From NCBI GenBank assembly GCA_944323045.1, contig CALUQX010000005.1:36884-100883 (forward strand): 64,000 bases of DNA. The letters run 5' to 3'. The notes beneath the pieces were generated by a model that saw only the letters and a list, made by a program, of their open reading frames with translations, was not told where the DNA came from and ran no database searches. Origin of the DNA: Candidatus Gastranaerophilales bacterium. Its GTDB lineage: Bacteria; Cyanobacteriota; Vampirovibrionia; Gastranaerophilales; Gastranaerophilaceae. The translations under genes were made by a program, and so were the position numbers. Below, piece after piece: positions 1 through 64,000 of the stretch. The stretch's first letter is position 1; each line of letters begins with the position of its first letter.

Positions 1-442
1 GCTCTCCCCGCAAGGTGAACCGTTGACGGATAAAATTGTGAATGAATTATCAAAAGTTGAACAAATTATTTTATTATGCGGTCACTACGAAGGGTTTGAT
101 GAACGAATTCGTGACATAATTAAACCGCGCGAAATTTCTATAGGGGATTTTGTACTTACCGGCGGCGAACTTCCTGCTTTATGCCTTATAGATGCTGTAT
201 CACGCAAACTTGAAGGCACTCTGGGGAAAATTGAGTCTGCTGAAGAAGATAGTTTTTCTAATGGACTTCTGGAATATCCGCACTATACAAAACCACGCGA
301 ATACAGAGGGCTAAAGGTGCCAGATGTCTTATTAAACGGCAATCACAAAGAAATAAACGATTTTAGATACGCAGAAAGCTTAGAGCGTACAAAAAAACGT
401 CGTCCTGACTTATATGAAAAATTTATTAAAACTTCTTCTTAA
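1..442 (+). CDS. trmD: tRNA (guanine37-N1)-methyltransferase, 5'-truncated
   Basis: C-terminal part of TrmD, which methylates G37 of tRNAs with SAM and keeps the reading frame during translation. The reading frame is open back to base 2, so the gene starts before the window. Visible family motifs in order are LSPQGEPL, the SAM-knot segment [28 protein letters not shown] and [13 protein letters not shown], followed by the basic C-terminal domain ending [11 protein letters not shown]. The TTG at 23 is internal and not a start. The gene converges on the minus-strand gene ending at 426 and overlaps it by 17 nt. Identification is secure; only the missing N-terminus is uncertain. Confidence 0.95.
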
Positions 443-896
443 AGTCGTTTGAATGCCCCAATCCGCAGACATCTTTCAAAAATTTAACAACAGAATAGGC
501 AGCAAGCCCTATACCAAATCCGCCGGCAACTTTGTTATTTTTTGATACTAATGCTCCAATACCAAGTCCCAACGGCACAACAGAACTAACCAACATTGAG
601 CCGAAACCTTTGAAATATCCGATGGCAGAATTTACGAAATGGCGGACGTTATCCTGTATCTGCCAGTCAAACAGGAATGTTTTGGCTTTTGATGTCGTTA
701 TACTGGGATCAGCAAGAAACATTGTATTATTATACGAATCTCTGCATGCTTTAGCGTCCTGAGTTTTTGCGTAAGCATCGGAATTTATTTTGCCCAGAAC
801 ATGTGAATCGTAACCGACAATGCCAAGCGCCAGTGCTCCCGCACCTTTAGCAAGATATTTTCCATAGTTGTTTTTGATAGCAGAAATTATCGTCAT
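426..896 (-). CDS. Small hydrophobic protein of unknown function
   Basis: A 156-residue protein with no family I recognise. It has a Gly/Ala-rich hydrophobic segment near residues 15-35 and two more near 95-115 and 125-140, so it is probably membrane-associated. The central part is polar and contains one Cys (CRDSYNN), with a second Cys near the C-terminus. Its ATG overlaps the stop of the upstream gene (893-1792) as ATGA, which implies translational coupling. Its 3' end overlaps trmD tail-to-tail by 17 nt. The Gly-rich hydrophobic stretches recall the twin membrane proteins at 54-56 kb, but I see no alignable motif. Confidence 0.7.
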
Positions 897-1792
897 AATA
901 ATGTCATCACCTTATTAACATCTTCTGTTTTCTTTTTATTTTTGGCTTTATCTGTTACTTCAAATTCTTTTTCGGTTGTCTGTCCTGACATTTTAAGCAG
1001 GATATTAGCTGCCATCAGCGCATCCTGACCGTAGCCGCTTGTAGAATTTTGCATATTCTGTAATATAGCAGCAGTATTTGCATCACCGGTTATGTTGCGA
1101 GAATACAACAGGCTTAATCCTAAAAATCTTACTTTCATATCAGGATCTTGAATCATTTTATTAACTAAAGCATTAAGAGCTTTGTCATCTTTTCTTGAAG
1201 GATCTTCCAGGGCTCTTGCAACAACTTCTTTAGCGCCCATCAAACGAACTTCTTTGTCCTGACTGTTCAAATAGTTTTCAACATTTTTGATATAATCATC
1301 TGTTAACATGACGATTGTACGTTTTTCAGTTTTTTTGCCGTCATTAGTTGTTGCACTTGCAGTAGCACTGGCACCGGCAGGGGCTTGACCGTTTATATTT
1401 CCACTGTTTGAAGAGCCTTGTTGTGCGGCTGCCGGCTGTGCTGGCATAGCAGCAGGATTAACTGTTACATTCTGAGTTTGATTTACCCCGCCGTTTATCG
1501 AGCCCGGCATAGATGCGCAAGGGTATTGCGGCACGCAGCATCCTTGTCCCCAGTTAGTTGTATAATAATTGGCGGGATAACTCGGCGTCTGGTTAGGATT
1601 TGTTCCGTAAGACGGAGCATTAACATTATAAACAGGAGCGGTTCCCGGCATTCCCACTGACGGATTAAAAATTTGAATATGAACGCCTGATTGACTACCC
1701 GGAATAATCGGGGCTGTCTGTACCTGCGGGGCGTAATTTTGCCCTTGCGGCTGTATCGGTTGTGTTTGATACTGTCCTACTGAATTATCCAT
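893..1792 (-). CDS. HEAT-like repeat protein with long P/Q/N-rich N-terminus
   Basis: 299 residues in two parts. Residues 1-150 are low complexity, rich in Pro, Gln, Asn, Gly and Ala, with a short Cys cluster (GCCVPQYPC) around 84-92. Residues 160-270 are helical and read like HEAT/armadillo repeats, with phrases such as DKEVRLMGAKEVVARAL and DPDMKVRFLGLSLLYSR. The C-terminus is Lys-rich. There is no signal peptide or membrane segment. An AAAGGG ribosome-binding site precedes the ATG. It is the first gene of a two-gene unit with 426-896. HEAT repeats suggest a binding scaffold; the partner is unknown. Confidence 0.7.
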   Translation of the reverse strand: MDNSVGQYQTQPIQPQGQNYAPQVQTAPIIPGSQSGVHIQIFNPSVGMPGTAPVYNVNAPSYGTNPNQTPSYPANYYTTNWGQGCCVPQYPCASMPGSINGGVNQTQNVTVNPAAMPAQPAAAQQGSSNSGNINGQAPAGASATASATTNDGKKTEKRTIVMLTDDYIKNVENYLNSQDKEVRLMGAKEVVARALEDPSRKDDKALNALVNKMIQDPDMKVRFLGLSLLYSRNITGDANTAAILQNMQNSTSGYGQDALMAANILLKMSGQTTEKEFEVTDKAKNKKKTEDVNKVMTLL

Positions 1793-1907
1793 AACTACCC
1801 TTTACTACTTACTTATATTATTAAAGTATTAAAAAGAAAAATTATTGCCAATTTTTGTCAAACTTTAAGAAATGTAACAATGATTAACTTTTTTACCCAT
1901 GCAGTTC

Positions 1908-1913
1908 TATAAT
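1908..1913 (+). promoter_or_regulatory. -10 element (TATAAT) of a probably leaderless gene
   Basis: A perfect TATAAT ends 6 nt before the ATG at 1920, so transcription would start at or next to that ATG. The same spacing occurs before dnaX and before the minus-strand gene starting at 12490. I see no convincing -35 box. Confidence 0.5.
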
Positions 1914-1919
1914 GAATAT

Positions 1920-2498
1920 ATGGATTCATATGAAAAAAATTATTTAAACAAGCGTCCTCAAAATTTGTGTTTGATGTGTGGAAAATGTTGTCGTGTAGTA
2001 ACAACAGGAACACCACACTCAGAATTGGTTGAACTTGCCGCAAGGGGAGATGTTTATGCAAAAGAGTTTTTAGAAATTTTTGAACCGTATCCGTCAATTG
2101 AAGATGCGCGTAAAGCAAGTAATGATACAGTTGAAAATATACTTTTGCACCTAAAAAATGACAGTAAAGCGACGGATAATCTAACATTCTATTATTGTAA
2201 GTATCTTCAGGAAGACAATATGTGTTCAAGATACGAAGACAGAATGACGTTATGCAAACATTTTCCTAGTTCACCGTGGGCGATAGTACCTCCGGGATGC
2301 GGATTTTCCGGCTGGCTTTTCTTGAAGCGAGAAGAGGATAAAGAGCGAGTTCGCAAAGCAAAAGAAGAATTGCTTGATTTGCAGGTATTGCGGACAAAAT
2401 TAACGAATAAAGAAACACTTGAAAAGTTAGAACTGGTTGAAAAGAAATTAAATAAAACAATAGAACTTTATAAAAAGTATGGTTCACAGGACTGGTAA
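1920..2498 (+). CDS. YkgJ-type zinc/iron-binding Cys-cluster protein
   Basis: 192 residues. The N-terminal CLMCGKCCRV (residues ~17-26) is the CxxCxxCC cluster typical of the YkgJ family, followed by later cysteines in YYCKYLQEDNMCSRY, LCKHFP and PGCGF. Such proteins are thought to bind a metal ion or cluster; no defined reaction is established. The C-terminal third is a charged helix rich in Glu/Lys. I chose the ATG at 1920 rather than 1899 because TATAAT at 1908 would lie inside the longer reading frame and there is no ribosome-binding site before 1899. The repeat-filled gap 2499-3141 follows. Confidence 0.85.
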   Translation: MDSYEKNYLNKRPQNLCLMCGKCCRVVTTGTPHSELVELAARGDVYAKEFLEIFEPYPSIEDARKASNDTVENILLHLKNDSKATDNLTFYYCKYLQEDNMCSRYEDRMTLCKHFPSSPWAIVPPGCGFSGWLFLKREEDKERVRKAKEELLDLQVLRTKLTNKETLEKLELVEKKLNKTIELYKKYGSQDW

Positions 2499-2816
2499 CC
2501 CCATTACCGTGCAAACAGATAAATAGAGAGTTTTGAAAGACGTTGTGGCGTTAAGTAAGAGGATGCCGACGTTTCGACGAACCGGTACTCTGTGAATTGT
2601 GACCGGTGAACAGTGAACGGTTGTTACAAAAGTGATTAAGTGACTAGCGAATTTGCGCACGGACGGAGTGAAACGAGTCCGGATAGCGAACGGATTGAGC
2701 CGGCTTGTGCGTAAGCACAATAGGCGAAACTCCGTGAGCGTGGAGCAAATTCAAGACAGGTGATTAAGTGATTAAGCGGGTTACATGAATCAGTCAACGC
2801 CAGCTTTTTCCTCGCC

Positions 2817-2894
2817 CCTTGAGGGAGAGGATAGTTTGACTTAACGAACGGTAGTGAGTTTAGTCATAACTTGGTGAGGGGTCAAATAATATGA
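2817..2894 (+). repeat. Dispersed module, inverted partner of 42301-42380
   Basis: About 78 nt read as the reverse complement of 42301-42380 with roughly five mismatches. It begins with a CCCCTTGAGGGAGAGG hairpin-like start and ends in GGGGTCAAATAATATGA. The two copies lie 39.4 kb apart in opposite orientation. No coding potential is seen. Confidence 0.8.
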
Positions 2895-2996
2895 ACGTAG
2901 TTGTAGGGTGCCGTCGTTTCGCCCTCTGCTCGCAATCCGCAAGTGCGCGATGACATGGAAACATCAGGCAACATGGAATATCACATTGACTCATAA

Positions 2997-3121
2997 AAGG
3001 CACTAAGTTACTAAGGCACTAAGGGGCTAAGTATTTACTAAAAATAAGGCAACGCTCTATTCTTGCATTGCCTTATTCTTGTAATTCCTTAGTGCCTTAG
3101 CATCCTAGTGCCTTAGTGCCT
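2997..3121. repeat. Long imperfect palindrome after pilin 1
   Basis: The left arm 2997-3024 is made of AAGGCACTAAG units, and the right arm 3087-3121 of CCTTAGTGCC units. Nested inside is a perfect 10-bp stem, AATAAGGCAA at 3043-3052 with TTGCCTTATT at 3068-3077. It abuts the stop-codon hairpin of the pilin gene. It could act as a terminator or as a mobile repeat; the sequence does not decide. Confidence 0.65.
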
Positions 3122-3148
3122 CCAGTAAGAGGCAGAGCCTCTTACTGG
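3122..3148 (-). promoter_or_regulatory. Perfect hairpin spanning the pilin 1 stop codon
   Basis: Arms 3122-3132 and 3138-3148 form 11 perfect pairs (CCAGTAAGAGG) around a 5-nt loop, CAGAG. The stop codon at 3142-3144 lies inside one arm. The hairpin begins 14 nt after the end of the hypervariable region. A related hairpin sits at the same distance in pilin 2. In the Bordetella phage DGR a hairpin just past the variable repeat promotes retrohoming; a similar role here is inferred. Confidence 0.7.
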
Positions 3149-4290
3149 TCAACACAAACCGCCAGCCTGTCGCTGCTGAAGTCGCGGCTGCCGATGTACC
3201 TGCGCGTGTTGGTAGAGCCGAAGTATCGGTTGTACGCGTCGTGGCTGCTGTACTCCTGCCCAGACCAAACATAGAAGTAATAAGAACTTGGGGAGGCTGA
3301 GAGGAATTGAGAGGCTTTCTCTGTGTCCATTGCTAAGCTGCTGGTTATTCCGCTTGAACTTACGCTATCTGTGTTGTAGATATAATTTGCGAGTTGGGTT
3401 AGCTGGTCTTGGCTTGGCATTTTGCTTACGCCACCACATTTTGCCACCGCGCCTGCCCAGTAGTCATTGTCATAATTACATGCGGCTATTCCTAAGTCTC
3501 CCTTTTGTTCTTCACATTGTGCTTTGGTTAATGGTCCATAGCCGCCATTCTGTGGTCCTAGTATCTGGCTTATGCACATCGTATCTTTTAATTCAGGTAT
3601 CATGCAGGCAACCACGCCTTTTAATTCCCTGACGTTTATTGCGCTAATATCCGAATTTGGTTCTGCACTGTATTTATTCGGGTTCTTATTACCGGAGACA
3701 TCATATAATATCGCCATACTGTTACTTGTTGCGCTAAACTGATTGTTAAAAGGGTCTTGGGTTGTATTCGGATTGTAGGCAATTACTGCATTTACGCCAT
3801 TCGCAAATTGCACTGCCACCGTATCAGTCTCCCAATCCAGACCAAAAGCTGATGCGTCTGTTACTTTTGACATGTCTACCGGCTCTTCATCAGCACTCCA
3901 AATAACTTCCTTGTTAAAGCATTTTGTAATGTTGTTATTGTCGCATACTCTTGTTATTTTTATGTACTTCTTAAGTTCGTTCACAAAGTCCATGGTGTTT
4001 GAGTAGCCTGCTAGTTTTTCTTCTGTGTTCATTTGTCTTGTCGCAACTTCTAGACGTTTTGTGAACACGTCCTGTGCAGTTGACCATGCCTTTTCGTTGT
4101 AATTCTTTACTAGGCTTGGTATTGTTATCGCCGCCACCACGCCGATGATGGCAAGGGTGATTAGCACTTCCGCGAGGGTAAACGCGGCTTTTGGAAAAGT
4201 GACTAAGTGAGTGAAGTGAGTACGGTGAGTACCGTTGTTTCTGGAATTGGTCTGAGCCATGGCTTCGTTGATTTTGTTTTTGTTTTTCAT
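3142..4290 (-). CDS. Type IV pilin-like protein with DGR-like variable C-terminus (pilin 1)
   Basis: 382 residues. After a 36-residue leader comes the prepilin motif FTLAEVLITLAIIGVVAA (residues 37-54), with Ala at -1 rather than Gly. The middle is a secreted pilin-like domain with paired Cys (CDNNNITKC, CEEQKGDLGIAAC). The end, FYVWSGQ followed by a region rich in Y/S/R/D/N and closing LAVCVDQ, resembles C-type-lectin-like DGR target domains. The start is supported by AAGGAG ~10 nt upstream. The gene is paralogous to 42482-43543 over its whole length; the constant parts differ mainly at silent positions. It is divergent from the XRE gene at 4486. The protein should be exported and displayed on the cell surface. 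Pilin identity is firm; the variable-protein role is inferred. Confidence 0.85.
   Translation of the reverse strand: MKNKNKINEAMAQTNSRNNGTHRTHFTHLVTFPKAAFTLAEVLITLAIIGVVAAITIPSLVKNYNEKAWSTAQDVFTKRLEVATRQMNTEEKLAGYSNTMDFVNELKKYIKITRVCDNNNITKCFNKEVIWSADEEPVDMSKVTDASAFGLDWETDTVAVQFANGVNAVIAYNPNTTQDPFNNQFSATSNSMAILYDVSGNKNPNKYSAEPNSDISAINVRELKGVVACMIPELKDTMCISQILGPQNGGYGPLTKAQCEEQKGDLGIAACNYDNDYWAGAVAKCGGVSKMPSQDQLTQLANYIYNTDSVSSSGITSSLAMDTEKASQFLSASPSSYYFYVWSGQEYSSHDAYNRYFGSTNTRRYIGSRDFSSDRLAVCVDQ
3163..3288 (-). other. Putative DGR variable region of pilin 1
   Basis: 126 nt near the 3' end of the gene. Of the 31 codons after the conserved FYVWSGQ, 23 end in C although the genome prefers A/T. 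Twenty-two differ from pilin 2 at position 1 or 2, and only seven at position 3. Length is identical in both genes. This fits mutation of adenines in AAC template codons. The constant GCGGTTTGT stretch follows, where an initiation-of-homing site would be expected. Confidence 0.65.
4195..4240 (+). repeat. Dispersed-repeat sequence inside the pilin 1 leader
   Basis: The plus strand reads GTGACTAAGTGAGTGAAGTG and then ACGGTGAGTACCG, matching the GTGA-TTAAGTGA style of the intergenic repeats. On the coding strand it supplies the Thr/His-rich part of the leader (THRTHFTHLVTF). Pilin 2 lacks this insert and has an 8-residue leader. Confidence 0.6.
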
Positions 4291-4485
4291 TTGGACTTGC
4301 TCCTTTCTTATATTATTCAGGTTACTTTTTAATCATTTTTTGTTGTAAACAATAAATTTTAAATCAAAACTTATTGTATATACTATATTATATGTTGTTT
4401 TCTGTATATGTCAAGTTATTTTATGGTGTTTACACTATTAAATTTCCGGTACTAAACAGCTATTCTTTATTAAAAAGGAGCTTTT

Positions 4486-4806
4486 ATGCAGGACAAGAAA
4501 AAATTACTGGGCTTGAAAATTAAAGAAATAAGAAAAAATCATAAATTAACTCAAGAACTTTTCAGCGAAACAATAGGTATTGAAACATCGTCCCTCAGCA
4601 ACATTGAAAACGGCAAGAGCTATCCGTCAATGCAGACAGTGCTCAATATTATGGACAAATTCGGATCCGCACCTGCTGATTTCTTTGACTTTGAATACTT
4701 GAAGTCCGAGGCAGAGTTGGAAAAAGAGATTTTTGAAATAATAAAAAAACAACCTTATGACAACAAAAAAATTATTTACAGATTAATCCGGCAGTTTGCT
4801 GTATAA
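4486..4806 (+). CDS. XRE-family transcriptional regulator (divergent from pilin 1)
   Basis: 106 residues. An N-terminal Cro/C1-type helix-turn-helix covers about residues 8-65 (IKEIRKNHKLTQELFSETIG, then SSLSNIENGKSYPS). A 40-residue charged C-terminal helix with unknown role follows. AAAAAGGAG lies just before the ATG. It is transcribed away from the variable pilin, and a similar XRE gene stands in the same place beside pilin 2, so control of the pilin promoter is a reasonable inference. The 195-bp gap holds related GTAAAC / GTTTAC half-sites near 4345 and 4430. ilvD follows 26 nt downstream and may have its own TATAAT at 4803. Confidence 0.85.
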   Translation: MQDKKKLLGLKIKEIRKNHKLTQELFSETIGIETSSLSNIENGKSYPSMQTVLNIMDKFGSAPADFFDFEYLKSEAELEKEIFEIIKKQPYDNKKIIYRLIRQFAV

Positions 4807-4832
4807 TTATTTTGTTGAAAGAGGGTTAGAAG

Positions 4833-6482
4833 ATGAAAAGCGATAATATTAAAAAAGGGATAGCCAGAACGCCGCACCGCGGACTTTTAATGGCAACAGG
4901 GGTTAGTAAAAAGAATATGGATGCGCCGTTTATTGGTATTGCGAGTTCTTTTTCGGATCTTGTACCCGGACATATCGGGATGAGAGAGCTGGAACGACAG
5001 ATTGAAAAAGGGATTCATTCTGCGGGCGGTCAGGCGTTTGTTTTTGGCGTGCCGGCTGTTTGCGACGGTATTGCTATGGGACATGGAGGAATGCGCTATT
5101 CTCTGCCGTCTCGCGACTTGATAGCCGATTGTGTGGAAACTGTTGCTGCCGCACATCAGCTTGACGGCATTGTTTTACTATCCAATTGTGATAAAGTTAC
5201 CCCGGGGATGCTTATTGGTGCTTTGCGGCTTAATATTCCGGCTATTATTGTGACTGCAGGTCCTATGCTTGACGGTCACTGGCATGGAGAAGATAAATTA
5301 ACCATGATATCAGGCTCGTTTGAAGCTGTTGGACGCTTTAGAAACGGTGAAATATCAGAAACCTGTCTTAAATGTCTGGAGGAAGAATCCTGTCCTTCTG
5401 CGGGTTCCTGTCAGGGAATGTATACCGCAAATACTATGGCTTGTCTTGCAGAAGTTATGGGGATGAGTATGCCTTATTGCGCCTCTTCTGCAGCTGTTTC
5501 TTCAAGAAAACGCCGCATTGCTTTTGAAAGCGGCATGCAGATTGTTGAACTTGTAAAAAATGATGTTAAACCTTCTGACATAATCAGAAAAGAAAGTCTT
5601 ACAAACGCAATAATAACATCGCTTGCAGTGGGCGGTTCTACAAATACATTCCTGCACCTGCTTGCTATAGCTAATGCCGGCGGAATTGATATTACTATCG
5701 ACGATTTTGATAAACTAAGCAGAAGAATTCATCAGATTGTGAAAATCAACCCGTCGTCAAAACTCACAATGACTGATTTCCACAATGCCGGCGGTATTCC
5801 TGCGGTTATGAAATCACTTAAAAACGTTCTGAATAACGGCAAAACTGTCAGCGGACTTTCAGTAAATGAGATAATCGAACAGGCATGGGCTGATACATCA
5901 GTAATTCCTGAATACGATTCTTCAACATACTCTCAGGCAGGATTAGGCGTATTGCGCGGCAATCTTGCAAAAGACGGTGCGGTGATTAAAATTTCCGGAG
6001 TCGATGAAAAATGTCTTGTCTTTGAAGGTAATGCAAGACCTTTTGACAGCGAAGAAAAGGCAATGCAAGCGCTTGAAAATGATGAAATTAAAGAAGGCGA
6101 TGTGCTTGTAATCCGTTATGAGGGTCCGAAAGGCGGTCCGGGGATGCGGGAAATGCTTGCGCCAACATCTCTTCTTGTGGGAAAAGGCTTAGGGACAAAA
6201 TGCGCCCTGATTACTGATGGAAGATTTTCCGGCGGCACACGCGGCATATGTGTGGGGCATATCTGTCCTGAAGCGGCTAACGGCGGTACAATAGCACTTG
6301 TTGAAAAAGGTGATAAAATTAAAATTGATATTCCTAACCGCACAATCGAACTTCTTGTATCAGATGAAGAACTGGATAAACGCCGCAAGACACTAAAACC
6401 TTTTGAATTAAAATGTAAATCAGGTTACCTGGCTAAATACGCAAAAAATGTTCAAGACGCCAGCCACGGTGCAATTGTTTAA
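4833..6482 (+). CDS. ilvD: Dihydroxy-acid dehydratase
   Basis: 549 residues, a normal length for IlvD, which dehydrates 2,3-dihydroxy acids to 2-keto acids in valine, leucine and isoleucine synthesis. Hallmarks in order are [35 protein letters not shown], the Fe-S Cys in [11 protein letters not shown], the second Cys motif [16 protein letters not shown], and C-terminal [16 protein letters not shown] and [11 protein letters not shown]. The VPGH form of the first motif is that of the E. coli type enzyme. No other branched-chain genes are nearby. GAAAGAGGG precedes the ATG. A strong terminator follows. Confidence 0.97.
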
Positions 6483-6491
6483 ATAATACGC

Positions 6492-6522
6492 AAAAAGCCG
6501 GATGATAAACATCCGGCTTTTT
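6492..6522 (+). terminator. Intrinsic terminator after ilvD
   Basis: A perfect 13-bp stem (AAAAAGCCGGATG, 6492-6504, with 6510-6522) and a 5-nt loop; the right arm ends in five T. The A-rich left arm lets it also serve the convergent pilin gene ending at 6545. Confidence 0.9.
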
Positions 6523-6544
6523 AAAATATTTAGCTAATTTAATA

Positions 6545-7219
6545 TTAACCTAACGGAGAATCATCGTTACCTTCAGCACCGTTTTCATTGTTTTCAGAAC
6601 CGTATAATACTGCACGAGCCGGAGCTGAAGCAGGAGCTACAGTTTGATCATAGAATTTGATAGGGAAGATATCGTTGATAGTAACTTTATCTGTACATTC
6701 GCCTTCTGAAACTGTACAAGAAACAGTTTTGTTAGGACCTTTAGTACCGTTAGCATCTATCCAGCCAAAGCAAGGTTTTGCTTCTGTACAACCTGCTGCA
6801 TCATTTTTAAAGCTGAATACAATACCATCCTGGAATCTGAATGTATAGTTTGTATTAGGAACGGCAGTTGCTGTACCTGTTGCAGCGTTACCATTATTAG
6901 AGATTAATACTTCATAATTAGATAATTCGTTGTCTTCAATCAAAGCACCGTTAGTTCTTTCTGAGAACATTCTGTACAATGAAATAGTATTTTCATTCTT
7001 ATCAGTGTTTGCAGAAGTACCTGCCAAATCGTAATCATCAAGTGCAATGTTCATAACAACAGCCTGTGATAAAACTGATAATGCTTTTTTGTAAGCTGTT
7101 TTAAATTGTGCACCATTTGTGTTGTTAATCAAAGTTGGCATTGTCATAGCTGCTACAACACCGATAATTGCCAAAGTAATCAAAACTTCAGCCAAAGTGA
7201 AACCAAAACGTTTTGTCAT
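6545..7219 (-). CDS. Type IV pilin-like protein without variable region (pilin 3)
   Basis: 224 residues. The leader MTKRFG is followed by FTLAEVLITLAIIGVVAA, a standard prepilin cleavage site with Gly at -1. The globular part contains a Cys pair (CTEAKPC) and another (CTVSEGEC), and an NGTKGPN / DIFPIKFYD tract common in pilin-like proteins of this group. The C-terminus is acidic and low-complexity. Unlike pilins 1 and 2 it has no NNC-rich tract, no C-type-lectin-like end and no neighbouring XRE gene. A GAAAGG site lies upstream. It may be a structural pilin or pseudopilin; the assembly machinery is not in this window. Confidence 0.85.
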   Translation of the reverse strand: MTKRFGFTLAEVLITLAIIGVVAAMTMPTLINNTNGAQFKTAYKKALSVLSQAVVMNIALDDYDLAGTSANTDKNENTISLYRMFSERTNGALIEDNELSNYEVLISNNGNAATGTATAVPNTNYTFRFQDGIVFSFKNDAAGCTEAKPCFGWIDANGTKGPNKTVSCTVSEGECTDKVTINDIFPIKFYDQTVAPASAPARAVLYGSENNENGAEGNDDSPLG

Positions 7220-7642
7220 AACTTTTTTACCTTTCTTTCTTACATTGTTAAATGTACTGACTCTTTTATTTTATACCTATAATATAATACCCTCATCTCT
7301 CTGTTGCAATAACCAAAACCAAAACGCAGAGCTTTTATTATAAGTATCTAAATAAAAACATTTTATACTCTTATTGTATAACTTTTTCTATCTGTTGTCA
7401 ATACTGTAATTCTAAAAAAATCCTACCAGTAGTGGATATTTGAGGGTAAAAACCGCTATTTATACGATTTTTACCATACTTGAGAACTAATACTTTTGGG
7501 TTAATTTTTGTTTACAATTAGTACTTTTTGATTAATATTTCTTAACATAACGGGTGCCTTGAAATATTCTTCTGCCCATGCTAATATTGTTTTTAATAAA
7601 ATAAGATTGTAATTAGTCATGTATTTAAGAAGAGGGGTATTT
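7220..7642. other. AT-rich divergent promoter region
   Basis: 423 bp between pilin 3 and malQ with no credible gene. It must hold the promoters for both. One structured element is visible: an imperfect 11-bp inverted repeat, GGTAAAAACCG at 7445-7455 with CGATTTTTACC at 7465-7475 (one mismatch). Its function is unknown. I see nothing else there. Confidence 0.5.
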
Positions 7643-9520
7643 ATGGTTTGTACATTAGAAAAACAGACGATTTCCGAAGAAAAAGCTAAAAAAACTATCC
7701 GCAAAGCACTTAAAGCGCTTGGCAAAAAAAACTTTGTTATGATTATGCATAACGGCAGTTTTCCGTCAGCCGCCGGTCAAAATACCGGATTCGGCACTAT
7801 TAATTCCGATGCAGGAAAAGAATTCATTGAATATTCATCAGGACTTTTCGATGCTATTCAGCTCGGACCTGCAGGCAAAACAAAAAGCTGTGATTCTTCA
7901 CCTTACACAGGTACTATTTTCTCTAACAATCCGCTTTTTGTTGACCTGAAAGAATTAACAACTAAAAAATGGGGAAATATTCTCTCTGAAAAAACATACA
8001 ACGAGATTGTTGAAGACAACCCTAACAAATTCGTTAATAAAACGGCTTATTCATACATCTATAAACGTCAAAACGAAGCTTTGACTGAGGCATGGAATAA
8101 TTTCAAATCAAGTGCTACAAAAAAATTGTTAAAAGAATTTGATGTTTACAAACGCGACAACGAATTCTGGCTTGATAAAGATGCTTTATATGAAGCATTG
8201 TCCGTAGAGCACGGTAATGACTACTGGCCGTTATGGAATTCAGATATGGACAAAAATCTGTTCAACCCTGATTCTATTGAAGAACAGCTTGCATATGGCA
8301 CAAGAATTAAAGAGATTGAAGCCAAATATGCTGATGAAATTGACTATTATAAATTCGTTCAATTTGTAATCAACAAACAAAACGAAGAAACAAGACAATT
8401 TGCGCTTAAGCACAATGTAAAAATGATTGCAGACAGGCAGGTTGCATTCTCAGACCGTGACACCTGGGCATATCAATCATTATTCCTGAAGGGTTGGATG
8501 CTTGGCTGTCCACCTGATTACTTCTCAAAAGACGGACAGGCATGGGGATTTCCTGTAATGAATCCTGAAAGATTGTTCAATGCTGACGGGTCACTGGATG
8601 ACGGCGGAAAATTGATGAAAAATCTTTTCAAAAAAATGTTCAAAGAAAATCCGGGCGGTGTCAGAATTGACCACATTGTAGGTCTAATTGACCCGTGGGT
8701 ATACAAAGCCGGCAAAAAACCGAAAATAGAAGAAGGCGCAGGCAGATTATACTCTTCTCCTGAACATCCGGAACTCGCTAAATTCGCGATAGCAAAGCTT
8801 GATGATTTAGATATGGAATTAACAGCAGACAAAGAAAAACGTGTTAAATCCCTGACTAAAGCTCAAATTAAGCAATACGGCAGAATTATAGAAAAAATCG
8901 TTATTGCCGCAGCAAAAGAAGAAGGTTTGGACAAAGATTCTATTGTCTGTGAAGACTTAGGCACATTGACAAATCCTGTTGCTGCTGTAATGAAAGAATA
9001 TGGCTTGCAGGGCATGAAATTGACGCAGTTTGTAGAGGCTGACAAGCCGGAAGATCCTTACCGCTGCTGCAACATCGGCAAAAAATGCTGGGCAATGGTC
9101 GGCACACATGACAACGAACCAATAAAGATGTGGGCAGATTCAATGATTCATACCCATATCGGATATCTTCACGCAAAAAATCTTGTGGATGATTTGTTCC
9201 AAGAGGCTGAAAACAAGGATGATATCATTGTTCGTTTGACAAATGATTCTGAATTTCTGGCTCAGACAAAGCTTGTAGAATTGTTTGCCAGTCAGGCTGA
9301 AAATATTCAAATCTTCTTTACAGATTATTTCAATGTGTACGATGTCTACAACAGACCTGGTACATCTGGCGATGAAAACTGGAGTTTGAGACTTCCTGAC
9401 AATTACAAGGAATTAACTTCAATTGATTTGCCGAACATCCTGAAACTTGCAATTGAAGCACGCGGCAGTGAATTTGCAAAGAAAAACGAAAAATTGATAG
9501 AACAACTTAATGAAATATAA
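7643..9520 (+). CDS. malQ: 4-alpha-glucanotransferase (GH77)
   Basis: 625 residues. GH77 enzymes transfer alpha-1,4-glucan segments in glycogen or maltodextrin metabolism. The expected catalytic residues are present: nucleophile Asp ~343 in VRIDHIVGL, acid/base Glu ~437 in CEDLG, and transition-state Asp ~490 in GTHDNEP. FMIMHNGSFPS-like N-terminal and GMLGCPPDYFS-like central segments also match the family. I chose the ATG at 7643 because AAGAGGGG lies 6-8 nt before it; an upstream start at 7619 would put that site inside the gene. The TPR/NHL gene follows after 3 nt. Confidence 0.93.
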   Translation: MVCTLEKQTISEEKAKKTIRKALKALGKKNFVMIMHNGSFPSAAGQNTGFGTINSDAGKEFIEYSSGLFDAIQLGPAGKTKSCDSSPYTGTIFSNNPLFVDLKELTTKKWGNILSEKTYNEIVEDNPNKFVNKTAYSYIYKRQNEALTEAWNNFKSSATKKLLKEFDVYKRDNEFWLDKDALYEALSVEHGNDYWPLWNSDMDKNLFNPDSIEEQLAYGTRIKEIEAKYADEIDYYKFVQFVINKQNEETRQFALKHNVKMIADRQVAFSDRDTWAYQSLFLKGWMLGCPPDYFSKDGQAWGFPVMNPERLFNADGSLDDGGKLMKNLFKKMFKENPGGVRIDHIVGLIDPWVYKAGKKPKIEEGAGRLYSSPEHPELAKFAIAKLDDLDMELTADKEKRVKSLTKAQIKQYGRIIEKIVIAAAKEEGLDKDSIVCEDLGTLTNPVAAVMKEYGLQGMKLTQFVEADKPEDPYRCCNIGKKCWAMVGTHDNEPIKMWADSMIHTHIGYLHAKNLVDDLFQEAENKDDIIVRLTNDSEFLAQTKLVELFASQAENIQIFFTDYFNVYDVYNRPGTSGDENWSLRLPDNYKELTSIDLPNILKLAIEARGSEFAKKNEKLIEQLNEI

Positions 9521-9523
9521 TTT

Positions 9524-10393
9524 ATGAAAAAAATACTTATATTAACATGTTTATTAGCCTTAAGTACCGGCATGGTGTTTGGTGAAGCTCCAACAGTGAG
9601 TCAGCCGGCACCGCCGACTACCGAGGCGAAATTGGAATATAATTTAGGGGTTGACTTTTACAAGGTCGGAAAATATGAACTTGCTATGGCATCTTTTAGA
9701 AAAGCGATTGAACTTGACCCGAATTATATAGATGCATATTATAATTTAGGCTCAATTCTTGAGTTTTTAAAACAGGATGATGCAGCATTGACAGTGTTTA
9801 AACAGATAATCGTGCGCAAACCTGATGATTATGAGGCGTTATACAAAGCCGCAAAGTTAAGCCAGAAACTTGGAATGCCTGAAGATGCACAGAGTTATCT
9901 GTCATTAATTCCGCCATCAAGCCCTATGTATAGAAAAGGGCAGGAAGTTGCATCGCTTTTAAAGACTGATATGCAGACAATTAAACAAGGGGCGGCAGAC
10001 CAGAAAGTTCAGGAAGAGCACCCGTATTACGACAACAGTTCTGTGTATGAGAATATACTTTCGCCAACAGGAATTACCACCGATAAAAACGGTAATGTGT
10101 ATGTAGCGGGGTTTTCTGACAATTCTATATATAAGATTACACCAACCGGTCAGCGGGTAATATTCCTGAAGGATTCGCGCCTGAATGGACCTATTGGAAT
10201 GGTGAGTGATGCCGCCGGAAACATTTATGTTGCGAATTATAATAACAACAATGTTTTGAAAGTAAATCCAACAGGCGGAGTTGTTGTTTTGATAGGCAAT
10301 ATCCAGAAACCTTACGGACTGCATATAGACGGAAATATGCTGTTTATTTCCTCTCAGGGCAGCAATTCAATTGTAAGATATAAATTGAATTAG
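9524..10393 (+). CDS. Exported TPR protein with C-terminal NHL-like blades
   Basis: 289 residues. A signal peptide (residues 1-20, ending near GMVFGEA) is followed by two to three TPR units at about 36-140 (YNLGVDFYKVGKYELAMASF, AYYNLGSILEFLKQ). Residues ~180-289 read as NHL-type beta-propeller strands, repeating GITTDKNGNVYVA, GMVSDAAGNIYVA and GLHIDGNMLFIS. Three blades are too few for a closed propeller alone. It lies 3 nt after malQ and is probably co-transcribed. Exact function unknown; TPR and NHL domains both mediate binding. The stop codon directly abuts a degraded pilin fragment. Confidence 0.8.
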   Translation: MKKILILTCLLALSTGMVFGEAPTVSQPAPPTTEAKLEYNLGVDFYKVGKYELAMASFRKAIELDPNYIDAYYNLGSILEFLKQDDAALTVFKQIIVRKPDDYEALYKAAKLSQKLGMPEDAQSYLSLIPPSSPMYRKGQEVASLLKTDMQTIKQGAADQKVQEEHPYYDNSSVYENILSPTGITTDKNGNVYVAGFSDNSIYKITPTGQRVIFLKDSRLNGPIGMVSDAAGNIYVANYNNNNVLKVNPTGGVVVLIGNIQKPYGLHIDGNMLFISSQGSNSIVRYKLN

Positions 10394-10551
10394 GTGGAAC
10401 CGCCTACCGGTGTGTCTTTGTCTGCAGAATTTAAGAACAATTGTCTTGATGAAAATGGATACAGATGCGCATATTGGGTAATTCAAAAGGTAATAGAGAC
10501 TATCTGTACTGTAAAGATTTAAGTTTCAGCGAGAAAAACAAATGTGATTAA
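10394..10551 (+). pseudogene. Frameshifted C-terminal remnant of a pilin-like gene
   Basis: Read from 10394, the frame gives VSLSAEFKNNCLDENGYRCA and then YWVIQK, stopping soon after. Moving one base at ~10488 continues as GNRDYLYCKDLSFSEKNKCD and stops at 10549. The joined text with its regularly placed Cys resembles the end of pilin-like proteins of this lineage (CxxWVI then GN-DYLxC). There is no start codon, prepilin motif or ribosome-binding site. I read it as a decayed fragment left between two intact genes. Confidence 0.5.
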
Positions 10552-10565
10552 TCCAATATTTTTCG

Positions 10566-10574
10566 TGCTATAAT
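10566..10574 (+). promoter_or_regulatory. Extended -10 (TGCTATAAT) before ychF
   Basis: The extended -10 sequence TGCTATAAT lies ~38 nt before the ychF start. The same nonamer precedes rbfA and dnaX, and near versions precede 34293 and 27086. The -35 side is weak, as is usual for extended -10 promoters. Confidence 0.55.
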
Positions 10575-10611
10575 AATTTTAGTGGAATACGAAAAAGAAG
10601 GAAATATATAA

Positions 10612-11709
10612 ATGCTTAGAACTGGTATTGTCGGCTTGCCGAATGTCGGAAAATCAACACTTTTTAACGCTTTGACCAGTGCAAAAAATGCACAGAGCGC
10701 AAACTATCCGTTTTGTACTATTGAACCCAATGTCGGCGTTGTAAATGTGCCGGATGAAAGGTTGGAAAAACTGGCTAAACTTTGCAAAACAGATGTAATT
10801 ATTCCAACTGCAATTGAATTTGTTGATATAGCAGGACTTGTTAAAGGCGCAAGTAAAGGCGAAGGGTTAGGCAATCAGTTTTTACATAATATTAGAGAAG
10901 TAGATGCAATAATTCAGGTTGTGCGCTGTTTTGACGACCCGAATACAATCCACGTAGCCGGTAAAGTTAACCCGCTTGATGATATTGAAGTTATTAATAC
11001 AGAACTCGCACTGGCAGACCTTGCTTCTGTTGAAAAACGTCAGGCTCGTATTTCCAAACAGGCAAAAGGCGGGGACAAAGATGCTGTTCTTGAGGATAAA
11101 GTTTTAACCCGATTAACAGAACTTCTGTCAGAAGGTACATTTATCAATTTGAAAGACTACTTTAATGAAGATGAAATAGCTGTAGCAAAACAACTCAATT
11201 TAATGTCTACCAAACCGGTTATTTATGCGGCAAATGTTTCTGAATACGATTTGAAAGACGGTAACGCTTACACAGAACAGGTTAAAGAATATGCCGCAAA
11301 ACATAATGCCGAAGTTGTACTGATATCTGCCAAAATAGAAGAAGAACTGGCTGAACTCGGGGAACAAGAGGCTAAAGAATATCTGGCAGAATTAGGAATT
11401 GAAGACAGCGGAATAGATAGAATGATTAAATCAGTTTACCGCCTGCTGAATTTAAGAACATTTATAACTGCCGGCGAAAAAGAAGTTCATGCCTGGACAA
11501 TTCCGGCAGGTGCTAAGGCGCCTCAGGCTGCAGGAGTAATTCATACTGACTTTGAAAAAGGATTTATCAGGGCAGAAGTTACCTCTTACAACGACTTTAT
11601 AGAATGCGGTTCTTATGCTGCTTGCAAGGATAAAGGCGTAACCCGTCTGGAAGGCAAGGATTACGAAGTTCAGGACGGGGATCTCGTGCATTTTCGCTTT
11701 GCAGTCTAA
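10612..11709 (+). CDS. ychF: YchF/OLA1-type P-loop ATPase
   Basis: 365 residues, full length for YchF, a ribosome-associated Obg-like ATPase linked to translation and stress responses. G1 is [15 protein letters not shown] (residues ~8-22), G3 region is [20 protein letters not shown]. The TGS domain forms the C-terminus with [28 protein letters not shown] and [19 protein letters not shown] lies before the ATG. Its last 113 nt are overlapped on the opposite strand by the gene 11597-12490, which is unusual. Confidence 0.96.
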
Positions 11710-12490
11710 ATACATTTTGTAATTCCATATAATGACCGGCGTCTAACAGTTCATAAAAAATTCTGCAAGCTGTAGGGGCAAGTGCCTGTGTCCATTCTTT
11801 ATCGAGATACAGTCCTTCTACAAATCTTGCAAAAAGTTCAGTCGGACGTTCATAGTATTTTTTGTATTTATTTATGCGTGCACTTATCCGCGTCTGTTTG
11901 CGAATTGCCGAACGAAGTCTGATATATGCACAAAATGCCTGCTGCATATCAGGAAAATCTTTCTCCAGATTATCTATTGTAAAAACTTCCTCCCGTGTAC
12001 CAAAAAAGCCGCTGATTAATTTAACGCGGTCATATTTCAGCAAATATCTGGCTTTTGAGCGTCTGATATATTTATCGAATTCTTTAAATTTTTTTGAGCG
12101 TAAAAATTTCGGGTAATCTTCCTTTATAACTTTTTCCAGTGCTTTAATTCTTTCTTTAACCCTTGCTCTGTGTTCCAGAAGCCGGATACAAAGCGAATTT
12201 TCATCCACAAAATGCGTTACTTTAATTAATTCTTCCCTTATCACAGGATTGTTATTCAGAAAAAGAATTTCCAATGTGCCGCCGGATTTGTTAATATCTT
12301 TTTCCAGTTTAGAATGAATATAGTGCGCAAATTCATGCAAAAGTGTGGGCACAATACGATTGGGCGGAACATTTTTGGATATATCAATCCTGTTTTTCAT
12401 AAAAAAGCCCTGATGCCCGCGCGCTTTAGTAGATGTATGTACCTCAAGCCCGAGTGACCTGAAATATTTAACTAAATCTTTTTCATCCAT
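11597..12490 (-). CDS. Putative HExxH zinc metallopeptidase
   Basis: 297 residues. The motif [11 protein letters not shown] (residues ~49-59) is a HExxH zinc site like those of ImmA/IrrE peptidases. The rest is basic and helical with many Arg/Lys ([39 protein letters not shown]) and matches no family I know. The ATG at 12490 lacks a ribosome-binding site but follows TATAAT-N6 exactly, so it may be leaderless. The last ~38 residues are antisense to ychF and look like forced coding. No XRE partner is adjacent, so an ImmA-type role is not supported. Substrate unknown. Confidence 0.7.
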
Positions 12491-12496
12491 ATTTGT

Positions 12497-12505
12497 ATTA
12501 TAACA
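12497..12505 (-). promoter_or_regulatory. Extended -10 (TGTTATAAT), leaderless geometry
   Basis: On the minus strand TGTTATAAT ends 6 nt before the ATG at 12490. This is the same distance as for the genes at 1920 and 39849. Confidence 0.55.
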
Positions 12506-12598
12506 TTTAAATATTGTAACAGCAATTTGATATTTTTATCCGCGCAGGTTTATTATAAAGTCGTAAGATTAACGTCTATTTATTTTTTCTGAAATTCA

Positions 12599-12607
12599 TG
12601 CTATAAT
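12599..12607 (+). promoter_or_regulatory. Extended -10 (TGCTATAAT) before rbfA
   Basis: TGCTATAAT lies 20 nt before the rbfA ATG, leaving a short leader with the ribosome-binding site AAGGAG. Confidence 0.6.
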
Positions 12608-12627
12608 CAAATGGCAAGGAGAAAATT

Positions 12628-12972
12628 ATGACTTTAAGAAATGAACGTGTTAGAAAAGAATTAATGAGAGATATTTCAGATATTTTACGTAAAGAAATAC
12701 GCGGACTCGCCGGAGTCGTTTCTATTATTGATGTGGAAGTTTCCCATGACAACTCTTTTGCAAAAGTCATTTATAGCGTTTTAGGTTCTCCTGAACAAAT
12801 AGATAAAACAAAAGAAATTATTGAGAAAAGCACCCCTAAAATCAGATATGAAGTCGGCAGACGCATTCGTTTGCGCTTAACGCCGGAATTGAAATTTGTC
12901 TACAGTGATTCATTTGAAAAAGGCTCTAGAGTAACAGAAATTATTGATAGAATTTCCCGCGGAGAGTTGTAA
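12628..12972 (+). CDS. rbfA: Ribosome-binding factor A
   Basis: 114 residues, typical for RbfA, a late 30S maturation factor that binds the 16S 5' helix region. Family features are the N-terminal RKELMRDISDILRKEIR, the strand VVSIIDVEVSHDNSFAKVI and the C-terminal RRIRLRLTPELKFVYSDSFE. AAGGAG precedes the ATG. The next gene, truB, starts 2 nt after its stop; rbfA-truB is a conserved bacterial operon pair. Confidence 0.96.
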   Translation: MTLRNERVRKELMRDISDILRKEIRGLAGVVSIIDVEVSHDNSFAKVIYSVLGSPEQIDKTKEIIEKSTPKIRYEVGRRIRLRLTPELKFVYSDSFEKGSRVTEIIDRISRGEL

Positions 12973-12974
12973 TA

Positions 12975-13862
12975 GTGGTATTGGCTAAGGGCAATAAAAA
13001 CAATTATTTTGGCTTTTTAAATATATATAAACCAGCCGGCATGACCTCTCATGATGTGGTTGCCTGTGTGCGTAAAATTACAAGCCAAAGACAGGTCGGG
13101 CATACAGGAACATTGGATCCTTTTGCTGAAGGTGTTTTGCCTGTTTGCGTTGGAAAAGCTACAAGACTTATTGAATTTCTTGCCGATGATAAAGAATATA
13201 TCGCAACAGTTCAGTTTGGAAAAACTACTGACACCTATGATTGCGAAGGGCAAATAACCTCAACTTCAGATAAAAAAATAACCCGTAATGAAATTATTGC
13301 AGCATTAAAAGATTTTGAAGGAGAAATAGAACAACTTCCGCCAATATATTCCGCTATTAAAGTAAACGGAAAAAAACTCTATGATTACGCAAGAAAAGGA
13401 CAGTCCGTAGAAATTCAGCCGCGCAAAGTGTTTATTGAAAAAATTGCCCTGCAAACATTTGATGAGACCTCTCAGGCTGCAGAAATTCTTGTAAAATGTT
13501 CTAAAGGAACATACATCCGCTCAATTGCATATGACCTCGGTCAAAAACTCGGGGCAGGCGCGTATTTGACTAAATTAATCAGAACACAAGCCGGCAGTTT
13601 TCAAATCAATTCTTCTCATAAGCTTGATGAACTTAAAAATAATTTTTCTTCTGCCTGTCTCATTAACCCGTTTGACATCCTGCCGCTTCCAAAACTTGAA
13701 CTTAATGAAGAACAGCTTGATAAAGTCAAACACGGACAGTTTTTAAAAAATTCTCAATTTAATGACGGTCAATTTGTTATTTTGTTTTATAATAAAGACG
13801 GAATAGCTGCTATTGGTGCAGTAGAAAAAGATAAAATTAAAACAAAGAAAGTGTTTGTATAG
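12975..13862 (+). CDS. truB: tRNA pseudouridine55 synthase
   Basis: 295 residues. TruB makes pseudouridine 55 in the T loop of tRNAs. The catalytic Asp is in GHTGTLDPFAEGVLP (residues ~43-57), preceded by the N-terminal FGFLNIYKPAGMTSHDVV. Further family motifs are PPIYSAIKVNGKKLYDYAR and CSKGTYIRSIAYDLG. The start is a GTG 2 nt after rbfA, consistent with coupling. The gene is followed within 1 nt by a secreted-protein gene. Confidence 0.96.
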   Translation: MVLAKGNKNNYFGFLNIYKPAGMTSHDVVACVRKITSQRQVGHTGTLDPFAEGVLPVCVGKATRLIEFLADDKEYIATVQFGKTTDTYDCEGQITSTSDKKITRNEIIAALKDFEGEIEQLPPIYSAIKVNGKKLYDYARKGQSVEIQPRKVFIEKIALQTFDETSQAAEILVKCSKGTYIRSIAYDLGQKLGAGAYLTKLIRTQAGSFQINSSHKLDELKNNFSSACLINPFDILPLPKLELNEEQLDKVKHGQFLKNSQFNDGQFVILFYNKDGIAAIGAVEKDKIKTKKVFV

Positions 13863-13863
13863 T

Positions 13864-14730
13864 ATGAAAAAATTTATTATTACATTTTTCAGTCTGGTAT
13901 TGCTCCTAAGTAGTACTGCATCAGGTAAAAACTGTAATTACGATGAATTCAAATGTAAAGAAGAAAGCGGGCTTACACCTACTTATTCAAGATTTTTCAG
14001 CCAGATTACGGGTACCAATTTTATTGCTGAAAGAATCGCACAGTCTATTATCAAAAAAAATATAAAGAAAACTGTCGGAGGTGATTTTAGTGTCAGGCTT
14101 AAATCATACAGTACAAAAGATATGAAAGCCGGAAGATTTAAATCATTTGAAATCAAAGGTAAACACATAAATATTGATAGTATATATCTCTCAGAATTCA
14201 AAATGAGAACTTTATGCGATTTTAATTATATAAGTCTTGATAAAGACTGGAACATGACAATTGTGGATGATGTACCGTTAATATTTGATATTACAATCAC
14301 TCAGGATGATTTAAACAAAACAATGGAATCAAAAGAATATAAGCGTCTGTTAAGTGATATAAACCTTCTCGGTGCCGGAATTTTTACAGTCGAGTCCTCC
14401 AGTATGAAAATAAAAGATGATAAAATATACTACATAATGAATATCGCAATACCTTTTGTACGCGGCACTCAAGAAGTCGCGATATGCGCTGAATTGGAGG
14501 CTGTGAACGGTGATATAAAGTTTGTTGATGTAGAACTTTTGAATAAAAACTTTATGCTTAAATCTCATAAACTTTCAACTATTTTAAATTATATTAACCC
14601 ACTTGATTTTTCTGTAAAAATACTGGAAAATAAAGATGCAAGATTAAATATAAATAATGTGTTAATTATAGATAATAAAATATTAGTTGACGGATCAGTA
14701 GTTTTGTTAAAAGATATTATCAGAGAATAA
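13864..14730 (+). CDS. Exported DUF2993/LmeA-like lipid-binding protein
   Basis: 288 residues with a cleavable-looking signal peptide (residues ~1-20, LVLLLSSTASG). The body has the character of DUF2993/LmeA proteins: an amphipathic N-terminal helix (IAQSIIKKNIKKTVGGDFSV), alternating strands, and an ending VLIIDNKILVDGSVVLL, where the family evaluates a membrane-facing barrel-like fold. I infer a periplasmic lipid-binding role; assignment is by resemblance only. I chose the ATG at 13864 over the TTG at 13855 because the signal peptide starts cleanly there. It probably belongs to the rbfA-truB transcript. Confidence 0.65.
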   Translation: MKKFIITFFSLVLLLSSTASGKNCNYDEFKCKEESGLTPTYSRFFSQITGTNFIAERIAQSIIKKNIKKTVGGDFSVRLKSYSTKDMKAGRFKSFEIKGKHINIDSIYLSEFKMRTLCDFNYISLDKDWNMTIVDDVPLIFDITITQDDLNKTMESKEYKRLLSDINLLGAGIFTVESSSMKIKDDKIYYIMNIAIPFVRGTQEVAICAELEAVNGDIKFVDVELLNKNFMLKSHKLSTILNYINPLDFSVKILENKDARLNINNVLIIDNKILVDGSVVLLKDIIRE

Positions 14731-14740
14731 GGAATTAGCT

Positions 14741-15346
14741 ATGCGAAAAAATCAAAAAATGTTTCTGGGCACACTTGCAGTAATAATGGTTGCGATATGC
14801 GGATTTACCGCAATGAAAGTTTTGTACAATGATGATCAGGCAGCTAACGGTCCTCTATTACCGGTGCAGGAGCAGCCTAATCAGGAACAACCTTCTGAAC
14901 AAACTCAACCGGAAAAAGAAAAAGTTTATGTTAATGTATTCTTTATCGGGCAGGATGAAAATAACTATGAAGTCTACAAAGCTGTAAAACGTGAATATGA
15001 TGAAACAGTTGATGGTCCAAAATTCAAATTCGCAATAGACAGCCTTGTTATGGGACCAAAACCCGAAGAAAAAGTTAAAGGTGTTTACTCCGAAATTCCG
15101 TCCGGAACACGCGTTATTTCAATTACCGAACGCCCTGAAGGCATCATCGTTAATCTGTCTTCTGAATTTGAAGCCGGCGGCGGCACTGACAGCATTTACA
15201 AAAGAATTTATCAACTAATAAAAACTGCCCGCCGCAATACAGACAGACCTGTTTATCTCTATATCGAAGGCAGAAAAGCCGATGTTATTGGCGGTGAAGG
15301 TATCATGTTAAATCAGCCTTTAAATGAAAATTCACTTGATGGGTAA
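14741..15346 (+). CDS. Membrane-anchored GerMN-domain protein
   Basis: 201 residues. One N-terminal membrane segment (residues ~8-28), a Pro/Gln/Glu-rich linker (40-60), then a GerMN domain from ~62 on (VYVNVFFIGQDENNYEVYKA, FAIDSLVMGPKPEE, GIIVNLSSEFEAGGG). GerMN occurs in spore germination proteins but also in many non-spore-formers, where its role is unclear. No sporulation genes are in this window. AAGGAATT lies before the ATG. It sits 10 nt after the DUF2993-like gene and so shares its envelope context. Confidence 0.8.
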   Translation: MRKNQKMFLGTLAVIMVAICGFTAMKVLYNDDQAANGPLLPVQEQPNQEQPSEQTQPEKEKVYVNVFFIGQDENNYEVYKAVKREYDETVDGPKFKFAIDSLVMGPKPEEKVKGVYSEIPSGTRVISITERPEGIIVNLSSEFEAGGGTDSIYKRIYQLIKTARRNTDRPVYLYIEGRKADVIGGEGIMLNQPLNENSLDG

Positions 15347-15352
15347 TCTGCA

Positions 15353-15619
15353 ATGGAAAAAGATATAAATTACTATCTGAATTTAAACTGGACTCTTATT
15401 GAAGGTGAAGATTTAGATTTTGAAGGTAAGACTTATTATTATATAGAAATCAAAGAAATTCCGAGTTTTGTATTCTGTGCAAAAACTCCAGAAAAAGCAC
15501 GTGAAAACTACAAACAACAGTTAAAATTAACGCTAACTGTTATGCTTGAAAGCGGTGAACATATTGTTGAACCGGATGAATTTGAAGAGGAACCCGATTG
15601 GGAATCACTTTGCCCTTAA
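15353..15619 (+). CDS. Small HicB-like protein
   Basis: 88 residues. The central YYYIEIKEIPSFVFCAKTPE, then ENYKQQLKLTLTVMLESGEH, follow the beta-strand plus helix layout of HicB-like folds (eIPg - a-T-eEA - l - e-G - ip-P). The C-terminus is very acidic. Classical HicB is the antitoxin of the HicA mRNA interferase, but no HicA gene is adjacent and no DNA-binding domain is present. It starts 6 nt after the GerMN gene without a clear ribosome-binding site, suggesting coupling. Function unknown. Confidence 0.6.
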   Translation: MEKDINYYLNLNWTLIEGEDLDFEGKTYYYIEIKEIPSFVFCAKTPEKARENYKQQLKLTLTVMLESGEHIVEPDEFEEEPDWESLCP

Positions 15620-15631
15620 AAATTTAAAAAT

Positions 15632-15886
15632 CTAAAATTTGCAATTTAAGATATCTTCAACTTTTACCTCTAAAGCATCCGCAATTCTATATAGTGTTTT
15701 AATGCGGATATTATAATTTCCTCGCTCTATAGCACTGAGTGCATTTGTACTTAATTCCGATTTAAAACTCAATTCTTCCTGAGAAAAATCTTTTTTCAGA
15801 CGCAGGTATCTTATACTTTGACCGATTTTGAAAAGCAACTCATCTTTCATAACAACATAGTAAAATGTTGACAAATTTTCTTCCAT
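15632..15886 (-). CDS. XRE-family regulator with its own operator
   Basis: 84 residues, nearly all a Cro/C1 helix-turn-helix (IGQSIRYLRLKKDFSQEELS, then LSTNALSAIERGNYNIRIKT), with the C-terminal DALEVKVEDILNC typical of short XRE proteins. A perfect inverted repeat lies immediately upstream and overlaps the likely -10, which points to self-repression. There is no obvious ribosome-binding site, and translation could also start at the internal Met ~13 (MKDELLF). It converges on the HicB-like gene with a 12-nt gap; whether the two work together is open. Confidence 0.8.
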   Translation of the reverse strand: MEENLSTFYYVVMKDELLFKIGQSIRYLRLKKDFSQEELSFKSELSTNALSAIERGNYNIRIKTLYRIADALEVKVEDILNCKF

Positions 15887-15887
15887 T

Positions 15888-15917
15888 ATGTATACTTGTA
15901 TTACTACAAGTATACAT
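15888..15917 (-). promoter_or_regulatory. Palindromic operator of the XRE gene
   Basis: 13-bp perfect inverted repeat, ATGTATACTTGTA (15888-15900) with TACAAGTATACAT (15905-15917), spaced by TTAC. A further TACAAG half-site follows at ~15934. It touches the start codon region of the XRE gene at 15886 and includes a TATACT that could be its -10. I infer autoregulation. Confidence 0.75.
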
Positions 15918-16037
15918 GTAAAAATACAAGCAAAATTGATGTATTTATAAATTTAATAAAAAAATAGGAAGCAGCAGTTTAATAAATTGTATGGAGATGG
16001 TACTCCCATTCCCAGTATCCTCTCCGACTTCCGTTTT

Positions 16038-17189
16038 TTATTTATAAACTTTGGTGTATTGCGGGTTAACAGCCAGCCATTTGAAGTTTTCGGTTTCCAT
16101 TTCCGGAACTTCAATTACAAATGTACCGCCGTAACGACCACGGGCAAAACTAACATATCCTTCTTTTGCCAGATTTGCAAAAGCCTTTCTTATTGTATTA
16201 GGACTCAAGTCCAATTCTTTTGATAAAGCCATTATGGAAGGCAGTTTAGACCCGACTTCGTATTTTTCGGCAATCATCTTTTTGAGAAAATTTTGTGTTT
16301 TTTCGTAGTAATAAAATGCGGTTTCATGTGCAGGCGCAAAAATCGATGTTTCTTTTTGTTCATCAATTGAGTTATCATAAGGCATTTTTATAACAGTAGT
16401 GCCGTATCTGCCGCGTCGTGCAAGCAGAATACCTTCATCAATCAGCACCTGTAAACTATCGTGTATTGTTTTTATGCTGGCTTTTAATTCGCGTGATAAT
16501 ACTCCGTGTGCAGGCATGCGTTGACCGACGGAGAGATTTTTGACAATGTAGTCTTTTAATTCATTTTCAATTTTTCTTGCCAGTGTTATGAACTGTTTGT
16601 CATCAGACTCAAGTTCAAAATCTGTAGATTTAATCTTCCAGCCGCCGGATTGGGTATCGTTTTTACTTATGTGCTCAAGAATATTATTAATGCACAAATA
16701 ATCCAGAGCAATTCTTGTTGTATTTAATGAACTATTTATACTGGCTGCAATTGCACGTGATGAAGGCATAAACTGACCTGTTTTTAAATGGTTTTCTTTT
16801 ATGTATTTTTTAATCAAATAAATAGCTACATCACGTTTTGAGGTAAATTTTCGCATTGAACTGTTATTAGCATTCGGGTCTTTAATTACAGCGCCGAGAC
16901 ATTGTTTGGATTCAATATATCCTAAATCTTCAATATATCGATATGCGTTTTGTATAGTGCCGATACTGACCCCGAGAAGATAAGCCAGATCAGGTTTATG
17001 CGGCATAAGATTGTTTAATTGAATTTTTCCGCACTTCAAATCGTTGTCTAACCATGCAGTAAGCCAGTTTGCAACAGCCATTGCCTTTGAAACACTGCAT
17101 GATTTTAAATCAGGCAGCGGGTAGGTTATATCGCTAATTCTGATTTTTTTAAGATCAGACTTTGACGGCAAAACGTAATTTTTTCCCAT
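16038..17189 (-). CDS. Regulator with four tandem GntR-like winged-helix domains
   Basis: 383 residues, almost entirely winged helix-turn-helix. Four units can be laid over each other at about residues 38-103, 120-187, 202-268 and 298-360. Each has a helix, a G-x-x-(L/M)PS-like turn, a helix such as LSKELDLSPNTIRKAFANL and a wing such as GYVSFARGRYGGTFVI. Unit 4 is closest to the GntR consensus; units 1 and 2 are degenerate. No FCD, UTRA or aminotransferase effector domain is present, which is unlike known GntR subfamilies. I chose MGKNYV (17189) because AAAAAGGA lies upstream of it. It is followed downstream on the plus strand by nothing coding until 15.9 kb. The target is unknown. Confidence 0.8.
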   Translation of the reverse strand: MGKNYVLPSKSDLKKIRISDITYPLPDLKSCSVSKAMAVANWLTAWLDNDLKCGKIQLNNLMPHKPDLAYLLGVSIGTIQNAYRYIEDLGYIESKQCLGAVIKDPNANNSSMRKFTSKRDVAIYLIKKYIKENHLKTGQFMPSSRAIAASINSSLNTTRIALDYLCINNILEHISKNDTQSGGWKIKSTDFELESDDKQFITLARKIENELKDYIVKNLSVGQRMPAHGVLSRELKASIKTIHDSLQVLIDEGILLARRGRYGTTVIKMPYDNSIDEQKETSIFAPAHETAFYYYEKTQNFLKKMIAEKYEVGSKLPSIMALSKELDLSPNTIRKAFANLAKEGYVSFARGRYGGTFVIEVPEMETENFKWLAVNPQYTKVYK

Positions 17190-17313
17190 ACACACATATC
17201 CTTTTTGAATAATTAAATAATACACTATTTATAAAAAAACAGCAAATTTTTTTTTGTCAGTATGTAAAGAAAAGTTACGAACAATGCAATAAAAAAGACT
17301 GCCAGCAGCAGTC

Positions 17314-17862
17314 TTAATTTTTATCTTTATTTTCTTTTGATGTCTTTTTTTTCTTTTTAATTTCGCATTCGACATCATCTGATACAACGCATTCATTGCA
17401 TTCAGCACATTCTTCATCGTAGTCTTTGCATTTGGATGATTTGTCTTCTTTTTCTGTTTTTTCGTCAGACTCAGTTTCCGCAGTCTGCTCATCAGTGTTG
17501 TCAGAAGATTCTTCCTCATCCTCTGTATTTTCTGATTGTTTATCGGCTTTTTCAAGCGCTTCTTCTATTTCTTCTGCATCTTTTGCGCGGATTACAGGGA
17601 TAGAAAGCATCAATGCCATCTGATCACCATCCTGCTCCAGATTTAATTCAAGAGCTTCTTTATCCATTTCAACATATTTGGAAAGCAGTTCAACCAGTTC
17701 TTTGCGCATACGCTCCATTAATTCCGGAGTAAGATTTGTTCTGTCCTGCATCAAGACAACTCTTAATCTGTTGCAGGCAATATCTTTTGCATTAGCTTCC
17801 GGTTCTGTCTGTTTGAAAAATCCGATTACCTTGTTGTAAATACCTGTAAAAATTTCTTTCAT
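17314..17862 (-). CDS. minE: MinE, with long acidic Cys-containing tail
   Basis: 182 residues, twice the usual ~85-95. Residues 1-92 match MinE, the topological factor that stimulates MinD ATPase and drives MinCD oscillation: membrane helix MKEIFTGIYNKVIGFF, contact helix AKDIACNRLRVVLMQDR, and the C-terminal strands. Residues 95-145 are acidic and low-complexity. Residues 145-166 hold five Cys (C145, C152, C155, C158, C166), then a Lys-rich end. Such a tail is not part of known MinE proteins; metal binding or a disulfide role is speculation. It is the third gene of minCDE and 1 nt from minD. AAGGAG precedes it. Confidence 0.9.
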   Translation of the reverse strand: MKEIFTGIYNKVIGFFKQTEPEANAKDIACNRLRVVLMQDRTNLTPELMERMRKELVELLSKYVEMDKEALELNLEQDGDQMALMLSIPVIRAKDAEEIEEALEKADKQSENTEDEEESSDNTDEQTAETESDEKTEKEDKSSKCKDYDEECAECNECVVSDDVECEIKKKKKTSKENKDKN

Positions 17863-17863
17863 T

Positions 17864-18679
17864 TTATTTCTCCTTACCCATTAGACCTGAAAAAAATTTT
17901 TTCATTTTTCCAACTAAACTGTTATCTTCTTCCAGATTAAGGAAAGGAACATCTTCGCCCATAATTCTTCTTGCTACATTTTTATATGCTTTACCTGCTA
18001 AAGATTTTTCATCGTTAACAATAGGCTCACCTTTGTTGGTTGAAGTTATAATACCTGTATCTTCAGGAATTATGCCTATTAAATCAGCGGAAAGAATTTC
18101 GACAACATCGTCAACACTCATCATATCGTTAGATTTAATGAGATTCGGGCGGACTCTGTTTAATAAGAGTTTGTAAGATTTAATTTCTTCTTTTGCTTCC
18201 AATAGACCTATGATTCTATCAGCATCACGTACAGCAGACATTTCAGGTGTTGTAACAACAATAGCTTCACTTGCGCCTGCTACTGCATTCTGGAATCCCT
18301 GTTCTATACCTGCCGGACAGTCTACGAGAATAAAATCAAAATCTTTTTTAAGCTGTTCACAAATATCTTTTAACTGTTCTTCTGTCACTGCAGTTTTATC
18401 ACGGGTTTGTGCTGCAGCGAGAAGACAGAGGTTAGGATTTTTCTTATCTTTAACCAGCGCCTGCTTAAGCTTGCAGCGTTCTTCTACAACATCTACAATA
18501 GTGTAGACGATTCTGTTTTCAAGCCCTAAAAGCAGGTCAAGGTTTCTCAAGCCGAGATCTGTATCAATCATAACGACTTTTTTACCTTCTTTTGCAAGGG
18601 CTGTACCTATGTTGGCATTAGTGGTGGTTTTACCAACACCGCCTTTACCTGATGTAATTACAATTACACGACCGTCCAT
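17864..18679 (-). CDS. minD: Septum site-determining ATPase MinD
   Basis: 271 residues. ParA/MinD-type ATPase that recruits MinC to the membrane to block misplaced Z rings. Deviant Walker A is SGKGGVGKTTTNANIG (residues ~10-25), with DTDLGLRNLDLLLGLENR and VDCPAGIEQGF following. The C-terminal amphipathic helix SLVGKMKKFFSGLMGKE is the membrane-targeting sequence. AAGGAGATAT precedes the ATG. It lies 9 nt after minC and 1 nt before minE, in one operon. Confidence 0.97.
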   Translation of the reverse strand: MDGRVIVITSGKGGVGKTTTNANIGTALAKEGKKVVMIDTDLGLRNLDLLLGLENRIVYTIVDVVEERCKLKQALVKDKKNPNLCLLAAAQTRDKTAVTEEQLKDICEQLKKDFDFILVDCPAGIEQGFQNAVAGASEAIVVTTPEMSAVRDADRIIGLLEAKEEIKSYKLLLNRVRPNLIKSNDMMSVDDVVEILSADLIGIIPEDTGIITSTNKGEPIVNDEKSLAGKAYKNVARRIMGEDVPFLNLEEDNSLVGKMKKFFSGLMGKEK

Positions 18680-18688
18680 TATATCTCC

Positions 18689-19807
18689 TTAGTTTTCATA
18701 CATTTTGCTAATAATAATTTGTTTATGCTTAACTTTTGCTTCTTCAGGGGTGAAGGTTGCTGAGCGCTGAATATACGGTATATTAATGCTATCCGGTCTT
18801 CTTGCAAAGACATCAGCAATACGCAGTTGAATTGCGTGCATTTTTAAAGCACGAATTCTTGCATATTTGTTACCGTCAGCGCCTGCATGGGCAATACCTC
18901 CGAGGACACCCCAGACAGTTATATCGCCTTTTGCTTTAATTTCAGAGCCTGGATTTACATCGCCTATTACAACGATATTTCCTTCGGCTGTAATACTCTG
19001 CCCTGAACGCAAAGTTCTTTGAATATACAATGTCGGAAGTTTTTCAGTTTCGCGTAAGCTTTTTTGTAGCTGCGCAAACTCATCATCTTTTTCTTCTTCA
19101 TTGTCATAAGCATCAATAACTTCTTTGTTAACTTCGTCCAACTGCCTGTTAAAATCTTCCAGTTGGGCAAACTCTTCTTTTAATTCTTCGTCAACATTAT
19201 CTTGTTCCTGCGTCACTATATGTTCAGAAAATTCCGGAGCGATTACTGATGAAGGTTCTGCTATTTCCGGTTCTTCCTGCATTGCAGGTGTTTCATCTTC
19301 TACAATTTCAGCTTCGGTCTTAAATTCATTAAGTTCCGGTGCTTTTTCCGTGTTTTCAACATTTTCACTTTCAGCTTTAAGTTTTTTCATTTCTTTTTCA
19401 GGGTGGAAAGTTTGTTCATCGAAATTGTTTTCACCAAAAATTTTATCCAGAGCTTTTTCTAATTCTTTATTAGCGGCATTTGCTTCTTCTTTATCCTGAT
19501 TAAAATCAGGTGCCTGAACTTTATTTTCAAGTTCAGATACTTTAAGCCCTATTTCAATAGCCGCATCAGCAGTTGTGCGGGAAAGTGTTGTTACAAATTC
19601 TATTTCAGAATTCATAGATTCAACGAGCGCCTTGATGCTCATAAGTTCAGAGGCTGATAAATCTATTTCGCCGAGTTTTAGACAAACTTTTTTGCAATGT
19701 GCGTCCGGCAAATCCAGAATTGTGCTCAATTGATAGATAATTTCAGATGTCTTTTTGGCGTTGCTGACATCAACAATAAAACCGTTTTCAATATATCCCT
19801 GTTCCAT
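18689..19807 (-). CDS. minC: Septum site-determining protein MinC, enlarged
   Basis: 372 residues against ~230 in well-studied species. Residues 1-95 correspond to the FtsZ-inhibiting N-domain (IVDVSNAKKTSEIIYQLSTI). Residues 100-255 are a long acidic, probably disordered insert. Residues 260-345 form the MinC_C beta-helix that binds MinD (LYIQRTLRSGQSITAEGNIV, GDITVWGVLGGIAHAGADGN, ALKMHAIQLRIADVFARRP). First gene of minCDE; the TCTATAAAAT box upstream and GGAAGG before the ATG fit a promoter in the 239-bp gap shared with fliE. Confidence 0.93.
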   Translation of the reverse strand: MEQGYIENGFIVDVSNAKKTSEIIYQLSTILDLPDAHCKKVCLKLGEIDLSASELMSIKALVESMNSEIEFVTTLSRTTADAAIEIGLKVSELENKVQAPDFNQDKEEANAANKELEKALDKIFGENNFDEQTFHPEKEMKKLKAESENVENTEKAPELNEFKTEAEIVEDETPAMQEEPEIAEPSSVIAPEFSEHIVTQEQDNVDEELKEEFAQLEDFNRQLDEVNKEVIDAYDNEEEKDDEFAQLQKSLRETEKLPTLYIQRTLRSGQSITAEGNIVVIGDVNPGSEIKAKGDITVWGVLGGIAHAGADGNKYARIRALKMHAIQLRIADVFARRPDSINIPYIQRSATFTPEEAKVKHKQIIISKMYEN

Positions 19808-20046
19808 CAGAAACCTTCCCTAATCATACTAATAATATTTTATAGAATACATGAAATAATACCAAACATCAACACAATATTTAGAATTGTGAATTATTGG
19901 ACTTTGAATATTTTTTCATTAAATAAAAGACGAAAACTCTCAAAAATCAATCCATTTATCTACTCAGTTTGTATGATTTATGGTAAATCCGGTATATATT
20001 AGCCGGAATATTACGATACAATAAGATAGAAAGGCAGGAAGAAGAT

Positions 20047-20391
20047 ATGTTTAACAATTTTTATCCTCAATATGATCTGGCTGGCAGAATTCAGCACACC
20101 AAGCTGGATCCGGGTATTTCTGACAGAATGCCGGCGGCTAGAATGGGAAGGGTCGAAAATCCGGACACACCGGATTTCAAACAAGTTTTTTCAGGGCTTG
20201 TAGAAAACTTTAACACAGAATTAAATGCACCGGACAATTTGTTAAAGGATGTTATGTCAGGCAGTCAAAACGTTGATATACACGATGTTATGACCGCAAT
20301 TGCAAAATCAGAAATAAGTGTAAACGTTGCAACACAGGCTGTCGGAAAAGTCATCCAGGCGTATGACAAAGTTATGCAGATTCAGGTGTAG
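20047..20391 (+). CDS. fliE: Flagellar hook-basal body protein FliE
   Basis: 114 residues. FliE connects the MS ring to the rod. The C-terminal DIHDVMTAIAKSEISVNVAT and VGKVIQAYDKVMQIQV is the family signature. The N-terminal half is variable, as usual. GGAAGAAG precedes the ATG. It starts the fli cluster, divergent from minCDE. The flgB and flgC genes that usually accompany fliE are not here. Confidence 0.88.
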   Translation: MFNNFYPQYDLAGRIQHTKLDPGISDRMPAARMGRVENPDTPDFKQVFSGLVENFNTELNAPDNLLKDVMSGSQNVDIHDVMTAIAKSEISVNVATQAVGKVIQAYDKVMQIQV

Positions 20392-20434
20392 AATATATTT
20401 ATTGTAAAATAATTATAAACAGACCGGGGACAAA

Positions 20435-22090
20435 ATGGACTTTCAAAAAATACTGGAAAATAAACCTTTATTATATGGAATAATTGGCGGAGTTGTGGTA
20501 GTAATTGCGCTCATTCTTCTTATTGCAATTATGGCAGGCTCTGGGAGCAATAATCAAGTTCAAGGTGGCGAACCTTTGAAGGCAGATGTTGACCTTCTTA
20601 CAACAGACAATTTAGGCAAAGCACTGGAAATTCAAGCATTACTTGCTCGTCAGGGAATTACTGCACAGCGTAAGGCTGACGGTACAAAATCTGTTTTGTA
20701 TCTGCCTAAGGACAATTGTTCTACTTTGACAAAAAAATGTACTGTGACAGATCGTGACCGTGCTATTTTGACTATTGTTAAAAGCGGAATGATGGACAAA
20801 AATGTAGGACTTGAAATTTTTGATAAAGGTGATTTTACATCAACTAAAGAAGACAAAAAAATCAGGCTTTCCCGCGCCATAAACGGTGAACTTGCGCGTT
20901 TAATCCGTAATATCGGTGATATAACAGATGCATCTGTGTTTATATCAATTCCAGAACAGACAATGTTCACCTCTATGCAAAAACCTGTGACTGCAACTGT
21001 TCAGGTTGTAATTCCGGAAGGTGAAAAACTTGATCAAATGAAAGTTAAAGCAATTACTAACCTTTTATTAGGAAGTGTGTCAGGTCTGGAAGCAGAAAAT
21101 GTTGCGATTACCGATACCAATGGTAATGTTTACCACAGCATTATGGATGCACAGGATGAAATGCTGACCCGTCTTGAAGAAAACGATAAGTATATGCAGC
21201 AGAAAGTTAACCAGCAGTTAGACAGATTGATTGGTAAAGGCAATTATGTTGCAACAGTAAGTACGTTTTTAGTTCAGGCACCGGTTGAAAAATTTAGTAT
21301 TGTTTACGATCCGGAAAGAAAAACCGCAGTAAATGAACAATCATTCTCAGAAGGGTTAGGGGACAGAACTCAAGATACTAACCGTGGTGTTAACGCAGTA
21401 AGTGTATATCTTCCAAACGGTCTGCCTGCAAACGGTACAGATTCTTCTCAAAACAGAAACTATTCCCGTTCTGCAACAGAAACTCACTACGGCGTTACTA
21501 AAACACAAATTAATGAATACATAAAACCGGGTGTTGTTGAAGAAATTTCAATAGCTGTAACCCTTGAAAAAAGCGCTTTGCCTGCAAACACAACGCTTGA
21601 AGAGTTAAAAGAATTAATTGCTAATGCCGCAAGTCCTAAAGCGCTTGCAGAAAACGTATCAATAGCATTCTCAGATGCAACAGATCCGTATCTTGCCTCT
21701 GACAGACCGGTTAATCTGCCAAAACCTGATGAAACAGGCAACCCGTGGTGGCTTGCAGTTGCACTCTCAGGCATTGGTTTGATAGTAGTATTCAGAATAA
21801 TTTCTAATAAAGTAAAAGCAATACAGGAGGAAAATGCACAGGAAGTTGAAATGTTGAGACAACAAAATCAACAACAGGAAAAACAATTAAGTGATATTAA
21901 CCAGCGTGCAAATCAGTTGACTCAACGTCAATCAGAACTTGCTCAAAACTTAATTGAACAGCAGCAGCGAGAGGCTCTGCCTAATACAGAAAAACTGGCA
22001 GAAACACTTACTGATTTGTCATCTCAAATGTCTGATGCAGATGATGAAGAAACTGCTGAAAAGATTAAGAGCTGGATTGAACAAGGATAA
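20435..22090 (+). CDS. fliF: Flagellar MS-ring protein FliF
   Basis: 551 residues, normal for FliF, the inner-membrane ring that houses the flagellar export gate. TM1 lies at ~14-34 and TM2 at ~432-450. Between them are the ring-building motifs and the FliF-specific beta-collar region (VEKFSIVYDPERKTAVNEQS, then RSATETHYGV) and KPGVVEEISIAVTLEKSAL. The length and two membrane segments separate it from the shorter non-flagellar homologue SctJ. After TM2 a Gln-rich coiled coil (460-520) precedes the C-terminal acidic peptide that normally binds FliG. Confidence 0.92.
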   Translation: MDFQKILENKPLLYGIIGGVVVVIALILLIAIMAGSGSNNQVQGGEPLKADVDLLTTDNLGKALEIQALLARQGITAQRKADGTKSVLYLPKDNCSTLTKKCTVTDRDRAILTIVKSGMMDKNVGLEIFDKGDFTSTKEDKKIRLSRAINGELARLIRNIGDITDASVFISIPEQTMFTSMQKPVTATVQVVIPEGEKLDQMKVKAITNLLLGSVSGLEAENVAITDTNGNVYHSIMDAQDEMLTRLEENDKYMQQKVNQQLDRLIGKGNYVATVSTFLVQAPVEKFSIVYDPERKTAVNEQSFSEGLGDRTQDTNRGVNAVSVYLPNGLPANGTDSSQNRNYSRSATETHYGVTKTQINEYIKPGVVEEISIAVTLEKSALPANTTLEELKELIANAASPKALAENVSIAFSDATDPYLASDRPVNLPKPDETGNPWWLAVALSGIGLIVVFRIISNKVKAIQEENAQEVEMLRQQNQQQEKQLSDINQRANQLTQRQSELAQNLIEQQQREALPNTEKLAETLTDLSSQMSDADDEETAEKIKSWIEQG

Positions 22091-22228
22091 GCATTAGGAT
22101 ATGTCTTGGATTTGCCTCACTTATTCATCTAATCATTTGAGTATCCAGACGTTCAGACCAACAAAAACAGCTTAATGCAACTATCTTAATCACTTATTCA
22201 CTTATTCACCTAAAAAAATGAGGTAAAC
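22091..22228. other. Gap with repeat-like sequence between fliF and the fliG-like gene
   Basis: 138 bp. Positions ~22183-22210 read CTTAATCACTTATTCACTTATTCACC, the complement of the GTGATTAAGTGA-type repeats found in the intergenic blocks. No terminator is evident, so the operon probably continues. Confidence 0.4.
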
Positions 22229-23254
22229 ATGGCAATAGAAGGTTTTGATTATAAAGCGTTCGCGCAAAATTTGACACAACAGGCACTGGAATTGGTGCCG
22301 CAGGAATTCAATAACGTTCAAAAACAATATGTAGCAAATACGTTGTTGAACTTTTCTACTGTTGCCGGCGAAGCCTTATATAATGATACAGAGTTGCATT
22401 TCAATGCCGATACAGCCGTAATGATTACACAAATCATTGCGGAATGGTCTTTCCATAAATCCGTTGACCTCATTCGTTCCGGTATTCCACAGCAATACTG
22501 GGATCCGATTATGCAAAAAATTGCATTTACAATTTTCGAAATAGCAAAACAGGCGTTCCGTCAGAACTTACCGCAAGATCAAATTTTACAGTTGATAGAA
22601 CACCATGTAAGAAAAACTTATGTTGATGCAATTGCAGAATTAAAAGAAAAGAATCTCATAACTGAAGAATTGCAGGAACGTGCTTCAAAAATGTCTAATA
22701 TAGATGACATGATGCAGCAAGCCGCAGCACAGGAACAGGCTGCACAACAGGCGGCAGCCCAACAAGCAGCAGGCGGAGCTCCTCCTCAAGGACAGGCACT
22801 GCCGCAGCCGGCTGGCGGCGGTGTTCCTCAACAAGGAGGAGCAGCACAGCCTAAAATATTTAAACTTGCAACTCTTGCCATGCTTTTTAGACAAATGAAA
22901 GCCGACAAAGTTCAAACAATACTTAACAAATTTAATCCTGATGATGCCTCTTCAGTTATCAAATTTATGGAAATGGATGACTTAGATGCAAAAGTAGATC
23001 CGCGCCTTGCATTGCGCTGTTTACAAGAGATTAAAATGAGTATGCCGCAGACCAAAGATGTAACACCAAGTAAATTAATTCAGCGCATACAAAATATTTC
23101 ACAATATGTAGACAGAGCACAAATGGAACAAATTCTTAAACTTGAGCGCCAGCGTGTCAAACGCTTTGTTTTCAATGCTTTAGAAGGAGAATTCTACGAA
23201 ATTGCACCAAGAATTGGTAACATTATTGCCTCACATATCGAAGATAGTGTATAA
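22229..23254 (+). CDS. Divergent FliG-like protein at the fliG position
   Basis: 341 residues, placed between fliF and fliH where fliG normally sits. Residues ~1-150 are helical without a family motif I can name. Residues ~165-205 are an Ala/Gln/Gly/Pro linker. Residues ~210-275 (KLATLAMLFRQMKADKVQTI then PDDASSVIKFME) resemble the alpha-helical middle domain of FliG. The charged torque helix typical of FliG C-domain is not visible; the end is LERQRVKRFVFNALEGEFYE. Assignment to FliG is by context more than sequence. GAGG lies before the ATG. A rotor role is therefore uncertain. Confidence 0.6.
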   Translation: MAIEGFDYKAFAQNLTQQALELVPQEFNNVQKQYVANTLLNFSTVAGEALYNDTELHFNADTAVMITQIIAEWSFHKSVDLIRSGIPQQYWDPIMQKIAFTIFEIAKQAFRQNLPQDQILQLIEHHVRKTYVDAIAELKEKNLITEELQERASKMSNIDDMMQQAAAQEQAAQQAAAQQAAGGAPPQGQALPQPAGGGVPQQGGAAQPKIFKLATLAMLFRQMKADKVQTILNKFNPDDASSVIKFMEMDDLDAKVDPRLALRCLQEIKMSMPQTKDVTPSKLIQRIQNISQYVDRAQMEQILKLERQRVKRFVFNALEGEFYEIAPRIGNIIASHIEDSV

Positions 23255-23266
23255 TATAATTAAATC

Positions 23267-24004
23267 ATGATTATAAAGAAAAAAATACAAAAATCTGACG
23301 CGGTAGAGGAAGATGTTAAGGTTGAAGAAACGGCTGAAACAACAGAAGTTTCCGATGCTGAGAACCAGGAAGAAGATAAACCGGTTGAATCAGTTGATGA
23401 GATAGACCTGTTTGACCTGGATAACATCGACTTTAAGCAGCGTCATGAACGCCGGCGCGGTGACCGAAGAAGAGGTTTCAGACGTATTGACGACCGAAAC
23501 CTTATTTCGCGTGCAAGAGAAGAAGCTCAATCAATTAAAGAATCTGCTGTAAAAGAAGGTTACGAAGAAGGTATTAATCAGGCAAAAGCTGATATTGAAA
23601 ATCTTCGCAATTCTTTAAATGCATTTGTTTCTGCTAAACAGGAAGTCTTTGACTACATTGCGCCGGATATACTAGAAATAAGCGTTGATATAGCAAAAAA
23701 AATTATTAAAAAAGAAATACAGCAGGATCCGACAATAATTTTAGAAAATATTGTGGACTTGCTAAAAAGTTTGTCAAAAGAAGAAACAAGAGTAACATTG
23801 CGTGTAAATCCGGAACAGGCAGTGCTTATAAAACAAAAAATTCCGGAGGTAGTAGAAATGGCAGGCTCAGAAGCCAAAATAAATGTTATTTCTGATGAAA
23901 ACATCAGTTATGGCGGTTGTATGGTAACAACTACAAACGGTATAATTGATGCAACAATTGAAACACAAATGTCAATAATTAGTGAGGCGTTAAAAGAAGT
24001 ATAA
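23267..24004 (+). CDS. fliH: Flagellar export ATPase regulator FliH-like
   Basis: 245 residues. Residues 1-65 are acidic then Arg-rich (RHERRRGDRRRGFRR). Residues ~80-240 match FliH/SctL: a long helix with small-residue spacing (AREEAQSIKESAVKEGYEEG), then DILEISVDIAKKIIKKEI and ISYGGCMVTTTNGIIDATIE. FliH binds and regulates the FliI ATPase; fliI is not within this window. Its stop overlaps the flhA start by 1 nt (TAATG), indicating coupling. Confidence 0.85.
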   Translation: MIIKKKIQKSDAVEEDVKVEETAETTEVSDAENQEEDKPVESVDEIDLFDLDNIDFKQRHERRRGDRRRGFRRIDDRNLISRAREEAQSIKESAVKEGYEEGINQAKADIENLRNSLNAFVSAKQEVFDYIAPDILEISVDIAKKIIKKEIQQDPTIILENIVDLLKSLSKEETRVTLRVNPEQAVLIKQKIPEVVEMAGSEAKINVISDENISYGGCMVTTTNGIIDATIETQMSIISEALKEV

Positions 24005-26097
24005 TGGCACAGGGACAAAGCGTAGGAAATCCATTAAGTGAAATATTTATGGCAGTATTCGTACTGTTCCTTATTGTCATTTTGCTTGTTGAATTACCGA
24101 ACTGGATTATTAACGTTTGTATTTGTCTTAATATTACACTCGGTATTGTACTGTTGATGTTTGCACTATATGTACAAAAGACACTGGAACTTTCTTCCTT
24201 CCCGTCAATTATATTGATTGGTACAATGTTTCGATTATGTCTTTCAATTGCCTCAACGAGACTTATTCTTGCTAAAGGTGAGGCGGGAGAAGTTATTCAC
24301 GCGTTCGGGACATTCGTAACCGGCGGTAACATGATTGTAGGTGGTGTAATCTTCCTTATTATCACAGTTGTACAGTTCATGGTAATCACCAAAGGTGCGG
24401 AACGTATCGCCGAAGTTGCGGCAAGATTTGCCTTAGACGCTATGCCCGGTAAACAAATGACTATTGACGCGGATTTTAACGCTGGGTTAATTTCACCAGA
24501 AGAGGCGACCAAAAAACGTGAAGATTTACAAAGAGAATCAAACCTCTTTGGTAGCATGGACGGTGCGATGAAATTCGTAAAAGGTGATACTATTGCAGGT
24601 ATCATCATTGTAATCATCAACATTGTCGGCGGCTTATGTATCGGGTGTTTGCTGAACGGTATGCCGGCAGCGGACGCTGTTTCCAAATACACAATCCTTA
24701 CAATTGGTGACGGTCTTGCGGCACAGGTTCCGTCCCTGCTGATGTCAATTGCAGCCGGTGTATTTATGACCCGTTCTTCAGCCGCAAGCGCCACATTGGG
24801 TGCGGATGTTGCCGGTCAGATTATGAGTAAACCTCATGCCCTGTTCTTTGCCGCTGCATTCCTTATGCTGCTTGCTATTACAGGTCCTGTAACAGGTCTG
24901 CCGTGGCTGCCATTTACTTTGTTTGCTATAGGGCTTGGAATTGCCGGATTCTCTGTATTGATTAACGCAGATGTTCAATCACAATTGGGACAATTGGAAA
25001 ATGTGCGTCAGAACATGCAAGACCTTGTTAACCCGAACAGAATGTATGAACGTTTAGGGGTTGATACATTGAGTTTACAGGTTGGGTCTAACCTGCTTGT
25101 AATTGCAGATCCGGATCAGGAAGGTCAATTGCTTGCCAAAATTGCTGCTTTGCGTCAAAGAGTAACAGATGAATTAGGTTACATTATTCCAAACATAAGA
25201 ATCATGGATTCATCAGCACTTGATGCAAACGAATATATGATTTCTATCCGCGGTAATACTGTTGCAACAGGTTATGTTTATCCGGGCAAATACATGGTAA
25301 TTGCAGACCAGTGGGATTCTACGCGCCGTGAAGTTCCAGAGGACGCTATTATCGGGATTGACCCTACCTATCAGACTCAGGCGTACTGGATTTCGCCTGA
25401 AGCCGCAAAAGTCGCACGTTCTGTTACTGCAGTTGACGCAACTGACGTTATTGTTACTCACCTGCAGGAATGTGTAAGAAAACACGTTGATGAAGTTATG
25501 ACAAAAACAGATGTTCTTAAACTTATGGAACTTGTTCGTTCTCAAGATCCTACACTTGTTAATGACCTTGTCCCGACAATTATTTCAACAAGTGACCTGA
25601 GAAAGATTTTTGTTAACCTGATACGTGAAAAAGTTTCTATTAAAGATATTATATTTGTATTTGAAAGACTTTGTGATTATGCGAGATTTTCCAAAGAACC
25701 TGATATTCTGTCAGAACGTTTGCGTGCGGCATTAGGGCGTCAAATATGTTTGTCTAATGTTCAGGAAGACAAGGTATTGTATGCCCTGACGCTTTCTCCA
25801 GAATGGGAAAAAACGCTTGATGACAGTTGCCAGCGAACAGAGTTAGGAACGATGTTTTTGCTAAATCCTATGCAGGTGCAGGAATTGATAGAAAGTGCTG
25901 CAACGACCCTGATGCGTGCGCATCAGGCATGCGGACAGCAGCCTGTTATATTGTGTTCTCCAAGAATCCGCCTGCCGTTGTATCAATTGCTGGAACGTCA
26001 TATCCCGACAATTGTTGTAATATCTTATTCTGAATTGATTACAGATATTAAGGTTGAAGCGGTTGATACAATCGGTGAATCGTATGCAATGGAGTAG
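24004..26097 (+). CDS. flhA: Flagellar/type III export gate protein FlhA
   Basis: 697 residues. FlhA forms the nonameric export gate; the N-terminal half has about eight membrane segments. Conserved text includes FPSIILIGTMFRLCLSIAST, GAERIAEVAARFALDAMPGK, DGAMKFVKGDTIAG and, in the cytoplasmic part, VILCSPRIRLPLYQLLERH. Several of these (LSSFPS, SMDGAMKFVKGD) read closer to the virulence-type paralogue SctV than to classical FlhA, but the fliE-fliF context favours a flagellar role. No flhB, fliP, fliQ or fliR is in the window. The gene overlaps fliH by 1 nt. Confidence 0.9.
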   Translation: MAQGQSVGNPLSEIFMAVFVLFLIVILLVELPNWIINVCICLNITLGIVLLMFALYVQKTLELSSFPSIILIGTMFRLCLSIASTRLILAKGEAGEVIHAFGTFVTGGNMIVGGVIFLIITVVQFMVITKGAERIAEVAARFALDAMPGKQMTIDADFNAGLISPEEATKKREDLQRESNLFGSMDGAMKFVKGDTIAGIIIVIINIVGGLCIGCLLNGMPAADAVSKYTILTIGDGLAAQVPSLLMSIAAGVFMTRSSAASATLGADVAGQIMSKPHALFFAAAFLMLLAITGPVTGLPWLPFTLFAIGLGIAGFSVLINADVQSQLGQLENVRQNMQDLVNPNRMYERLGVDTLSLQVGSNLLVIADPDQEGQLLAKIAALRQRVTDELGYIIPNIRIMDSSALDANEYMISIRGNTVATGYVYPGKYMVIADQWDSTRREVPEDAIIGIDPTYQTQAYWISPEAAKVARSVTAVDATDVIVTHLQECVRKHVDEVMTKTDVLKLMELVRSQDPTLVNDLVPTIISTSDLRKIFVNLIREKVSIKDIIFVFERLCDYARFSKEPDILSERLRAALGRQICLSNVQEDKVLYALTLSPEWEKTLDDSCQRTELGTMFLLNPMQVQELIESAATTLMRAHQACGQQPVILCSPRIRLPLYQLLERHIPTIVVISYSELITDIKVEAVDTIGESYAME

Positions 26098-26104
26098 ATG
26101 AATT

Positions 26105-26314
26105 ATGATTAAGAAGCTTGTGTTGTTTCTTATAAAAATTTATCAAAAGATATCAAAATATACTCCAGCGGTGTGTAGATTCACCCCGACGTGTTCGGAA
26201 TATACAAGACAGGCAATAGAAAAGTACGGCGTGATAAAAGGCGGCTGGCTCGGGATAAAACGGATTTGTAAATGTCACCCGCTGCATGAAGGCGGCTATG
26301 ATCCGGTGCCATAA
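26105..26314 (+). CDS. yidD: Membrane protein insertion efficiency factor YidD
   Basis: 69 residues. YidD assists YidC-dependent membrane insertion. The full signature is present: [20 protein letters not shown], then [34 protein letters not shown]. It normally lies beside yidC, rpmH or rnpA; here it follows flhA by 7 nt, an unusual location. The repeat block 26322-26480 begins just after it. Confidence 0.95.
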
Positions 26315-26321
26315 ATAGTTG

Positions 26322-26480
26322 TGGAAGAAGTGACCAGGTGACTAATGCGAGTGGCGTGAGTGTTGTGAGTAAATAACTGTATGGTGCCGTCGTTTCGACG
26401 CACTGGTACTCTGTGAACGGTGAACACTCGAAACGTCGGCACCATACAAAAAAAGTGGACTTGTCCGTCACCGCAAGGGG
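26322..26480. repeat. Dispersed repeat block with long inverted repeat
   Basis: Contains GTGACCAGGTGACTAATG (26329 on), then 20-bp arms GTATGGTGCCGTCGTTTCGA (26379-26398) and its complement (26428-26447) with one mismatch, enclosing the CACTGGTACTCTGTGAACGG module. AAAAGTGGACTTGTCC (26451-26466) reappears inverted at the start of the window-end block, and a TCACCGCAAGGGGTGA hairpin follows. Confidence 0.75.
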
Positions 26481-26550
26481 TGAATTAATAAACAATGTGT
26501 GGAACAAAATAAAATTCTCAGGCAGGGCAGCAAACAGTTTATATAATAGC

Positions 26551-26572
26551 GGCGGGCGCTATCGCGCCCGCC
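26551..26572. terminator. GC-rich hairpin without T tail
   Basis: Perfect 9-bp stem GGCGGGCGC with GCGCCCGCC around TATC. It lies at the 3' end of the minus-strand gene ending at 26588. No T run follows on either strand, so function as a terminator is uncertain. Similar hairpins occur at 35308 and 43891. Confidence 0.5.
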
Positions 26573-26587
26573 GGGAAAGAGCAATGA

Positions 26588-26905
26588 CTATTCAACAACT
26601 TCTCCCGGAACCATTTCCCCGCCGGGCAGACAGACTCCAAACTGACAGTTGGAATTGTATTCCTGTGTCTGCGGACTTTCTGTATTAATCAGCATGTCAT
26701 AATACGGCTTTTGATAATCCCTCTGGAATGCATCCGGCTTTTGCAATTGCCGCAAATTATTCGGTAAAGTTTCTTCCAGCGCCGATGACTGTGTAATACT
26801 TGACGGCAGACTGTTAAATGTACACGCCCCGCCTGTTATGCTGCATACTGCAAACGTCGGCATGCCAAGCATTATGATGCCTGTTAATATTATAATCTTT
26901 TTCAT
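26588..26905 (-). CDS. Small secreted protein of unknown function
   Basis: 105 residues. A signal peptide is clear (MKKIIILTGIIMLGMPTFA, residues 1-19). The mature part has four Cys (C21, C28 and a CQFGVC pair at the end) that could form two disulfides. It has no match I recognise. AAAGGATG before the ATG supports translation. It stands alone between a repeat block and the LysM gene. Confidence 0.7.
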   Translation of the reverse strand: MKKIIILTGIIMLGMPTFAVCSITGGACTFNSLPSSITQSSALEETLPNNLRQLQKPDAFQRDYQKPYYDMLINTESPQTQEYNSNCQFGVCLPGGEMVPGEVVE

Positions 26906-27038
26906 AATTCTAACATCCTTTCATGTTATCCACTTAACTATCATGTACGACAATACGCAGTTTTTCATTCCCGTAAAGTATAATCTTTATAAAAAAGTTG
27001 TGAAACTTAACATTTGTATTGCCATGATTTTTGTGTCA

Positions 27039-27047
27039 TGCTATAGT
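27039..27047 (+). promoter_or_regulatory. Extended -10-like (TGCTATAGT) before the LysM gene
   Basis: TGCTATAGT lies 38 nt before the ATG at 27086; it differs from the recurrent TGCTATAAT in one base. Confidence 0.4.
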
Positions 27048-27085
27048 GTATGTAGAATAATTATTACTAATCTTAGGGATATTGT

Positions 27086-27631
27086 ATGAAAAGTTCAACT
27101 ATAAGAAGATCTAATTTATCAAAAGAAAAAATGGCTGTTTTGGAAGCACTTTCTAAATACAGACAGGATTCTTATGATAATTCACCGGGGGTATATGTAA
27201 GACCTAACAAAGAAAAAGAACTTGATGTTCTCTGGCAGAATTTTAAAATTAACCAAAAGGCAGATAAGGCTCCAGGGGTTTATCTGGCTACAGGGTTTGT
27301 TGCCGGTGCTGTTGTTATGTTAGCGCTTACTACTCTGATAAGTTTTACTGCAAAAAATATTTCTAACAGAACAAGTGTTGCTTCTGCCAAAGTTAATCAG
27401 GAAAAAACTGCATTAAACTTTATTCCGTCTGGAGCTGTTACTCAGGATGACAGTACTGCAGCTAATAATGAAGTTTACACTGTAAAAAGCGGTGATACTA
27501 TGGAAGCTATTTTGATTAGATTCTATGGCTCTTACAGCAAAGAAAAAGAATCGCTTGTTTTAAAAACAAATAATTTGGACAATCCTAACAAGCTTTCTAT
27601 TGATCAAAAACTCGTAATTCCAATGAATTAA
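27086..27631 (+). CDS. Single-pass membrane protein with LysM domain
   Basis: 181 residues. A ~65-residue cytoplasmic head containing two PGVY phrases, one membrane segment at ~72-93, a short linker, and a LysM domain at ~130-180 (EVYTVKSGDTMEAILIRFYG to KLVIPMN). LysM binds peptidoglycan glycan strands, so this should tether the membrane to the wall. A GGGATA site lies before the ATG. It is monocistronic and ends at a strong terminator. Confidence 0.85.
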   Translation: MKSSTIRRSNLSKEKMAVLEALSKYRQDSYDNSPGVYVRPNKEKELDVLWQNFKINQKADKAPGVYLATGFVAGAVVMLALTTLISFTAKNISNRTSVASAKVNQEKTALNFIPSGAVTQDDSTAANNEVYTVKSGDTMEAILIRFYGSYSKEKESLVLKTNNLDNPNKLSIDQKLVIPMN

Positions 27632-27656
27632 TAAAAAAATTTACGACTCCATTTGT

Positions 27657-27697
27657 AAAAAGGCGCGGATTTTGTTTCTCAAAATCCGCGCCTTTTT
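27657..27697 (+). terminator. Intrinsic terminator after the LysM gene
   Basis: Perfect 18-bp stem AAAAAGGCGCGGATTTTG with its complement, 5-nt loop, T-rich right arm. Confidence 0.93.
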
Positions 27698-27744
27698 CAT
27701 GTCATGCTTTACGACTTTCCAGCGTTAGACTGAATAATCTTAAA

Positions 27745-27780
27745 AAAAATCTCCGCCATTTTTTTTCAGCGGAGATTTTT
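27745..27780 (-). terminator. Terminator facing the peptidyl-prolyl isomerase gene
   Basis: 12-bp stem AAAAATCTCCGC (27745-27756) with GCGGAGATTTTT (27769-27780). It lies past the 3' end of the minus-strand gene ending at 27833 and is A/T-flanked on both sides, so it can act in both directions. Confidence 0.8.
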
Positions 27781-27832
27781 TATATGTCAGTTATTACGGT
27801 ATTACAACCTGTGTTGTCAAATTCTGCTTTAG

Positions 27833-28993
27833 TTATTTTTTTGTTGTTTCTTTTGTTTGTTTAGCAGTATTGGTTTTAGCTTTTTCCTGTTCAGCTTCTT
27901 TTTTCATATTATCTTGAATTGTTTTTTTGATATTTTCAGGGCTGTATTCAGGATTTACGAATTCAATTTTAGCATTCTTTTTCAGAGATTCAACCAGTTT
28001 GTCGATAGCTTCCAGTTGTTTTTGATTTTTTAAGAATGCTTTAATTTCAGGAGCAGCTTTTTCGTAAGAATCCTGACCTGCAGCCATTCTGTCAACAACC
28101 ATAATTATGTGATAGCCGAATTTTGATTTTACAAGGTTTTGAGAAACTGTATTCGGTTTCATAGCAAATGCTGCTTTAGAAAATTCAGGAACCATTTCTT
28201 GAGCGGCAAAGAATCCTAAATCACCGCCTTTGACTGCAGTTGCATTATCTTCAGAATTTTCTTTTGCAAGTTTGGCAAACTGTGTAGGGTCTTGTTTTGC
28301 TTTTGCAAGAATTTCTTCGGCTTTTGCTTTTTTAGCATTCATTTGCTGTTGAACCTTTGCCATAACTTCATCATGAGAAAGTTCTTTATTGGCTTCATCA
28401 GATCTGATAATTTCTTCAATTTCAGCAGGGTCAGCGCTGATAAGAATATGAGATGCTCTGACTTTTTCAGGATATTTGAATTTGTCTAAGTTTTTGTTAT
28501 AAAAATCTTTGGCTTCAGCTTCAGTTACATCGCCGGCACCGAGACTTTCAGCCAGTTTTTTCATTTTAACTTCTTCTTTTAAGTCTTTTTTGAAGTCATT
28601 AGTAGATATGCCGTTTTGTTTCAAAAGTTCGTCTAATTGTTCTTTTGAACCTACTTTATCTACTACTTCTTTTACAGCCTGTTCAATATCGGCATTTGTT
28701 ACTTCAATTTTACGTTTTGCAAGTTCTTCATCGATGAGTGTTCTTACGATTAATTCGTTAACAACTCTTTCTTTAATCATGAGGTACAAGAAATTGTTTT
28801 TGTCATCTTTCAGATTAATACCCATTTTTGCGAACATAGAATTAGAAAGTTGTTTGTCAAAAATCTGGTCAAACTGACCTTGAGAAATTTTGTGATCATC
28901 AACTTTAATAATTGTTTCACCTGATTTTAAGCCGCAGCCTGAAAATAACAAAGCTGATACAGCCAGAGTTGTGAGTAATTTTTTAGTGTTCAT
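27833..28993 (-). CDS. PpiC/SurA-type peptidyl-prolyl isomerase lipoprotein
   Basis: 386 residues. A lipoprotein signal peptide ends in the lipobox LLFSGC (Cys ~20). A SurA-N-like helical region spans ~30-180, followed by a parvulin PPIase domain at ~180-310 (VRASHILISADPAE, FAKLAKENSEDNATAVKGGD, KSKFGYHIIMV). The end is Lys/Thr-rich. Proteins of this kind (PrsA, SurA) help fold exported proteins. I chose the start at 28993 because GAAAGAGAG lies 8 nt before it and the signal peptide begins there; the upstream start would overlap mfd. It follows mfd by 19 nt. Confidence 0.9.
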   Translation of the reverse strand: MNTKKLLTTLAVSALLFSGCGLKSGETIIKVDDHKISQGQFDQIFDKQLSNSMFAKMGINLKDDKNNFLYLMIKERVVNELIVRTLIDEELAKRKIEVTNADIEQAVKEVVDKVGSKEQLDELLKQNGISTNDFKKDLKEEVKMKKLAESLGAGDVTEAEAKDFYNKNLDKFKYPEKVRASHILISADPAEIEEIIRSDEANKELSHDEVMAKVQQQMNAKKAKAEEILAKAKQDPTQFAKLAKENSEDNATAVKGGDLGFFAAQEMVPEFSKAAFAMKPNTVSQNLVKSKFGYHIIMVVDRMAAGQDSYEKAAPEIKAFLKNQKQLEAIDKLVESLKKNAKIEFVNPEYSPENIKKTIQDNMKKEAEQEKAKTNTAKQTKETTKK

Positions 28994-29012
28994 AATGTCT
29001 CTCTTTCTTTTT

Positions 29013-32000
29013 TTAATATTTAAATTCATTACTTACTTTATTTATATAATAAAACAAATCTGTCAAAATGTTAAATACTTCATCAAAGTTCATATAAGCA
29101 TTATTCAAAAGAAGGATAGAATTTCCATCTTCACAGGAAGATGGCGCGACAGTGAATTTAATACGTTTCAGGATATTACCCGGCAGGGCTTTTTGAATAA
29201 TTTTCCATTCCGGCTGGGTGAACGGAGTGTATATGCGTATGTTGTCCTGAGTTTCGCGAATGAGAGATATTTTAATTTCTGTTGCAGCAAGACGCAGTCT
29301 TATTAACTTAATGAGGTTATTAACACATTCGGGCGGTCTTGAGAACCTATCTTTCCACTCTTCGACAATGCAGTCGAGTTCAACCGTTGATTTGACATCA
29401 GCAAGTCGTTTGTATTCAATCATTTTTTGTTCACTTGACCCGACCCATTCATCAGGGATGTAGGCAGTGACATTTATATCAACAATTGTAGGATTAACTT
29501 TTTCAACGATATGCCCTTGAAGTTCCTGAACAGTTTCTTCCAATAGCTGGCAGTATGTGTCAAACCCGACATTAATCATGTGTCCGTGTTGCTTTGTACC
29601 CAGAATGTTTCCAACCCCGCGTATTTCCACGTCTCGCAGTGCTATTTGATATCCGCTGCCAAGGGTTGTAAATTCTTTAATTGCGCGGAGTCTCTGGAGA
29701 GCCTCTTTTGTAATATTTTTGCTTTTTCTGTATAAACAATAACAGTATGCCTGCCTTTGCGAACGCCCTACACGTCCTCGAAGTTGATACAATTGAGCAA
29801 GACCGAATTTGTCCGCATCATGGATTATCATTGTATTTGCATTTGGAATGTCAATTCCGTTTTCAATAATTGTAGTAGCAAGGAGAATGTCATATTCCTG
29901 ATTTGCAAAGTCTACAATTACTTTTTCCAGAGTTTTTTCATCCATTTGCCCGTGTCCGACTGCAATTCTTGCATTAGGAACTAATTGATGCAGCTGGTAA
30001 CGAAATTCTTCAATTGTTTCAACGCGGTTGTAAAGATAGAATACCTGCCCTTCACGGTCGAGTTCATGGATAATCGCATTTTTTACTATACTTTCATTCC
30101 ATTCGCCTACATAAGTTTTGATAGGCAGCCTGTTTTTAGGCGGAGTGTTAATAACAGACATATCTTTTATTCCCGACAAAGACATGTATAGTGTACGCGG
30201 TATAGGAGTTGCTGACATTGTAAGAATATCAATATTTTCACGCATCTGTTTAAGTTTTTCTTTATGGCGTACACCAAATCTATGTTCTTCATCAATTACA
30301 AGAAGTCCTAAATCTTTGAAAATAACTCCTTCCTGTAAAAGTCTGTGCGTGCCCACAACTACGTCACATTCTCCTGTTGCGAGCCGTTTTATTGTTTCTT
30401 TTTGTTGTTTCGTACTTCTAAAACGTGACATTAAATCAACATTTACGCCAAAAGGCTTAAATCTTTCTGAAATAGTCTGAAAATGCTGCAGGGCAAGAAT
30501 TGTTGTAGGTACGACAACCGCAACTTGTTTACCTGATGTTACGGCTTTAAAAATTGCCCGCATTGCAACTTCTGTTTTACCAAAGCCAACATCTCCGCAA
30601 ATGAGCCTGTCCATTGGTTTGTCGCTTTCCATATCGGCTTTTACTTCATTAATGGCTTTCATCTGATCCGGCGTTTCCGTGTATTCAAATGCTTCTTCCA
30701 TTTCAACCTGCCAGGTTGTGTCCGGTAAAAACTGAATACCTGTTTGCATTTTGCGTCTTGCATAAAGTCGTAACAGATCATATGCAACCTGTTCAACTTC
30801 TTTTTTAACCCTTGCTTTAGTGTTTTCCCAATCTTTACCGCCCATTCTTGAGAGTTTTGGTTTAATTGACCCTGACCCTCTATAGCGGCATAGAAGGTTT
30901 ATTTGTTCTGCCGGTATGTGTAATCTGTCATTACTTGCATATTCAATGGTCAGATAATCTTTTAATTGCCCGTCAATTTCCTGCTGGGTTAAGCCTCGGT
31001 AAATCCCGACACCGTGGACTGTGTGGACTACATATTCACCCGGTTGAATGTCATTTATATTCTCAATATATTCCGGTTTTTCCTTGTAGTAAGAACGTTT
31101 TGATGCCGTAACTTCTTTTGAGCGTTTATTAAATAATTCTCTATCTGTCAAAATTACAGTTTTAAAATCCTCTAAGACCGCACCGGGAGCAGAAATACTT
31201 TCAGAAAATTCTACATTGAAAATTTCACGTTCTGTCAAAATTTCTTTTACACGTTCCGGATAATCCGTTGCAATTATAATTTTATAGCCCTGTTTTGAAT
31301 TAATAAAGTTTGCAATATCATCCAGATTTGCACCGAAGTTTTGTATTGGTTGGGAATTAAACTCAATAATTTCATCCATATCGCTGTCAATGAAATTGTT
31401 AAGCCCAATACATTCAAATGTTTCGGATTTTTTAATAAAGTCTTCAAAAGGTATATGGTTGCGTCCTTTTAAATCTTCATTAAGTCCAAGTTTCAGGTTT
31501 TCTTCCGCCTGTTTTTCAAAGTTTTCATCAACAAATTCGTATTTAGAATAAATTTCTGATCTTTCATCAAAAACAATAATATAATCTTTTAGATATTCTA
31601 ATACATCTGTAAGTTCGGAATTAAAGTAATTTTGGTAGATGTCTATTCCGTCTTCATAAGATGTTATGCGGCTGAGTGGTTGTGTTAACAGGTCTGTTTC
31701 AGAGAGTAGTTCTGTTTCCGGCTCATCATCTTCACGGCTATCCTTTTCAAAGACTTCTTCCGGTAAAATGAATTTATAAATCGGTAAAATATTGGCTTCT
31801 TTAACTTTTTCAATAGATTTTTGGGTTTCATTGTTAAAGTATCTTAAATCAACAATTTCATCCCCCCAGAGTTCAATTCTCAGCGGATTTTCACAAAGCG
31901 AAAATACATCGATTATGTCGCCTCTAACGCTAAATTCAGCAATATCACTGACCATTGTTGAACGTTTATACCCTAGCGCAACAAGCCTTTTTATGAAGGC

Positions 32001-32432
32001 TTTTAAATCAATTTCGTCACCGACTTTAATATTTATAGAATTATCTTTGAAGAATTTTTCATCAGGGAATTTTTCCAGAAGAACTTTTACCGGAGCGATT
32101 ACAAGATCCGGTCCGGAACGTAAAATTTTAATTTGTTCGGCATAATCATAACGGTTTGGTGATACAGCCTCATACATGGATATATTCTGAAACGGAAGCA
32201 ATTTCGCGTCCAAATTAAAAGCTTTTTTTAGGTCGTTTTGATATCTAAGGGCATTTTGTTCTGTGGAGGTAATAACAAGAATTTTTCTTTTTGAAATTGT
32301 TTTTATTCTATCAATCAGTAAAAGACGCAGAATAGTTGTCAATCCTGTAACTGAAAAGGATTGAGAGCGGGAAAGATAACTCTCAAATAATTTAAAATTT
32401 TCTAAAATTTCAGGATTTTTTATATCAAACAT
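29013..32432 (-). CDS. mfd: Transcription-repair coupling factor
   Basis: 1139 residues, full length. Mfd pushes stalled RNA polymerase off DNA damage and recruits UvrA. UvrB-like N-terminal domains lie in 1-400. The CarD-type RNA polymerase interaction domain is at ~470-540 (PGEYVVHTVHGVGIYRGL). The RecG-like motor follows, with GDVGFGKTEVAMRA, VIDEEHRFGVRHKEKL and QLRGRVGRSQRQAYCY. The TRCF C-domain ends the protein. The start lacks a strong ribosome-binding site. It lies downstream of murA and the WYD-repeat gene on the same strand. Confidence 0.97.
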   Translation of the reverse strand: MFDIKNPEILENFKLFESYLSRSQSFSVTGLTTILRLLLIDRIKTISKRKILVITSTEQNALRYQNDLKKAFNLDAKLLPFQNISMYEAVSPNRYDYAEQIKILRSGPDLVIAPVKVLLEKFPDEKFFKDNSINIKVGDEIDLKAFIKRLVALGYKRSTMVSDIAEFSVRGDIIDVFSLCENPLRIELWGDEIVDLRYFNNETQKSIEKVKEANILPIYKFILPEEVFEKDSREDDEPETELLSETDLLTQPLSRITSYEDGIDIYQNYFNSELTDVLEYLKDYIIVFDERSEIYSKYEFVDENFEKQAEENLKLGLNEDLKGRNHIPFEDFIKKSETFECIGLNNFIDSDMDEIIEFNSQPIQNFGANLDDIANFINSKQGYKIIIATDYPERVKEILTEREIFNVEFSESISAPGAVLEDFKTVILTDRELFNKRSKEVTASKRSYYKEKPEYIENINDIQPGEYVVHTVHGVGIYRGLTQQEIDGQLKDYLTIEYASNDRLHIPAEQINLLCRYRGSGSIKPKLSRMGGKDWENTKARVKKEVEQVAYDLLRLYARRKMQTGIQFLPDTTWQVEMEEAFEYTETPDQMKAINEVKADMESDKPMDRLICGDVGFGKTEVAMRAIFKAVTSGKQVAVVVPTTILALQHFQTISERFKPFGVNVDLMSRFRSTKQQKETIKRLATGECDVVVGTHRLLQEGVIFKDLGLLVIDEEHRFGVRHKEKLKQMRENIDILTMSATPIPRTLYMSLSGIKDMSVINTPPKNRLPIKTYVGEWNESIVKNAIIHELDREGQVFYLYNRVETIEEFRYQLHQLVPNARIAVGHGQMDEKTLEKVIVDFANQEYDILLATTIIENGIDIPNANTMIIHDADKFGLAQLYQLRGRVGRSQRQAYCYCLYRKSKNITKEALQRLRAIKEFTTLGSGYQIALRDVEIRGVGNILGTKQHGHMINVGFDTYCQLLEETVQELQGHIVEKVNPTIVDINVTAYIPDEWVGSSEQKMIEYKRLADVKSTVELDCIVEEWKDRFSRPPECVNNLIKLIRLRLAATEIKISLIRETQDNIRIYTPFTQPEWKIIQKALPGNILKRIKFTVAPSSCEDGNSILLLNNAYMNFDEVFNILTDLFYYINKVSNEFKY

Positions 32433-32450
32433 CGTTTTTATTCGTAGGAT

Positions 32451-32789
32451 TTACGAATTACCGTTCGGGCTTTCATATTCAATGCCCATTTCTTTAAGAG
32501 TTCTGATAAAATTTTGTGCACAGATTTTTTGAGCTTCCGGCGGCACAATTCTTAATATTTCAACAGTTCTTGAGATAACGGGATCTTTGTCATACCAACG
32601 GTTGTTAGCGTTAACAGGTTTAACCATTGCATAAAATTTATCAATGGTTTCTTTTGAAACTTTTTCTTCAATTTTTTTCAAAAAAATTTCTGCCTGTGCT
32701 CTTAATTCGGTTTGATAATTTCTTAAAAGCTCAATGACCTCTAGCAATAAAGGATCATGGTCATACCAGCGCTTATAAGTAGGATTCAT
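32451..32789 (-). CDS. Uncharacterised protein with duplicated WYD-x-DP motif
   Basis: 112 residues, no known family. Two half-proteins share the phrase (K/N)RWYD(H/K)DP followed by an IELLR / VEILR helix, at about residues 7-24 and 62-80, so the gene arose by internal duplication. It is soluble and helical. Its ATG overlaps the last 17 nt of murA, implying translational coupling, and mfd follows after 18 nt. The tight spacing suggests it is real and conserved, but its function is unknown. Confidence 0.75.
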   Translation of the reverse strand: MNPTYKRWYDHDPLLLEVIELLRNYQTELRAQAEIFLKKIEEKVSKETIDKFYAMVKPVNANNRWYDKDPVISRTVEILRIVPPEAQKICAQNFIRTLKEMGIEYESPNGNS

Positions 32790-34098
32790 TACGTATTCCC
32801 TCCGTTAGGTTGACAGGAGAAATAATATCCTCATCTTTTCTCTCTATCTTTCCTCCTAACAATCTTAACTTAGATTCAAAATTTTCGTATCCTCTATCTA
32901 TATGATGTAAGTTTTCGATTGTAGAATTTCCTTCTGCCATCAAAGCAGCGACAACGAGAGATGCGCCGGCACGTAAATCACTTGCGGCGAGAGTTGCACC
33001 TGTTAATTTTTTTACACCTTTAATAATTGCATGGTTTCTGTCCTGATGTATGTCCGCTCCCATACGGCGGAGTTCGGGAACCTGCATAAATCTGTTTTCG
33101 TATAGGCTTTCTGTTATAATACCGACACCGTTTGCCGTTGTTAATAAAGTCATTGCCATTGACTGCAAATCTGTCGGAAAACCCGGATACGGCTGGGTTA
33201 CAAAGTTTATGGAATTCAATCTGTTTTTACAGCTTACTTCTAGTGAATTCGGTTCAATTAATTTTATATTTGCACCCATTTTCAAAAGTTTGTCAGTAAA
33301 GAATGTCAAATGAGCAGGGAACACATTTCGAATAATGGCTTTGCCTTTTGTTGCAATAATTGCAGCCATAAAAGTACCGGCTTCAATTCTATCAGGAATA
33401 GTTGTATATTCAATCGGATGAAGTTGTTCCTGTTTAACACCATTGATTACAATTTCAGAAGTACCTGCTCCAGAAATATCAGCGCCCATGGCATTTAAAA
33501 AGTTTGCCAGATCTACAATTTCAGGTTCCTGTGCGGCATTTTGAATTCTTGTAGCGCCTTCAGCGAGAACAGATGCCAGCATCAGATTTTCTGTTGCACC
33601 TACAGACGGTATATCAAGATAAATATCTGTACCGACAAGCCGTGAGGCTTTGGCATGGACATAACCGTTTTCAATTTTTATTTTAGCGCCGAGAGCTTCA
33701 AGCCCGCGGATGTGAAAATCCACCCTTCTTTCACCTATTGCGCAGCCGCCAGGAAGTGCGACTATAGCTTCTTTACAGCGGGTAACAAGTGCACCCAGAA
33801 CAATAAATGATGCACGCATTTTGCTGACAAGTTCATATTTGGCAGTTATACTGGTTAAATCAGTAGCATCAATAGTTACAGATTTTTCTTCTCTGTCGTA
33901 ATGTGTTTTAGCACCGAGCTGGGCTATCACACTCAACATAATTTCTACATCGGTTAAGGCAGGGACATTATGTATTTTTGTCTCTCCTTTTGCTAAAAGT
34001 GCCGCAGCCATCAATTTTAATACTGAATTTTTTGCGCCGCCGATAGAAACTTCACCTTTTAGAGGGGTACCGCCTTTTATGTAAAATTTTTCTGTCAA
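32773..34098 (-). CDS. murA: UDP-N-acetylglucosamine 1-carboxyvinyltransferase
   Basis: 441 residues. MurA adds enolpyruvate to UDP-GlcNAc in the first committed step of peptidoglycan synthesis. Visible marks are GGTPLKGEVSIGGAKNSVL at the N-terminus, the active-site Cys loop LPGGCAIGERRVDFHI (Cys, hence the fosfomycin-sensitive form), AGTFMAAIIATKG and DLRAGASLVVAALMAEG near the end. CGGAGGA precedes the ATG. It heads a minus-strand run with the WYD-repeat gene, mfd and ppiC. Confidence 0.97.
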   Translation of the reverse strand: MTEKFYIKGGTPLKGEVSIGGAKNSVLKLMAAALLAKGETKIHNVPALTDVEIMLSVIAQLGAKTHYDREEKSVTIDATDLTSITAKYELVSKMRASFIVLGALVTRCKEAIVALPGGCAIGERRVDFHIRGLEALGAKIKIENGYVHAKASRLVGTDIYLDIPSVGATENLMLASVLAEGATRIQNAAQEPEIVDLANFLNAMGADISGAGTSEIVINGVKQEQLHPIEYTTIPDRIEAGTFMAAIIATKGKAIIRNVFPAHLTFFTDKLLKMGANIKLIEPNSLEVSCKNRLNSINFVTQPYPGFPTDLQSMAMTLLTTANGVGIITESLYENRFMQVPELRRMGADIHQDRNHAIIKGVKKLTGATLAASDLRAGASLVVAALMAEGNSTIENLHHIDRGYENFESKLRLLGGKIERKDEDIISPVNLTEGIRNESYL

Positions 34099-34257
34099 TT
34101 TTGTCCTCCGAAAAAGAACTGAACTTGTCTACTACTATATATAATAATACAACCAGAAAAGAATAATGTAAATAAGTTAAATAATGTAAAGATTTAATCT
34201 TCTACAGAACAAATTAACCTGATTAAACTATATTAATACACTTATAATAACTTTTTG

Positions 34258-34266
34258 TGTTATAAT
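34258..34266 (+). promoter_or_regulatory. Extended -10 (TGTTATAAT) before the BadF-type gene
   Basis: TGTTATAAT lies 26 nt before the ATG at 34293, leaving a short leader with AAAAAGGAAG. Confidence 0.55.
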
Positions 34267-34292
34267 CAACATAAGAAAAAGGAAGTATAATC

Positions 34293-35297
34293 ATGAGTTT
34301 AACAGTATATTTAGGGATAGACGTAGGATCAGTAACAACAAAACTTGCACTTGTTGATGAGAAAGGCAAATATGTTGACAGTTATATGTTAAGAACAGCC
34401 GGCAAACCTGTTGTAGCTGTTCAGACAGGCTTGAGAGAATTGTTGAAAAAAGCGATTACAGATTATGATGTTCAGGGAGTCGGGACTACCGGTTCTGGTC
34501 GTAATCTTGCAGGTGCACTTGTCGGGGCTGATATTATAAAAAATGAAATTACAGCGCATGCTGTTGCCGCAAGTATTAATGTACCGGGGGTTCAGACAAT
34601 TCTTGAAATTGGAGGACAGGACAGTAAAATTATTATATTGCGTGACGGTATTGTAACTGATTTTGCAATGAACACAGTCTGTGCTGCAGGTACAGGAAGT
34701 TTTCTTGACCAGCAGGCAAACCGATTGAATGTTCCGATTCAGGATTTTGGTCCGACAGCATTAAAATCAACAAATCCTGCACGTATTGCCGGTCGCTGCG
34801 GTGTTTTTGCAGAAAGTGATTTGATTCACAAGCAGCAGCTAGGGTATCCTGTAGAAGACTTATTATATGGATTGTGTCAGGCGCTTGTGCGTAACTATTT
34901 AAGCAATCTAGCATTAGGAAAAGAATTATTGCCTGTATTTTCTTTTCAAGGTGGTGTTGCAACAAATACAGGCATGGTTAAAGCGTTTGAAGAAGCTTTA
35001 GGACATAAAGTCATTGTTCCGGAAAACCACCAGACAATGGGGGCAATAGGGGCAGCCTTGCTTGCAATGGAAAACCACCAGTACACAGAAACTCCAACCA
35101 AATTTAAAGGTTGGGAAGTAGGAGAAATGCATTTTTCTTCAATTACCTGTGAATGCAACGGGTGTTCCAACAACTGTGAAGTTATAACCATTGTTGAAGG
35201 GGTTGACGAAGTTCAACACGTTGACAAAATAAAAGATATCAAAGGTAATATCATCGCCCGCTGGGGCGGCACCTGCGGACGCTGGGACAGAGGTTAA
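34293..35297 (+). CDS. BadF/HgdC-type CoA-dehydratase activator ATPase
   Basis: 334 residues. ASKHA-fold ATPase related to the activators of 2-hydroxyacyl-CoA dehydratases: GIDVGSVTTKLALVDEKG at the N-terminus, EIGGQDSKIIILRDG, the Fe-S-binding Cys in NTVCAAGTGSFLDQQ and GRCGVFAESDLIH, and GGVATNTGMVKAFEEALG. A C-terminal extension carries more Cys (CECNGCSNNC, GGTCGRW), like the N-terminal module of the giant activator fusions. No dehydratase partner is adjacent, so the client enzyme is unknown. Points to anaerobic metabolism. Confidence 0.85.
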   Translation: MSLTVYLGIDVGSVTTKLALVDEKGKYVDSYMLRTAGKPVVAVQTGLRELLKKAITDYDVQGVGTTGSGRNLAGALVGADIIKNEITAHAVAASINVPGVQTILEIGGQDSKIIILRDGIVTDFAMNTVCAAGTGSFLDQQANRLNVPIQDFGPTALKSTNPARIAGRCGVFAESDLIHKQQLGYPVEDLLYGLCQALVRNYLSNLALGKELLPVFSFQGGVATNTGMVKAFEEALGHKVIVPENHQTMGAIGAALLAMENHQYTETPTKFKGWEVGEMHFSSITCECNGCSNNCEVITIVEGVDEVQHVDKIKDIKGNIIARWGGTCGRWDRG

Positions 35298-35307
35298 ATT
35301 GTATTTT

Positions 35308-35342
35308 AGAGGGGCGGGCGGTTGAAAACCGCCCGCCCCTCT
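35308..35342. terminator. GC-rich hairpin between convergent genes
   Basis: Perfect 16-bp stem AGAGGGGCGGGCGGTT with a 3-nt loop. It sits between the converging genes ending at 35297 and 35345 and has no clear T tail. It resembles the hairpins at 26551 and 43891. Confidence 0.7.
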
Positions 35343-35344
35343 AA

Positions 35345-36430
35345 CTATTCTTCACAAATTTCATCCGGTAATTCAGGCAAATCCGGCAGAGTTTTATTCA
35401 TTTTTACGCCAAGGTCTTTCATTCTTTCTATCTGTTTTATAATATTATCCCGCCCATCAAGTTTTTTTATAGAACTTTCCAGACTATTTTTTGCCTTCAG
35501 TAAATCACTCAGTAAATCTGAAAATTTATCCAGCATTCTGCTTGCCAGATCTGCTATTTCTTTTGCGTTTTTGTTCTGGCGGTCAACAACATGGAATGAG
35601 TTAATTATTTTTAGTGCGGCAAGCAGGGTTGAGGGCGAAACAGGCATGATTTTATTTTTCCACGCATAGTCCCATAACATACAGTCTTCACAAAACATTA
35701 ATGCATAGCAGCTTTCTACCGGAATAAACATCAAAACATAATCAGGTGAACTTTCTTCTATTGAGTAATCGCGTTTGGCAAGTCCCTGAATATGCGCCTT
35801 AGTCGATTCAATAAACTGTTGAAGATGTATTGATTTTTCGTCCTCATCAACCGCATTTATATATCCGTTCCACGCTGCAAAAGATGTTTTGCTGTCAATA
35901 AAAACACATCTGCCTTCAGGCAAATACACTGTCGCATCAGGTCTTCCTTCAGCCGTGCCTTTTTGAATTTTGTATTCTTCATCCTTTCTGAGTCCGGATG
36001 CTTCCAGAACGCGTTCAAGAACAATTTCTCCCCACGCGCCCTGTTTGCGATTGTCAGAACGCATAACATTTACCAGTGCATTTGTGTCCTGTGATATCTT
36101 ATTACCGGCAGCTAAAAAACTTTGAATATTCAAATCAAATTTTGTGAAATTCTCTTTTTCTGTCTTAAAATTTTCTTCGCTGCGTCGTTCAAAATCTTCA
36201 ATTCGCTCTTTAAAATTTTTATAAAACTCCTCAAGCCGCTCTTTATTCTGTTCGGTTAATTCCTTAGAATTCTCTTTAAAGAGTTTGTTTGCGGTGTTCT
36301 CAAATTGCAGTTTCATCTGTTCCAGCATAAAATCGCGGGAGTTTGCGGCATTTTTTTCAAGTGTTTTGAAATAAATAATCATACAAAAAACACCGACTGA
36401 AAAACCGACCAAAAATATTAGAATTTCCAT
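35345..36430 (-). CDS. rmuC: DNA recombination protein RmuC
   Basis: 361 residues. RmuC proteins have an N-terminal membrane anchor (residues ~3-22 here), a long coiled coil (30-110) and a nuclease-like core. The core text is DNRKQGAWGEIVLERVLEAS, GRPDATVYLPEGRCVFIDSK, YVLMFIPVESCYALM and VSPSTLLAALKIIN. It is thought to limit DNA rearrangements; biochemistry is not settled. AGGAGGATAT precedes the ATG. Confidence 0.93.
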   Translation of the reverse strand: MEILIFLVGFSVGVFCMIIYFKTLEKNAANSRDFMLEQMKLQFENTANKLFKENSKELTEQNKERLEEFYKNFKERIEDFERRSEENFKTEKENFTKFDLNIQSFLAAGNKISQDTNALVNVMRSDNRKQGAWGEIVLERVLEASGLRKDEEYKIQKGTAEGRPDATVYLPEGRCVFIDSKTSFAAWNGYINAVDEDEKSIHLQQFIESTKAHIQGLAKRDYSIEESSPDYVLMFIPVESCYALMFCEDCMLWDYAWKNKIMPVSPSTLLAALKIINSFHVVDRQNKNAKEIADLASRMLDKFSDLLSDLLKAKNSLESSIKKLDGRDNIIKQIERMKDLGVKMNKTLPDLPELPDEICEE

Positions 36431-36510
36431 ATATCCTCCTGACTTTTTACAAATTATACCACAATTGTTTTACTCTGAAAATATTAGACCCAAAATCTGT
36501 CACTAAAAAA

Positions 36511-36548
36511 TCAACCATGCGGCAAAGCATGATGTAGAGCATGGTTGA
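36511..36548 (+). other. 10-bp inverted repeat upstream of the response regulator
   Basis: TCAACCATGC (36511-36520) pairs perfectly with GCATGGTTGA (36539-36548). It lies in the 270-bp gap between rmuC and the response regulator. It might be an operator or part of a small RNA; there is no T run or promoter that decides. Confidence 0.4.
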
Positions 36549-36700
36549 GGCATATTCTCAATCTAAAGATTTACATCAAAATCTCATGCTTGCACATAAT
36601 CAATATCAATCAGGGCATGGATGAAAAAGACCATACAGAAAGTGTAGTATTAATAGTGTAGAAAGCAACTTAATTTTTTAAAATAAAGAGGGAGATAAAG

Positions 36701-37399
36701 ATGAGAGAGTTTACAAGAAAAGCCAGAGTATTATTAATTGATGACAATTCCGACCATCTGAGAGGAATTAAAGAATTAGTTACTCTTGAAAGCAGTTTTG
36801 AGGTAGTAGGAGCAACAACAAGTGCAAATCTGGGGATTAATCTTGCAAAAAAATACCGTCCTGATTTAATCCTTATGGATATCAATATGCCGGAAAAAGA
36901 CGGTTTGCAGGCTATTCAAGAAATAGAAAAATTGGATTTGGGCTGCCGCATCATTGCTCTCAGCGGTTATGACGATTCAGATTTAATCTTCCGCGCAATG
37001 AAGATAGGGGCTAAAGGCTATATCCTGAAAACTATGGCATCCGCACAATTGATTTACGCTATGGATGAAGTCGCATCAGGTAAAGTTTATCTTCCTTCTG
37101 CATTATCTTCAAGATTCTTTGAATATTTCCAGAATTCTTACAGAGAAGAAAATGCTGTCTCAGAAGAAGAAAACTTGCTTACATATTTGACAGGCAGAGA
37201 AGAAGAAGTTCTGGAATTGTTAACCCAGGGAAATAACTACAAGACTATTGCAGGAAAATTATTTATCTCTGAAACTACTGTTAAAACTCACGTAAATAAT
37301 ATTTTCCAAAAACTTCAGGTTAATGACAGAACACAAGCTGTACTTTATGCACTTAACAATGGATTTGCAAATAGAAAACGCGCTAAACTTACCGCTTAA
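36701..37399 (+). CDS. NarL/LuxR-type response regulator
   Basis: 232 residues. REC domain at ~9-125 with the phospho-acceptor Asp in LILMDINMPEKDG (~D67) and Lys in GAKGYILK. The LuxR-type HTH is at ~165-225 (LTGREEEVLELLTQGNNYKT, SETTVKTHVNNIFQKLQV). GAGGGAG precedes the ATG. A kinase gene follows 72 nt downstream, separated by a terminator-like hairpin, so the two probably form a two-component pair with unequal expression. The signal is unknown. Confidence 0.93.
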   Translation: MREFTRKARVLLIDDNSDHLRGIKELVTLESSFEVVGATTSANLGINLAKKYRPDLILMDINMPEKDGLQAIQEIEKLDLGCRIIALSGYDDSDLIFRAMKIGAKGYILKTMASAQLIYAMDEVASGKVYLPSALSSRFFEYFQNSYREENAVSEEENLLTYLTGREEEVLELLTQGNNYKTIAGKLFISETTVKTHVNNIFQKLQVNDRTQAVLYALNNGFANRKRAKLTA

Positions 37400-37422
37400 T
37401 TTGCATATCAAAACCAGCTCTT

Positions 37423-37451
37423 AAAAGAGTCGTCAGTTATGCCGGCTCTTT
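37423..37451 (+). terminator. Terminator or attenuator between regulator and kinase
   Basis: Stem AAAAGAGTC (37423-37431) with GGCTCTTTT (37443-37451), one G-T pair, ending in T. Some read-through to the kinase gene is likely. Confidence 0.6.
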
Positions 37452-37471
37452 TATTGTAATGAGGATTAGTA

Positions 37472-38134
37472 ATGAATGATATTGAACTTTACAAGGCGCA
37501 GACAAGATGCATTTCTCATGAAATACGAAACCACCTGTCTATATGCGAATTGTATTCTGAGATTATTAAAAAAACTCTGATAAAAAACGATATACACAAT
37601 GATTCAATAGATAATGCTATTATCTGTATACAAAAATCACTGAAAATAATCAGCAACTCTTTGCTGGATTTAAAATCTCTGAATAATTTATGTATCACCA
37701 GACTGAATCTAAAAAAAGTACTGGAATATGCAATTGAAATGTCTTCTGCTTATTTTTGCGGCAAAAATATCACCATAATAAGTAAACTTGATGACAATAT
37801 CTTTGTTAATGCTGATGAAAATAAATTTCTTGCCTGCATAGTCAATATTATAAAAAATGCAGTCGAGGCAATTGATACTAGCGGCAAAATTGAGATTAAA
37901 ACTCAAGTTACAAAAAATAAAGTACACATTTTCATAATTAATAACGGTAAAGCAATAAATCAGAACAAGCAGGATGAAATTTTTAAAGAAGGTTTTACAA
38001 CAAAATCAACCGGAAGCGGTCTTGGCTTGCATATATGCAAAAACAACCTTGCACTTCAAAATGCAGAATTAAGGTTAAATAAATCGGATGAAGAATCAAC
38101 TGAATTTGAAATTATTCTTCCCTTAAGTGATTAA
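37472..38134 (+). CDS. Small soluble histidine kinase
   Basis: 220 residues with no sensor or membrane segment. The phosphorylated His is in ISHEIRNHLSICELYSEI (~H15). The HATPase_c part has the N box NIIKNAVEAID (~128-138) and G boxes FKEGFTTKSTGSGLGLHICK (~170-190). It must be told its signal by another protein or by a cytoplasmic ligand. It follows a NarL-type regulator. GAGG lies before the ATG. Its stop overlaps the convergent mgtC gene by 4 nt. Confidence 0.9.
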   Translation: MNDIELYKAQTRCISHEIRNHLSICELYSEIIKKTLIKNDIHNDSIDNAIICIQKSLKIISNSLLDLKSLNNLCITRLNLKKVLEYAIEMSSAYFCGKNITIISKLDDNIFVNADENKFLACIVNIIKNAVEAIDTSGKIEIKTQVTKNKVHIFIINNGKAINQNKQDEIFKEGFTTKSTGSGLGLHICKNNLALQNAELRLNKSDEESTEFEIILPLSD

Positions 38135-38844
38135 TCAAGACATTCCTGTATTGCAATAGAATCAATCCCTTCAAGTGCCTGAAAATCTTTATACAAGTTT
38201 TGGACAGGCTCGCGCCATGAAACTTCCGTAACTACAGATATTTTTGTAAAATTATCATTTTGTTTGCTTGGCTTTTTAGAAATTTCTCTCAGCCGCGGAA
38301 ATTTGTCAACAATGTAATTGTAAATATCTTCTGCACTTGCATTTTCGCAGCAAACATTTAAACGCAGACGTTTAATATTTTTAGTGCTTGATACAAGAAC
38401 ACTTTTTTCAAAAAATCTTACTGAAACAAGAACAATAATAGAAATTATTGTCGCACAAATAGCTATTCCATACATGCCTGCACCGCAAGCCATTCCGATA
38501 CTTGCCGCCATCCATAATGTAGCGGCAGTCGTAAGCCCGAAAACATTTGCCCCGTGACGTAATACAGTACCACCGCCTATAAAACCTATACCGGTTACAA
38601 CCTGTGCTGCTACACGTGCGGTATCCCGTATACCGTTTGCATACTCATCGGTTACTACTGTCGGGAATGCATATATAGAAAGAAGTGTAAATACGCATGC
38701 GCCGAGGCAAACAAGAATATTTGTCCTCAATCCTGCATATTTGTTTGTCATTTCGCGTTCCAACCCGATTGCAAACCCCAAAAGTGTTGCGGCAATTATT
38801 CGCATTATTATTGTAAAATCAAAAATTTGTGTTAAAACTTCCAT
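38131..38844 (-). CDS. MgtC/SapB family membrane protein
   Basis: 237 residues. Four to five membrane segments in residues 1-140 with family text LLGFAIGLEREMTNKYAGLR, LGACVFTLLS and GFIGGGTVLRHGANVFGLTT. The C-terminal ~80 residues are a small cytoplasmic ACT-like domain. MgtC proteins affect Mg homeostasis and ATP synthase activity in pathogens; in commensals the role is unclear. AGAAGG precedes the ATG. It is tail-to-tail with the kinase gene. Confidence 0.92.
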   Translation of the reverse strand: MEVLTQIFDFTIIMRIIAATLLGFAIGLEREMTNKYAGLRTNILVCLGACVFTLLSIYAFPTVVTDEYANGIRDTARVAAQVVTGIGFIGGGTVLRHGANVFGLTTAATLWMAASIGMACGAGMYGIAICATIISIIVLVSVRFFEKSVLVSSTKNIKRLRLNVCCENASAEDIYNYIVDKFPRLREISKKPSKQNDNFTKISVVTEVSWREPVQNLYKDFQALEGIDSIAIQECLD

Positions 38845-38914
38845 AACCTTCTCTTTTTCTGTTTCATTACTTAATCTTTATTTTAACATTAATACCGCGG
38901 GAATGCAAATATTT

Positions 38915-39808
38915 TTATCTCACAAATAATTTATTGTTTTGAAGTTTTGCCATTTCACCATACGGTAATGTAATTTTATCCTTTCCATGTGTAATTTTAA
39001 ATCCGCTGACTACAGGAATTTTTAGTTTATTTGCTATTTCACTAAAAAACTCATCAAGCCATTCCTGATTATCAACATCAAGAAAATCACCGAGAACTAT
39101 CGCCTTAACATTTTCCTTGAATTGTTTGATGTTTAAAAGCTGTGACATCATTTTATCGATTTTATAAACAGGTTCATTCAAATCTTCTGTAAAAAATATA
39201 AATTTTTTATCCGGCAGAAAATCCAATCCGCACAGAGAAACAATAGTTGCAAGATTTCCGCCCCAAAGTATCCCTTCAGCATTGCCGGCACAATATATTT
39301 TACTGTTTTCAGGGGTAAAACACAACTGTTTACAGGTCGTTACCGCCTCAAAAAATGCATCAACTGTGAATTGTGACGGTTCATCAACACCAAAATCACT
39401 CTGCGCAAGCGGACCTGAATAAGTCACAAGCCCTGCTTTTTTATAAATCATTGCAGAAAGCGCAGAAATATCCGAATATCCACACAGAATTTTAGGATTG
39501 CTGCGAATAATATCATAATCAATTTTCTCTACCAATCTTATTGCACCATACCCCCCGCGCATACATATTATGGCTTTTATTTCCGGATTAAGAAAAAACT
39601 TATGCAATTCTTCTATCTTTTTCTCATCACTTCCAGCAAGATATCTGTATTCTTCAAAAACATTATCACTTAAAATAACTTTGTACCCTCTGTCTTCAAA
39701 AAATTTTTTAGCACGCAGGACATTTGTTTGCTCATCAACCGCTCCAGAGGTCGCAAGAATCCCAATAGTATCTCCGGTTTGTAAACTTGCAGGTTTAATT
39801 ATGTTCAT
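38915..39808 (-). CDS. LD-carboxypeptidase (family S66)
   Basis: 297 residues. S66 enzymes cut the L,D bond of murein tetrapeptides during recycling, or related peptides (MccF). The nucleophile Ser is in GYSDISALSAMIY (~S111), with the family text ICMRGGYGAIRLVEKIDYD before it and the Glu/His region (EGILWGGNLATI, and FKITHGKDKITLPYG) after. No signal peptide, so cytoplasmic. GGAGAG precedes the ATG. It diverges from dnaX across a 40-bp gap. Confidence 0.92.
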   Translation of the reverse strand: MNIIKPASLQTGDTIGILATSGAVDEQTNVLRAKKFFEDRGYKVILSDNVFEEYRYLAGSDEKKIEELHKFFLNPEIKAIICMRGGYGAIRLVEKIDYDIIRSNPKILCGYSDISALSAMIYKKAGLVTYSGPLAQSDFGVDEPSQFTVDAFFEAVTTCKQLCFTPENSKIYCAGNAEGILWGGNLATIVSLCGLDFLPDKKFIFFTEDLNEPVYKIDKMMSQLLNIKQFKENVKAIVLGDFLDVDNQEWLDEFFSEIANKLKIPVVSGFKITHGKDKITLPYGEMAKLQNNKLFVR

Positions 39809-39833
39809 ATTCTCTCCATTTTTCTCTCACTTC

Positions 39834-39842
39834 TGCTATAAT
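39834..39842 (+). promoter_or_regulatory. Extended -10 (TGCTATAAT) of leaderless dnaX
   Basis: TGCTATAAT ends 6 nt before the dnaX ATG, so the transcript should start at the start codon. No ribosome-binding site is visible. Confidence 0.6.
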
Positions 39843-39848
39843 GATATC

Positions 39849-41711
39849 ATGAATGAAAAATATATACCTTTATATCGTAAATATCGTCCTCAAACACTGG
39901 AAGAAGTAGTCGGACAGGAACATATTAAAAAAGCACTGGCTAATGCCATTTCTTTGAATAAAATATCTCACGCTTACCTGTTTACCGGTCCTAGAGGAAC
40001 TGGTAAAACATCTACAGCAAGAATCTTTGCAAAATCTCTTAACTGCAAAGAAGGACCAACTATTCATCCTTGCGGCAAGTGCGAAAACTGTATTGATATA
40101 ACAAATTCCACCCCGATGGATGTAATTGAAATAGATGCGGCAAGCAACAGAAAAGTTGAAGACGCGCAGAATATCCTAGAAAAAGTTATGTATGCTCCGG
40201 TCAACAGCCGGTATAAAATATATATTATAGACGAAGTTCATATGCTTTCTCCAACAGCTTTTAATGCACTGTTGAAAACGCTTGAAGAACCGCCTAAAAA
40301 TGTAATCTTTATCCTGGCAACAACAGAAGTTCACAAAGTCCTTGATACTATCAAAAGCCGCTGTCAGCGCTATGATTTTAAACGTATTACAACTTCTGAT
40401 ATCGTTGCACATTTAAGAATGATTTCAGACAAAGAAGGTATAAATATAACTGATGATGCACTAATGACTATTGCAAAAAATTCTGCAGGCGGGATGCGCG
40501 ACAGTATAGCGCTGCTTGATCAGTTAAGCGTTCTAGATGGTACTGAAGCCATTACTACAGATGATATTAACAATCTGCTAGGTCGTCTGTCTTTTGATGT
40601 TTTAAATGAATTAACCAATGCAATAATTAATTCCGCTCCAAATGACGGCATTGCTGTCTTAGAAAAGATTTATAATTCCGGCAACGAACCTGTACAGATT
40701 TTGACAAACCTTCTGGATTATCTGAAAAATCTTTTAATCGTCAAAACCTGCAGCAAAGACACAGTAACAGAATTAACACAACTAAATGAAATTCAGCTAA
40801 ATGCACTGGTAAAACAGACTGAAAAATTGGAAACACATCAAATAGTATTTTTGATTGATAAATGTTCTGAATACATAAAAGAATTAAAAACAACCAACAA
40901 TCCGCGGCTCTGGCTTGAAGTTGCAATAATTGATTTGTCAAATCTTGCAGAAAACACCTCGCTGCTGGAACTTCAAAACAGAATTTCAAGACTTGAAGGC
41001 GGCGCAATTCAACCTGTGGCGCATCAGCACTACAAAACAGCGCCTTCTCCTGTATTAAAGCCGGAAATGACGCGTCCGATGCCAGCCCGACCACAGCCTG
41101 CAGAGGAACAGGAAAAAGTCGAAAAAATTGAAAAAGTCGAAACGGTTGAACACCATAAAGAAGAATCACCGCAGCCAGTACAAAAACTTAATGAAGAATC
41201 TAATATTTCTGAGTTCACCCCGCTGCCGCTTTCTTCTCATTCATCCGATAGTAATGATATTTCTGTTCTGTGGGGAAAACTGCTTGAAAACATCCCGAAT
41301 GTTCCAACACGCGCATTGCTTAAGCAATGGGCAAATCCTATAGAAATTTCGCCGCAAGGTGTTACACTTACTTTAAAATCAGAAGTTTTGCTAAAACAAT
41401 TTGTAGAAGGTTCCAAAAAACAGATTTTGCAAAACGCTATAGACAATATGTTCGGACAGCAAAATACACATGTTGTAGTGAGGCTTCCACAAGCCGATGA
41501 CATAAAGGTTGATGCCGCCCCCCCAAAGTCTAAACCGGCGCCTCCTCCGCCGGCAAAACATATTGAGGCAGTTTCACCAGAAGAGGTAGAAACAGCAAAA
41601 GAGGAAATAAAAGAAACTGTTTTAAAACCTAAAAACACAGTAGACAGTCTGCTCTATTCTGATACTGTTAATATGGTTATGGAACTTTTTGACGGGAAAA
41701 TTATTGAATAA
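39849..41711 (+). CDS. dnaX: DNA polymerase III subunits gamma and tau
   Basis: 620 residues. The clamp-loader ATPase: YRKYRPQTLEEVVGQEHIKK, Walker A FTGPRGTGKTSTARIFAKSL (~39-58), zinc Cys group HPCGKCENC, DEVHMLSPTAFNALLKTLEE, and arginine-finger segment IKSRCQRYDFKR. Residues ~380-470 are a Pro/Glu-rich linker; a tau-like C-terminal domain follows. I chose the ATG at 39849 because the family starts there; the open frame further upstream is antisense to the S66 gene. A slippery A-run for gamma production is not obvious. Confidence 0.96.
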   Translation: MNEKYIPLYRKYRPQTLEEVVGQEHIKKALANAISLNKISHAYLFTGPRGTGKTSTARIFAKSLNCKEGPTIHPCGKCENCIDITNSTPMDVIEIDAASNRKVEDAQNILEKVMYAPVNSRYKIYIIDEVHMLSPTAFNALLKTLEEPPKNVIFILATTEVHKVLDTIKSRCQRYDFKRITTSDIVAHLRMISDKEGINITDDALMTIAKNSAGGMRDSIALLDQLSVLDGTEAITTDDINNLLGRLSFDVLNELTNAIINSAPNDGIAVLEKIYNSGNEPVQILTNLLDYLKNLLIVKTCSKDTVTELTQLNEIQLNALVKQTEKLETHQIVFLIDKCSEYIKELKTTNNPRLWLEVAIIDLSNLAENTSLLELQNRISRLEGGAIQPVAHQHYKTAPSPVLKPEMTRPMPARPQPAEEQEKVEKIEKVETVEHHKEESPQPVQKLNEESNISEFTPLPLSSHSSDSNDISVLWGKLLENIPNVPTRALLKQWANPIEISPQGVTLTLKSEVLLKQFVEGSKKQILQNAIDNMFGQQNTHVVVRLPQADDIKVDAAPPKSKPAPPPPAKHIEAVSPEEVETAKEEIKETVLKPKNTVDSLLYSDTVNMVMELFDGKIIE

Positions 41712-41854
41712 ATGTATTTCTAGGGCGCAGAAAAGTAGTGTGCCGTCGTTTGACGTACCTGTCCTCTGTGACCGGTGAACGGTGACCAGTTGTTTTGAAA
41801 AAGACGTTAGGACGATAAGACGTTAAGACGCTAGGACGATAAGTTCGTATCATG

Positions 41855-41891
41855 AAATCAGGCAATGTGGATATTCTACATTGCCTGATTT
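41855..41891 (+). terminator. Hairpin terminator downstream of dnaX
   Basis: Perfect 14-bp stem AAATCAGGCAATGT with ACATTGCCTGATTT, 9-nt loop, then T. It lies 144 nt after the dnaX stop. A degenerate relative (CATCAGGCAACATGG) is present at 2963 in the other repeat block, so it is also a repeat module. Confidence 0.75.
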
Positions 41892-42067
41892 TAAAAAGAA
41901 GGAGGGTTCGGGAACGTAGTTCCTGATGACTCGAACATTTTAAACGCGTGTGTCTTGCTCGTTCGCGTATAGCAGGTCTTCGGTTGACGTCAGCAATGGC
42001 AAAGCCATTTTGCCGTCAAGCCTCCGCCTTCCGCTCACTCGCGCTTTTCTCTTTCTTTGGTGTCGCG

Positions 42068-42106
42068 TTTCTTTCTCTTTTGCCTCGCAACCAAAAGAGA
42101 AAGAAA
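42068..42106. repeat. Perfect 15-bp hairpin in repeat block
   Basis: TTTCTTTCTCTTTTG (42068-42082) pairs with CAAAAGAGAAAGAAA (42092-42106) around a 9-nt loop. A further CTTTCTTTGG lies just left of it. It lies within an open reading frame of 60 codons that I judge non-coding. Confidence 0.65.
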
Positions 42107-42300
42107 TGTGACAAAAGAATTAAAAAATAATATTATAGTTCACGATTTATAATGTCTGGCTGAAACCCGACCTATGTTTGCTGCTGATTTTTGAAACTCC
42201 TTAGCCCCTTAGTACCCTAGTGCCTTAGTAACTTCTGTTTTGAGATCGCGCAACAAGTGCGCGATGACATGGAGGTGTTGTTATTAAACGCTCAGCTTGC

Positions 42301-42380
42301 TCATATTATTTGACCCCTCACCAAGTTATGACTAAACTCGCTATCGCTCGTTAAGTCAAACTATCCTCTCCCGCAAGGGG
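42301..42380 (-). repeat. Dispersed module, inverted partner of 2817-2894
   Basis: Reverse-complement copy of 2817-2894 with about five mismatches. It ends in the hairpin CTCTCCCGCAAGGGGAGAG (stem with GCAA loop). Confidence 0.8.
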
Positions 42381-42461
42381 AGAGGAAAATTAACCGGCAC
42401 AGAGAACTGGTGCGTCGAAACGACGGCACCATACTTCTGATTTTGAAATGAACTTAATGCT

Positions 42462-42488
42462 CCAGTAAGAGGCTCTGTCTCTTAATGG
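42462..42488 (-). promoter_or_regulatory. Hairpin spanning the pilin 2 stop codon
   Basis: CCAGTAAGAG (42462-42471) pairs with CTCTTAATGG (42479-42488) with one mismatch and a 7-nt loop. Position relative to stop codon and variable region is the same as in pilin 1. Confidence 0.65.
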
Positions 42489-43543
42489 TCAAGACAAACC
42501 GCTAGTAAGTAGCTGTTGGCGCGACCGTAGTAGTTGTTCAAGTACGTGGAGCTAGAGTTGAAACAGCGACCGTACGCGCCGAAACTGTAGAACCTCTGCC
42601 CAGACCAAACATAGAATCGCTCTGAATATGGTGAGGCTGAGAGGAATTGACTCGCTTTCGTTGTGTCTAGGCTTATGCTTGATACATTCTGTTGGGCGCC
42701 TATTGTACTACCATAGTTGTATAAATATGTTGCTAATTCACCTAGCTGTGCCATTGTTGGCATGTTGTTTATTCCTCCGCAGGCTTTCACTGCGCCTGCC
42801 CAATAATCATCTCCATCATTACATGAGCCTATTCCTAAGTCTCCCTTTTGAGCCTCGCATTCTGCCTTTGTTAATGGTCCATAGCCGCCATTCTCTGTTC
42901 CCAATATCTGCGTTATACAAAAGCCTAGTTCTTCTTCAGGTAACAAGCATCCTGTTGCTCCAGCAAGTTGTTTTACATTTGCGTTATGTGCGATGTCTTT
43001 GCCATTGGTATTTGGATTTTTATTGCCGGAAACATCATACAAAATAGCCATGCTTGCGGCAGTTGCTGCAAATGTATTATTAAAGGGTTCCTGAGTGGTA
43101 TTTGGATTATATGCAATAATTGCGTTTACTCCGTTTGCAAATTGTACTGCGACTGTATCTGTGTCCCAGTCATCCTGACCTAAGCTTGCGGCGTTCTTAA
43201 TTGTGGACATATCAATTGGATCTTCGCCTTCATTCCATATCACTTCCTTGTTAAAGCACTTTGTAATATTATTGTTATCACATACGCGAGTGATTTTTAT
43301 ATACTTCTTAAGTTCGTTCACAAAGTCCATTGTACTAGAGTAGCCAGCAAGCTTTTCTTCTGTGTTCATCTGGCGGGTTGCGACTTCTAATCTTTTCGTG
43401 AACACATCCTGCGCGGTTGACCATGCCTCCTCGTTGTAATTATTCACTAAGCTTGGTATCGTTATAGCCGCTACCACGCCGATGATGGCGAGGGTGATGA
43501 GCACTTCGGCGAGGGTAAAAGCATTGAAAAATTTTTTAATCAT
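42482..43543 (-). CDS. Type IV pilin-like protein with DGR-like variable C-terminus (pilin 2)
   Basis: 353 residues. The leader MIKKFFNA precedes FTLAEVLITLAIIGVVAA. The body aligns with pilin 1, including CDNNNITKCFNKEVIW, DTDTVAVQFANGVNA, YDVSGNKNPN and GGYGPLTKAECEAQKGDLG. The end is FYVWSGQ, a variable stretch and LAVCLDH. I chose the ATG at 43543: AGGAGGTG lies 6 nt before it, and the open frame's upstream GTG overlaps that site. The mid-region shows indels against pilin 1 but the variable region has none. It is divergent from the XRE gene at 43644, and the repeat block 41712-42481 is downstream. Presumably exported and surface-displayed. Confidence 0.85.
   Translation of the reverse strand: MIKKFFNAFTLAEVLITLAIIGVVAAITIPSLVNNYNEEAWSTAQDVFTKRLEVATRQMNTEEKLAGYSSTMDFVNELKKYIKITRVCDNNNITKCFNKEVIWNEGEDPIDMSTIKNAASLGQDDWDTDTVAVQFANGVNAIIAYNPNTTQEPFNNTFAATAASMAILYDVSGNKNPNTNGKDIAHNANVKQLAGATGCLLPEEELGFCITQILGTENGGYGPLTKAECEAQKGDLGIGSCNDGDDYWAGAVKACGGINNMPTMAQLGELATYLYNYGSTIGAQQNVSSISLDTTKASQFLSASPYSERFYVWSGQRFYSFGAYGRCFNSSSTYLNNYYGRANSYLLAVCLDH
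42503..42628 (-). other. Putative DGR variable region of pilin 2
   Basis: 126 nt, the same length as in pilin 1. Of the 31 codons after FYVWSGQ, 20 end in C (TAC, AAC, AGC, TTC, GGC, CGC and others). The 21 nt coding for FYVWSGQ before it are identical in both genes. The following GCGGTTTGT is constant. This looks like diversified copies of AAC-rich template codons. Confidence 0.65.
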
Positions 43544-43643
43544 AAAAAGCACCTCCTATAAATCCTTGCATTATATGTTATTATACCCAAAATATTTAAA
43601 AATACTCATAGAATTGTCTGTTTTTCTTAATATATCTTAATAT

Positions 43644-43868
43644 ATGGCTAAAAAATTCAGCAAAGTATTCCATAAAAAATTTGGTCAGCGCTTAAGATAT
43701 CTGCGTCTTGAAAAAGGCTTAACACAGGAAGAATTAAGTCTAGAAATTGGTACCGATAATTCTTATATTTCAAATATTGAAAATGCACGCAATGATATTC
43801 CACTCTCCAGAATTAATCAGATAGCAAAAGCCCTCGGGGTTCAACCATATGAATTGTTAATGTTTTAA
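43644..43868 (+). CDS. XRE-family regulator (divergent from pilin 2)
   Basis: 74 residues, a minimal Cro/C1 helix-turn-helix protein (FGQRLRYLRLEKGLTQEELS, then SYISNIENARNDIPLSRINQ, ending ALGVQPYELLMF). No ribosome-binding site is visible; upstream is AT-rich. It faces away from pilin 2 across 100 bp, as the XRE gene at 4486 does from pilin 1. Control of the pilin promoter is inferred. It is 32 residues shorter than the other and lacks its C-terminal extension. Confidence 0.8.
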   Translation: MAKKFSKVFHKKFGQRLRYLRLEKGLTQEELSLEIGTDNSYISNIENARNDIPLSRINQIAKALGVQPYELLMF

Positions 43869-43890
43869 ATACAATAATTTGCAAAAGAGA

Positions 43891-43921
43891 GCGGACGGGA
43901 AGTCTTTGACTTCCCGTCCGC
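43891..43921. terminator. GC-rich hairpin between convergent genes
   Basis: Perfect 14-bp stem GCGGACGGGAAGTC with a TTT loop, between the XRE gene and metK. There is no T tail. It resembles the hairpins at 26551 and 35308. Confidence 0.7.
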
Positions 43922-43946
43922 CTCATTTAAACTTACAATTTTTATT

Positions 43947-45233
43947 CTAGCAGCCGCAGGCAACTCTACCGAAGCTTGCAGCTTGAGACTTTAAAACTTC
44001 AGCTTTATCTGTGTTTTCCCAAGGGACCACAATATCAGTTCTGCCCATATGACCGTAAGCAGCTAACAACTGATAGAACTTGCCGCCATTTTTAGCCGGC
44101 AGACCTCTGAGGTCAAACTGATTGATGATAGCAGCCGGTCTTAAATCAAAGTTTTTAGATACCAATTCAGAAATTTCATCATCAGAAATTTTACCGGTAC
44201 CAAATGTATCAACCATAATTGAAACAGGTTCAGCAACTCCAATTGCATAAGCCAATTCTATTTCGCATTTTTCAGCTAAACCGGCAGCTACAATATTTTT
44301 AGCCACATATCTAGCAGCATAAGCAGCAGAACGGTCAACTTTTGTCGGATCTTTTCCTGAGAATGCTCCGCCGCCGTGACGGGAATAGCCGCCATAAGTA
44401 TCAACAATAATTTTACGCCCTGTCAATCCTGCATCGCCTTGCGGACCACCTACTACAAAACGTCCTGAAGGGTTTACAAGGATTTTTGTTGTATCGTCAA
44501 GTTTAATTGTTTCGTGCGCAAAAACTTCGTCAATAACATAAGCAATGATATCTCTTCTGATTATATCCTGAACTTTTTGATTATCACATTCACCGTTAAT
44601 TTCAGGGTCGTGCTGCGTAGAAATTAATACAGTATCAATTCTCGCCGGTTTACCGTCAACATATTCAACAGTAACCTGAGATTTGCCATCCGGTCTAAGG
44701 TAGTTTAAAATACCTTGTTTTCTAACCTGAGCCAATCTGTAAGACAATTTATGAGCAAGGCTTATAGGCAAAGGCATTAATTCAGGTGTTTCATTGCAAG
44801 CATAACCGAACATAATACCTTGATCTCCCGCACCGATATTTTCAGTTTCTGCAACTGAAGTATCAGCATTATCAGAACGAGATTCAAGAGCTTTATTAAC
44901 TCCGCCTGCAATATCGCAAGACTGTTCATCAATACTTGTCAAAACAGCGCAAGTTTTATAATCAAACCCTCCGCCATTAGTGCCTACATAACCAATGTTT
45001 TTAATAGTATTTCTAACAACTGCCGGAATATCAACATAACAATCAGCAGTAATTTCGCCGCAAACAAGTGCCATGCCTGTTGTAACAGTAGTTTCGGCAG
45101 CAACACGTGCACGCGGATACTTTGTTAAAAATTCATCCAAAATTGCATCAGATATCTGATCGCAAACTTTGTCGGGGTGACCTTCTGTAACTGATTCAGA
45201 AGTGAACAAAAAATTTCTTGGTGTCATTTCCAA
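43947..45233 (-). CDS. metK: S-adenosylmethionine synthetase
   Basis: 428 residues, slightly longer than usual (380-400). MetK makes SAM from methionine and ATP. Motifs: [20 protein letters not shown] (ATP site), [40 protein letters not shown] and [20 protein letters not shown]. The C-terminus ends ACGC. AAGGAG precedes the ATG. The 5' leader contains a hairpin (see 45255). No methionine or SAM-cycle genes adjoin. Confidence 0.97.
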
Positions 45234-45254
45234 TTTCTCCTTAATTTATTTTTG

Positions 45255-45291
45255 TACCGACCGGTAAGTTTTTTAATTCCAACCCGGTCAC
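45255..45291 (-). promoter_or_regulatory. Possible structured leader of metK
   Basis: On the minus strand, GACCGG and CCGGTC form a 6-bp stem around ~19 nt containing TTAAAAAACTTA, ~25-60 nt before the metK ATG; a neighbouring GTCGGTT could pair alternatively. It does not match the SAM-I or SMK patterns I know. A regulatory role is only suggested by position. Confidence 0.3.
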
Positions 45292-45504
45292 ATCATTAAC
45301 CGACATCATAAATCAAAGAATATCTAAAAGCAAATTATGTATTAATAAATATTAATTTTTATCTTTTGGATTTAAAGAGTTCTGTAAAAGTATTAATTTT
45401 ATCTATATACAAAGTATAAAATATTAATTAATCATTAATTTTACTGACTTTTTTAAAATAAGCCTTAAAATAAAAATAAAGAATATAATAAATGGAGTTG
45501 TACT

Positions 45505-48114
45505 ATGGTAGATTTTAACAAATTGACTAATTATTCTCAGGAAATTCTGTCTTCAGCAAGTGCGATTATGAGTTCGCACAAGAATACGGAACTGCAGCCG
45601 GAACACATTATGCTTGCAATGATTAAAGATAACGGCATAATTAAGGACTACCTGACAGAACTTAAACTTCTCAATCAGGGATTTATCGACAAAATAGTTA
45701 CAGCAGTCAATTCTTTTCCTACTGTTTCATCCCCGCCAAACACAAGTCAACTGTTTCTTTCAAGCCAGACATACAAACTGCTTGATACTGCAGAAGAACT
45801 TGCAGGCGATATGAAAGATGAATTTATTGGTATTGAATTGATTTTACTTGCAATGACCAAACTTGACAATTCTAATATTCAAAAACTTTTGAAAGATTTT
45901 AGAGTTGAAAGTTCAAATGTACTTAACGCAATGAAAAAAATAAGAGGTAATAAAAAAGTGGATAATAAAAATGCTGAAGAAAATATGAAAGCACTTGAAA
46001 AATATTCAACCGATCTAACGGCTTTAGCAAGAAAAGGCAAACTCGATCCTGTAATCGGTCGTGACGAAGAAGTCAGAAGAATAATTCAGGTACTTAACAG
46101 AAGAACAAAAAACAACCCTGTTCTGATTGGTGAACCCGGAGTTGGTAAAACTGCAATAGTTGAAGGTCTGGCACAACGTATCGTAAGAGGCGATGTACCG
46201 ATGAGCCTTAAGGATGTTAAACTTATTTCTCTGGATTTGGGCGCACTGGTTGCAGGGGCTAAGTTCCGCGGAGAATTTGAAGAACGATTGAAAGCCGTAT
46301 TGAAAGAAGTTGAAGACTCCAACGGCGAGATTGTAATGTTTATTGATGAATTACATACGGTTGTTGGCGCAGGAGCAACTGAAGGCTCAATGGATGCAGG
46401 CAACCTTTTAAAACCAATGCTTGCACGCGGTATTCTGCGAACAATAGGGGCAACTACAATCAATGAATATAGAAAATACATAGAAAAAGATCCGGCACTT
46501 GAGCGTCGTTTCCAGCCTGTAATGGTTGATGAGCCAAGTGTTGAGGATACAATCAGCATTCTCAGAGGGCTGAAAGACAAATACGAAGTTCACCACGGAG
46601 TAAGAATTCTTGATGATGCACTAATAGAAGCCGCAAAATTATCTGACAGATATATTACAGACAGATTTTTGCCGGATAAAGCGATTGATTTGATTGATGA
46701 AGCCGCATCTTCTTTGCGTATCCAGATAGATTCCATGCCGGAAGAAATAGATTCAATGCTGCGTCAGAAAATTCAACTTGAAATTGAACGTGAAGCCCTG
46801 AAAAAAGAAGATAGTGATGAGGCTAAAGCTAAAGTTGCAGATATAACCAAACAAATTGATGAACTTGAAGCTAAAACTTCAAAACTAAAAGCCCAGTGGG
46901 AAAGCGAAAAAGCAACAATTACCGGTGAAGCCGGCTTGAAAGAGCAAATTGAAGATGTAAAACGTAAAATAGAAGAGGCTGAACGCAACACAGATTTGCA
47001 AACCGCTGCGGAACTTAAATACGGCAAATTGCTTGAATTGGAAAAACAATTAAAAGCAATACAAAACAAAGAAAAAGTATCTAATCAACTTTTAAAAGAA
47101 GAGATAGATGCGGAAGATATTGCAAATGTAGTAAGCAAGTGGACAGGTATTCCCGTAAACAAACTTGTTGAAAGCGAAATGCAAAAACTATTACATATGG
47201 AAGACATTTTGCATAAACGACTGATAGGTCAGGATGAGGCTGTGGAAACGGTTTCAGATGCAATACGCCGTGCGCGTTCCGGCTTGAAAGATCCGAAACG
47301 TCCAATTGGTACATTTTTATTTCTGGGACCTACAGGGGTTGGTAAAACTGAGTTAGCAAAAGCACTTGCAGAATTTATGTTCAATGATGAAGATGCGCTT
47401 ATTCGTATTGATATGTCAGAATATATGGAAAAACATAATGTTGCAAGACTTGTCGGGGCGCCTCCTGGTTATGTCGGTTATGAAGAAGGCGGTCAATTAA
47501 CAGAAGCCGTCAGAAGAAAACCTTATTCTGTTGTATTGTTTGATGAAATTGAAAAAGCACATCCGGACGTTTTCAATATAATGTTACAAATCTTTGATGA
47601 CGGACGTTTGACTGATTCAAAAGGCAGAACAATTGACTTCAAAAATACACTTATCATAATGACAAGTAACATTGGCAGTGATATCATTCTTGAAAACACA
47701 TTAAATTCCATGATGTCACAACAGGACTTTGAAGAAACAAAAGACAAGGTTATGGAAGTTTTGAAAAGTCGTTTCAAACCAGAATTTTTAAACAGAATTG
47801 ATGAAACAATATTCTTCAAAGCCTTGAATTTGCAGCAGTTGTCAGCTATTGTTGATATCCAGATGGATTATCTGAGAAAATTGCTTACAGATCAGGAAAT
47901 ACAGTTTAGAATAACTGATGAGGCAAAGGAATTTCTTGCAACGCGCGGGTTCAATCCTGTATACGGTGCAAGACCGCTGAAAAGAGTAATTCGTCAGATG
48001 GTAGAAAATCCGCTGTCAAAATTACTGCTGGAACAGAAGTTCCGCCGCGGTGATGAGGTGGTTATTGATGTCAATAATGATGAAATAACTTTCAAAAAAG
48101 CAGATAATAATTAA
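45505..48114 (+). CDS. clpB: ATP-dependent disaggregase ClpB
   Basis: 869 residues. Double AAA+ Hsp100 that with DnaK recovers aggregated protein. N-domain 1-150; first Walker [19 protein letters not shown] (~205-222); [20 protein letters not shown]; coiled-coil middle domain ~405-530; second Walker [41 protein letters not shown]-terminal [19 protein letters not shown]. The middle domain marks ClpB rather than ClpA/ClpC. No CIRCE element is visible upstream. A TATAAT-like box lies just before. A strong terminator follows. Confidence 0.97.
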
Positions 48115-48120
48115 ACAATC

Positions 48121-48149
48121 AAGAACAGGCAGAATTGCCTGTTCTTTTG
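48121..48149 (+). terminator. Intrinsic terminator after clpB
   Basis: Perfect 11-bp stem AAGAACAGGCA with TGCCTGTTCTT, loop GAAT, followed by TT. Confidence 0.9.
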
Positions 48150-48171
48150 TATTGTGTTCTGCTTATAGAAT

Positions 48172-48540
48172 TTAACTTATAAACTCCGGCACAAACAGCA
48201 GCAAACCGATAGTTATGGCTATTGCGGTTATAAACATTACCGCACCCGCTGAAATATCTTTTGCCATTCCGACCAATTTTGAATAACGGTTGTGAAAAAC
48301 TGCATCAAGTGAAAATTCTATCGCGGAATTCAGCATCTCAGCCGTAATCACCATTCCTATAGTCAAAAGCAGTATACACAGTTTTTCAGCACTGAACTCC
48401 AGCCACGCCCCTGCCAGAAGTACAAGTATTCCTGCACAAAAATGTATTCTGATATTAACTTCTGAGCGCAATGCCAGACGGAGTCCCTTTCTGGCATTCC
48501 TGAAAGTATTTCTTAATCCCTGTTGTTTAAATCTACTCAT
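48172..48540 (-). CDS. dgkA: Diacylglycerol/undecaprenol kinase family protein
   Basis: 122 residues with three membrane segments. Family marks: FRNARKGLRLALRSEVNIRI near the N-terminus, ITAEMLNSAIEFSLDA (catalytic Glu/Asn) and AKDISAGAVMFITAIA. In Gram-positive relatives this is an undecaprenol kinase, in Proteobacteria a diacylglycerol kinase; the substrate cannot be read here. AAAGGGA precedes the ATG. It follows ybeY by 9 nt in the pgpH-ybeY-dgkA order known from many genomes. Confidence 0.93.
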   Translation of the reverse strand: MSRFKQQGLRNTFRNARKGLRLALRSEVNIRIHFCAGILVLLAGAWLEFSAEKLCILLLTIGMVITAEMLNSAIEFSLDAVFHNRYSKLVGMAKDISAGAVMFITAIAITIGLLLFVPEFIS

Positions 48541-48549
48541 TATATCCCT

Positions 48550-49056
48550 TTATTTTATTGCATCCAGCGCTTCTCTTTGAAGTCCTACAACAAAATTATA
48601 ATCTTCTTCTGTCTGGTGGTCAAATCCAAGCAAGTGTAAAATTCCATGACTAATTAAAAATGCCAGTTCGTCCTCGCGGGTACACTGTTTTTTCTCAGCT
48701 TCTTCAATCACTTTGTCCAGCGCAATAATTACTTCACCAAGATTAATTTCTCCGTCAAAAATAAATTTTTCTTCACTATCTGCAAAAATAGCAAATGTAA
48801 TTATGTCCGCCGGATAATCTTTATTCCTGTATGCTCTGTTAATTTCGTGAGTTTTTATACTGTCACAATAAAGAAAATCAAACGAAATAGTGTCATAATC
48901 TAATCCAGCAAGACAGGATGCATTATAAACATCAGTTTTTGACAAATAATATTTAAGAATCTTTTTTGCGATATTTATAAATTTGCGTTCATTTACATCC
49001 CAACTTTCGTAAATGTTCTCGCTGAATATGTGAAATTTTGTAGTCTTATTAACCAT
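48550..49056 (-). CDS. ybeY: Endoribonuclease YbeY
   Basis: 168 residues. YbeY is a metal-dependent RNase in 16S 3' maturation and ribosome quality control. The metal site is in AFLISHGILHLLGFDHQTEE (HGxLHLxGxDH), preceded by NRAYRNKDYPADIITFAI. I chose MVNKTTKF at 49056: this ATG overlaps the last codons of pgpH by 8 nt, giving coupling, whereas the longer frame adds a Lys/Ile-rich stretch read from pgpH. dgkA follows. Confidence 0.93.
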   Translation of the reverse strand: MVNKTTKFHIFSENIYESWDVNERKFINIAKKILKYYLSKTDVYNASCLAGLDYDTISFDFLYCDSIKTHEINRAYRNKDYPADIITFAIFADSEEKFIFDGEINLGEVIIALDKVIEEAEKKQCTREDELAFLISHGILHLLGFDHQTEEDYNFVVGLQREALDAIK

Positions 49057-51271
49057 TGTTATTTTCGTTATCTTTATTTGTATTTTCTTTGTTTTCAGGA
49101 ACTTTATTGCCTTCAAGCGCTTTAATTTTGTTTTCTAAGTCTTCATCAAGCACTTTACCCATATTGATTTTACCTTTATTGAGTTCTTCAACAATGTTTT
49201 CCTGATACTTAATTCTATTATGCTGCATGCCGCGCAAAATTCTGGAGAATGTAGCAGCGATTGTTTTTATATCACGTAAAGTAAGCGGACTATCTGCAAG
49301 TTGAGTGTCGTTTAACCGCTCAATAATAATTTTATCAATAATTGCTTCAATCTCTTCTGGAGTTGGATTTTTTAGTGAACGGACAGCAGATTCCACAGCA
49401 TCAGCAATCATTAATATTGCAGTTTCTTTCATATTAGGTTTTGGACCTGTATAGCGGAATTGTTCCTCTTTTACATTTTCAATCCCCTCTTCTTTAACTG
49501 CCTGATTGTAGAAATAACTAGCCAGCCCTTCGCCGTGATGCTGCAAAATAAAGTTATAAATAATTGGCGGAAGTCCGTATTCTTTTGCTATTTCAACCCC
49601 ATCTTTAGGGTGGGCTGTAATCACCATTTTACTAAGTCTCGGGTTTAATTTAGTATGCGGATTTTCTATGCCGAAATAGGACTGATTTTCAACAAAAAAC
49701 AGCGGACGTTTAAGTTTTCCTATATCGTGATAAAATGCACCTACTCTTGCTAAAATTGGATTTGCCCCAATAGCTTCTGCTGCAGCTTCACACAAATTCG
49801 CAACCATTAAACTGTGATGATATGTTCCGGGAGCTTCAAACTGCAAACGTTTTAAAAGCGGCTGATTATGATCAGCGAGTTCTGCCAAGCCGTATGGCGT
49901 AATAATTTTCGATGCACTTTCAAACAAAGGAAGGGTACCGAGTGCGATAATAGCGCTTAACACACCATTTAGCAATACAAAGCCAATATTTTTTAATACA
50001 AGTACATTGCTTACGTCTATCAGACATTTTTCTAAAAGATAAATACTGAATACAATAATTACTCCAGCTAAAGATATTTCAAATCCTGTCTTAATCAAAT
50101 CAATACGTTTAGAGAATCTTATTTTTGAAATAGCAATAGTTGCGACAAGGCTGAGTAATATAAATGCAGTTAAAAATTGTATATTGTATTGATGCCCGAT
50201 AGTTAAAACTGATAAAAGTATTGTTGATGCGACAAAAGCCACTCTGGAATTTGTAAATATTGCCAGAATAAATATAAATGCAGGCACAGGCAAAATATAC
50301 GGCGAGAATCCAACCGGCATAACGGTTGATATTAATGCCAGAATAAGCGCCAGCACACCGGAAATTGTCAGATAATTAGGTTCCAAAAACTGTTTTTCGA
50401 AATACTTCATATAAGACAGGAATAAAAGCGTACCTATAAATATAAGAACATACATTGCGGCAATTCCCTGCCCGTTAAGTTCATACACATTATATCCTGC
50501 CTGTCTTAGTGCATCTCTTTTCAAGCGGGTAACCGGTTCGCCTTCAAAAACGATTTTGTCACCTTTCTGGAATGTTATAATATATGGTTTGACTGAATTC
50601 TGTGCATTGCGGCGTGCATTTTCAGTTGCTACTTCATCTTCCACCAGATTCGGCACAATAATTTGTTCTAAAAGCGCACGTATTACTGAACGCTGACGCT
50701 TTGATACATTTGAGACAAGGTTGTTTGATATAATTTTATTAATCGCACCATTTTCATAATCTTTTTCTGTTATGCCTTTACGCAAAATATTTGTTAAAGT
50801 TAATGATGCTTTTTCAAATATTTCATTCAAACTTGTATCGTCAGCACGCAGCAAAACATTTATTACAAAACTTTTCTGATAAGTATCTGTTATATCAAAA
50901 AGTATTCCTAATTCTTCTTTTTTAACGCTGTCAGCGACATCTTTTTTTCTGATTTGCATAATTGATGTTCTGAGGGTCTGCAAATTATTTTCGATAAATC
51001 CGTCTTCTGCCGGCACCAGAATCGGGTCTACTTTTTGCATTACATCTTTTCTGTGCTGTTCTGTTCTTTTCACATCTTCTACAGAAAGTGTTTTCTGAGC
51101 TATTATATCGCGTTTGCTGATACCGTTTTCTATTATGTCCTGAAAGAAAAAGTTCTGAGACGCGATGATTGATGTTAACACTACCGTAAACAGTATAAAT
51201 GCACTCACCTGTCTAACTTTAGAAGATTTAAAAAATTCTCGTATGTTATTTTTTATATTAATAATTTTCAT
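49049..51271 (-). CDS. pgpH: 7TM-HD c-di-AMP phosphodiesterase PgpH
   Basis: 740 residues. A ~270-residue extracytoplasmic domain after TM1 (residues ~18-36), then seven membrane segments (~270-465), then an HD domain at ~480-690 with APGTYHHSLMVANL, RVGAFYHDIGKLKRP and LQHHGEGLASYFY. PgpH proteins hydrolyse c-di-AMP to pApA. The matching cyclase cdaA is at 57.5 kb. The start at 51271 has AAAGGAC upstream. First gene of pgpH-ybeY-dgkA. The C-terminus is low-complexity Glu/Asn/Lys. Confidence 0.92.
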   Translation of the reverse strand: MKIINIKNNIREFFKSSKVRQVSAFILFTVVLTSIIASQNFFFQDIIENGISKRDIIAQKTLSVEDVKRTEQHRKDVMQKVDPILVPAEDGFIENNLQTLRTSIMQIRKKDVADSVKKEELGILFDITDTYQKSFVINVLLRADDTSLNEIFEKASLTLTNILRKGITEKDYENGAINKIISNNLVSNVSKRQRSVIRALLEQIIVPNLVEDEVATENARRNAQNSVKPYIITFQKGDKIVFEGEPVTRLKRDALRQAGYNVYELNGQGIAAMYVLIFIGTLLFLSYMKYFEKQFLEPNYLTISGVLALILALISTVMPVGFSPYILPVPAFIFILAIFTNSRVAFVASTILLSVLTIGHQYNIQFLTAFILLSLVATIAISKIRFSKRIDLIKTGFEISLAGVIIVFSIYLLEKCLIDVSNVLVLKNIGFVLLNGVLSAIIALGTLPLFESASKIITPYGLAELADHNQPLLKRLQFEAPGTYHHSLMVANLCEAAAEAIGANPILARVGAFYHDIGKLKRPLFFVENQSYFGIENPHTKLNPRLSKMVITAHPKDGVEIAKEYGLPPIIYNFILQHHGEGLASYFYNQAVKEEGIENVKEEQFRYTGPKPNMKETAILMIADAVESAVRSLKNPTPEEIEAIIDKIIIERLNDTQLADSPLTLRDIKTIAATFSRILRGMQHNRIKYQENIVEELNKGKINMGKVLDEDLENKIKALEGNKVPENKENTNKDNENNNG

Positions 51272-51293
51272 CAATATGTCCTTTGTTTTTTAA

Positions 51294-52253
51294 TTATTTT
51301 ATATCGTCCTGAATATTTTTCAAGTCCAGAAGCTTAATCCTTTTCTGCACATCTTCAATAAGCTTTCTGTTTATTGAAATAAGTTCGGATAACACAGCAA
51401 TCAGCCCGATTTGTATCCCCGCTAATATGAGTATTGACGCAAGAATAAGGGATTGAACATGCCCTGTGCCTGAACCGGAGAAATAATAGTATAAAAATCT
51501 TATGCCTATAATCACCCCTAAAAACAGACTTATGCTTGCAAGTGTAATAAAGAACCTGAAAGGTCTGTAAACAATAAACATTCTGAGCATGGTAAAAATA
51601 GAACGTCTAATATAATCAAACATGCTTTTTACAAGTCTTGATTTACGAATTTCAGGATTAACTTCCACCGGCACACAAACAAGCTGCAAGCCTTTTGCTT
51701 TTGCCTGAATGATTGTTTCCAGAGTATATGTGTAATTATCAAAAACATTTAACTGTAGTGCCGCATTTCTGGAAAACGCTCTGAATCCGCTCGGTGCATC
51801 TTCAACAGATGTCGAACTTACAAAACGCATGACACATGAGCCGAGTTTTTGCAGAAATTTCTTCATCAGAGAAAAATGTCTGATTTTTTCAACCGGACGT
51901 GTGCCAATTACTATATCAGCTTTTTCTTCCAGAATAGGTTTGATAAGTTCCGGTATAAAATCAGAATTATACTGATTGTCCGCATCAGTATTAACAATAA
52001 TATCAGCCCCTATCTCAAGCGACTTTTCAAGACCTGCGATAAAAGCCTTTGCCAGTCCTCTGTTAGGAGAAAGGCTTACTATGTGTTTGACTCCGCATGC
52101 CTTTGCAACTTCTACCGTTTTATCAGTTGAGCCATCATCAATGATAACAACCTCAATATCATCAATGCCTTCAATAGTTTCCGGCAAACTTCGCAAAACT
52201 ACCGGTAGCGCCTCCTCTTCATTATAACAAGGTATTTGAATAACTAGTTTCAT
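51294..52253 (-). CDS. Family 2 glycosyltransferase, polyprenyl-phosphate type
   Basis: 319 residues. GT2 domain at ~1-220: VIQIPCYNEEEALPVVLRSL, VVIIDDGSTDKTVE and NTDADNQYNSDFI (DxD metal site), then two C-terminal membrane helices at ~235-257 and 268-295. This is the DPMS/DolP-mannose type, which charges a lipid phosphate with sugar from a nucleotide donor. The divergent GT39-like gene at 52319 is a likely user of that lipid-linked sugar. TGGTGG precedes the ATG. Confidence 0.92.
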   Translation of the reverse strand: MKLVIQIPCYNEEEALPVVLRSLPETIEGIDDIEVVIIDDGSTDKTVEVAKACGVKHIVSLSPNRGLAKAFIAGLEKSLEIGADIIVNTDADNQYNSDFIPELIKPILEEKADIVIGTRPVEKIRHFSLMKKFLQKLGSCVMRFVSSTSVEDAPSGFRAFSRNAALQLNVFDNYTYTLETIIQAKAKGLQLVCVPVEVNPEIRKSRLVKSMFDYIRRSIFTMLRMFIVYRPFRFFITLASISLFLGVIIGIRFLYYYFSGSGTGHVQSLILASILILAGIQIGLIAVLSELISINRKLIEDVQKRIKLLDLKNIQDDIK

Positions 52254-52318
52254 AAATAACCACCAATTTTTATTTTTTTATTATATAATTAACATGGAGT
52301 TTTTTCAAATTGTTAAAT

Positions 52319-53941
52319 ATGAAAAGAATAGGGATAATAATATTAATAGTACTACTCGGTGTAATTTTAAGACTTGTTGCACTGGATAAGGCTGAAGGTT
52401 TATGGAATGATGAATACGTGAGTTATATGATTTCAGCACGTCCACTCGGGCATGCTTTTGTTGAAGGTATAAAATCACAGTGTCATATGCCTTTTTATTA
52501 TTTGTATCTAAAATCAGTCATGGCATTATTCGGAGACAGTGACCTTGTGTTAAGACTGAGTTCTGTTGCGGCAGGCGTTTTATCAATTATAACAATGTAC
52601 TTTGTCGGGAAGGAGCGCAATGAGCGGACGGGAATTTATTGTGCGGCATTCAGTGCAATAAGTTCTTTTCTTATATATTATTCTCAAGAAGTCCGGTTGT
52701 ATTCTGTGCTGTTTTTCTTTTCTGCTTTAATGCTTTTATTTACAATTAAACTTGTTAAAAATCCAGATGTAAAAAATCTGTTGCTTTTTGCACTATCAAG
52801 TTTTCTTGTGCTTTTTACGCACACAATCGGGTTTGTATTTGTGTTTTTTATGCTTGTTTATATAAGCTGCAAACTTTTTAATTCTCATAAAAATATTATT
52901 CTTAAGATGTGGGGGGCTATTTTAATAATTACGCTTTTATTAACACCCCAGATTATAGGTATATTGTTTAGAAAATCTTTTTCTCAGTGGTGGGGAAGTT
53001 TCTCACCTTCTGCTCTGGGATTTTTAATTACGGATTATTTTTCTCCTGTAATTACTAATTTTACCGGCGCACCCGCAAATTTCTTTTACAATTTCAAATC
53101 AGGCTTTATAATTTTTGCAATGATACCTTCTATTGTCGTTCTGCTGTTTAGTATATACTCGCTTAAAAACAAAGATTACAGAGAACTTTTATATGTTGTA
53201 ATCGCGACTCTTGCTGTAATTGTGGCGGCATCAATGAGCGGAAAACTCGTTTTTATAACAAAATACACAATAGAAATTTATCCGATTTTGATTTTACTTT
53301 TGTGTGCCGGAGCAGACAGTGTTAAAAATAATGTTCTCCGTAACACAGGTATTACAATATTCTGTGTGTTAAGTTTGTTCTTTTTATTAGTTAGTCCATT
53401 AGCAGCCAACAGGCTCCCGCGCAAAGAAGGGCATAAACTTGCCGCTGATTTGATAAAAAGCTCTGGATTAAAAGCTGATGATGCAGTAATTCTTCAGTAT
53501 TATGACAAAGGCAGATTTACAAAATATTATGACTTTACAGGTTTGAATGTTATATCAATGAATAAAGGAAATTTTGCAGAGTATATACAACCGGATGTGT
53601 CATATGCTCAAGCATTCAGCAACGGCAAAAAAGAATTCCAAAATGCATTTGCAGGCGCTGAAAACAACTATTTCGCAAATAAAATATTAGAAAATTTGAA
53701 ACCGCATAAAAATCAAAAAGTGGTTGTAATCTCTTTAAACAGTGTAAGTTTTTTCAATGAAGAAACACTTAAAAAAATAGCTGGGAATGAAACTTATTAT
53801 TCTCAGGTTCCGCTATTTTTCCTTGTCTTTTCGTATCTTAAAAATGAGACGGCTGATGTTCTTTCTAGAAACTATACACTGACAGGAATCCACAAAAGCG
53901 GAGAATGGATAGCAATGGAATTTACAAAACTTAATAATTAA
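52319..53941 (+). CDS. ArnT/PMT-like membrane glycosyltransferase
   Basis: 540 residues, about ten to eleven membrane segments in the first 360, then a ~160-residue soluble domain. The first loop contains GLWNDEYVSYMIS, where the Asp-Glu pair fits the catalytic acid motif of GT-C enzymes, and IYYSQEVRLYS also matches. GT-C enzymes take sugar from a polyprenyl-phosphate donor to a protein or lipid outside the membrane. I chose the ATG at 52319; there is no clear ribosome-binding site. Acceptor unknown; surface pilins would be candidates but nothing shows this. Confidence 0.85.
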   Translation: MKRIGIIILIVLLGVILRLVALDKAEGLWNDEYVSYMISARPLGHAFVEGIKSQCHMPFYYLYLKSVMALFGDSDLVLRLSSVAAGVLSIITMYFVGKERNERTGIYCAAFSAISSFLIYYSQEVRLYSVLFFFSALMLLFTIKLVKNPDVKNLLLFALSSFLVLFTHTIGFVFVFFMLVYISCKLFNSHKNIILKMWGAILIITLLLTPQIIGILFRKSFSQWWGSFSPSALGFLITDYFSPVITNFTGAPANFFYNFKSGFIIFAMIPSIVVLLFSIYSLKNKDYRELLYVVIATLAVIVAASMSGKLVFITKYTIEIYPILILLLCAGADSVKNNVLRNTGITIFCVLSLFFLLVSPLAANRLPRKEGHKLAADLIKSSGLKADDAVILQYYDKGRFTKYYDFTGLNVISMNKGNFAEYIQPDVSYAQAFSNGKKEFQNAFAGAENNYFANKILENLKPHKNQKVVVISLNSVSFFNEETLKKIAGNETYYSQVPLFFLVFSYLKNETADVLSRNYTLTGIHKSGEWIAMEFTKLNN

Positions 53942-54004
53942 TGCTTTATTAGCAATTTTTAATATTCAGGAGTGTCTATATATATAGAAGGCGTTGGTAG
54001 TGTC

Positions 54005-55429
54005 ATGAAAGTAGAAAGTATAAATTTAAATTTTCAAAATGCTCAAATGCATAACAATATGCATCGGTCAGACAAACCTAGTTTCACGAGCAAATATAAT
54101 TCCGACGATATTTATAAAGAGTTAATGCATTACATGCCTAAGTCAGTAAAATTAATGCTGAAGGTGAAAGAGTGGGTCGGTGAAGTTCAGAATATTATTA
54201 TAAATTCAGTCGGTACGGGATTAATCGCGCCGATTTTTATTAAATATAACCCTTTATCAAAAACTGATGAAGATACCAGAACATATTCAGCCTGGAGACA
54301 ACCTGTATCAGCCGTGCTTGCTATATTAACACAGGTCGGTGCAACTATTCCGTTTAACAACAGTGTTAAAAACAAAGCTAATCAGGGTAAACTCGGACAG
54401 GATTACAATATGACTCCGTTTATGGATGACAGTTACCTGAAAAAACTCATTAAAAAACAGCATCCAAACTATACAAAAGCACAGATTGAAGAACGTTTAA
54501 ATATTGTGAAAAAAGACCAGCGTGAAGAGTTAATAAAAGACTTGAGAACCAAAAATACAGTTATGTTTATAGAAGACGGAAAACCAAATAAAGTTCCGAT
54601 GAATAGGGCAAGATTTAAAGAAACACTGCTTGCTACAATTGATGATTTGATTAAAGAAGAAAAAGCTGAAAAAGTTAAAAGTGACGATACAAAACGTCAA
54701 CTCCGTATTCAAAGAAGTGATTACTATCGTACTCATGCAGATAAAGCAAATGCACATCTTGATGCGCTCGAAGATATTTTTAAATCCGGTGACATAGAAC
54801 AGGTCAAAAAAGATCTGATTACAATGCTCGGCGAAATGAAATCCAGACATGAAGACAAAGAATTAATCAAATTTACACAGGAAATATATACAATCGGCAG
54901 TAAATCCGATGATAACAAAACAATTAACAGTATGCATGACAAAGTCAAACGTGCAAAAGGCTACGTTCACGATTACGGAGAAATGACATCAAAAGAACAG
55001 GTTATTGAACGTGTTAACAGAAGTATTGCAGGACGTGTCACAGACATTGACTTGAACCTCAAATTCTTTGACAAAGTTAAGAAGGCAATACAAAATGATC
55101 AAACTGTTTATGAAATTGAAGATATGTTCACAAAAGAAGTTAAACAGAACAAACGTCTTCAAGAAAAATCCATTAAATTTGCGGAAAGAGTCGCCGATCA
55201 ACTTAAAAATCAAACAAAAGCCTGCTTAAACGGTTACAAACAAGTTGGCGGCATATTCGTTTCGCTTGTAACACTGTTTATTTCCTGCCCGCTTTTGAAC
55301 TGGGTATACCCGAAATTTATGGCGGCTGTATTCCCGAACCTCTCAAACGGCAAACATACAAAAGATACAACATCTTTGATTGAAAGAGCATCCAATCCTG
55401 AATTAAAGAAAGCTGAGGTGAAATCATGA
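54005..55429 (+). CDS. Uncharacterised membrane protein, twin of the next gene
   Basis: 474 residues, no recognised family. The N-terminal SDKPSFTSKYN resembles the PxFTG-like starts common in proteins of this lineage. Residues ~85-110 (YSAWRQPVSAVLAILTQVGA) and ~435-460 (GGIFVSLVTLFISCPLLNWV) are hydrophobic. Between them is a ~300-residue Lys/Glu-rich helical region. I chose the ATG at 54005 rather than the GTG at 53972, whose AGGA would overlap it. ATGA overlap with the next gene. Similarity in layout to that gene suggests duplication. Confidence 0.75.
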   Translation: MKVESINLNFQNAQMHNNMHRSDKPSFTSKYNSDDIYKELMHYMPKSVKLMLKVKEWVGEVQNIIINSVGTGLIAPIFIKYNPLSKTDEDTRTYSAWRQPVSAVLAILTQVGATIPFNNSVKNKANQGKLGQDYNMTPFMDDSYLKKLIKKQHPNYTKAQIEERLNIVKKDQREELIKDLRTKNTVMFIEDGKPNKVPMNRARFKETLLATIDDLIKEEKAEKVKSDDTKRQLRIQRSDYYRTHADKANAHLDALEDIFKSGDIEQVKKDLITMLGEMKSRHEDKELIKFTQEIYTIGSKSDDNKTINSMHDKVKRAKGYVHDYGEMTSKEQVIERVNRSIAGRVTDIDLNLKFFDKVKKAIQNDQTVYEIEDMFTKEVKQNKRLQEKSIKFAERVADQLKNQTKACLNGYKQVGGIFVSLVTLFISCPLLNWVYPKFMAAVFPNLSNGKHTKDTTSLIERASNPELKKAEVKS

Positions 55430-56208
55430 GTAAAATTTCATCAATAGGCAACAGCGTTAGACCTTATATTCAAAAGATAAATACATGGTGTGAAAAACCA
55501 TATAAAGCTCTGGCAAATGTAAAAATCGGCAAATACAAACCGATGCAGATTGTTAACAACAATTACATCAAAGATAACACAAAATTTATTACAGGGCTCG
55601 GGGTCGCATCTATCGTACTTAAAGACGGTGTCGGATGTTATATGTATGTAACTCAGAGTTTAAACAACAAAGAAATACCTGATGACAAACGTAAATTCGT
55701 TGCCGCACTTGACCTTGCAAACGGCGGATTAATGATATTAACACAATTGGGGATGTTCTTTACAATATCCAATAAAAAAGTGCAGGAAAAAATGTTTAAC
55801 AAACTCTTTGGCAAATATTTTGACCGTGCAGCTTCAAAGGGATATCAGGCAAAACTTAAGAATAATGACCTATTAAAAGATATGAAGGGTACAGATTTTC
55901 ACCGCGTGTTGAATAAAGCAAGAAAAGACGTTAAAGGCGCATTTGAAAACGTTACCTCACTGGTTGCAGCTTCAATTGTAGCTAAACGTATGCTTGTTCC
56001 GTTCATTGCAACACCGCTTGCTGATAAAACCGGTGAATGGATGAACAGACACGAAAAACCGGACAAAGTAAACAAAGATACTAAAAATACTTATAATACT
56101 CATAAAGCAGCTATTGATGACAAAATAAATGAATCTGAAACAACAAAATCAACTGCTCCGACAGCAAAAAAGAACTCTAATCTTCTGGATAAATTCAAAA
56201 AATCATAA
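55426..56208 (+). CDS. Uncharacterised membrane protein, twin of the previous gene
   Basis: 260 residues. It shares layout with the preceding protein: a charged start, a hydrophobic block with LANGGLMILTQLGMFFTISN (compare SAVLAILTQVGATIPFNNS in its neighbour), a Lys-rich helix, and a second hydrophobic block (LVAASIVAKRMLVPFIATPL) before a polar tail. Here the middle helical region is only ~80 residues. ATGA overlap with the previous stop shows co-translation. Function unknown; the tail is Lys/Thr-rich. A terminator follows. Confidence 0.75.
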   Translation: MSKISSIGNSVRPYIQKINTWCEKPYKALANVKIGKYKPMQIVNNNYIKDNTKFITGLGVASIVLKDGVGCYMYVTQSLNNKEIPDDKRKFVAALDLANGGLMILTQLGMFFTISNKKVQEKMFNKLFGKYFDRAASKGYQAKLKNNDLLKDMKGTDFHRVLNKARKDVKGAFENVTSLVAASIVAKRMLVPFIATPLADKTGEWMNRHEKPDKVNKDTKNTYNTHKAAIDDKINESETTKSTAPTAKKNSNLLDKFKKS

Positions 56209-56223
56209 ATTACTATATAAAAT

Positions 56224-56259
56224 AAAAATCCCTGAAGTTGTTTACTTTCAGGGATTTTT
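56224..56259. terminator. Bidirectional terminator
   Basis: Perfect 13-bp stem AAAAATCCCTGAA (56224-56236) with TTCAGGGATTTTT (56247-56259), T run following. It serves the plus-strand twin genes and, because of the A-rich left arm, the minus-strand gene ending at 56278. Confidence 0.92.
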
Positions 56260-56277
56260 TATTTAAAACTTTTTCAT

Positions 56278-56625
56278 TTAAAACGGTTTTGTCTGATTAA
56301 GTTTCATTCTGAGTTCTCTAAACCTTGCTACATCTTCTTGCGTTTTGCCGCTGTCCTTAAACAGAGCCTGAGTAGAAGGATGAACCATCAAAACATAATC
56401 CATATGTATTTCTAAGAAATTGTATTTTCTTGGCGGCTGATTTGAGTTGCGCGGATAAATTTCTGCGTTAGTTACCGCAAGGAAACGTCTTTCTTTATCA
56501 TTCAGCAGGTCAGTCAATTCACGATTTGTGTTAGTGTATTTAGAAACATGAACAACCCCTTTAATATCGTGATCTGCTGTCAAAATAGTAACTTCTATAG
56601 GTACTGTATCAATATTTTTTGCCAT
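56278..56625 (-). CDS. Conserved-looking protein of unknown function
   Basis: 115 residues, no signal peptide or membrane segment. The text VPIEVTILTADHDIKGVVHV, LTDLLNDKERRFLAVTNAEI and FLEIHMDYVLMVHPS suggests a small beta-rich fold (I recall similar wording in a DUF6812-type family, but am not sure). AAGGATT precedes the ATG. It stands alone between terminators and yitT. Confidence 0.7.
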   Translation of the reverse strand: MAKNIDTVPIEVTILTADHDIKGVVHVSKYTNTNRELTDLLNDKERRFLAVTNAEIYPRNSNQPPRKYNFLEIHMDYVLMVHPSTQALFKDSGKTQEDVARFRELRMKLNQTKPF

Positions 56626-56680
56626 GATTAAAATCCTTAAATTCCTTTATTATTACTATAATACATTTTTTAAAAATTGT

Positions 56681-57535
56681 CTATCTTTTTTTAACTCTGC
56701 CGCCGTAAGTTTCATGAACATCCACAACAGAAAGAAACGCAGACGGGTCAATTTCTTTTACAATTTCTTTTAATTTTGCCATCTCAAGCCTTGTAACAAC
56801 ACAGTATATAAGCGTTTTTTCCTTGCCAGAAAACCCGCCGATACCGCCGAGATATGTAACCCCGACATCAAGACGTTCAAGAAGCGCCTGTCCTATTTCA
56901 TTTGCAGAATCACTGATTATTCTGACTGATTTTGAATTATTCAACCCTTCCAGCACAACATCAATAACTCTTGAGGCAATAAAGTATGTAATAATTGCAT
57001 ACATTGCTTTTTCCGGACCAAAAACAAATCCTGCTGCCGCATAAATTATTACATTGAACCCCATAATAATTTCGCCCACTGAAAATCCGAATTTTTTAGA
57101 TAACACAAGCGACATAATCTCAGTTCCGTCCATAGACCCTTCATTTTTGAGTACAAGTCCGACACCGAACCCGAGAATAATGCCGCCAAAAACTGTTGCA
57201 AGCAGCAAATCATCTGTCACATTTTTTACACTGTGAAAAATGTTAACACCGGCTGAAAGCATTGCAATGGCATAAAATGTCTGGAATACGAATTTCTTAC
57301 CAATCTTATTGAATGCGAAAAGTATAAACGGAAGGTTTAATACAAAAATCAAAAGCCCTAAATTATATTTTGTTAAATGGGCAAGAATAATGCCAATACC
57401 AACAATGCCGCCGTCAATAATATTGTTTGGAACAAGGAAACATTCAAGTGCATATGCCGCAATTAATGGACCTAAAGTCAAAAAAATGAATTTTCGAAGT
57501 ATACTCAAAAATAAAGATTTTTTTGTTCTAGGCAT
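56681..57535 (-). CDS. YitT family membrane protein
   Basis: 284 residues. Five membrane segments in ~1-200 and a C-terminal DUF2179 domain (GVTYLGGIGGFSGKEKTLIY, VVTRLEMAKLKEIVKEIDPS). Family text includes FLVPNNIIDGGIVGIGIILA and GFGVGLVLKNEGSMDGTEIM. Function is not established for the family. Its ATG overlaps the last 8 nt of cdaA, so it is co-translated with the c-di-AMP cyclase. Confidence 0.9.
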   Translation of the reverse strand: MPRTKKSLFLSILRKFIFLTLGPLIAAYALECFLVPNNIIDGGIVGIGIILAHLTKYNLGLLIFVLNLPFILFAFNKIGKKFVFQTFYAIAMLSAGVNIFHSVKNVTDDLLLATVFGGIILGFGVGLVLKNEGSMDGTEIMSLVLSKKFGFSVGEIIMGFNVIIYAAAGFVFGPEKAMYAIITYFIASRVIDVVLEGLNNSKSVRIISDSANEIGQALLERLDVGVTYLGGIGGFSGKEKTLIYCVVTRLEMAKLKEIVKEIDPSAFLSVVDVHETYGGRVKKR

Positions 57536-58448
57536 TGTTTTTCCCCTTCTGCTGATTGTTGTGAACAGTTTTTTTAATCGTGATAAGATTATTTATTTTA
57601 AAAATTGTCTTTTTCTCTTCTTCTTCATTTTTAATGCCGAGTATATTTTCAAGGTCATTTTTTAAAGTTACCAGATCTTCATATTTTTTCAAAGTGCCGT
57701 CAATTGCCATAGAAACATCGCCTGTTTCTTCAGAAACAACAAGACAGGCTGCATCACTGACTTCACTCATTCCAATAGCAGCACGGTGGCGTGTACCGTA
57801 TTTCCAGCTTAATTTCGGGTCTTCTGTCAAAGGAAGAAGTACACCGGCAGAAATGATTTTAGCCCCGTTTATTACAACAGCACCGTCATGCAAAGGAGTG
57901 TTCGGGTGGAAAATTGTAAGGATTAATTCGGTTGAAACATCAGCATTCAATTTTGTACCGACATCACTGTAAGTATTGCTTAAATCACTCTGAAACACAA
58001 TAAGTGCGCCGGTATGGGATTTAGAGAGAAATTTAACAGCTTCAACCAGTTCTTTAATAACATCTATTTTAGGATTTTTAGATACATGAGATGCAGGAGA
58101 AAAAGCTTTGCTTATAAAGTCAACCTGCCCTAAAAAACCAAGGAATTTTCTAAGTTCCGGCTGAAATATTACAATCAAACTTAAAGAAATAAGTGTAACG
58201 ACTGATTTTAGAAACATACCGAGAATTCTTAAATCAATTCTTACCAGAACTTCACCAAATACCCAGAGGAAAATAAGGAAAAATATACCTTTAACAAATT
58301 TTTCTGACGGAGTATTTTTTATAAATTTTTTGTAAAACGCGTACAAAATTCCTGCAATAACAAGTATTTCTGCAACATTTGTTATGTTAAATGACCAGTC
58401 TAATAATCCTATTTGTTTTTGTAAAAAAGTTAAAATTTCATTTATCAT
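57528..58448 (-). CDS. cdaA: Diadenylate cyclase CdaA
   Basis: 306 residues. CdaA makes c-di-AMP from two ATP. Three membrane segments in ~20-95 (VAEILVIAGILYAFYKKF, ILGMFLKSVVTLISLSLIVI) then the DAC domain with LHDGAVVINGAKIISAGVLL (DGA) and YGTRHRAAIGMSEVSD (RHR), both catalytic motifs intact. The end is a Lys-rich tail. Its ATG overlaps the lysA stop (ATGA); yitT follows with overlap. There is no CdaR regulator gene next to it, unlike Firmicutes. Confidence 0.95.
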   Translation of the reverse strand: MINEILTFLQKQIGLLDWSFNITNVAEILVIAGILYAFYKKFIKNTPSEKFVKGIFFLIFLWVFGEVLVRIDLRILGMFLKSVVTLISLSLIVIFQPELRKFLGFLGQVDFISKAFSPASHVSKNPKIDVIKELVEAVKFLSKSHTGALIVFQSDLSNTYSDVGTKLNADVSTELILTIFHPNTPLHDGAVVINGAKIISAGVLLPLTEDPKLSWKYGTRHRAAIGMSEVSDAACLVVSEETGDVSMAIDGTLKKYEDLVTLKNDLENILGIKNEEEEKKTIFKINNLITIKKTVHNNQQKGKNNA

Positions 58449-59776
58449 AACTGTTTCAACCTGTCAGGAATAATGTCATTAGCCACAATATCATCAAGTG
58501 ATTCTCTTTTTATAATAAGATCTGCCTGAGAATTGTTAACAAGCACCATAGCCGGCTTTTGAACGCGGTTATAATTTGATGCCATTGAATAGTTGTAAGC
58601 ACCGGTGTTGTACACACACAGGATATCACCTTCTTCAATTACAGGAAGGTTAATATCTTTAATCAGAATATCACCGCTTTCGCAAAAACGTCCGGCAATT
58701 GTCACTGTTTCAGCAGTAGTATCAGTTAGTGGTTTGTTTGCAATTTGAGCGCAATACTCTGCCTGATACATTGATGGCCGCACATTGTCAGCCATACCGC
58801 CGTCTATTGCAAAATATTTTTTGCCATGCGGAACTTGTTTTGAACTGCCAAGAGTGTATAATGTTACACCGGCTGTTGAAATTATGCTTCTGCCCGGTTC
58901 GATAAACAATGCCGGCGGTTCTATATTATATTTTTTAATACTGTTGTTTAAAGCTGTTATTATTTTTTCAGCAATATCATAAGTTGAAGGCGGAACATCT
59001 TTTTCTGTGTATTTAACCCCGAGCCCGCCGCCAACATTTATTTCATCAAGTTTAAGCCCGAATTTTTCATCTAATCTTGCTATTTCTTTTACAAGTATTT
59101 CAATTTCATCAGCATAAATTGTTGTTTCAAAAATTTGAGAGCCGATGTGTGCATGAAGACCGTGAAGTTTCAAATTTTTATACTGTTCAAGAATTAATTC
59201 TACAGCCTCATCTATTTGAGTTAAATCAAACCCGAATTTTGAATCCAGATGCCCTGTTTGAATGTATTCATGAGTATGACACTCAATACCCGGGGTGATT
59301 CTCAAAAGGATATCCGCAACTTTGTTATAGGATTTTGCAATTTCATTTAACAGTGATAACTCAAAGAAATTATCAACAGAAATTCGCCCGACGCCTAATT
59401 TTAACGCAAGTGAGAGTTCTTCAGGGGATTTGTTGTTGCCGTTAAAAAGAACTTTTGACATATCTGCGCTGGCTTTGTATACAGTATAAATTTCGCCTGC
59501 AGATACAACATCAAACCCGAAGCCTTCACCAGCCAGAAGTGCTGAAACAGCTTCTGTACAAAGTGCTTTTGACGCATACATCATATTAACTTTCGGGTAA
59601 TTTTTAAATGCATCTTTATAATCACGACAGATAGAGCGAATAGTTTGTTCATCCAGAACATATAAAGGAGTGTTGAATTTTTGAGCCAACTCAGTCAAAT
59701 CACAGCCGCCCAGTTCTAAATTGCCCTGCGGGTTAATTTTCAATGTCAACGGCTTTAAATTCTGGTTAGTGCTCAC
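58445..59776 (-). CDS. lysA: Diaminopimelate decarboxylase
   Basis: 443 residues. PLP enzyme that converts meso-diaminopimelate to lysine. PLP Lys in MMYASKALCTEAVSALLAGE; GRISVDNFFELSLLNEIA; LHGLHAHIGSQIFETTIYAD; INVGGGLGVKYTEKD; EPGRSIISTAGVTLYTLGSS; and CESGDILIKDINLP. The start is GTG with AGGAG 7 nt upstream. First gene of lysA-cdaA-yitT. Confidence 0.96.
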   Translation of the reverse strand: MSTNQNLKPLTLKINPQGNLELGGCDLTELAQKFNTPLYVLDEQTIRSICRDYKDAFKNYPKVNMMYASKALCTEAVSALLAGEGFGFDVVSAGEIYTVYKASADMSKVLFNGNNKSPEELSLALKLGVGRISVDNFFELSLLNEIAKSYNKVADILLRITPGIECHTHEYIQTGHLDSKFGFDLTQIDEAVELILEQYKNLKLHGLHAHIGSQIFETTIYADEIEILVKEIARLDEKFGLKLDEINVGGGLGVKYTEKDVPPSTYDIAEKIITALNNSIKKYNIEPPALFIEPGRSIISTAGVTLYTLGSSKQVPHGKKYFAIDGGMADNVRPSMYQAEYCAQIANKPLTDTTAETVTIAGRFCESGDILIKDINLPVIEEGDILCVYNTGAYNYSMASNYNRVQKPAMVLVNNSQADLIIKRESLDDIVANDIIPDRLKQL

Positions 59777-59876
59777 TCGATTACTCCTGATGTTCTCTCT
59801 ACATAATTATAATAACATACTTTATTTCAAAATAAAATACTTTAAATGTGTGAGCATGTAAAATTTTTCTAAAGAT

Positions 59877-60473
59877 TTAATTCATCTGTTCATAAACCCG
59901 CTTGATTTCTTTTATGTCCTGCCACATAAGCCATTTAGGACTGCCTTTTTCACGAGAATCGTTTCTTAATAAATATGAAGGGTGAAAAATCGGCATCATT
60001 TTAGAGAAATTCGGACCTTCAAACCAGCGTCCTCGAAGTTTAGTAATCCCCAGTTTTGTGTCCATAAGCGAGTTGACGGCAACACGCCCGCAAAGGAGTA
60101 TAATACGCGGCTTTAGAATATTTATTTGGGCATCAAGATATTCACGGCAGGCGGCTTTTTCTTCCGGCAGTGGATCTCTGTTTTCAGGTGGTCTGCATTT
60201 TAGTGTGTTACAGATATAAATATGTTTGTTTCGTTCAAATCCAACGGAAGCCAGAATTTTGTCTAAAAGCTGTCCTGCTTTGCCTACAAAAGGTTCTCCC
60301 TGCATATCTTCATAATACCCCGGAGCCTCACCTATTAACATCATTTTATGATTAGGTACTCCGCCTGAAAATACGATGTTTGTCCGTGTCTTGCACAACC
60401 CGCATTTTGTGCAGTTAAGACATTTGCTGCGTACATTTTCAAGTTCTTCAATTTCTTTTTCCAACTCTTGCAT
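59877..60473 (-). CDS. udg: Family 4 uracil-DNA glycosylase
   Basis: 198 residues. Fe-S uracil-DNA glycosylase that starts base excision of deaminated cytosine. The 4Fe-4S Cys are in CLNCTKCGLCKTR and, further on, CRPPENRDPLPEEKAACREY. Active-site motif GEAPGYYEDMQGEPFVGKAG and the late motif FHPSYLLRN. GGAAGGTGAT precedes the ATG. Monocistronic. Confidence 0.94.
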   Translation of the reverse strand: MQELEKEIEELENVRSKCLNCTKCGLCKTRTNIVFSGGVPNHKMMLIGEAPGYYEDMQGEPFVGKAGQLLDKILASVGFERNKHIYICNTLKCRPPENRDPLPEEKAACREYLDAQINILKPRIILLCGRVAVNSLMDTKLGITKLRGRWFEGPNFSKMMPIFHPSYLLRNDSREKGSPKWLMWQDIKEIKRVYEQMN

Positions 60474-60597
60474 TACAAATCACCTTCCGCATTGTTATTA
60501 TATATGAAAAACATTAAATTTAAATTAATAAAAAATAAAGGCAAAAGTTTTTGATGTAAAATATAATTAAAGGTAAGATAATATAAAGGAAAAAATT

Positions 60598-61437
60598 ATG
60601 TGGGAATATACTGAAAAAGTAATGGATCATTACAGAAACCCGAGAAATGTAGGGAAAATAGATAATCCAGACGCCGTTGGTATTGCTGGTTCTCTGGCAT
60701 GCGGCGACCAGTTAAAAATTTATTTAAAAATTGAAAACGGTATTGTAACAGACGCAAAATTCCAGACTTTTGGCTGCGGGTCAGCAGTTGCCAGTTCAAG
60801 CATTTTGACAGAAATGATTATCGGCAAACCTGTTGAAGAAGTCCGTAAAATAACCAATAAAGACATTACTGATGAATTAGGCGGTCTGCCTCCTGAAAAA
60901 ATGCACTGTTCTGTTATGGGCTATGAAGCGCTGGAAGATGCTCTCAAAAACTACAAAACAGATGACTATGTAGACCTTGATGATTTGCGTGAACCTGAAA
61001 CCAGAGATAAAATCGTATGCACCTGTTTCAATGTCACAGAAAATCAAATCTGGGATGCAATAAAAGTAAACGGTTTAAAAACAGTTGAAGAAATAACCAA
61101 CTACACAAAAGCAGGCGGCGCCTGCGGCAAATGCAAAGGCTTGATTCAGGATATTATAAACACTTACTATCACAAAGAAAAAGAAGAAAAAAAGATTGAA
61201 TTAACGCCAACTCAAAGAATTCTTAAAATCAATAGTATTATTGAAACCAAAATATCCGATGAATTAAGAAAAGACGGTGGCGACATAACCCTCGTTGATA
61301 TAGAAGGCAACAATGTAATGGTAAAACTCCGCGGAAAATGTTCAGGCTGCAAAAATTCGCATCTGACATTAAAATCATTTGTAGAAACCACACTCCGTGA
61401 AGCAGTTGATCCGGCAATTGTTGTTGTAGAAGTTTAA
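60598..61437 (+). CDS. nifU: NifU-type Fe-S cluster scaffold
   Basis: 279 residues with all three parts of full NifU: IscU-like domain at ~1-125 (SLACGDQLKIYL, FQTFGCGSAVASSSILTEM, MHCSVMGYEAL), BFD-like [2Fe-2S] domain at ~138-190 (CTCFNVTENQIWDAI, GGACGKCKGLIQDI), and the C-terminal Nfu domain at ~205-279 (LRKDGGDITLVDI, LRGKCSGCKNSHLTLKSFV). It assembles Fe-S clusters delivered via NifS, whose gene is next. No nitrogenase genes are present; NIF-type systems serve general Fe-S needs in several anaerobes. AAAGGA precedes the ATG. Confidence 0.95.
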   Translation: MWEYTEKVMDHYRNPRNVGKIDNPDAVGIAGSLACGDQLKIYLKIENGIVTDAKFQTFGCGSAVASSSILTEMIIGKPVEEVRKITNKDITDELGGLPPEKMHCSVMGYEALEDALKNYKTDDYVDLDDLREPETRDKIVCTCFNVTENQIWDAIKVNGLKTVEEITNYTKAGGACGKCKGLIQDIINTYYHKEKEEKKIELTPTQRILKINSIIETKISDELRKDGGDITLVDIEGNNVMVKLRGKCSGCKNSHLTLKSFVETTLREAVDPAIVVVEV

Positions 61438-61455
61438 TAATGAGGTTGTAGAATT

Positions 61456-62652
61456 ATGGAAAAGTTAATATATTTGGACAATAACGCAACAACACGTGTA
61501 GATGACAAAGTTTTAGAAGCAATGATGCCATACTTTAAGGATGAATACGCAAACCCTTCCAGTATGTATGAATTTGCCAAACCTGCAGGTCATGCCCTAA
61601 AAGATGCCCGTGCAAAAGTAAAGGCTCTTTTCAATGCTGCAAATGAAAAAGAAATAATATTTACATCCTGCGGGTCTGAAAGCGCCAATCAGGCGATTCG
61701 CGGCGTTTTAAATATGAACAAAAATAAACGCCACATAATAACCACAAAGGTTGAACATCCTGCTGTTTTAAATTTGTACCAATCACTTGAAAAACAGGGC
61801 TACAGCGTTGATTATATCGGCGTAAATTCAAACGGCGAACTTGATTTGGAGCAATTGTCAGAAGCAATTAATCCTGATACTGCACTTGTTTCTGTGATGT
61901 ATGCAAACAACGAAACCGGTGTTATCTACCCGATACAAAAAATTTCTGAGATTATTAAATCAAAAAATCCAAATACAAAATTCTTTGTAGACGCCGTGCA
62001 GGCTGCAGGCAAAATTCCTATTGATGTTCAGGCACTTGGCGTTGATTTAATGGGTGTTTCAGGACATAAATTCCACGCTCCGAAAGGTATCGGCGCACTT
62101 TATGTAAACTCCAAAACAATAATCACACCGCTAATAATCGGCGGACATCAGGAAAGAGGGCTGCGTGCCGGAACAGAAAATGTTCCTTATATAGTAGGAC
62201 TCGGCAAGGCTGCTGAACTTGCGATGGACAATTTAAAATATGAAATGTCAGAAGTTAAACGTCTGCGCGACAAGCTTGAATCAAATATTTTGAAAAATGT
62301 ATTCAATGCCAGATTGAACACAGGTGTTGCAAACCGTGTGCCAAATACTACAAACATTGGATTTGAATATATTGAAGGAGAACTTATTTTATTACATTTG
62401 AGCGACCTTGGTATCTGTGCAAGTTCAGGCAGTGCCTGCACATCAGGTTCTCTGGAACCAAGTCATGTACTCCGCGCCATGGGAGTACCTTTTACTGCTA
62501 TTCACGGAAGTATAAGATTTTCATTAAGCAAATACACAACAGAAAAAGAAATTGATTATGTAACAGAAGTTTTACCTTCAATTGTTGATAAATTAACTAA
62601 TCTCTCACCTTTTCAGAGTGAATTGGAACAATTAAAAAACTTAAAAAAATAA
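61456..62652 (+). CDS. nifS: Cysteine desulfurase NifS/IscS
   Basis: 398 residues. PLP enzyme that takes sulfur from cysteine for cluster assembly. IYLDNNATTRVDDKVLEAMM; VEHPAVLNLYQSLEKQGY; FVDAVQAAGKIPIDVQAL; PLP Lys in GVSGHKFHAPKGIGALYV; active Cys loop ASSGSACTSGSLEPSHVLRA. It lies 18 nt after nifU in one operon, with GAGG upstream. A terminator follows. Confidence 0.97.
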   Translation: MEKLIYLDNNATTRVDDKVLEAMMPYFKDEYANPSSMYEFAKPAGHALKDARAKVKALFNAANEKEIIFTSCGSESANQAIRGVLNMNKNKRHIITTKVEHPAVLNLYQSLEKQGYSVDYIGVNSNGELDLEQLSEAINPDTALVSVMYANNETGVIYPIQKISEIIKSKNPNTKFFVDAVQAAGKIPIDVQALGVDLMGVSGHKFHAPKGIGALYVNSKTIITPLIIGGHQERGLRAGTENVPYIVGLGKAAELAMDNLKYEMSEVKRLRDKLESNILKNVFNARLNTGVANRVPNTTNIGFEYIEGELILLHLSDLGICASSGSACTSGSLEPSHVLRAMGVPFTAIHGSIRFSLSKYTTEKEIDYVTEVLPSIVDKLTNLSPFQSELEQLKNLKK

Positions 62653-62676
62653 ATAATATACCAAATTTCTCGTTAT

Positions 62677-62701
62677 ATGGCACATAAGTGCCATTTTTTT
62701 T
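62677..62701 (+). terminator. Intrinsic terminator after nifS
   Basis: 7-bp stem ATGGCAC / GTGCCAT, loop ATAA, then an eight-T run. Confidence 0.88.
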
Positions 62702-62798
62702 GCGTTAATTTTGTTGTTGATTGAACTTGAATTAATTCTTTGTTTGTTATAAGTTAGATGTGTGTAAATATTTACAATTATAAGAAGGAGAACTCAAA

Positions 62799-63758
62799 AT
62801 GAGTGAAAGAAAATTAGTTGGAACAGGAGAAATGTTCAAAAAAGCATTGGCAGGCGGTTATGCTATCGGTGCTTACAACGTAAACAACATGGAAATTTTG
62901 CAAGGTATTGCAGAAGCTGCAGAAGAAACTCAATCACCTATCATTCTTCAAGTTTCTGCAGGTGCAAGAAAATACGCTAACCAAACTTACTTAATCAAAC
63001 TGGTAGAAGCAGCATTAGCAACAACTACAGTACCTATCGCTTTACACTTAGATCACGGTGCTGATTTTGAAATTTGTAAAGCTTGTATTGACGGCGGATT
63101 TTCATCAGTTATGATTGACGGTTCAAGATTCCCGCTGGAAGAAAATATCAAATTGACAAAACAGGTAGTAGATTACGCTCATCCGCGCGGAGTTTCAGTA
63201 GAAGCTGAATTAGGTAAATTAGCAGGTGTTGAAGATGACGTTAAAGTTCATGCTAAAGATTCAACATACACTGATCCTGAAGAAGCAGCAAGATTTGTTA
63301 AAGAAACAGGTTGTGACTCTTTAGCTGTTGCTATCGGAACATCTCACGGTGCTTACAAATTCAAAGGCGAAGCTAAATTAGACTTTGAAAGACTTGCTGA
63401 AATCAAAAAAGCTGTAAACGCTGCTGTTGGTTATGATTATCCGTTAGTATTGCACGGTTCTTCATCAGTACCGAAAGAATTTGTAGAAAAATGTAACAAA
63501 TTCGGCGGCAACCTGCCTGATGCACAGGGTGTTCCAGAAGATATGCTTGCATACGCTTCTAAACACGGTGTTGCAAAAATCAATATCGATACAGACTTGA
63601 GACTTGCAATGACATCAACAATCAGAGAATTCTTTATTGAACATCCTGAAAAATTTGACCCGCGTGAATATATGGGACCAGGCAGAACAGCCGTAAAAGA
63701 AATGGTTATGCATAAAATGCGCGATGTACTCGGTACAGCAGGACATGCAAAAGACTAG
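62799..63758 (+). CDS. fba: Class II fructose-bisphosphate aldolase
   Basis: 319 residues. Zn-dependent aldolase of glycolysis/gluconeogenesis. Motifs: GYAIGAYNVNNMEILQGI, the first zinc His in IALHLDHGADFE, MIDGSRFPLEENI, VEAELGKLAGVED, the later His in AVAIGTSHGAYKF and LVLHGSSSVP, and phosphate-binding KINIDTDLRLA. GAAGGAG precedes the ATG. Codon use is more biased than neighbours (many GCA, AAA, GAA), in keeping with high expression. Monocistronic with a terminator. Confidence 0.97.
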   Translation: MSERKLVGTGEMFKKALAGGYAIGAYNVNNMEILQGIAEAAEETQSPIILQVSAGARKYANQTYLIKLVEAALATTTVPIALHLDHGADFEICKACIDGGFSSVMIDGSRFPLEENIKLTKQVVDYAHPRGVSVEAELGKLAGVEDDVKVHAKDSTYTDPEEAARFVKETGCDSLAVAIGTSHGAYKFKGEAKLDFERLAEIKKAVNAAVGYDYPLVLHGSSSVPKEFVEKCNKFGGNLPDAQGVPEDMLAYASKHGVAKINIDTDLRLAMTSTIREFFIEHPEKFDPREYMGPGRTAVKEMVMHKMRDVLGTAGHAKD

Positions 63759-63784
63759 TTCTTTTCAACTAAATTATCAACAGA

Positions 63785-63814
63785 GTCAGGCAGAGGTTCC
63801 TTTGCCTGACTTTT
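63785..63814 (+). terminator. Intrinsic terminator after fba
   Basis: 8-bp stem GTCAGGCA (63785-63792) with TGCCTGAC (63803-63810) then TTTT. Confidence 0.85.
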
Positions 63815-63829
63815 AACTAAAGAAGTGCT

Positions 63830-64000
63830 GGGGGGGGCGGACAAGTCCACTTTTACACATTGAGCGCAGTGACCGGTGAACGGTGAACAGTGAACGGTTG
63901 TTACAAAAGTGATTAAGTGACTGGGTGATTAAGTGATTAAGCGGGTTACATGAATCAGCCAACGCCACCATGTCATCGCGCAGCGGCATAGTCGCAATTC
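63830..64000. repeat. Dispersed repeat block, cut by window end
   Basis: Begins with an eight-G run (63830-63837), then GGACAAGTCCACTTTT (inverted relative to 26451), GTGACCGGTGAACGGTGAAC, GTTACAAAAGTGATTAAGTG and GCGGGTTACATGAATCAGCC, closely matching 2600-2800 but without the ~105-nt insert found there. It continues with CATGTCATCGCGCA, inverted relative to 2946 and 42257, and runs out of the window. Confidence 0.8.

Follow-up and report, generated by a model that had tools for sequence, protein, structure and literature searches.

The question raised by this locus is why two pilin genes carried by the same window (the whole stretch of 64,000 nucleotides of Candidatus Gastranaerophilales DNA that was analysed) differ from each other in one manner along their bodies and in another along their last codons. 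The first-pass annotation had proposed that both genes are targets of a diversity-generating retroelement (DGR) acting in trans. The features of the window that bear on this proposal are the following:

3142..4290, minus strand: pilin 1, type IV-pilin-like, 382 aa, with an N-methylation prepilin motif at residues 34-56 and matches to PF07963 and TIGR02532 above cut-off
3145..3588, minus strand: predicted C-type-lectin-like domain of pilin 1, residues 235-382, which contains the variable region
3154..3276, minus strand: variable region of pilin 1, 41 codons (123 nt), from FYVWSGQ to LAVC, with boundaries set by comparison with the template of the related genome G017 (locus L166)
3154..3162, minus strand: 3' end of the pilin 1 variable region, GCGGTTTGT, common to the variable regions, with GCGGTTTGC as its counterpart in the template
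3122..3148, no strand assigned: perfect inverted repeat over the pilin 1 stop codon, with a 12-bp stem and a 3-nt loop
42482..43552, minus strand: pilin 2, type IV-pilin-like, 356 aa, a GTG-start ORF with an ATG three codons downstream
42494..42616, minus strand: variable region of pilin 2, 41 codons (123 nt), with boundaries set in the same comparison with the G017 template
42494..42502, minus strand: 3' end of the pilin 2 variable region, GCGGTTTGT
42462..42488, no strand assigned: imperfect inverted repeat over the pilin 2 stop codon, with a longest perfect stem of 6 bp

The two pilins of the window

Over the 31 codons that follow FYVWSGQ, 22 codons differ between the two tails at position 1 or 2 and 7 at position 3, while 23 codons of the pilin 1 tail and 20 of the pilin 2 tail end in C; these figures had been given by the first-pass annotation and were recounted exactly. 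Upstream of the tail, C-ending codons number 89 out of 327 in pilin 1 and 70 out of 301 in pilin 2. When the differences are broken down by codon position, the tails show 16, 19 and 7 at positions 1, 2 and 3 (31 codons) vs. 63, 50 and 141 for the bodies (289 aligned codons; Fisher p = 3e-6), the dominance of third positions in the latter being in agreement with the earlier remark that the bodies differ mainly at silent sites. As for the coordinates first proposed, the tails do lie there, and the variable regions as now delimited are a few bases off.

PF07963 was found above cut-off in proteins P0001 and P0002 and in all 70 members of family A1. Judging from their sequences, these pilins bear the type IV prepilin cleavage and methylation motif, and they could act as a minor pilin or a pseudopilin. 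Concerning the C-terminus, for which the first-pass annotation had suggested a lectin-like nature, the best match of the predicted pilin 1 domain is a C-type-lectin-like fold, with modest scores, and the model of the full pilin 1 is poor (mean pLDDT of 58.5).

Several repeats were observed in the spacers. Each pilin is followed on its 3' side by a copy of an 89-bp repeat (2806-2894 and 42301-42389), the two copies being inverted and 94% identical. The stretch 2780-2900 matches 21 of the 50 fetched pilin loci of the window's genome, and this repeat may be linked to the spread of the pilin genes. The spacers 3' of both pilins also hold runs of repeats spaced by 8 nt, either AAGGCACT-like or AAGACGTT-like, at positions 2997-3028, 3053-3116 and 41801-41843. 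In addition, the spacer of pilin 1 (2599-2645 and 2759-2802) has two repeats, of 47 and 44 bp, in common with the far end of the window (63876-63967), at 98% identity. An Rfam search of the window gave no match at the gathering threshold, and no promoter was found by the scan of positions 2900-3300.

The pilin family in the genome and its relatives

The window's genome, hereafter G000, is an assembly of 1.98 Mb in 44 contigs, given as 97% complete. Pilin 1 used as a query gave 57 matches at E<=1e-25, partial matches included. The DNA motif that opens the variable region was found at 27 places in G000 (with up to 3 mismatches) and a pattern for the core of this region at 23, vs. none for the reversed motif or the control pattern. 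The tail pattern thus exceeds chance, as it recurs in paralogues across the genome and the reversed control patterns have no match there.

Thirty-one variable regions were counted among 51 fetched G000 loci, the scan being confined to these loci, and 26 of them retain at least 85% of the invariant skeleton. Since this skeleton was derived from 16 of the regions later scored, such percentages are partly circular, unlike the test against the G017 template described below. Pilin 1 retains 83 of the 85 skeleton positions and is a good DGR target; pilin 2, with 75 out of 85, is a worn one. No internal stop was found among the best 39 full-length pilin matches. As a whole, about thirty pilin-like genes with variable tails are dispersed through G000, two of them in the window, so that the action of a DGR would have to be in trans.

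The relatives carrying these pilins, where named, are Candidatus Gastranaerophilales genomes, and the variable-region pattern was found in 12 of the 191 genomes of a sample drawn from a larger group.

A DGR cassette in related genomes

In G017, a genome of the same genus as G000, the cassette locus (L166) displays, in this order, a pilin with a variable tail at the contig start, an Avd gene, a template repeat and a reverse transcriptase (RT) gene. The template repeat reads TAC AGC CAG AAC AAC GCG TAC AAC CGC AAC TTC AAC CCT ACC AAC ACG AAC TGG AAC AAC AAC AAC CGC AAC AAC AGC AAC AAA CTC GCG GTT TGC; it is rich in AAC and has GCGGTTTGC at its 3' end. The Avd protein scores 62 bits with the Pfam bAvd model, above the cut-off of 40, and 64 bits with the NCBIfam DivGenRetAVD model, below the cut-off of 80. 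The RT matches RVT_1 above cut-off, and its closest solved sequence is 8ub7 (E 1e-40, the next being at 4e-7), which we take to be the BPP-1 reverse transcriptase. A DGR-type RT, template and variable repeats differing at adenines, and Avd are all present together, and on this gene content G017 holds a complete DGR cassette adjoining a pilin. The first-pass annotation had predicted a template with AAC codons, ending in GCGGTTTGC and accompanied by Avd and RT, and such a template does exist in this genome of the same genus. One RT of DGR type and one template stand there vs. 23 variable regions.

The order in G038 is pilin, Avd, template, RT and again pilin. An RT similar to that of G017 at E<=1e-40 was detected in 25 of the 191 sampled genomes. 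In the same lineage, P0006, which shares 79% identity with the RT of G017, is carried by contigs no longer than 2,458 bases. In G080 (L143 996-1623, on G080:C19, and L164 3050-4168, on G080:C9), Avd and a template were observed together, with no RT in the fetched stretch; the sole G017-like RT lies on a different contig and a second Avd-like gene at G080:C12:9508-9858, an arrangement that amounts to a split DGR.

A viral home of the cassette was also considered and is unsupported, the 21-nt core of the template being without an exact match in viral_contigs. Twelve viral loci hold a relative of the RT, their best segment being 36-67% identical.

Change at template adenines

The 18 G017 regions of template length, out of 23, were compared with their own template. 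Adenine cells were changed in 339 cases out of 684 and all other cells in 15 out of 882 (C 9/576, G 4/180, T 2/126), so that the changes are concentrated on template adenines. At template AAC codons, the final C is kept in 246 of 252 cells, with Tyr (21%), Gly (16%), Asp (15%) and Ser (13%) as the most frequent residues. For the BPP-1 enzyme in E. coli, AAC mutations are described as giving mostly Tyr, Ser and Asp (PMC12875486). A block of the pilin body, aligned for 9 sequences of 42 frames, displayed no excess change at A columns.

Not all adenines are equally affected. Within codons 8-36 of the G017 template, lone adenines were changed in 10 of 126 cells vs. 329 of 558 for those in adenine runs, and the lone adenine of codon 1 in 6 of 18. 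ACC is reported to be strongly mutated by the BPP-1 enzyme (PMC12875486). The sparing of lone adenines could be explained by selection on fold residues or by another context bias. Codon 35 of the template (L166) is AAA and could give rise to stops; none was seen in 48 sequences, template included, where base frequencies predict 1.8, numbers that are too few for a conclusion.

The G017 template, which is independent of the G000 sequences, was then applied to other genomes. For the 16 G000 regions used, mean variability reaches 0.449 at the adenine columns of this template vs. 0.117 elsewhere (p = 9e-10), and for 13 regions of G053 it is 0.413 vs. 0.122 (p = 1e-9). These regions are those of template length among 34 rows in G000 and 24 in G053; 18 G000 rows were dropped for their differing length, and one of the 34 (L047) is no variable region. 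The variable columns of G000 therefore correspond to template adenines when read on the template of G017, G000 offering none of its own.

Other main departures of G000 from the G017 template are common to most regions: CAG is replaced by AGC, CCT by TCT and TGC by TGT. As for G125, 15 of its 16 regions (L264-L279) share one skeleton, unlike that of G017 and G000, with CGG, ACT ACC and GGC AGT GAC, and this skeleton points to a second template type in the genus. Since a private skeleton across many genes of one genome is expected if these were copied from a private template, the G000 departures suggest that this line had its own template after its split from G017.

Hairpins past the variable regions

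Besides the inverted repeats of the window, perfect stems of at least 8 bp were found within 60 nt past the variable region in 27 of the 34 G000 rows, where shuffles give an expectation of 0.12. Such stems are present in 11 of 24 rows in G053, 10 of 24 in G017 and 14 of 16 in G125; the other 14 rows of G017, among which the template itself is counted, have no perfect 8-bp stem within 60 nt. Past the G017 template, the longest stem is 4 bp. Target recognition in BPP-1 depends on such a hairpin, whose stem acts through structure, not sequence (PMC3240598). The common 3' end GCGGTTTGT, with GCGGTTTGC in the template, would be a site similar to the initiation of homing.

Origin of the variable regions

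The explanation that we favour, with a probability of roughly 0.88, is that a DGR produced the variable regions of these pilins, most likely through mutagenic retrohoming from a template of the G017 kind. On the model of BPP-1, copying of the template RNA would place random bases at its adenines, after which the cDNA would be substituted for the corresponding end of a target gene; the common 3' end and the hairpin over the stop codon would allow this target to be recognised. Many pilin genes would depend in trans on a single cassette, as the single RT and single template of G017 vs. its 23 regions lead us to infer, and the variable residues, placed in the predicted lectin-like C-terminal domain, would yield surface proteins with differing binding faces. 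As for G000, its cassette would be either unassembled or lost. Several observations count against this explanation: the machinery missing from G000 and the near-identical copy of pilin 2, both treated below, the pairs with similar bodies and similar tails and the tails common to different species, the G017 rows without a perfect 8-bp stem, the sparing of lone adenines, and the 18 G000 rows that the column test could not include.

A bolder version of this explanation holds that a single cassette is a genome-wide repertoire generator, rewriting two to three dozen dispersed type IV-pilin binding tips in trans, while species-private templates homogenise the target skeletons, the whole amounting to an antibody-like combinatorial pilus repertoire in an uncultured gut bacterium; we regard it as being as open to failure as to confirmation.

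Machinery and possible activity in G000

No match to RVT_1 or to the RT of G017 was found in the G000 assembly, nor any match to the G017 template pattern with up to 3 mismatches, and Avd is represented by one marginal match (28% identity over 46 residues, E 0.004). A complete DGR, in the sense of RT plus template, is thus not found in this 97%-complete assembly. The genome search for RT, Avd and template that the first-pass annotation had recommended therefore turned out, at the level of the assembly, in the manner it had itself counted against its proposal. G053 and G125 likewise have no G017-like RT, no match to the G017 template pattern and no convincing Avd; G053 has one RVT_1 match, in a stretch where the RT of G017 gives a match at E 0.24. 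These template searches used the G017 pattern, from which the G125 skeleton differs, and AAC throughout was found at none of the 16 places listed for G125. The genes that neighbour the RT in G017 are found in the same order in G000, with another gene at the place of the RT.

Simple incompleteness is unlikely to account for the three absences, in assemblies that are 97-99% complete. Either contigs bearing the cassette drop out because it sits among pilin genes, as it does in G038, or the cassette is frequently lost, as in Treponema denticola.

The alternative that best withstands these data differs from the favoured explanation on present activity alone: a DGR made the regions, and RT, Avd and template later disappeared from the G000 line, whose pilins are now subject to drift, duplication and recombination. 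We place it slightly below even odds. It would account for RT and template being absent, and Avd being unconvincing, in G000, G053 and G125, and it has a parallel in T. denticola, in which isolates without RT and TR retain leftover targets (PMC4891356). It is also consistent with protein P0244, which is 99% identical to pilin 2. The two proteins differ at two places in the body and at a single one, by Asn to Asp, in the variable region, so that the region of pilin 2 is not in fast turnover, a point against the first-pass annotation. Against such a loss, the pilin frames of G000 are intact, as seen from the best 39 full-length matches, 26 of 31 regions retain the skeleton to at least 85% (a partly circular figure), and the G038 cassette lies between two pilins, where assemblies may break. 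All things considered, the chances that the window's genome has a complete DGR at work today are about even. Of the initial proposal that both pilins are targets of a DGR in trans, what stands is that the tails are of DGR type and the targets dispersed; a DGR acting in G000 now is not supported.

Tail exchange and selection as possible alternatives

It is very improbable that most of the diversity stems from exchanges between pilin paralogues, by gene conversion or tail swapping and with no reverse transcription involved, even if such exchanges have apparent examples. The tail of P0215 consists of the first half of that of P0211 and the second half of that of P0209, on bodies that are 98-99.7% identical, and results from either recombination or an assembly chimera. 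P0125 matches pilin 1 exactly at residues 79-344 and carries a different tail, one that does not follow the G000 skeleton; retrohoming accounts for it no better than tail exchange or a contig chimera would. These examples are metagenome proteins, for which chimeric assembly is possible, and swapping leaves unexplained why change relative to one template should be restricted to adenines, with the 15 changed cells out of 882 at the other bases of G017.

Twenty-eight protein pairs, not independent of one another, have bodies that agree at 95% or more; their tails are at least 95% identical in 14 pairs, at most 70% identical in 11 and between these values in 3. Some tails are common to different species on DNA that is about 97-99% identical. 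One pilin of G000 (L037 1482-2559) and one of G053 (L211 2963-4040) agree at 99.2% over 1,078 bp, variable region included, while in both genomes the protein of a housekeeping neighbour is about 16-19% different from that of G017; this identity reflects either a mis-binned contig or a recent transfer.

Non-synonymous variation inside the predicted lectin-like domain is what ordinary point mutation under positive selection for the binding face would give, but this reading explains neither the retention of C at third positions (246 of 252 cells), nor changes found only where a separate non-coding copy has A, nor RT, Avd and a template copy adjoining a pilin, and in its plain form it is ruled out by the adenine-only change of G017 against a separate template.

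Relation to known DGRs

The mechanism is that of known DGRs; what is unusual is the type IV-pilin-like nature of the targets and their number. With the system of BPP-1 (mtd, avd, brt), that of G017 shares Avd, an AAC-rich template, the RT and adenine-restricted change, as well as a hairpin past the variable region and none past the template. It differs in that the BPP-1 target is a phage tail protein whereas many dispersed chromosomal targets are found here, and in the hairpin loops, which have 4 nt of the form GRNA in BPP-1 and often 3 nt here.

The T. denticola DGR (TvpA family) is also cellular, with several targets distant from the cassette, but these number two to seven per isolate and some are predicted lipoproteins, vs. 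23-31 pilin-like regions per genome here (PMC4891356). Remote targets with C-type-lectin domains are likewise described for Thiohalocapsa PB-PSB1 and for cyanobacteria (PMC10907252, PMC7517822), although the former has 15 targets from nine loci, which are conflict-system sensors (PMC10907252), and the latter 90 targets for 58 DGRs, often kinases (PMC7517822). Bacteroides DGRs offer the case of a DGR-varied pilus adhesin in gut bacteria, with type V tip pilins that follow another assembly pathway, whereas the present proteins are of the prepilin-methylation, type IV-like kind (PMC12632263).

As for target numbers, separate target genes are most numerous, within the literature consulted, in T. 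denticola, with seven (PMC4891356), and in Thiohalocapsa, with 15 from nine loci (PMC10907252); a 2012 survey reports up to four targets per cassette, with some distant ones besides (PMC3521204). According to Yan et al., the VR copies of some single TRs number a dozen or even hundreds, and they cite a gene in which 91 TR-VR pairs were merged to 21 VRs. Since hundreds of VR copies are thus on record for some templates, no record is claimed here for target number (PMC6642488). Roux et al. state that their own approach would miss remote targets (PMC8144416). In the literature searched, preprints excluded, no paper was found joining diversity-generating retroelement with Melainabacteria, or retroelement with Gastranaerophilales.

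Implications for Ca. Gastranaerophilales

An active system here would mean that one DGR has an unusually high number of separate target genes, and it would be a direct instance of type IV-like pili varied by a DGR. The dispersed pilin targets are an example of what surveys limited to the proximity of the RT omit. The finding opens to testing the question of which partners Ca. Gastranaerophilales bind in the gut, and that of how dozens of sites could be served by one RNA template. The likely outcome for this bacterium is a set of surface proteins able to keep altering their binding partners.
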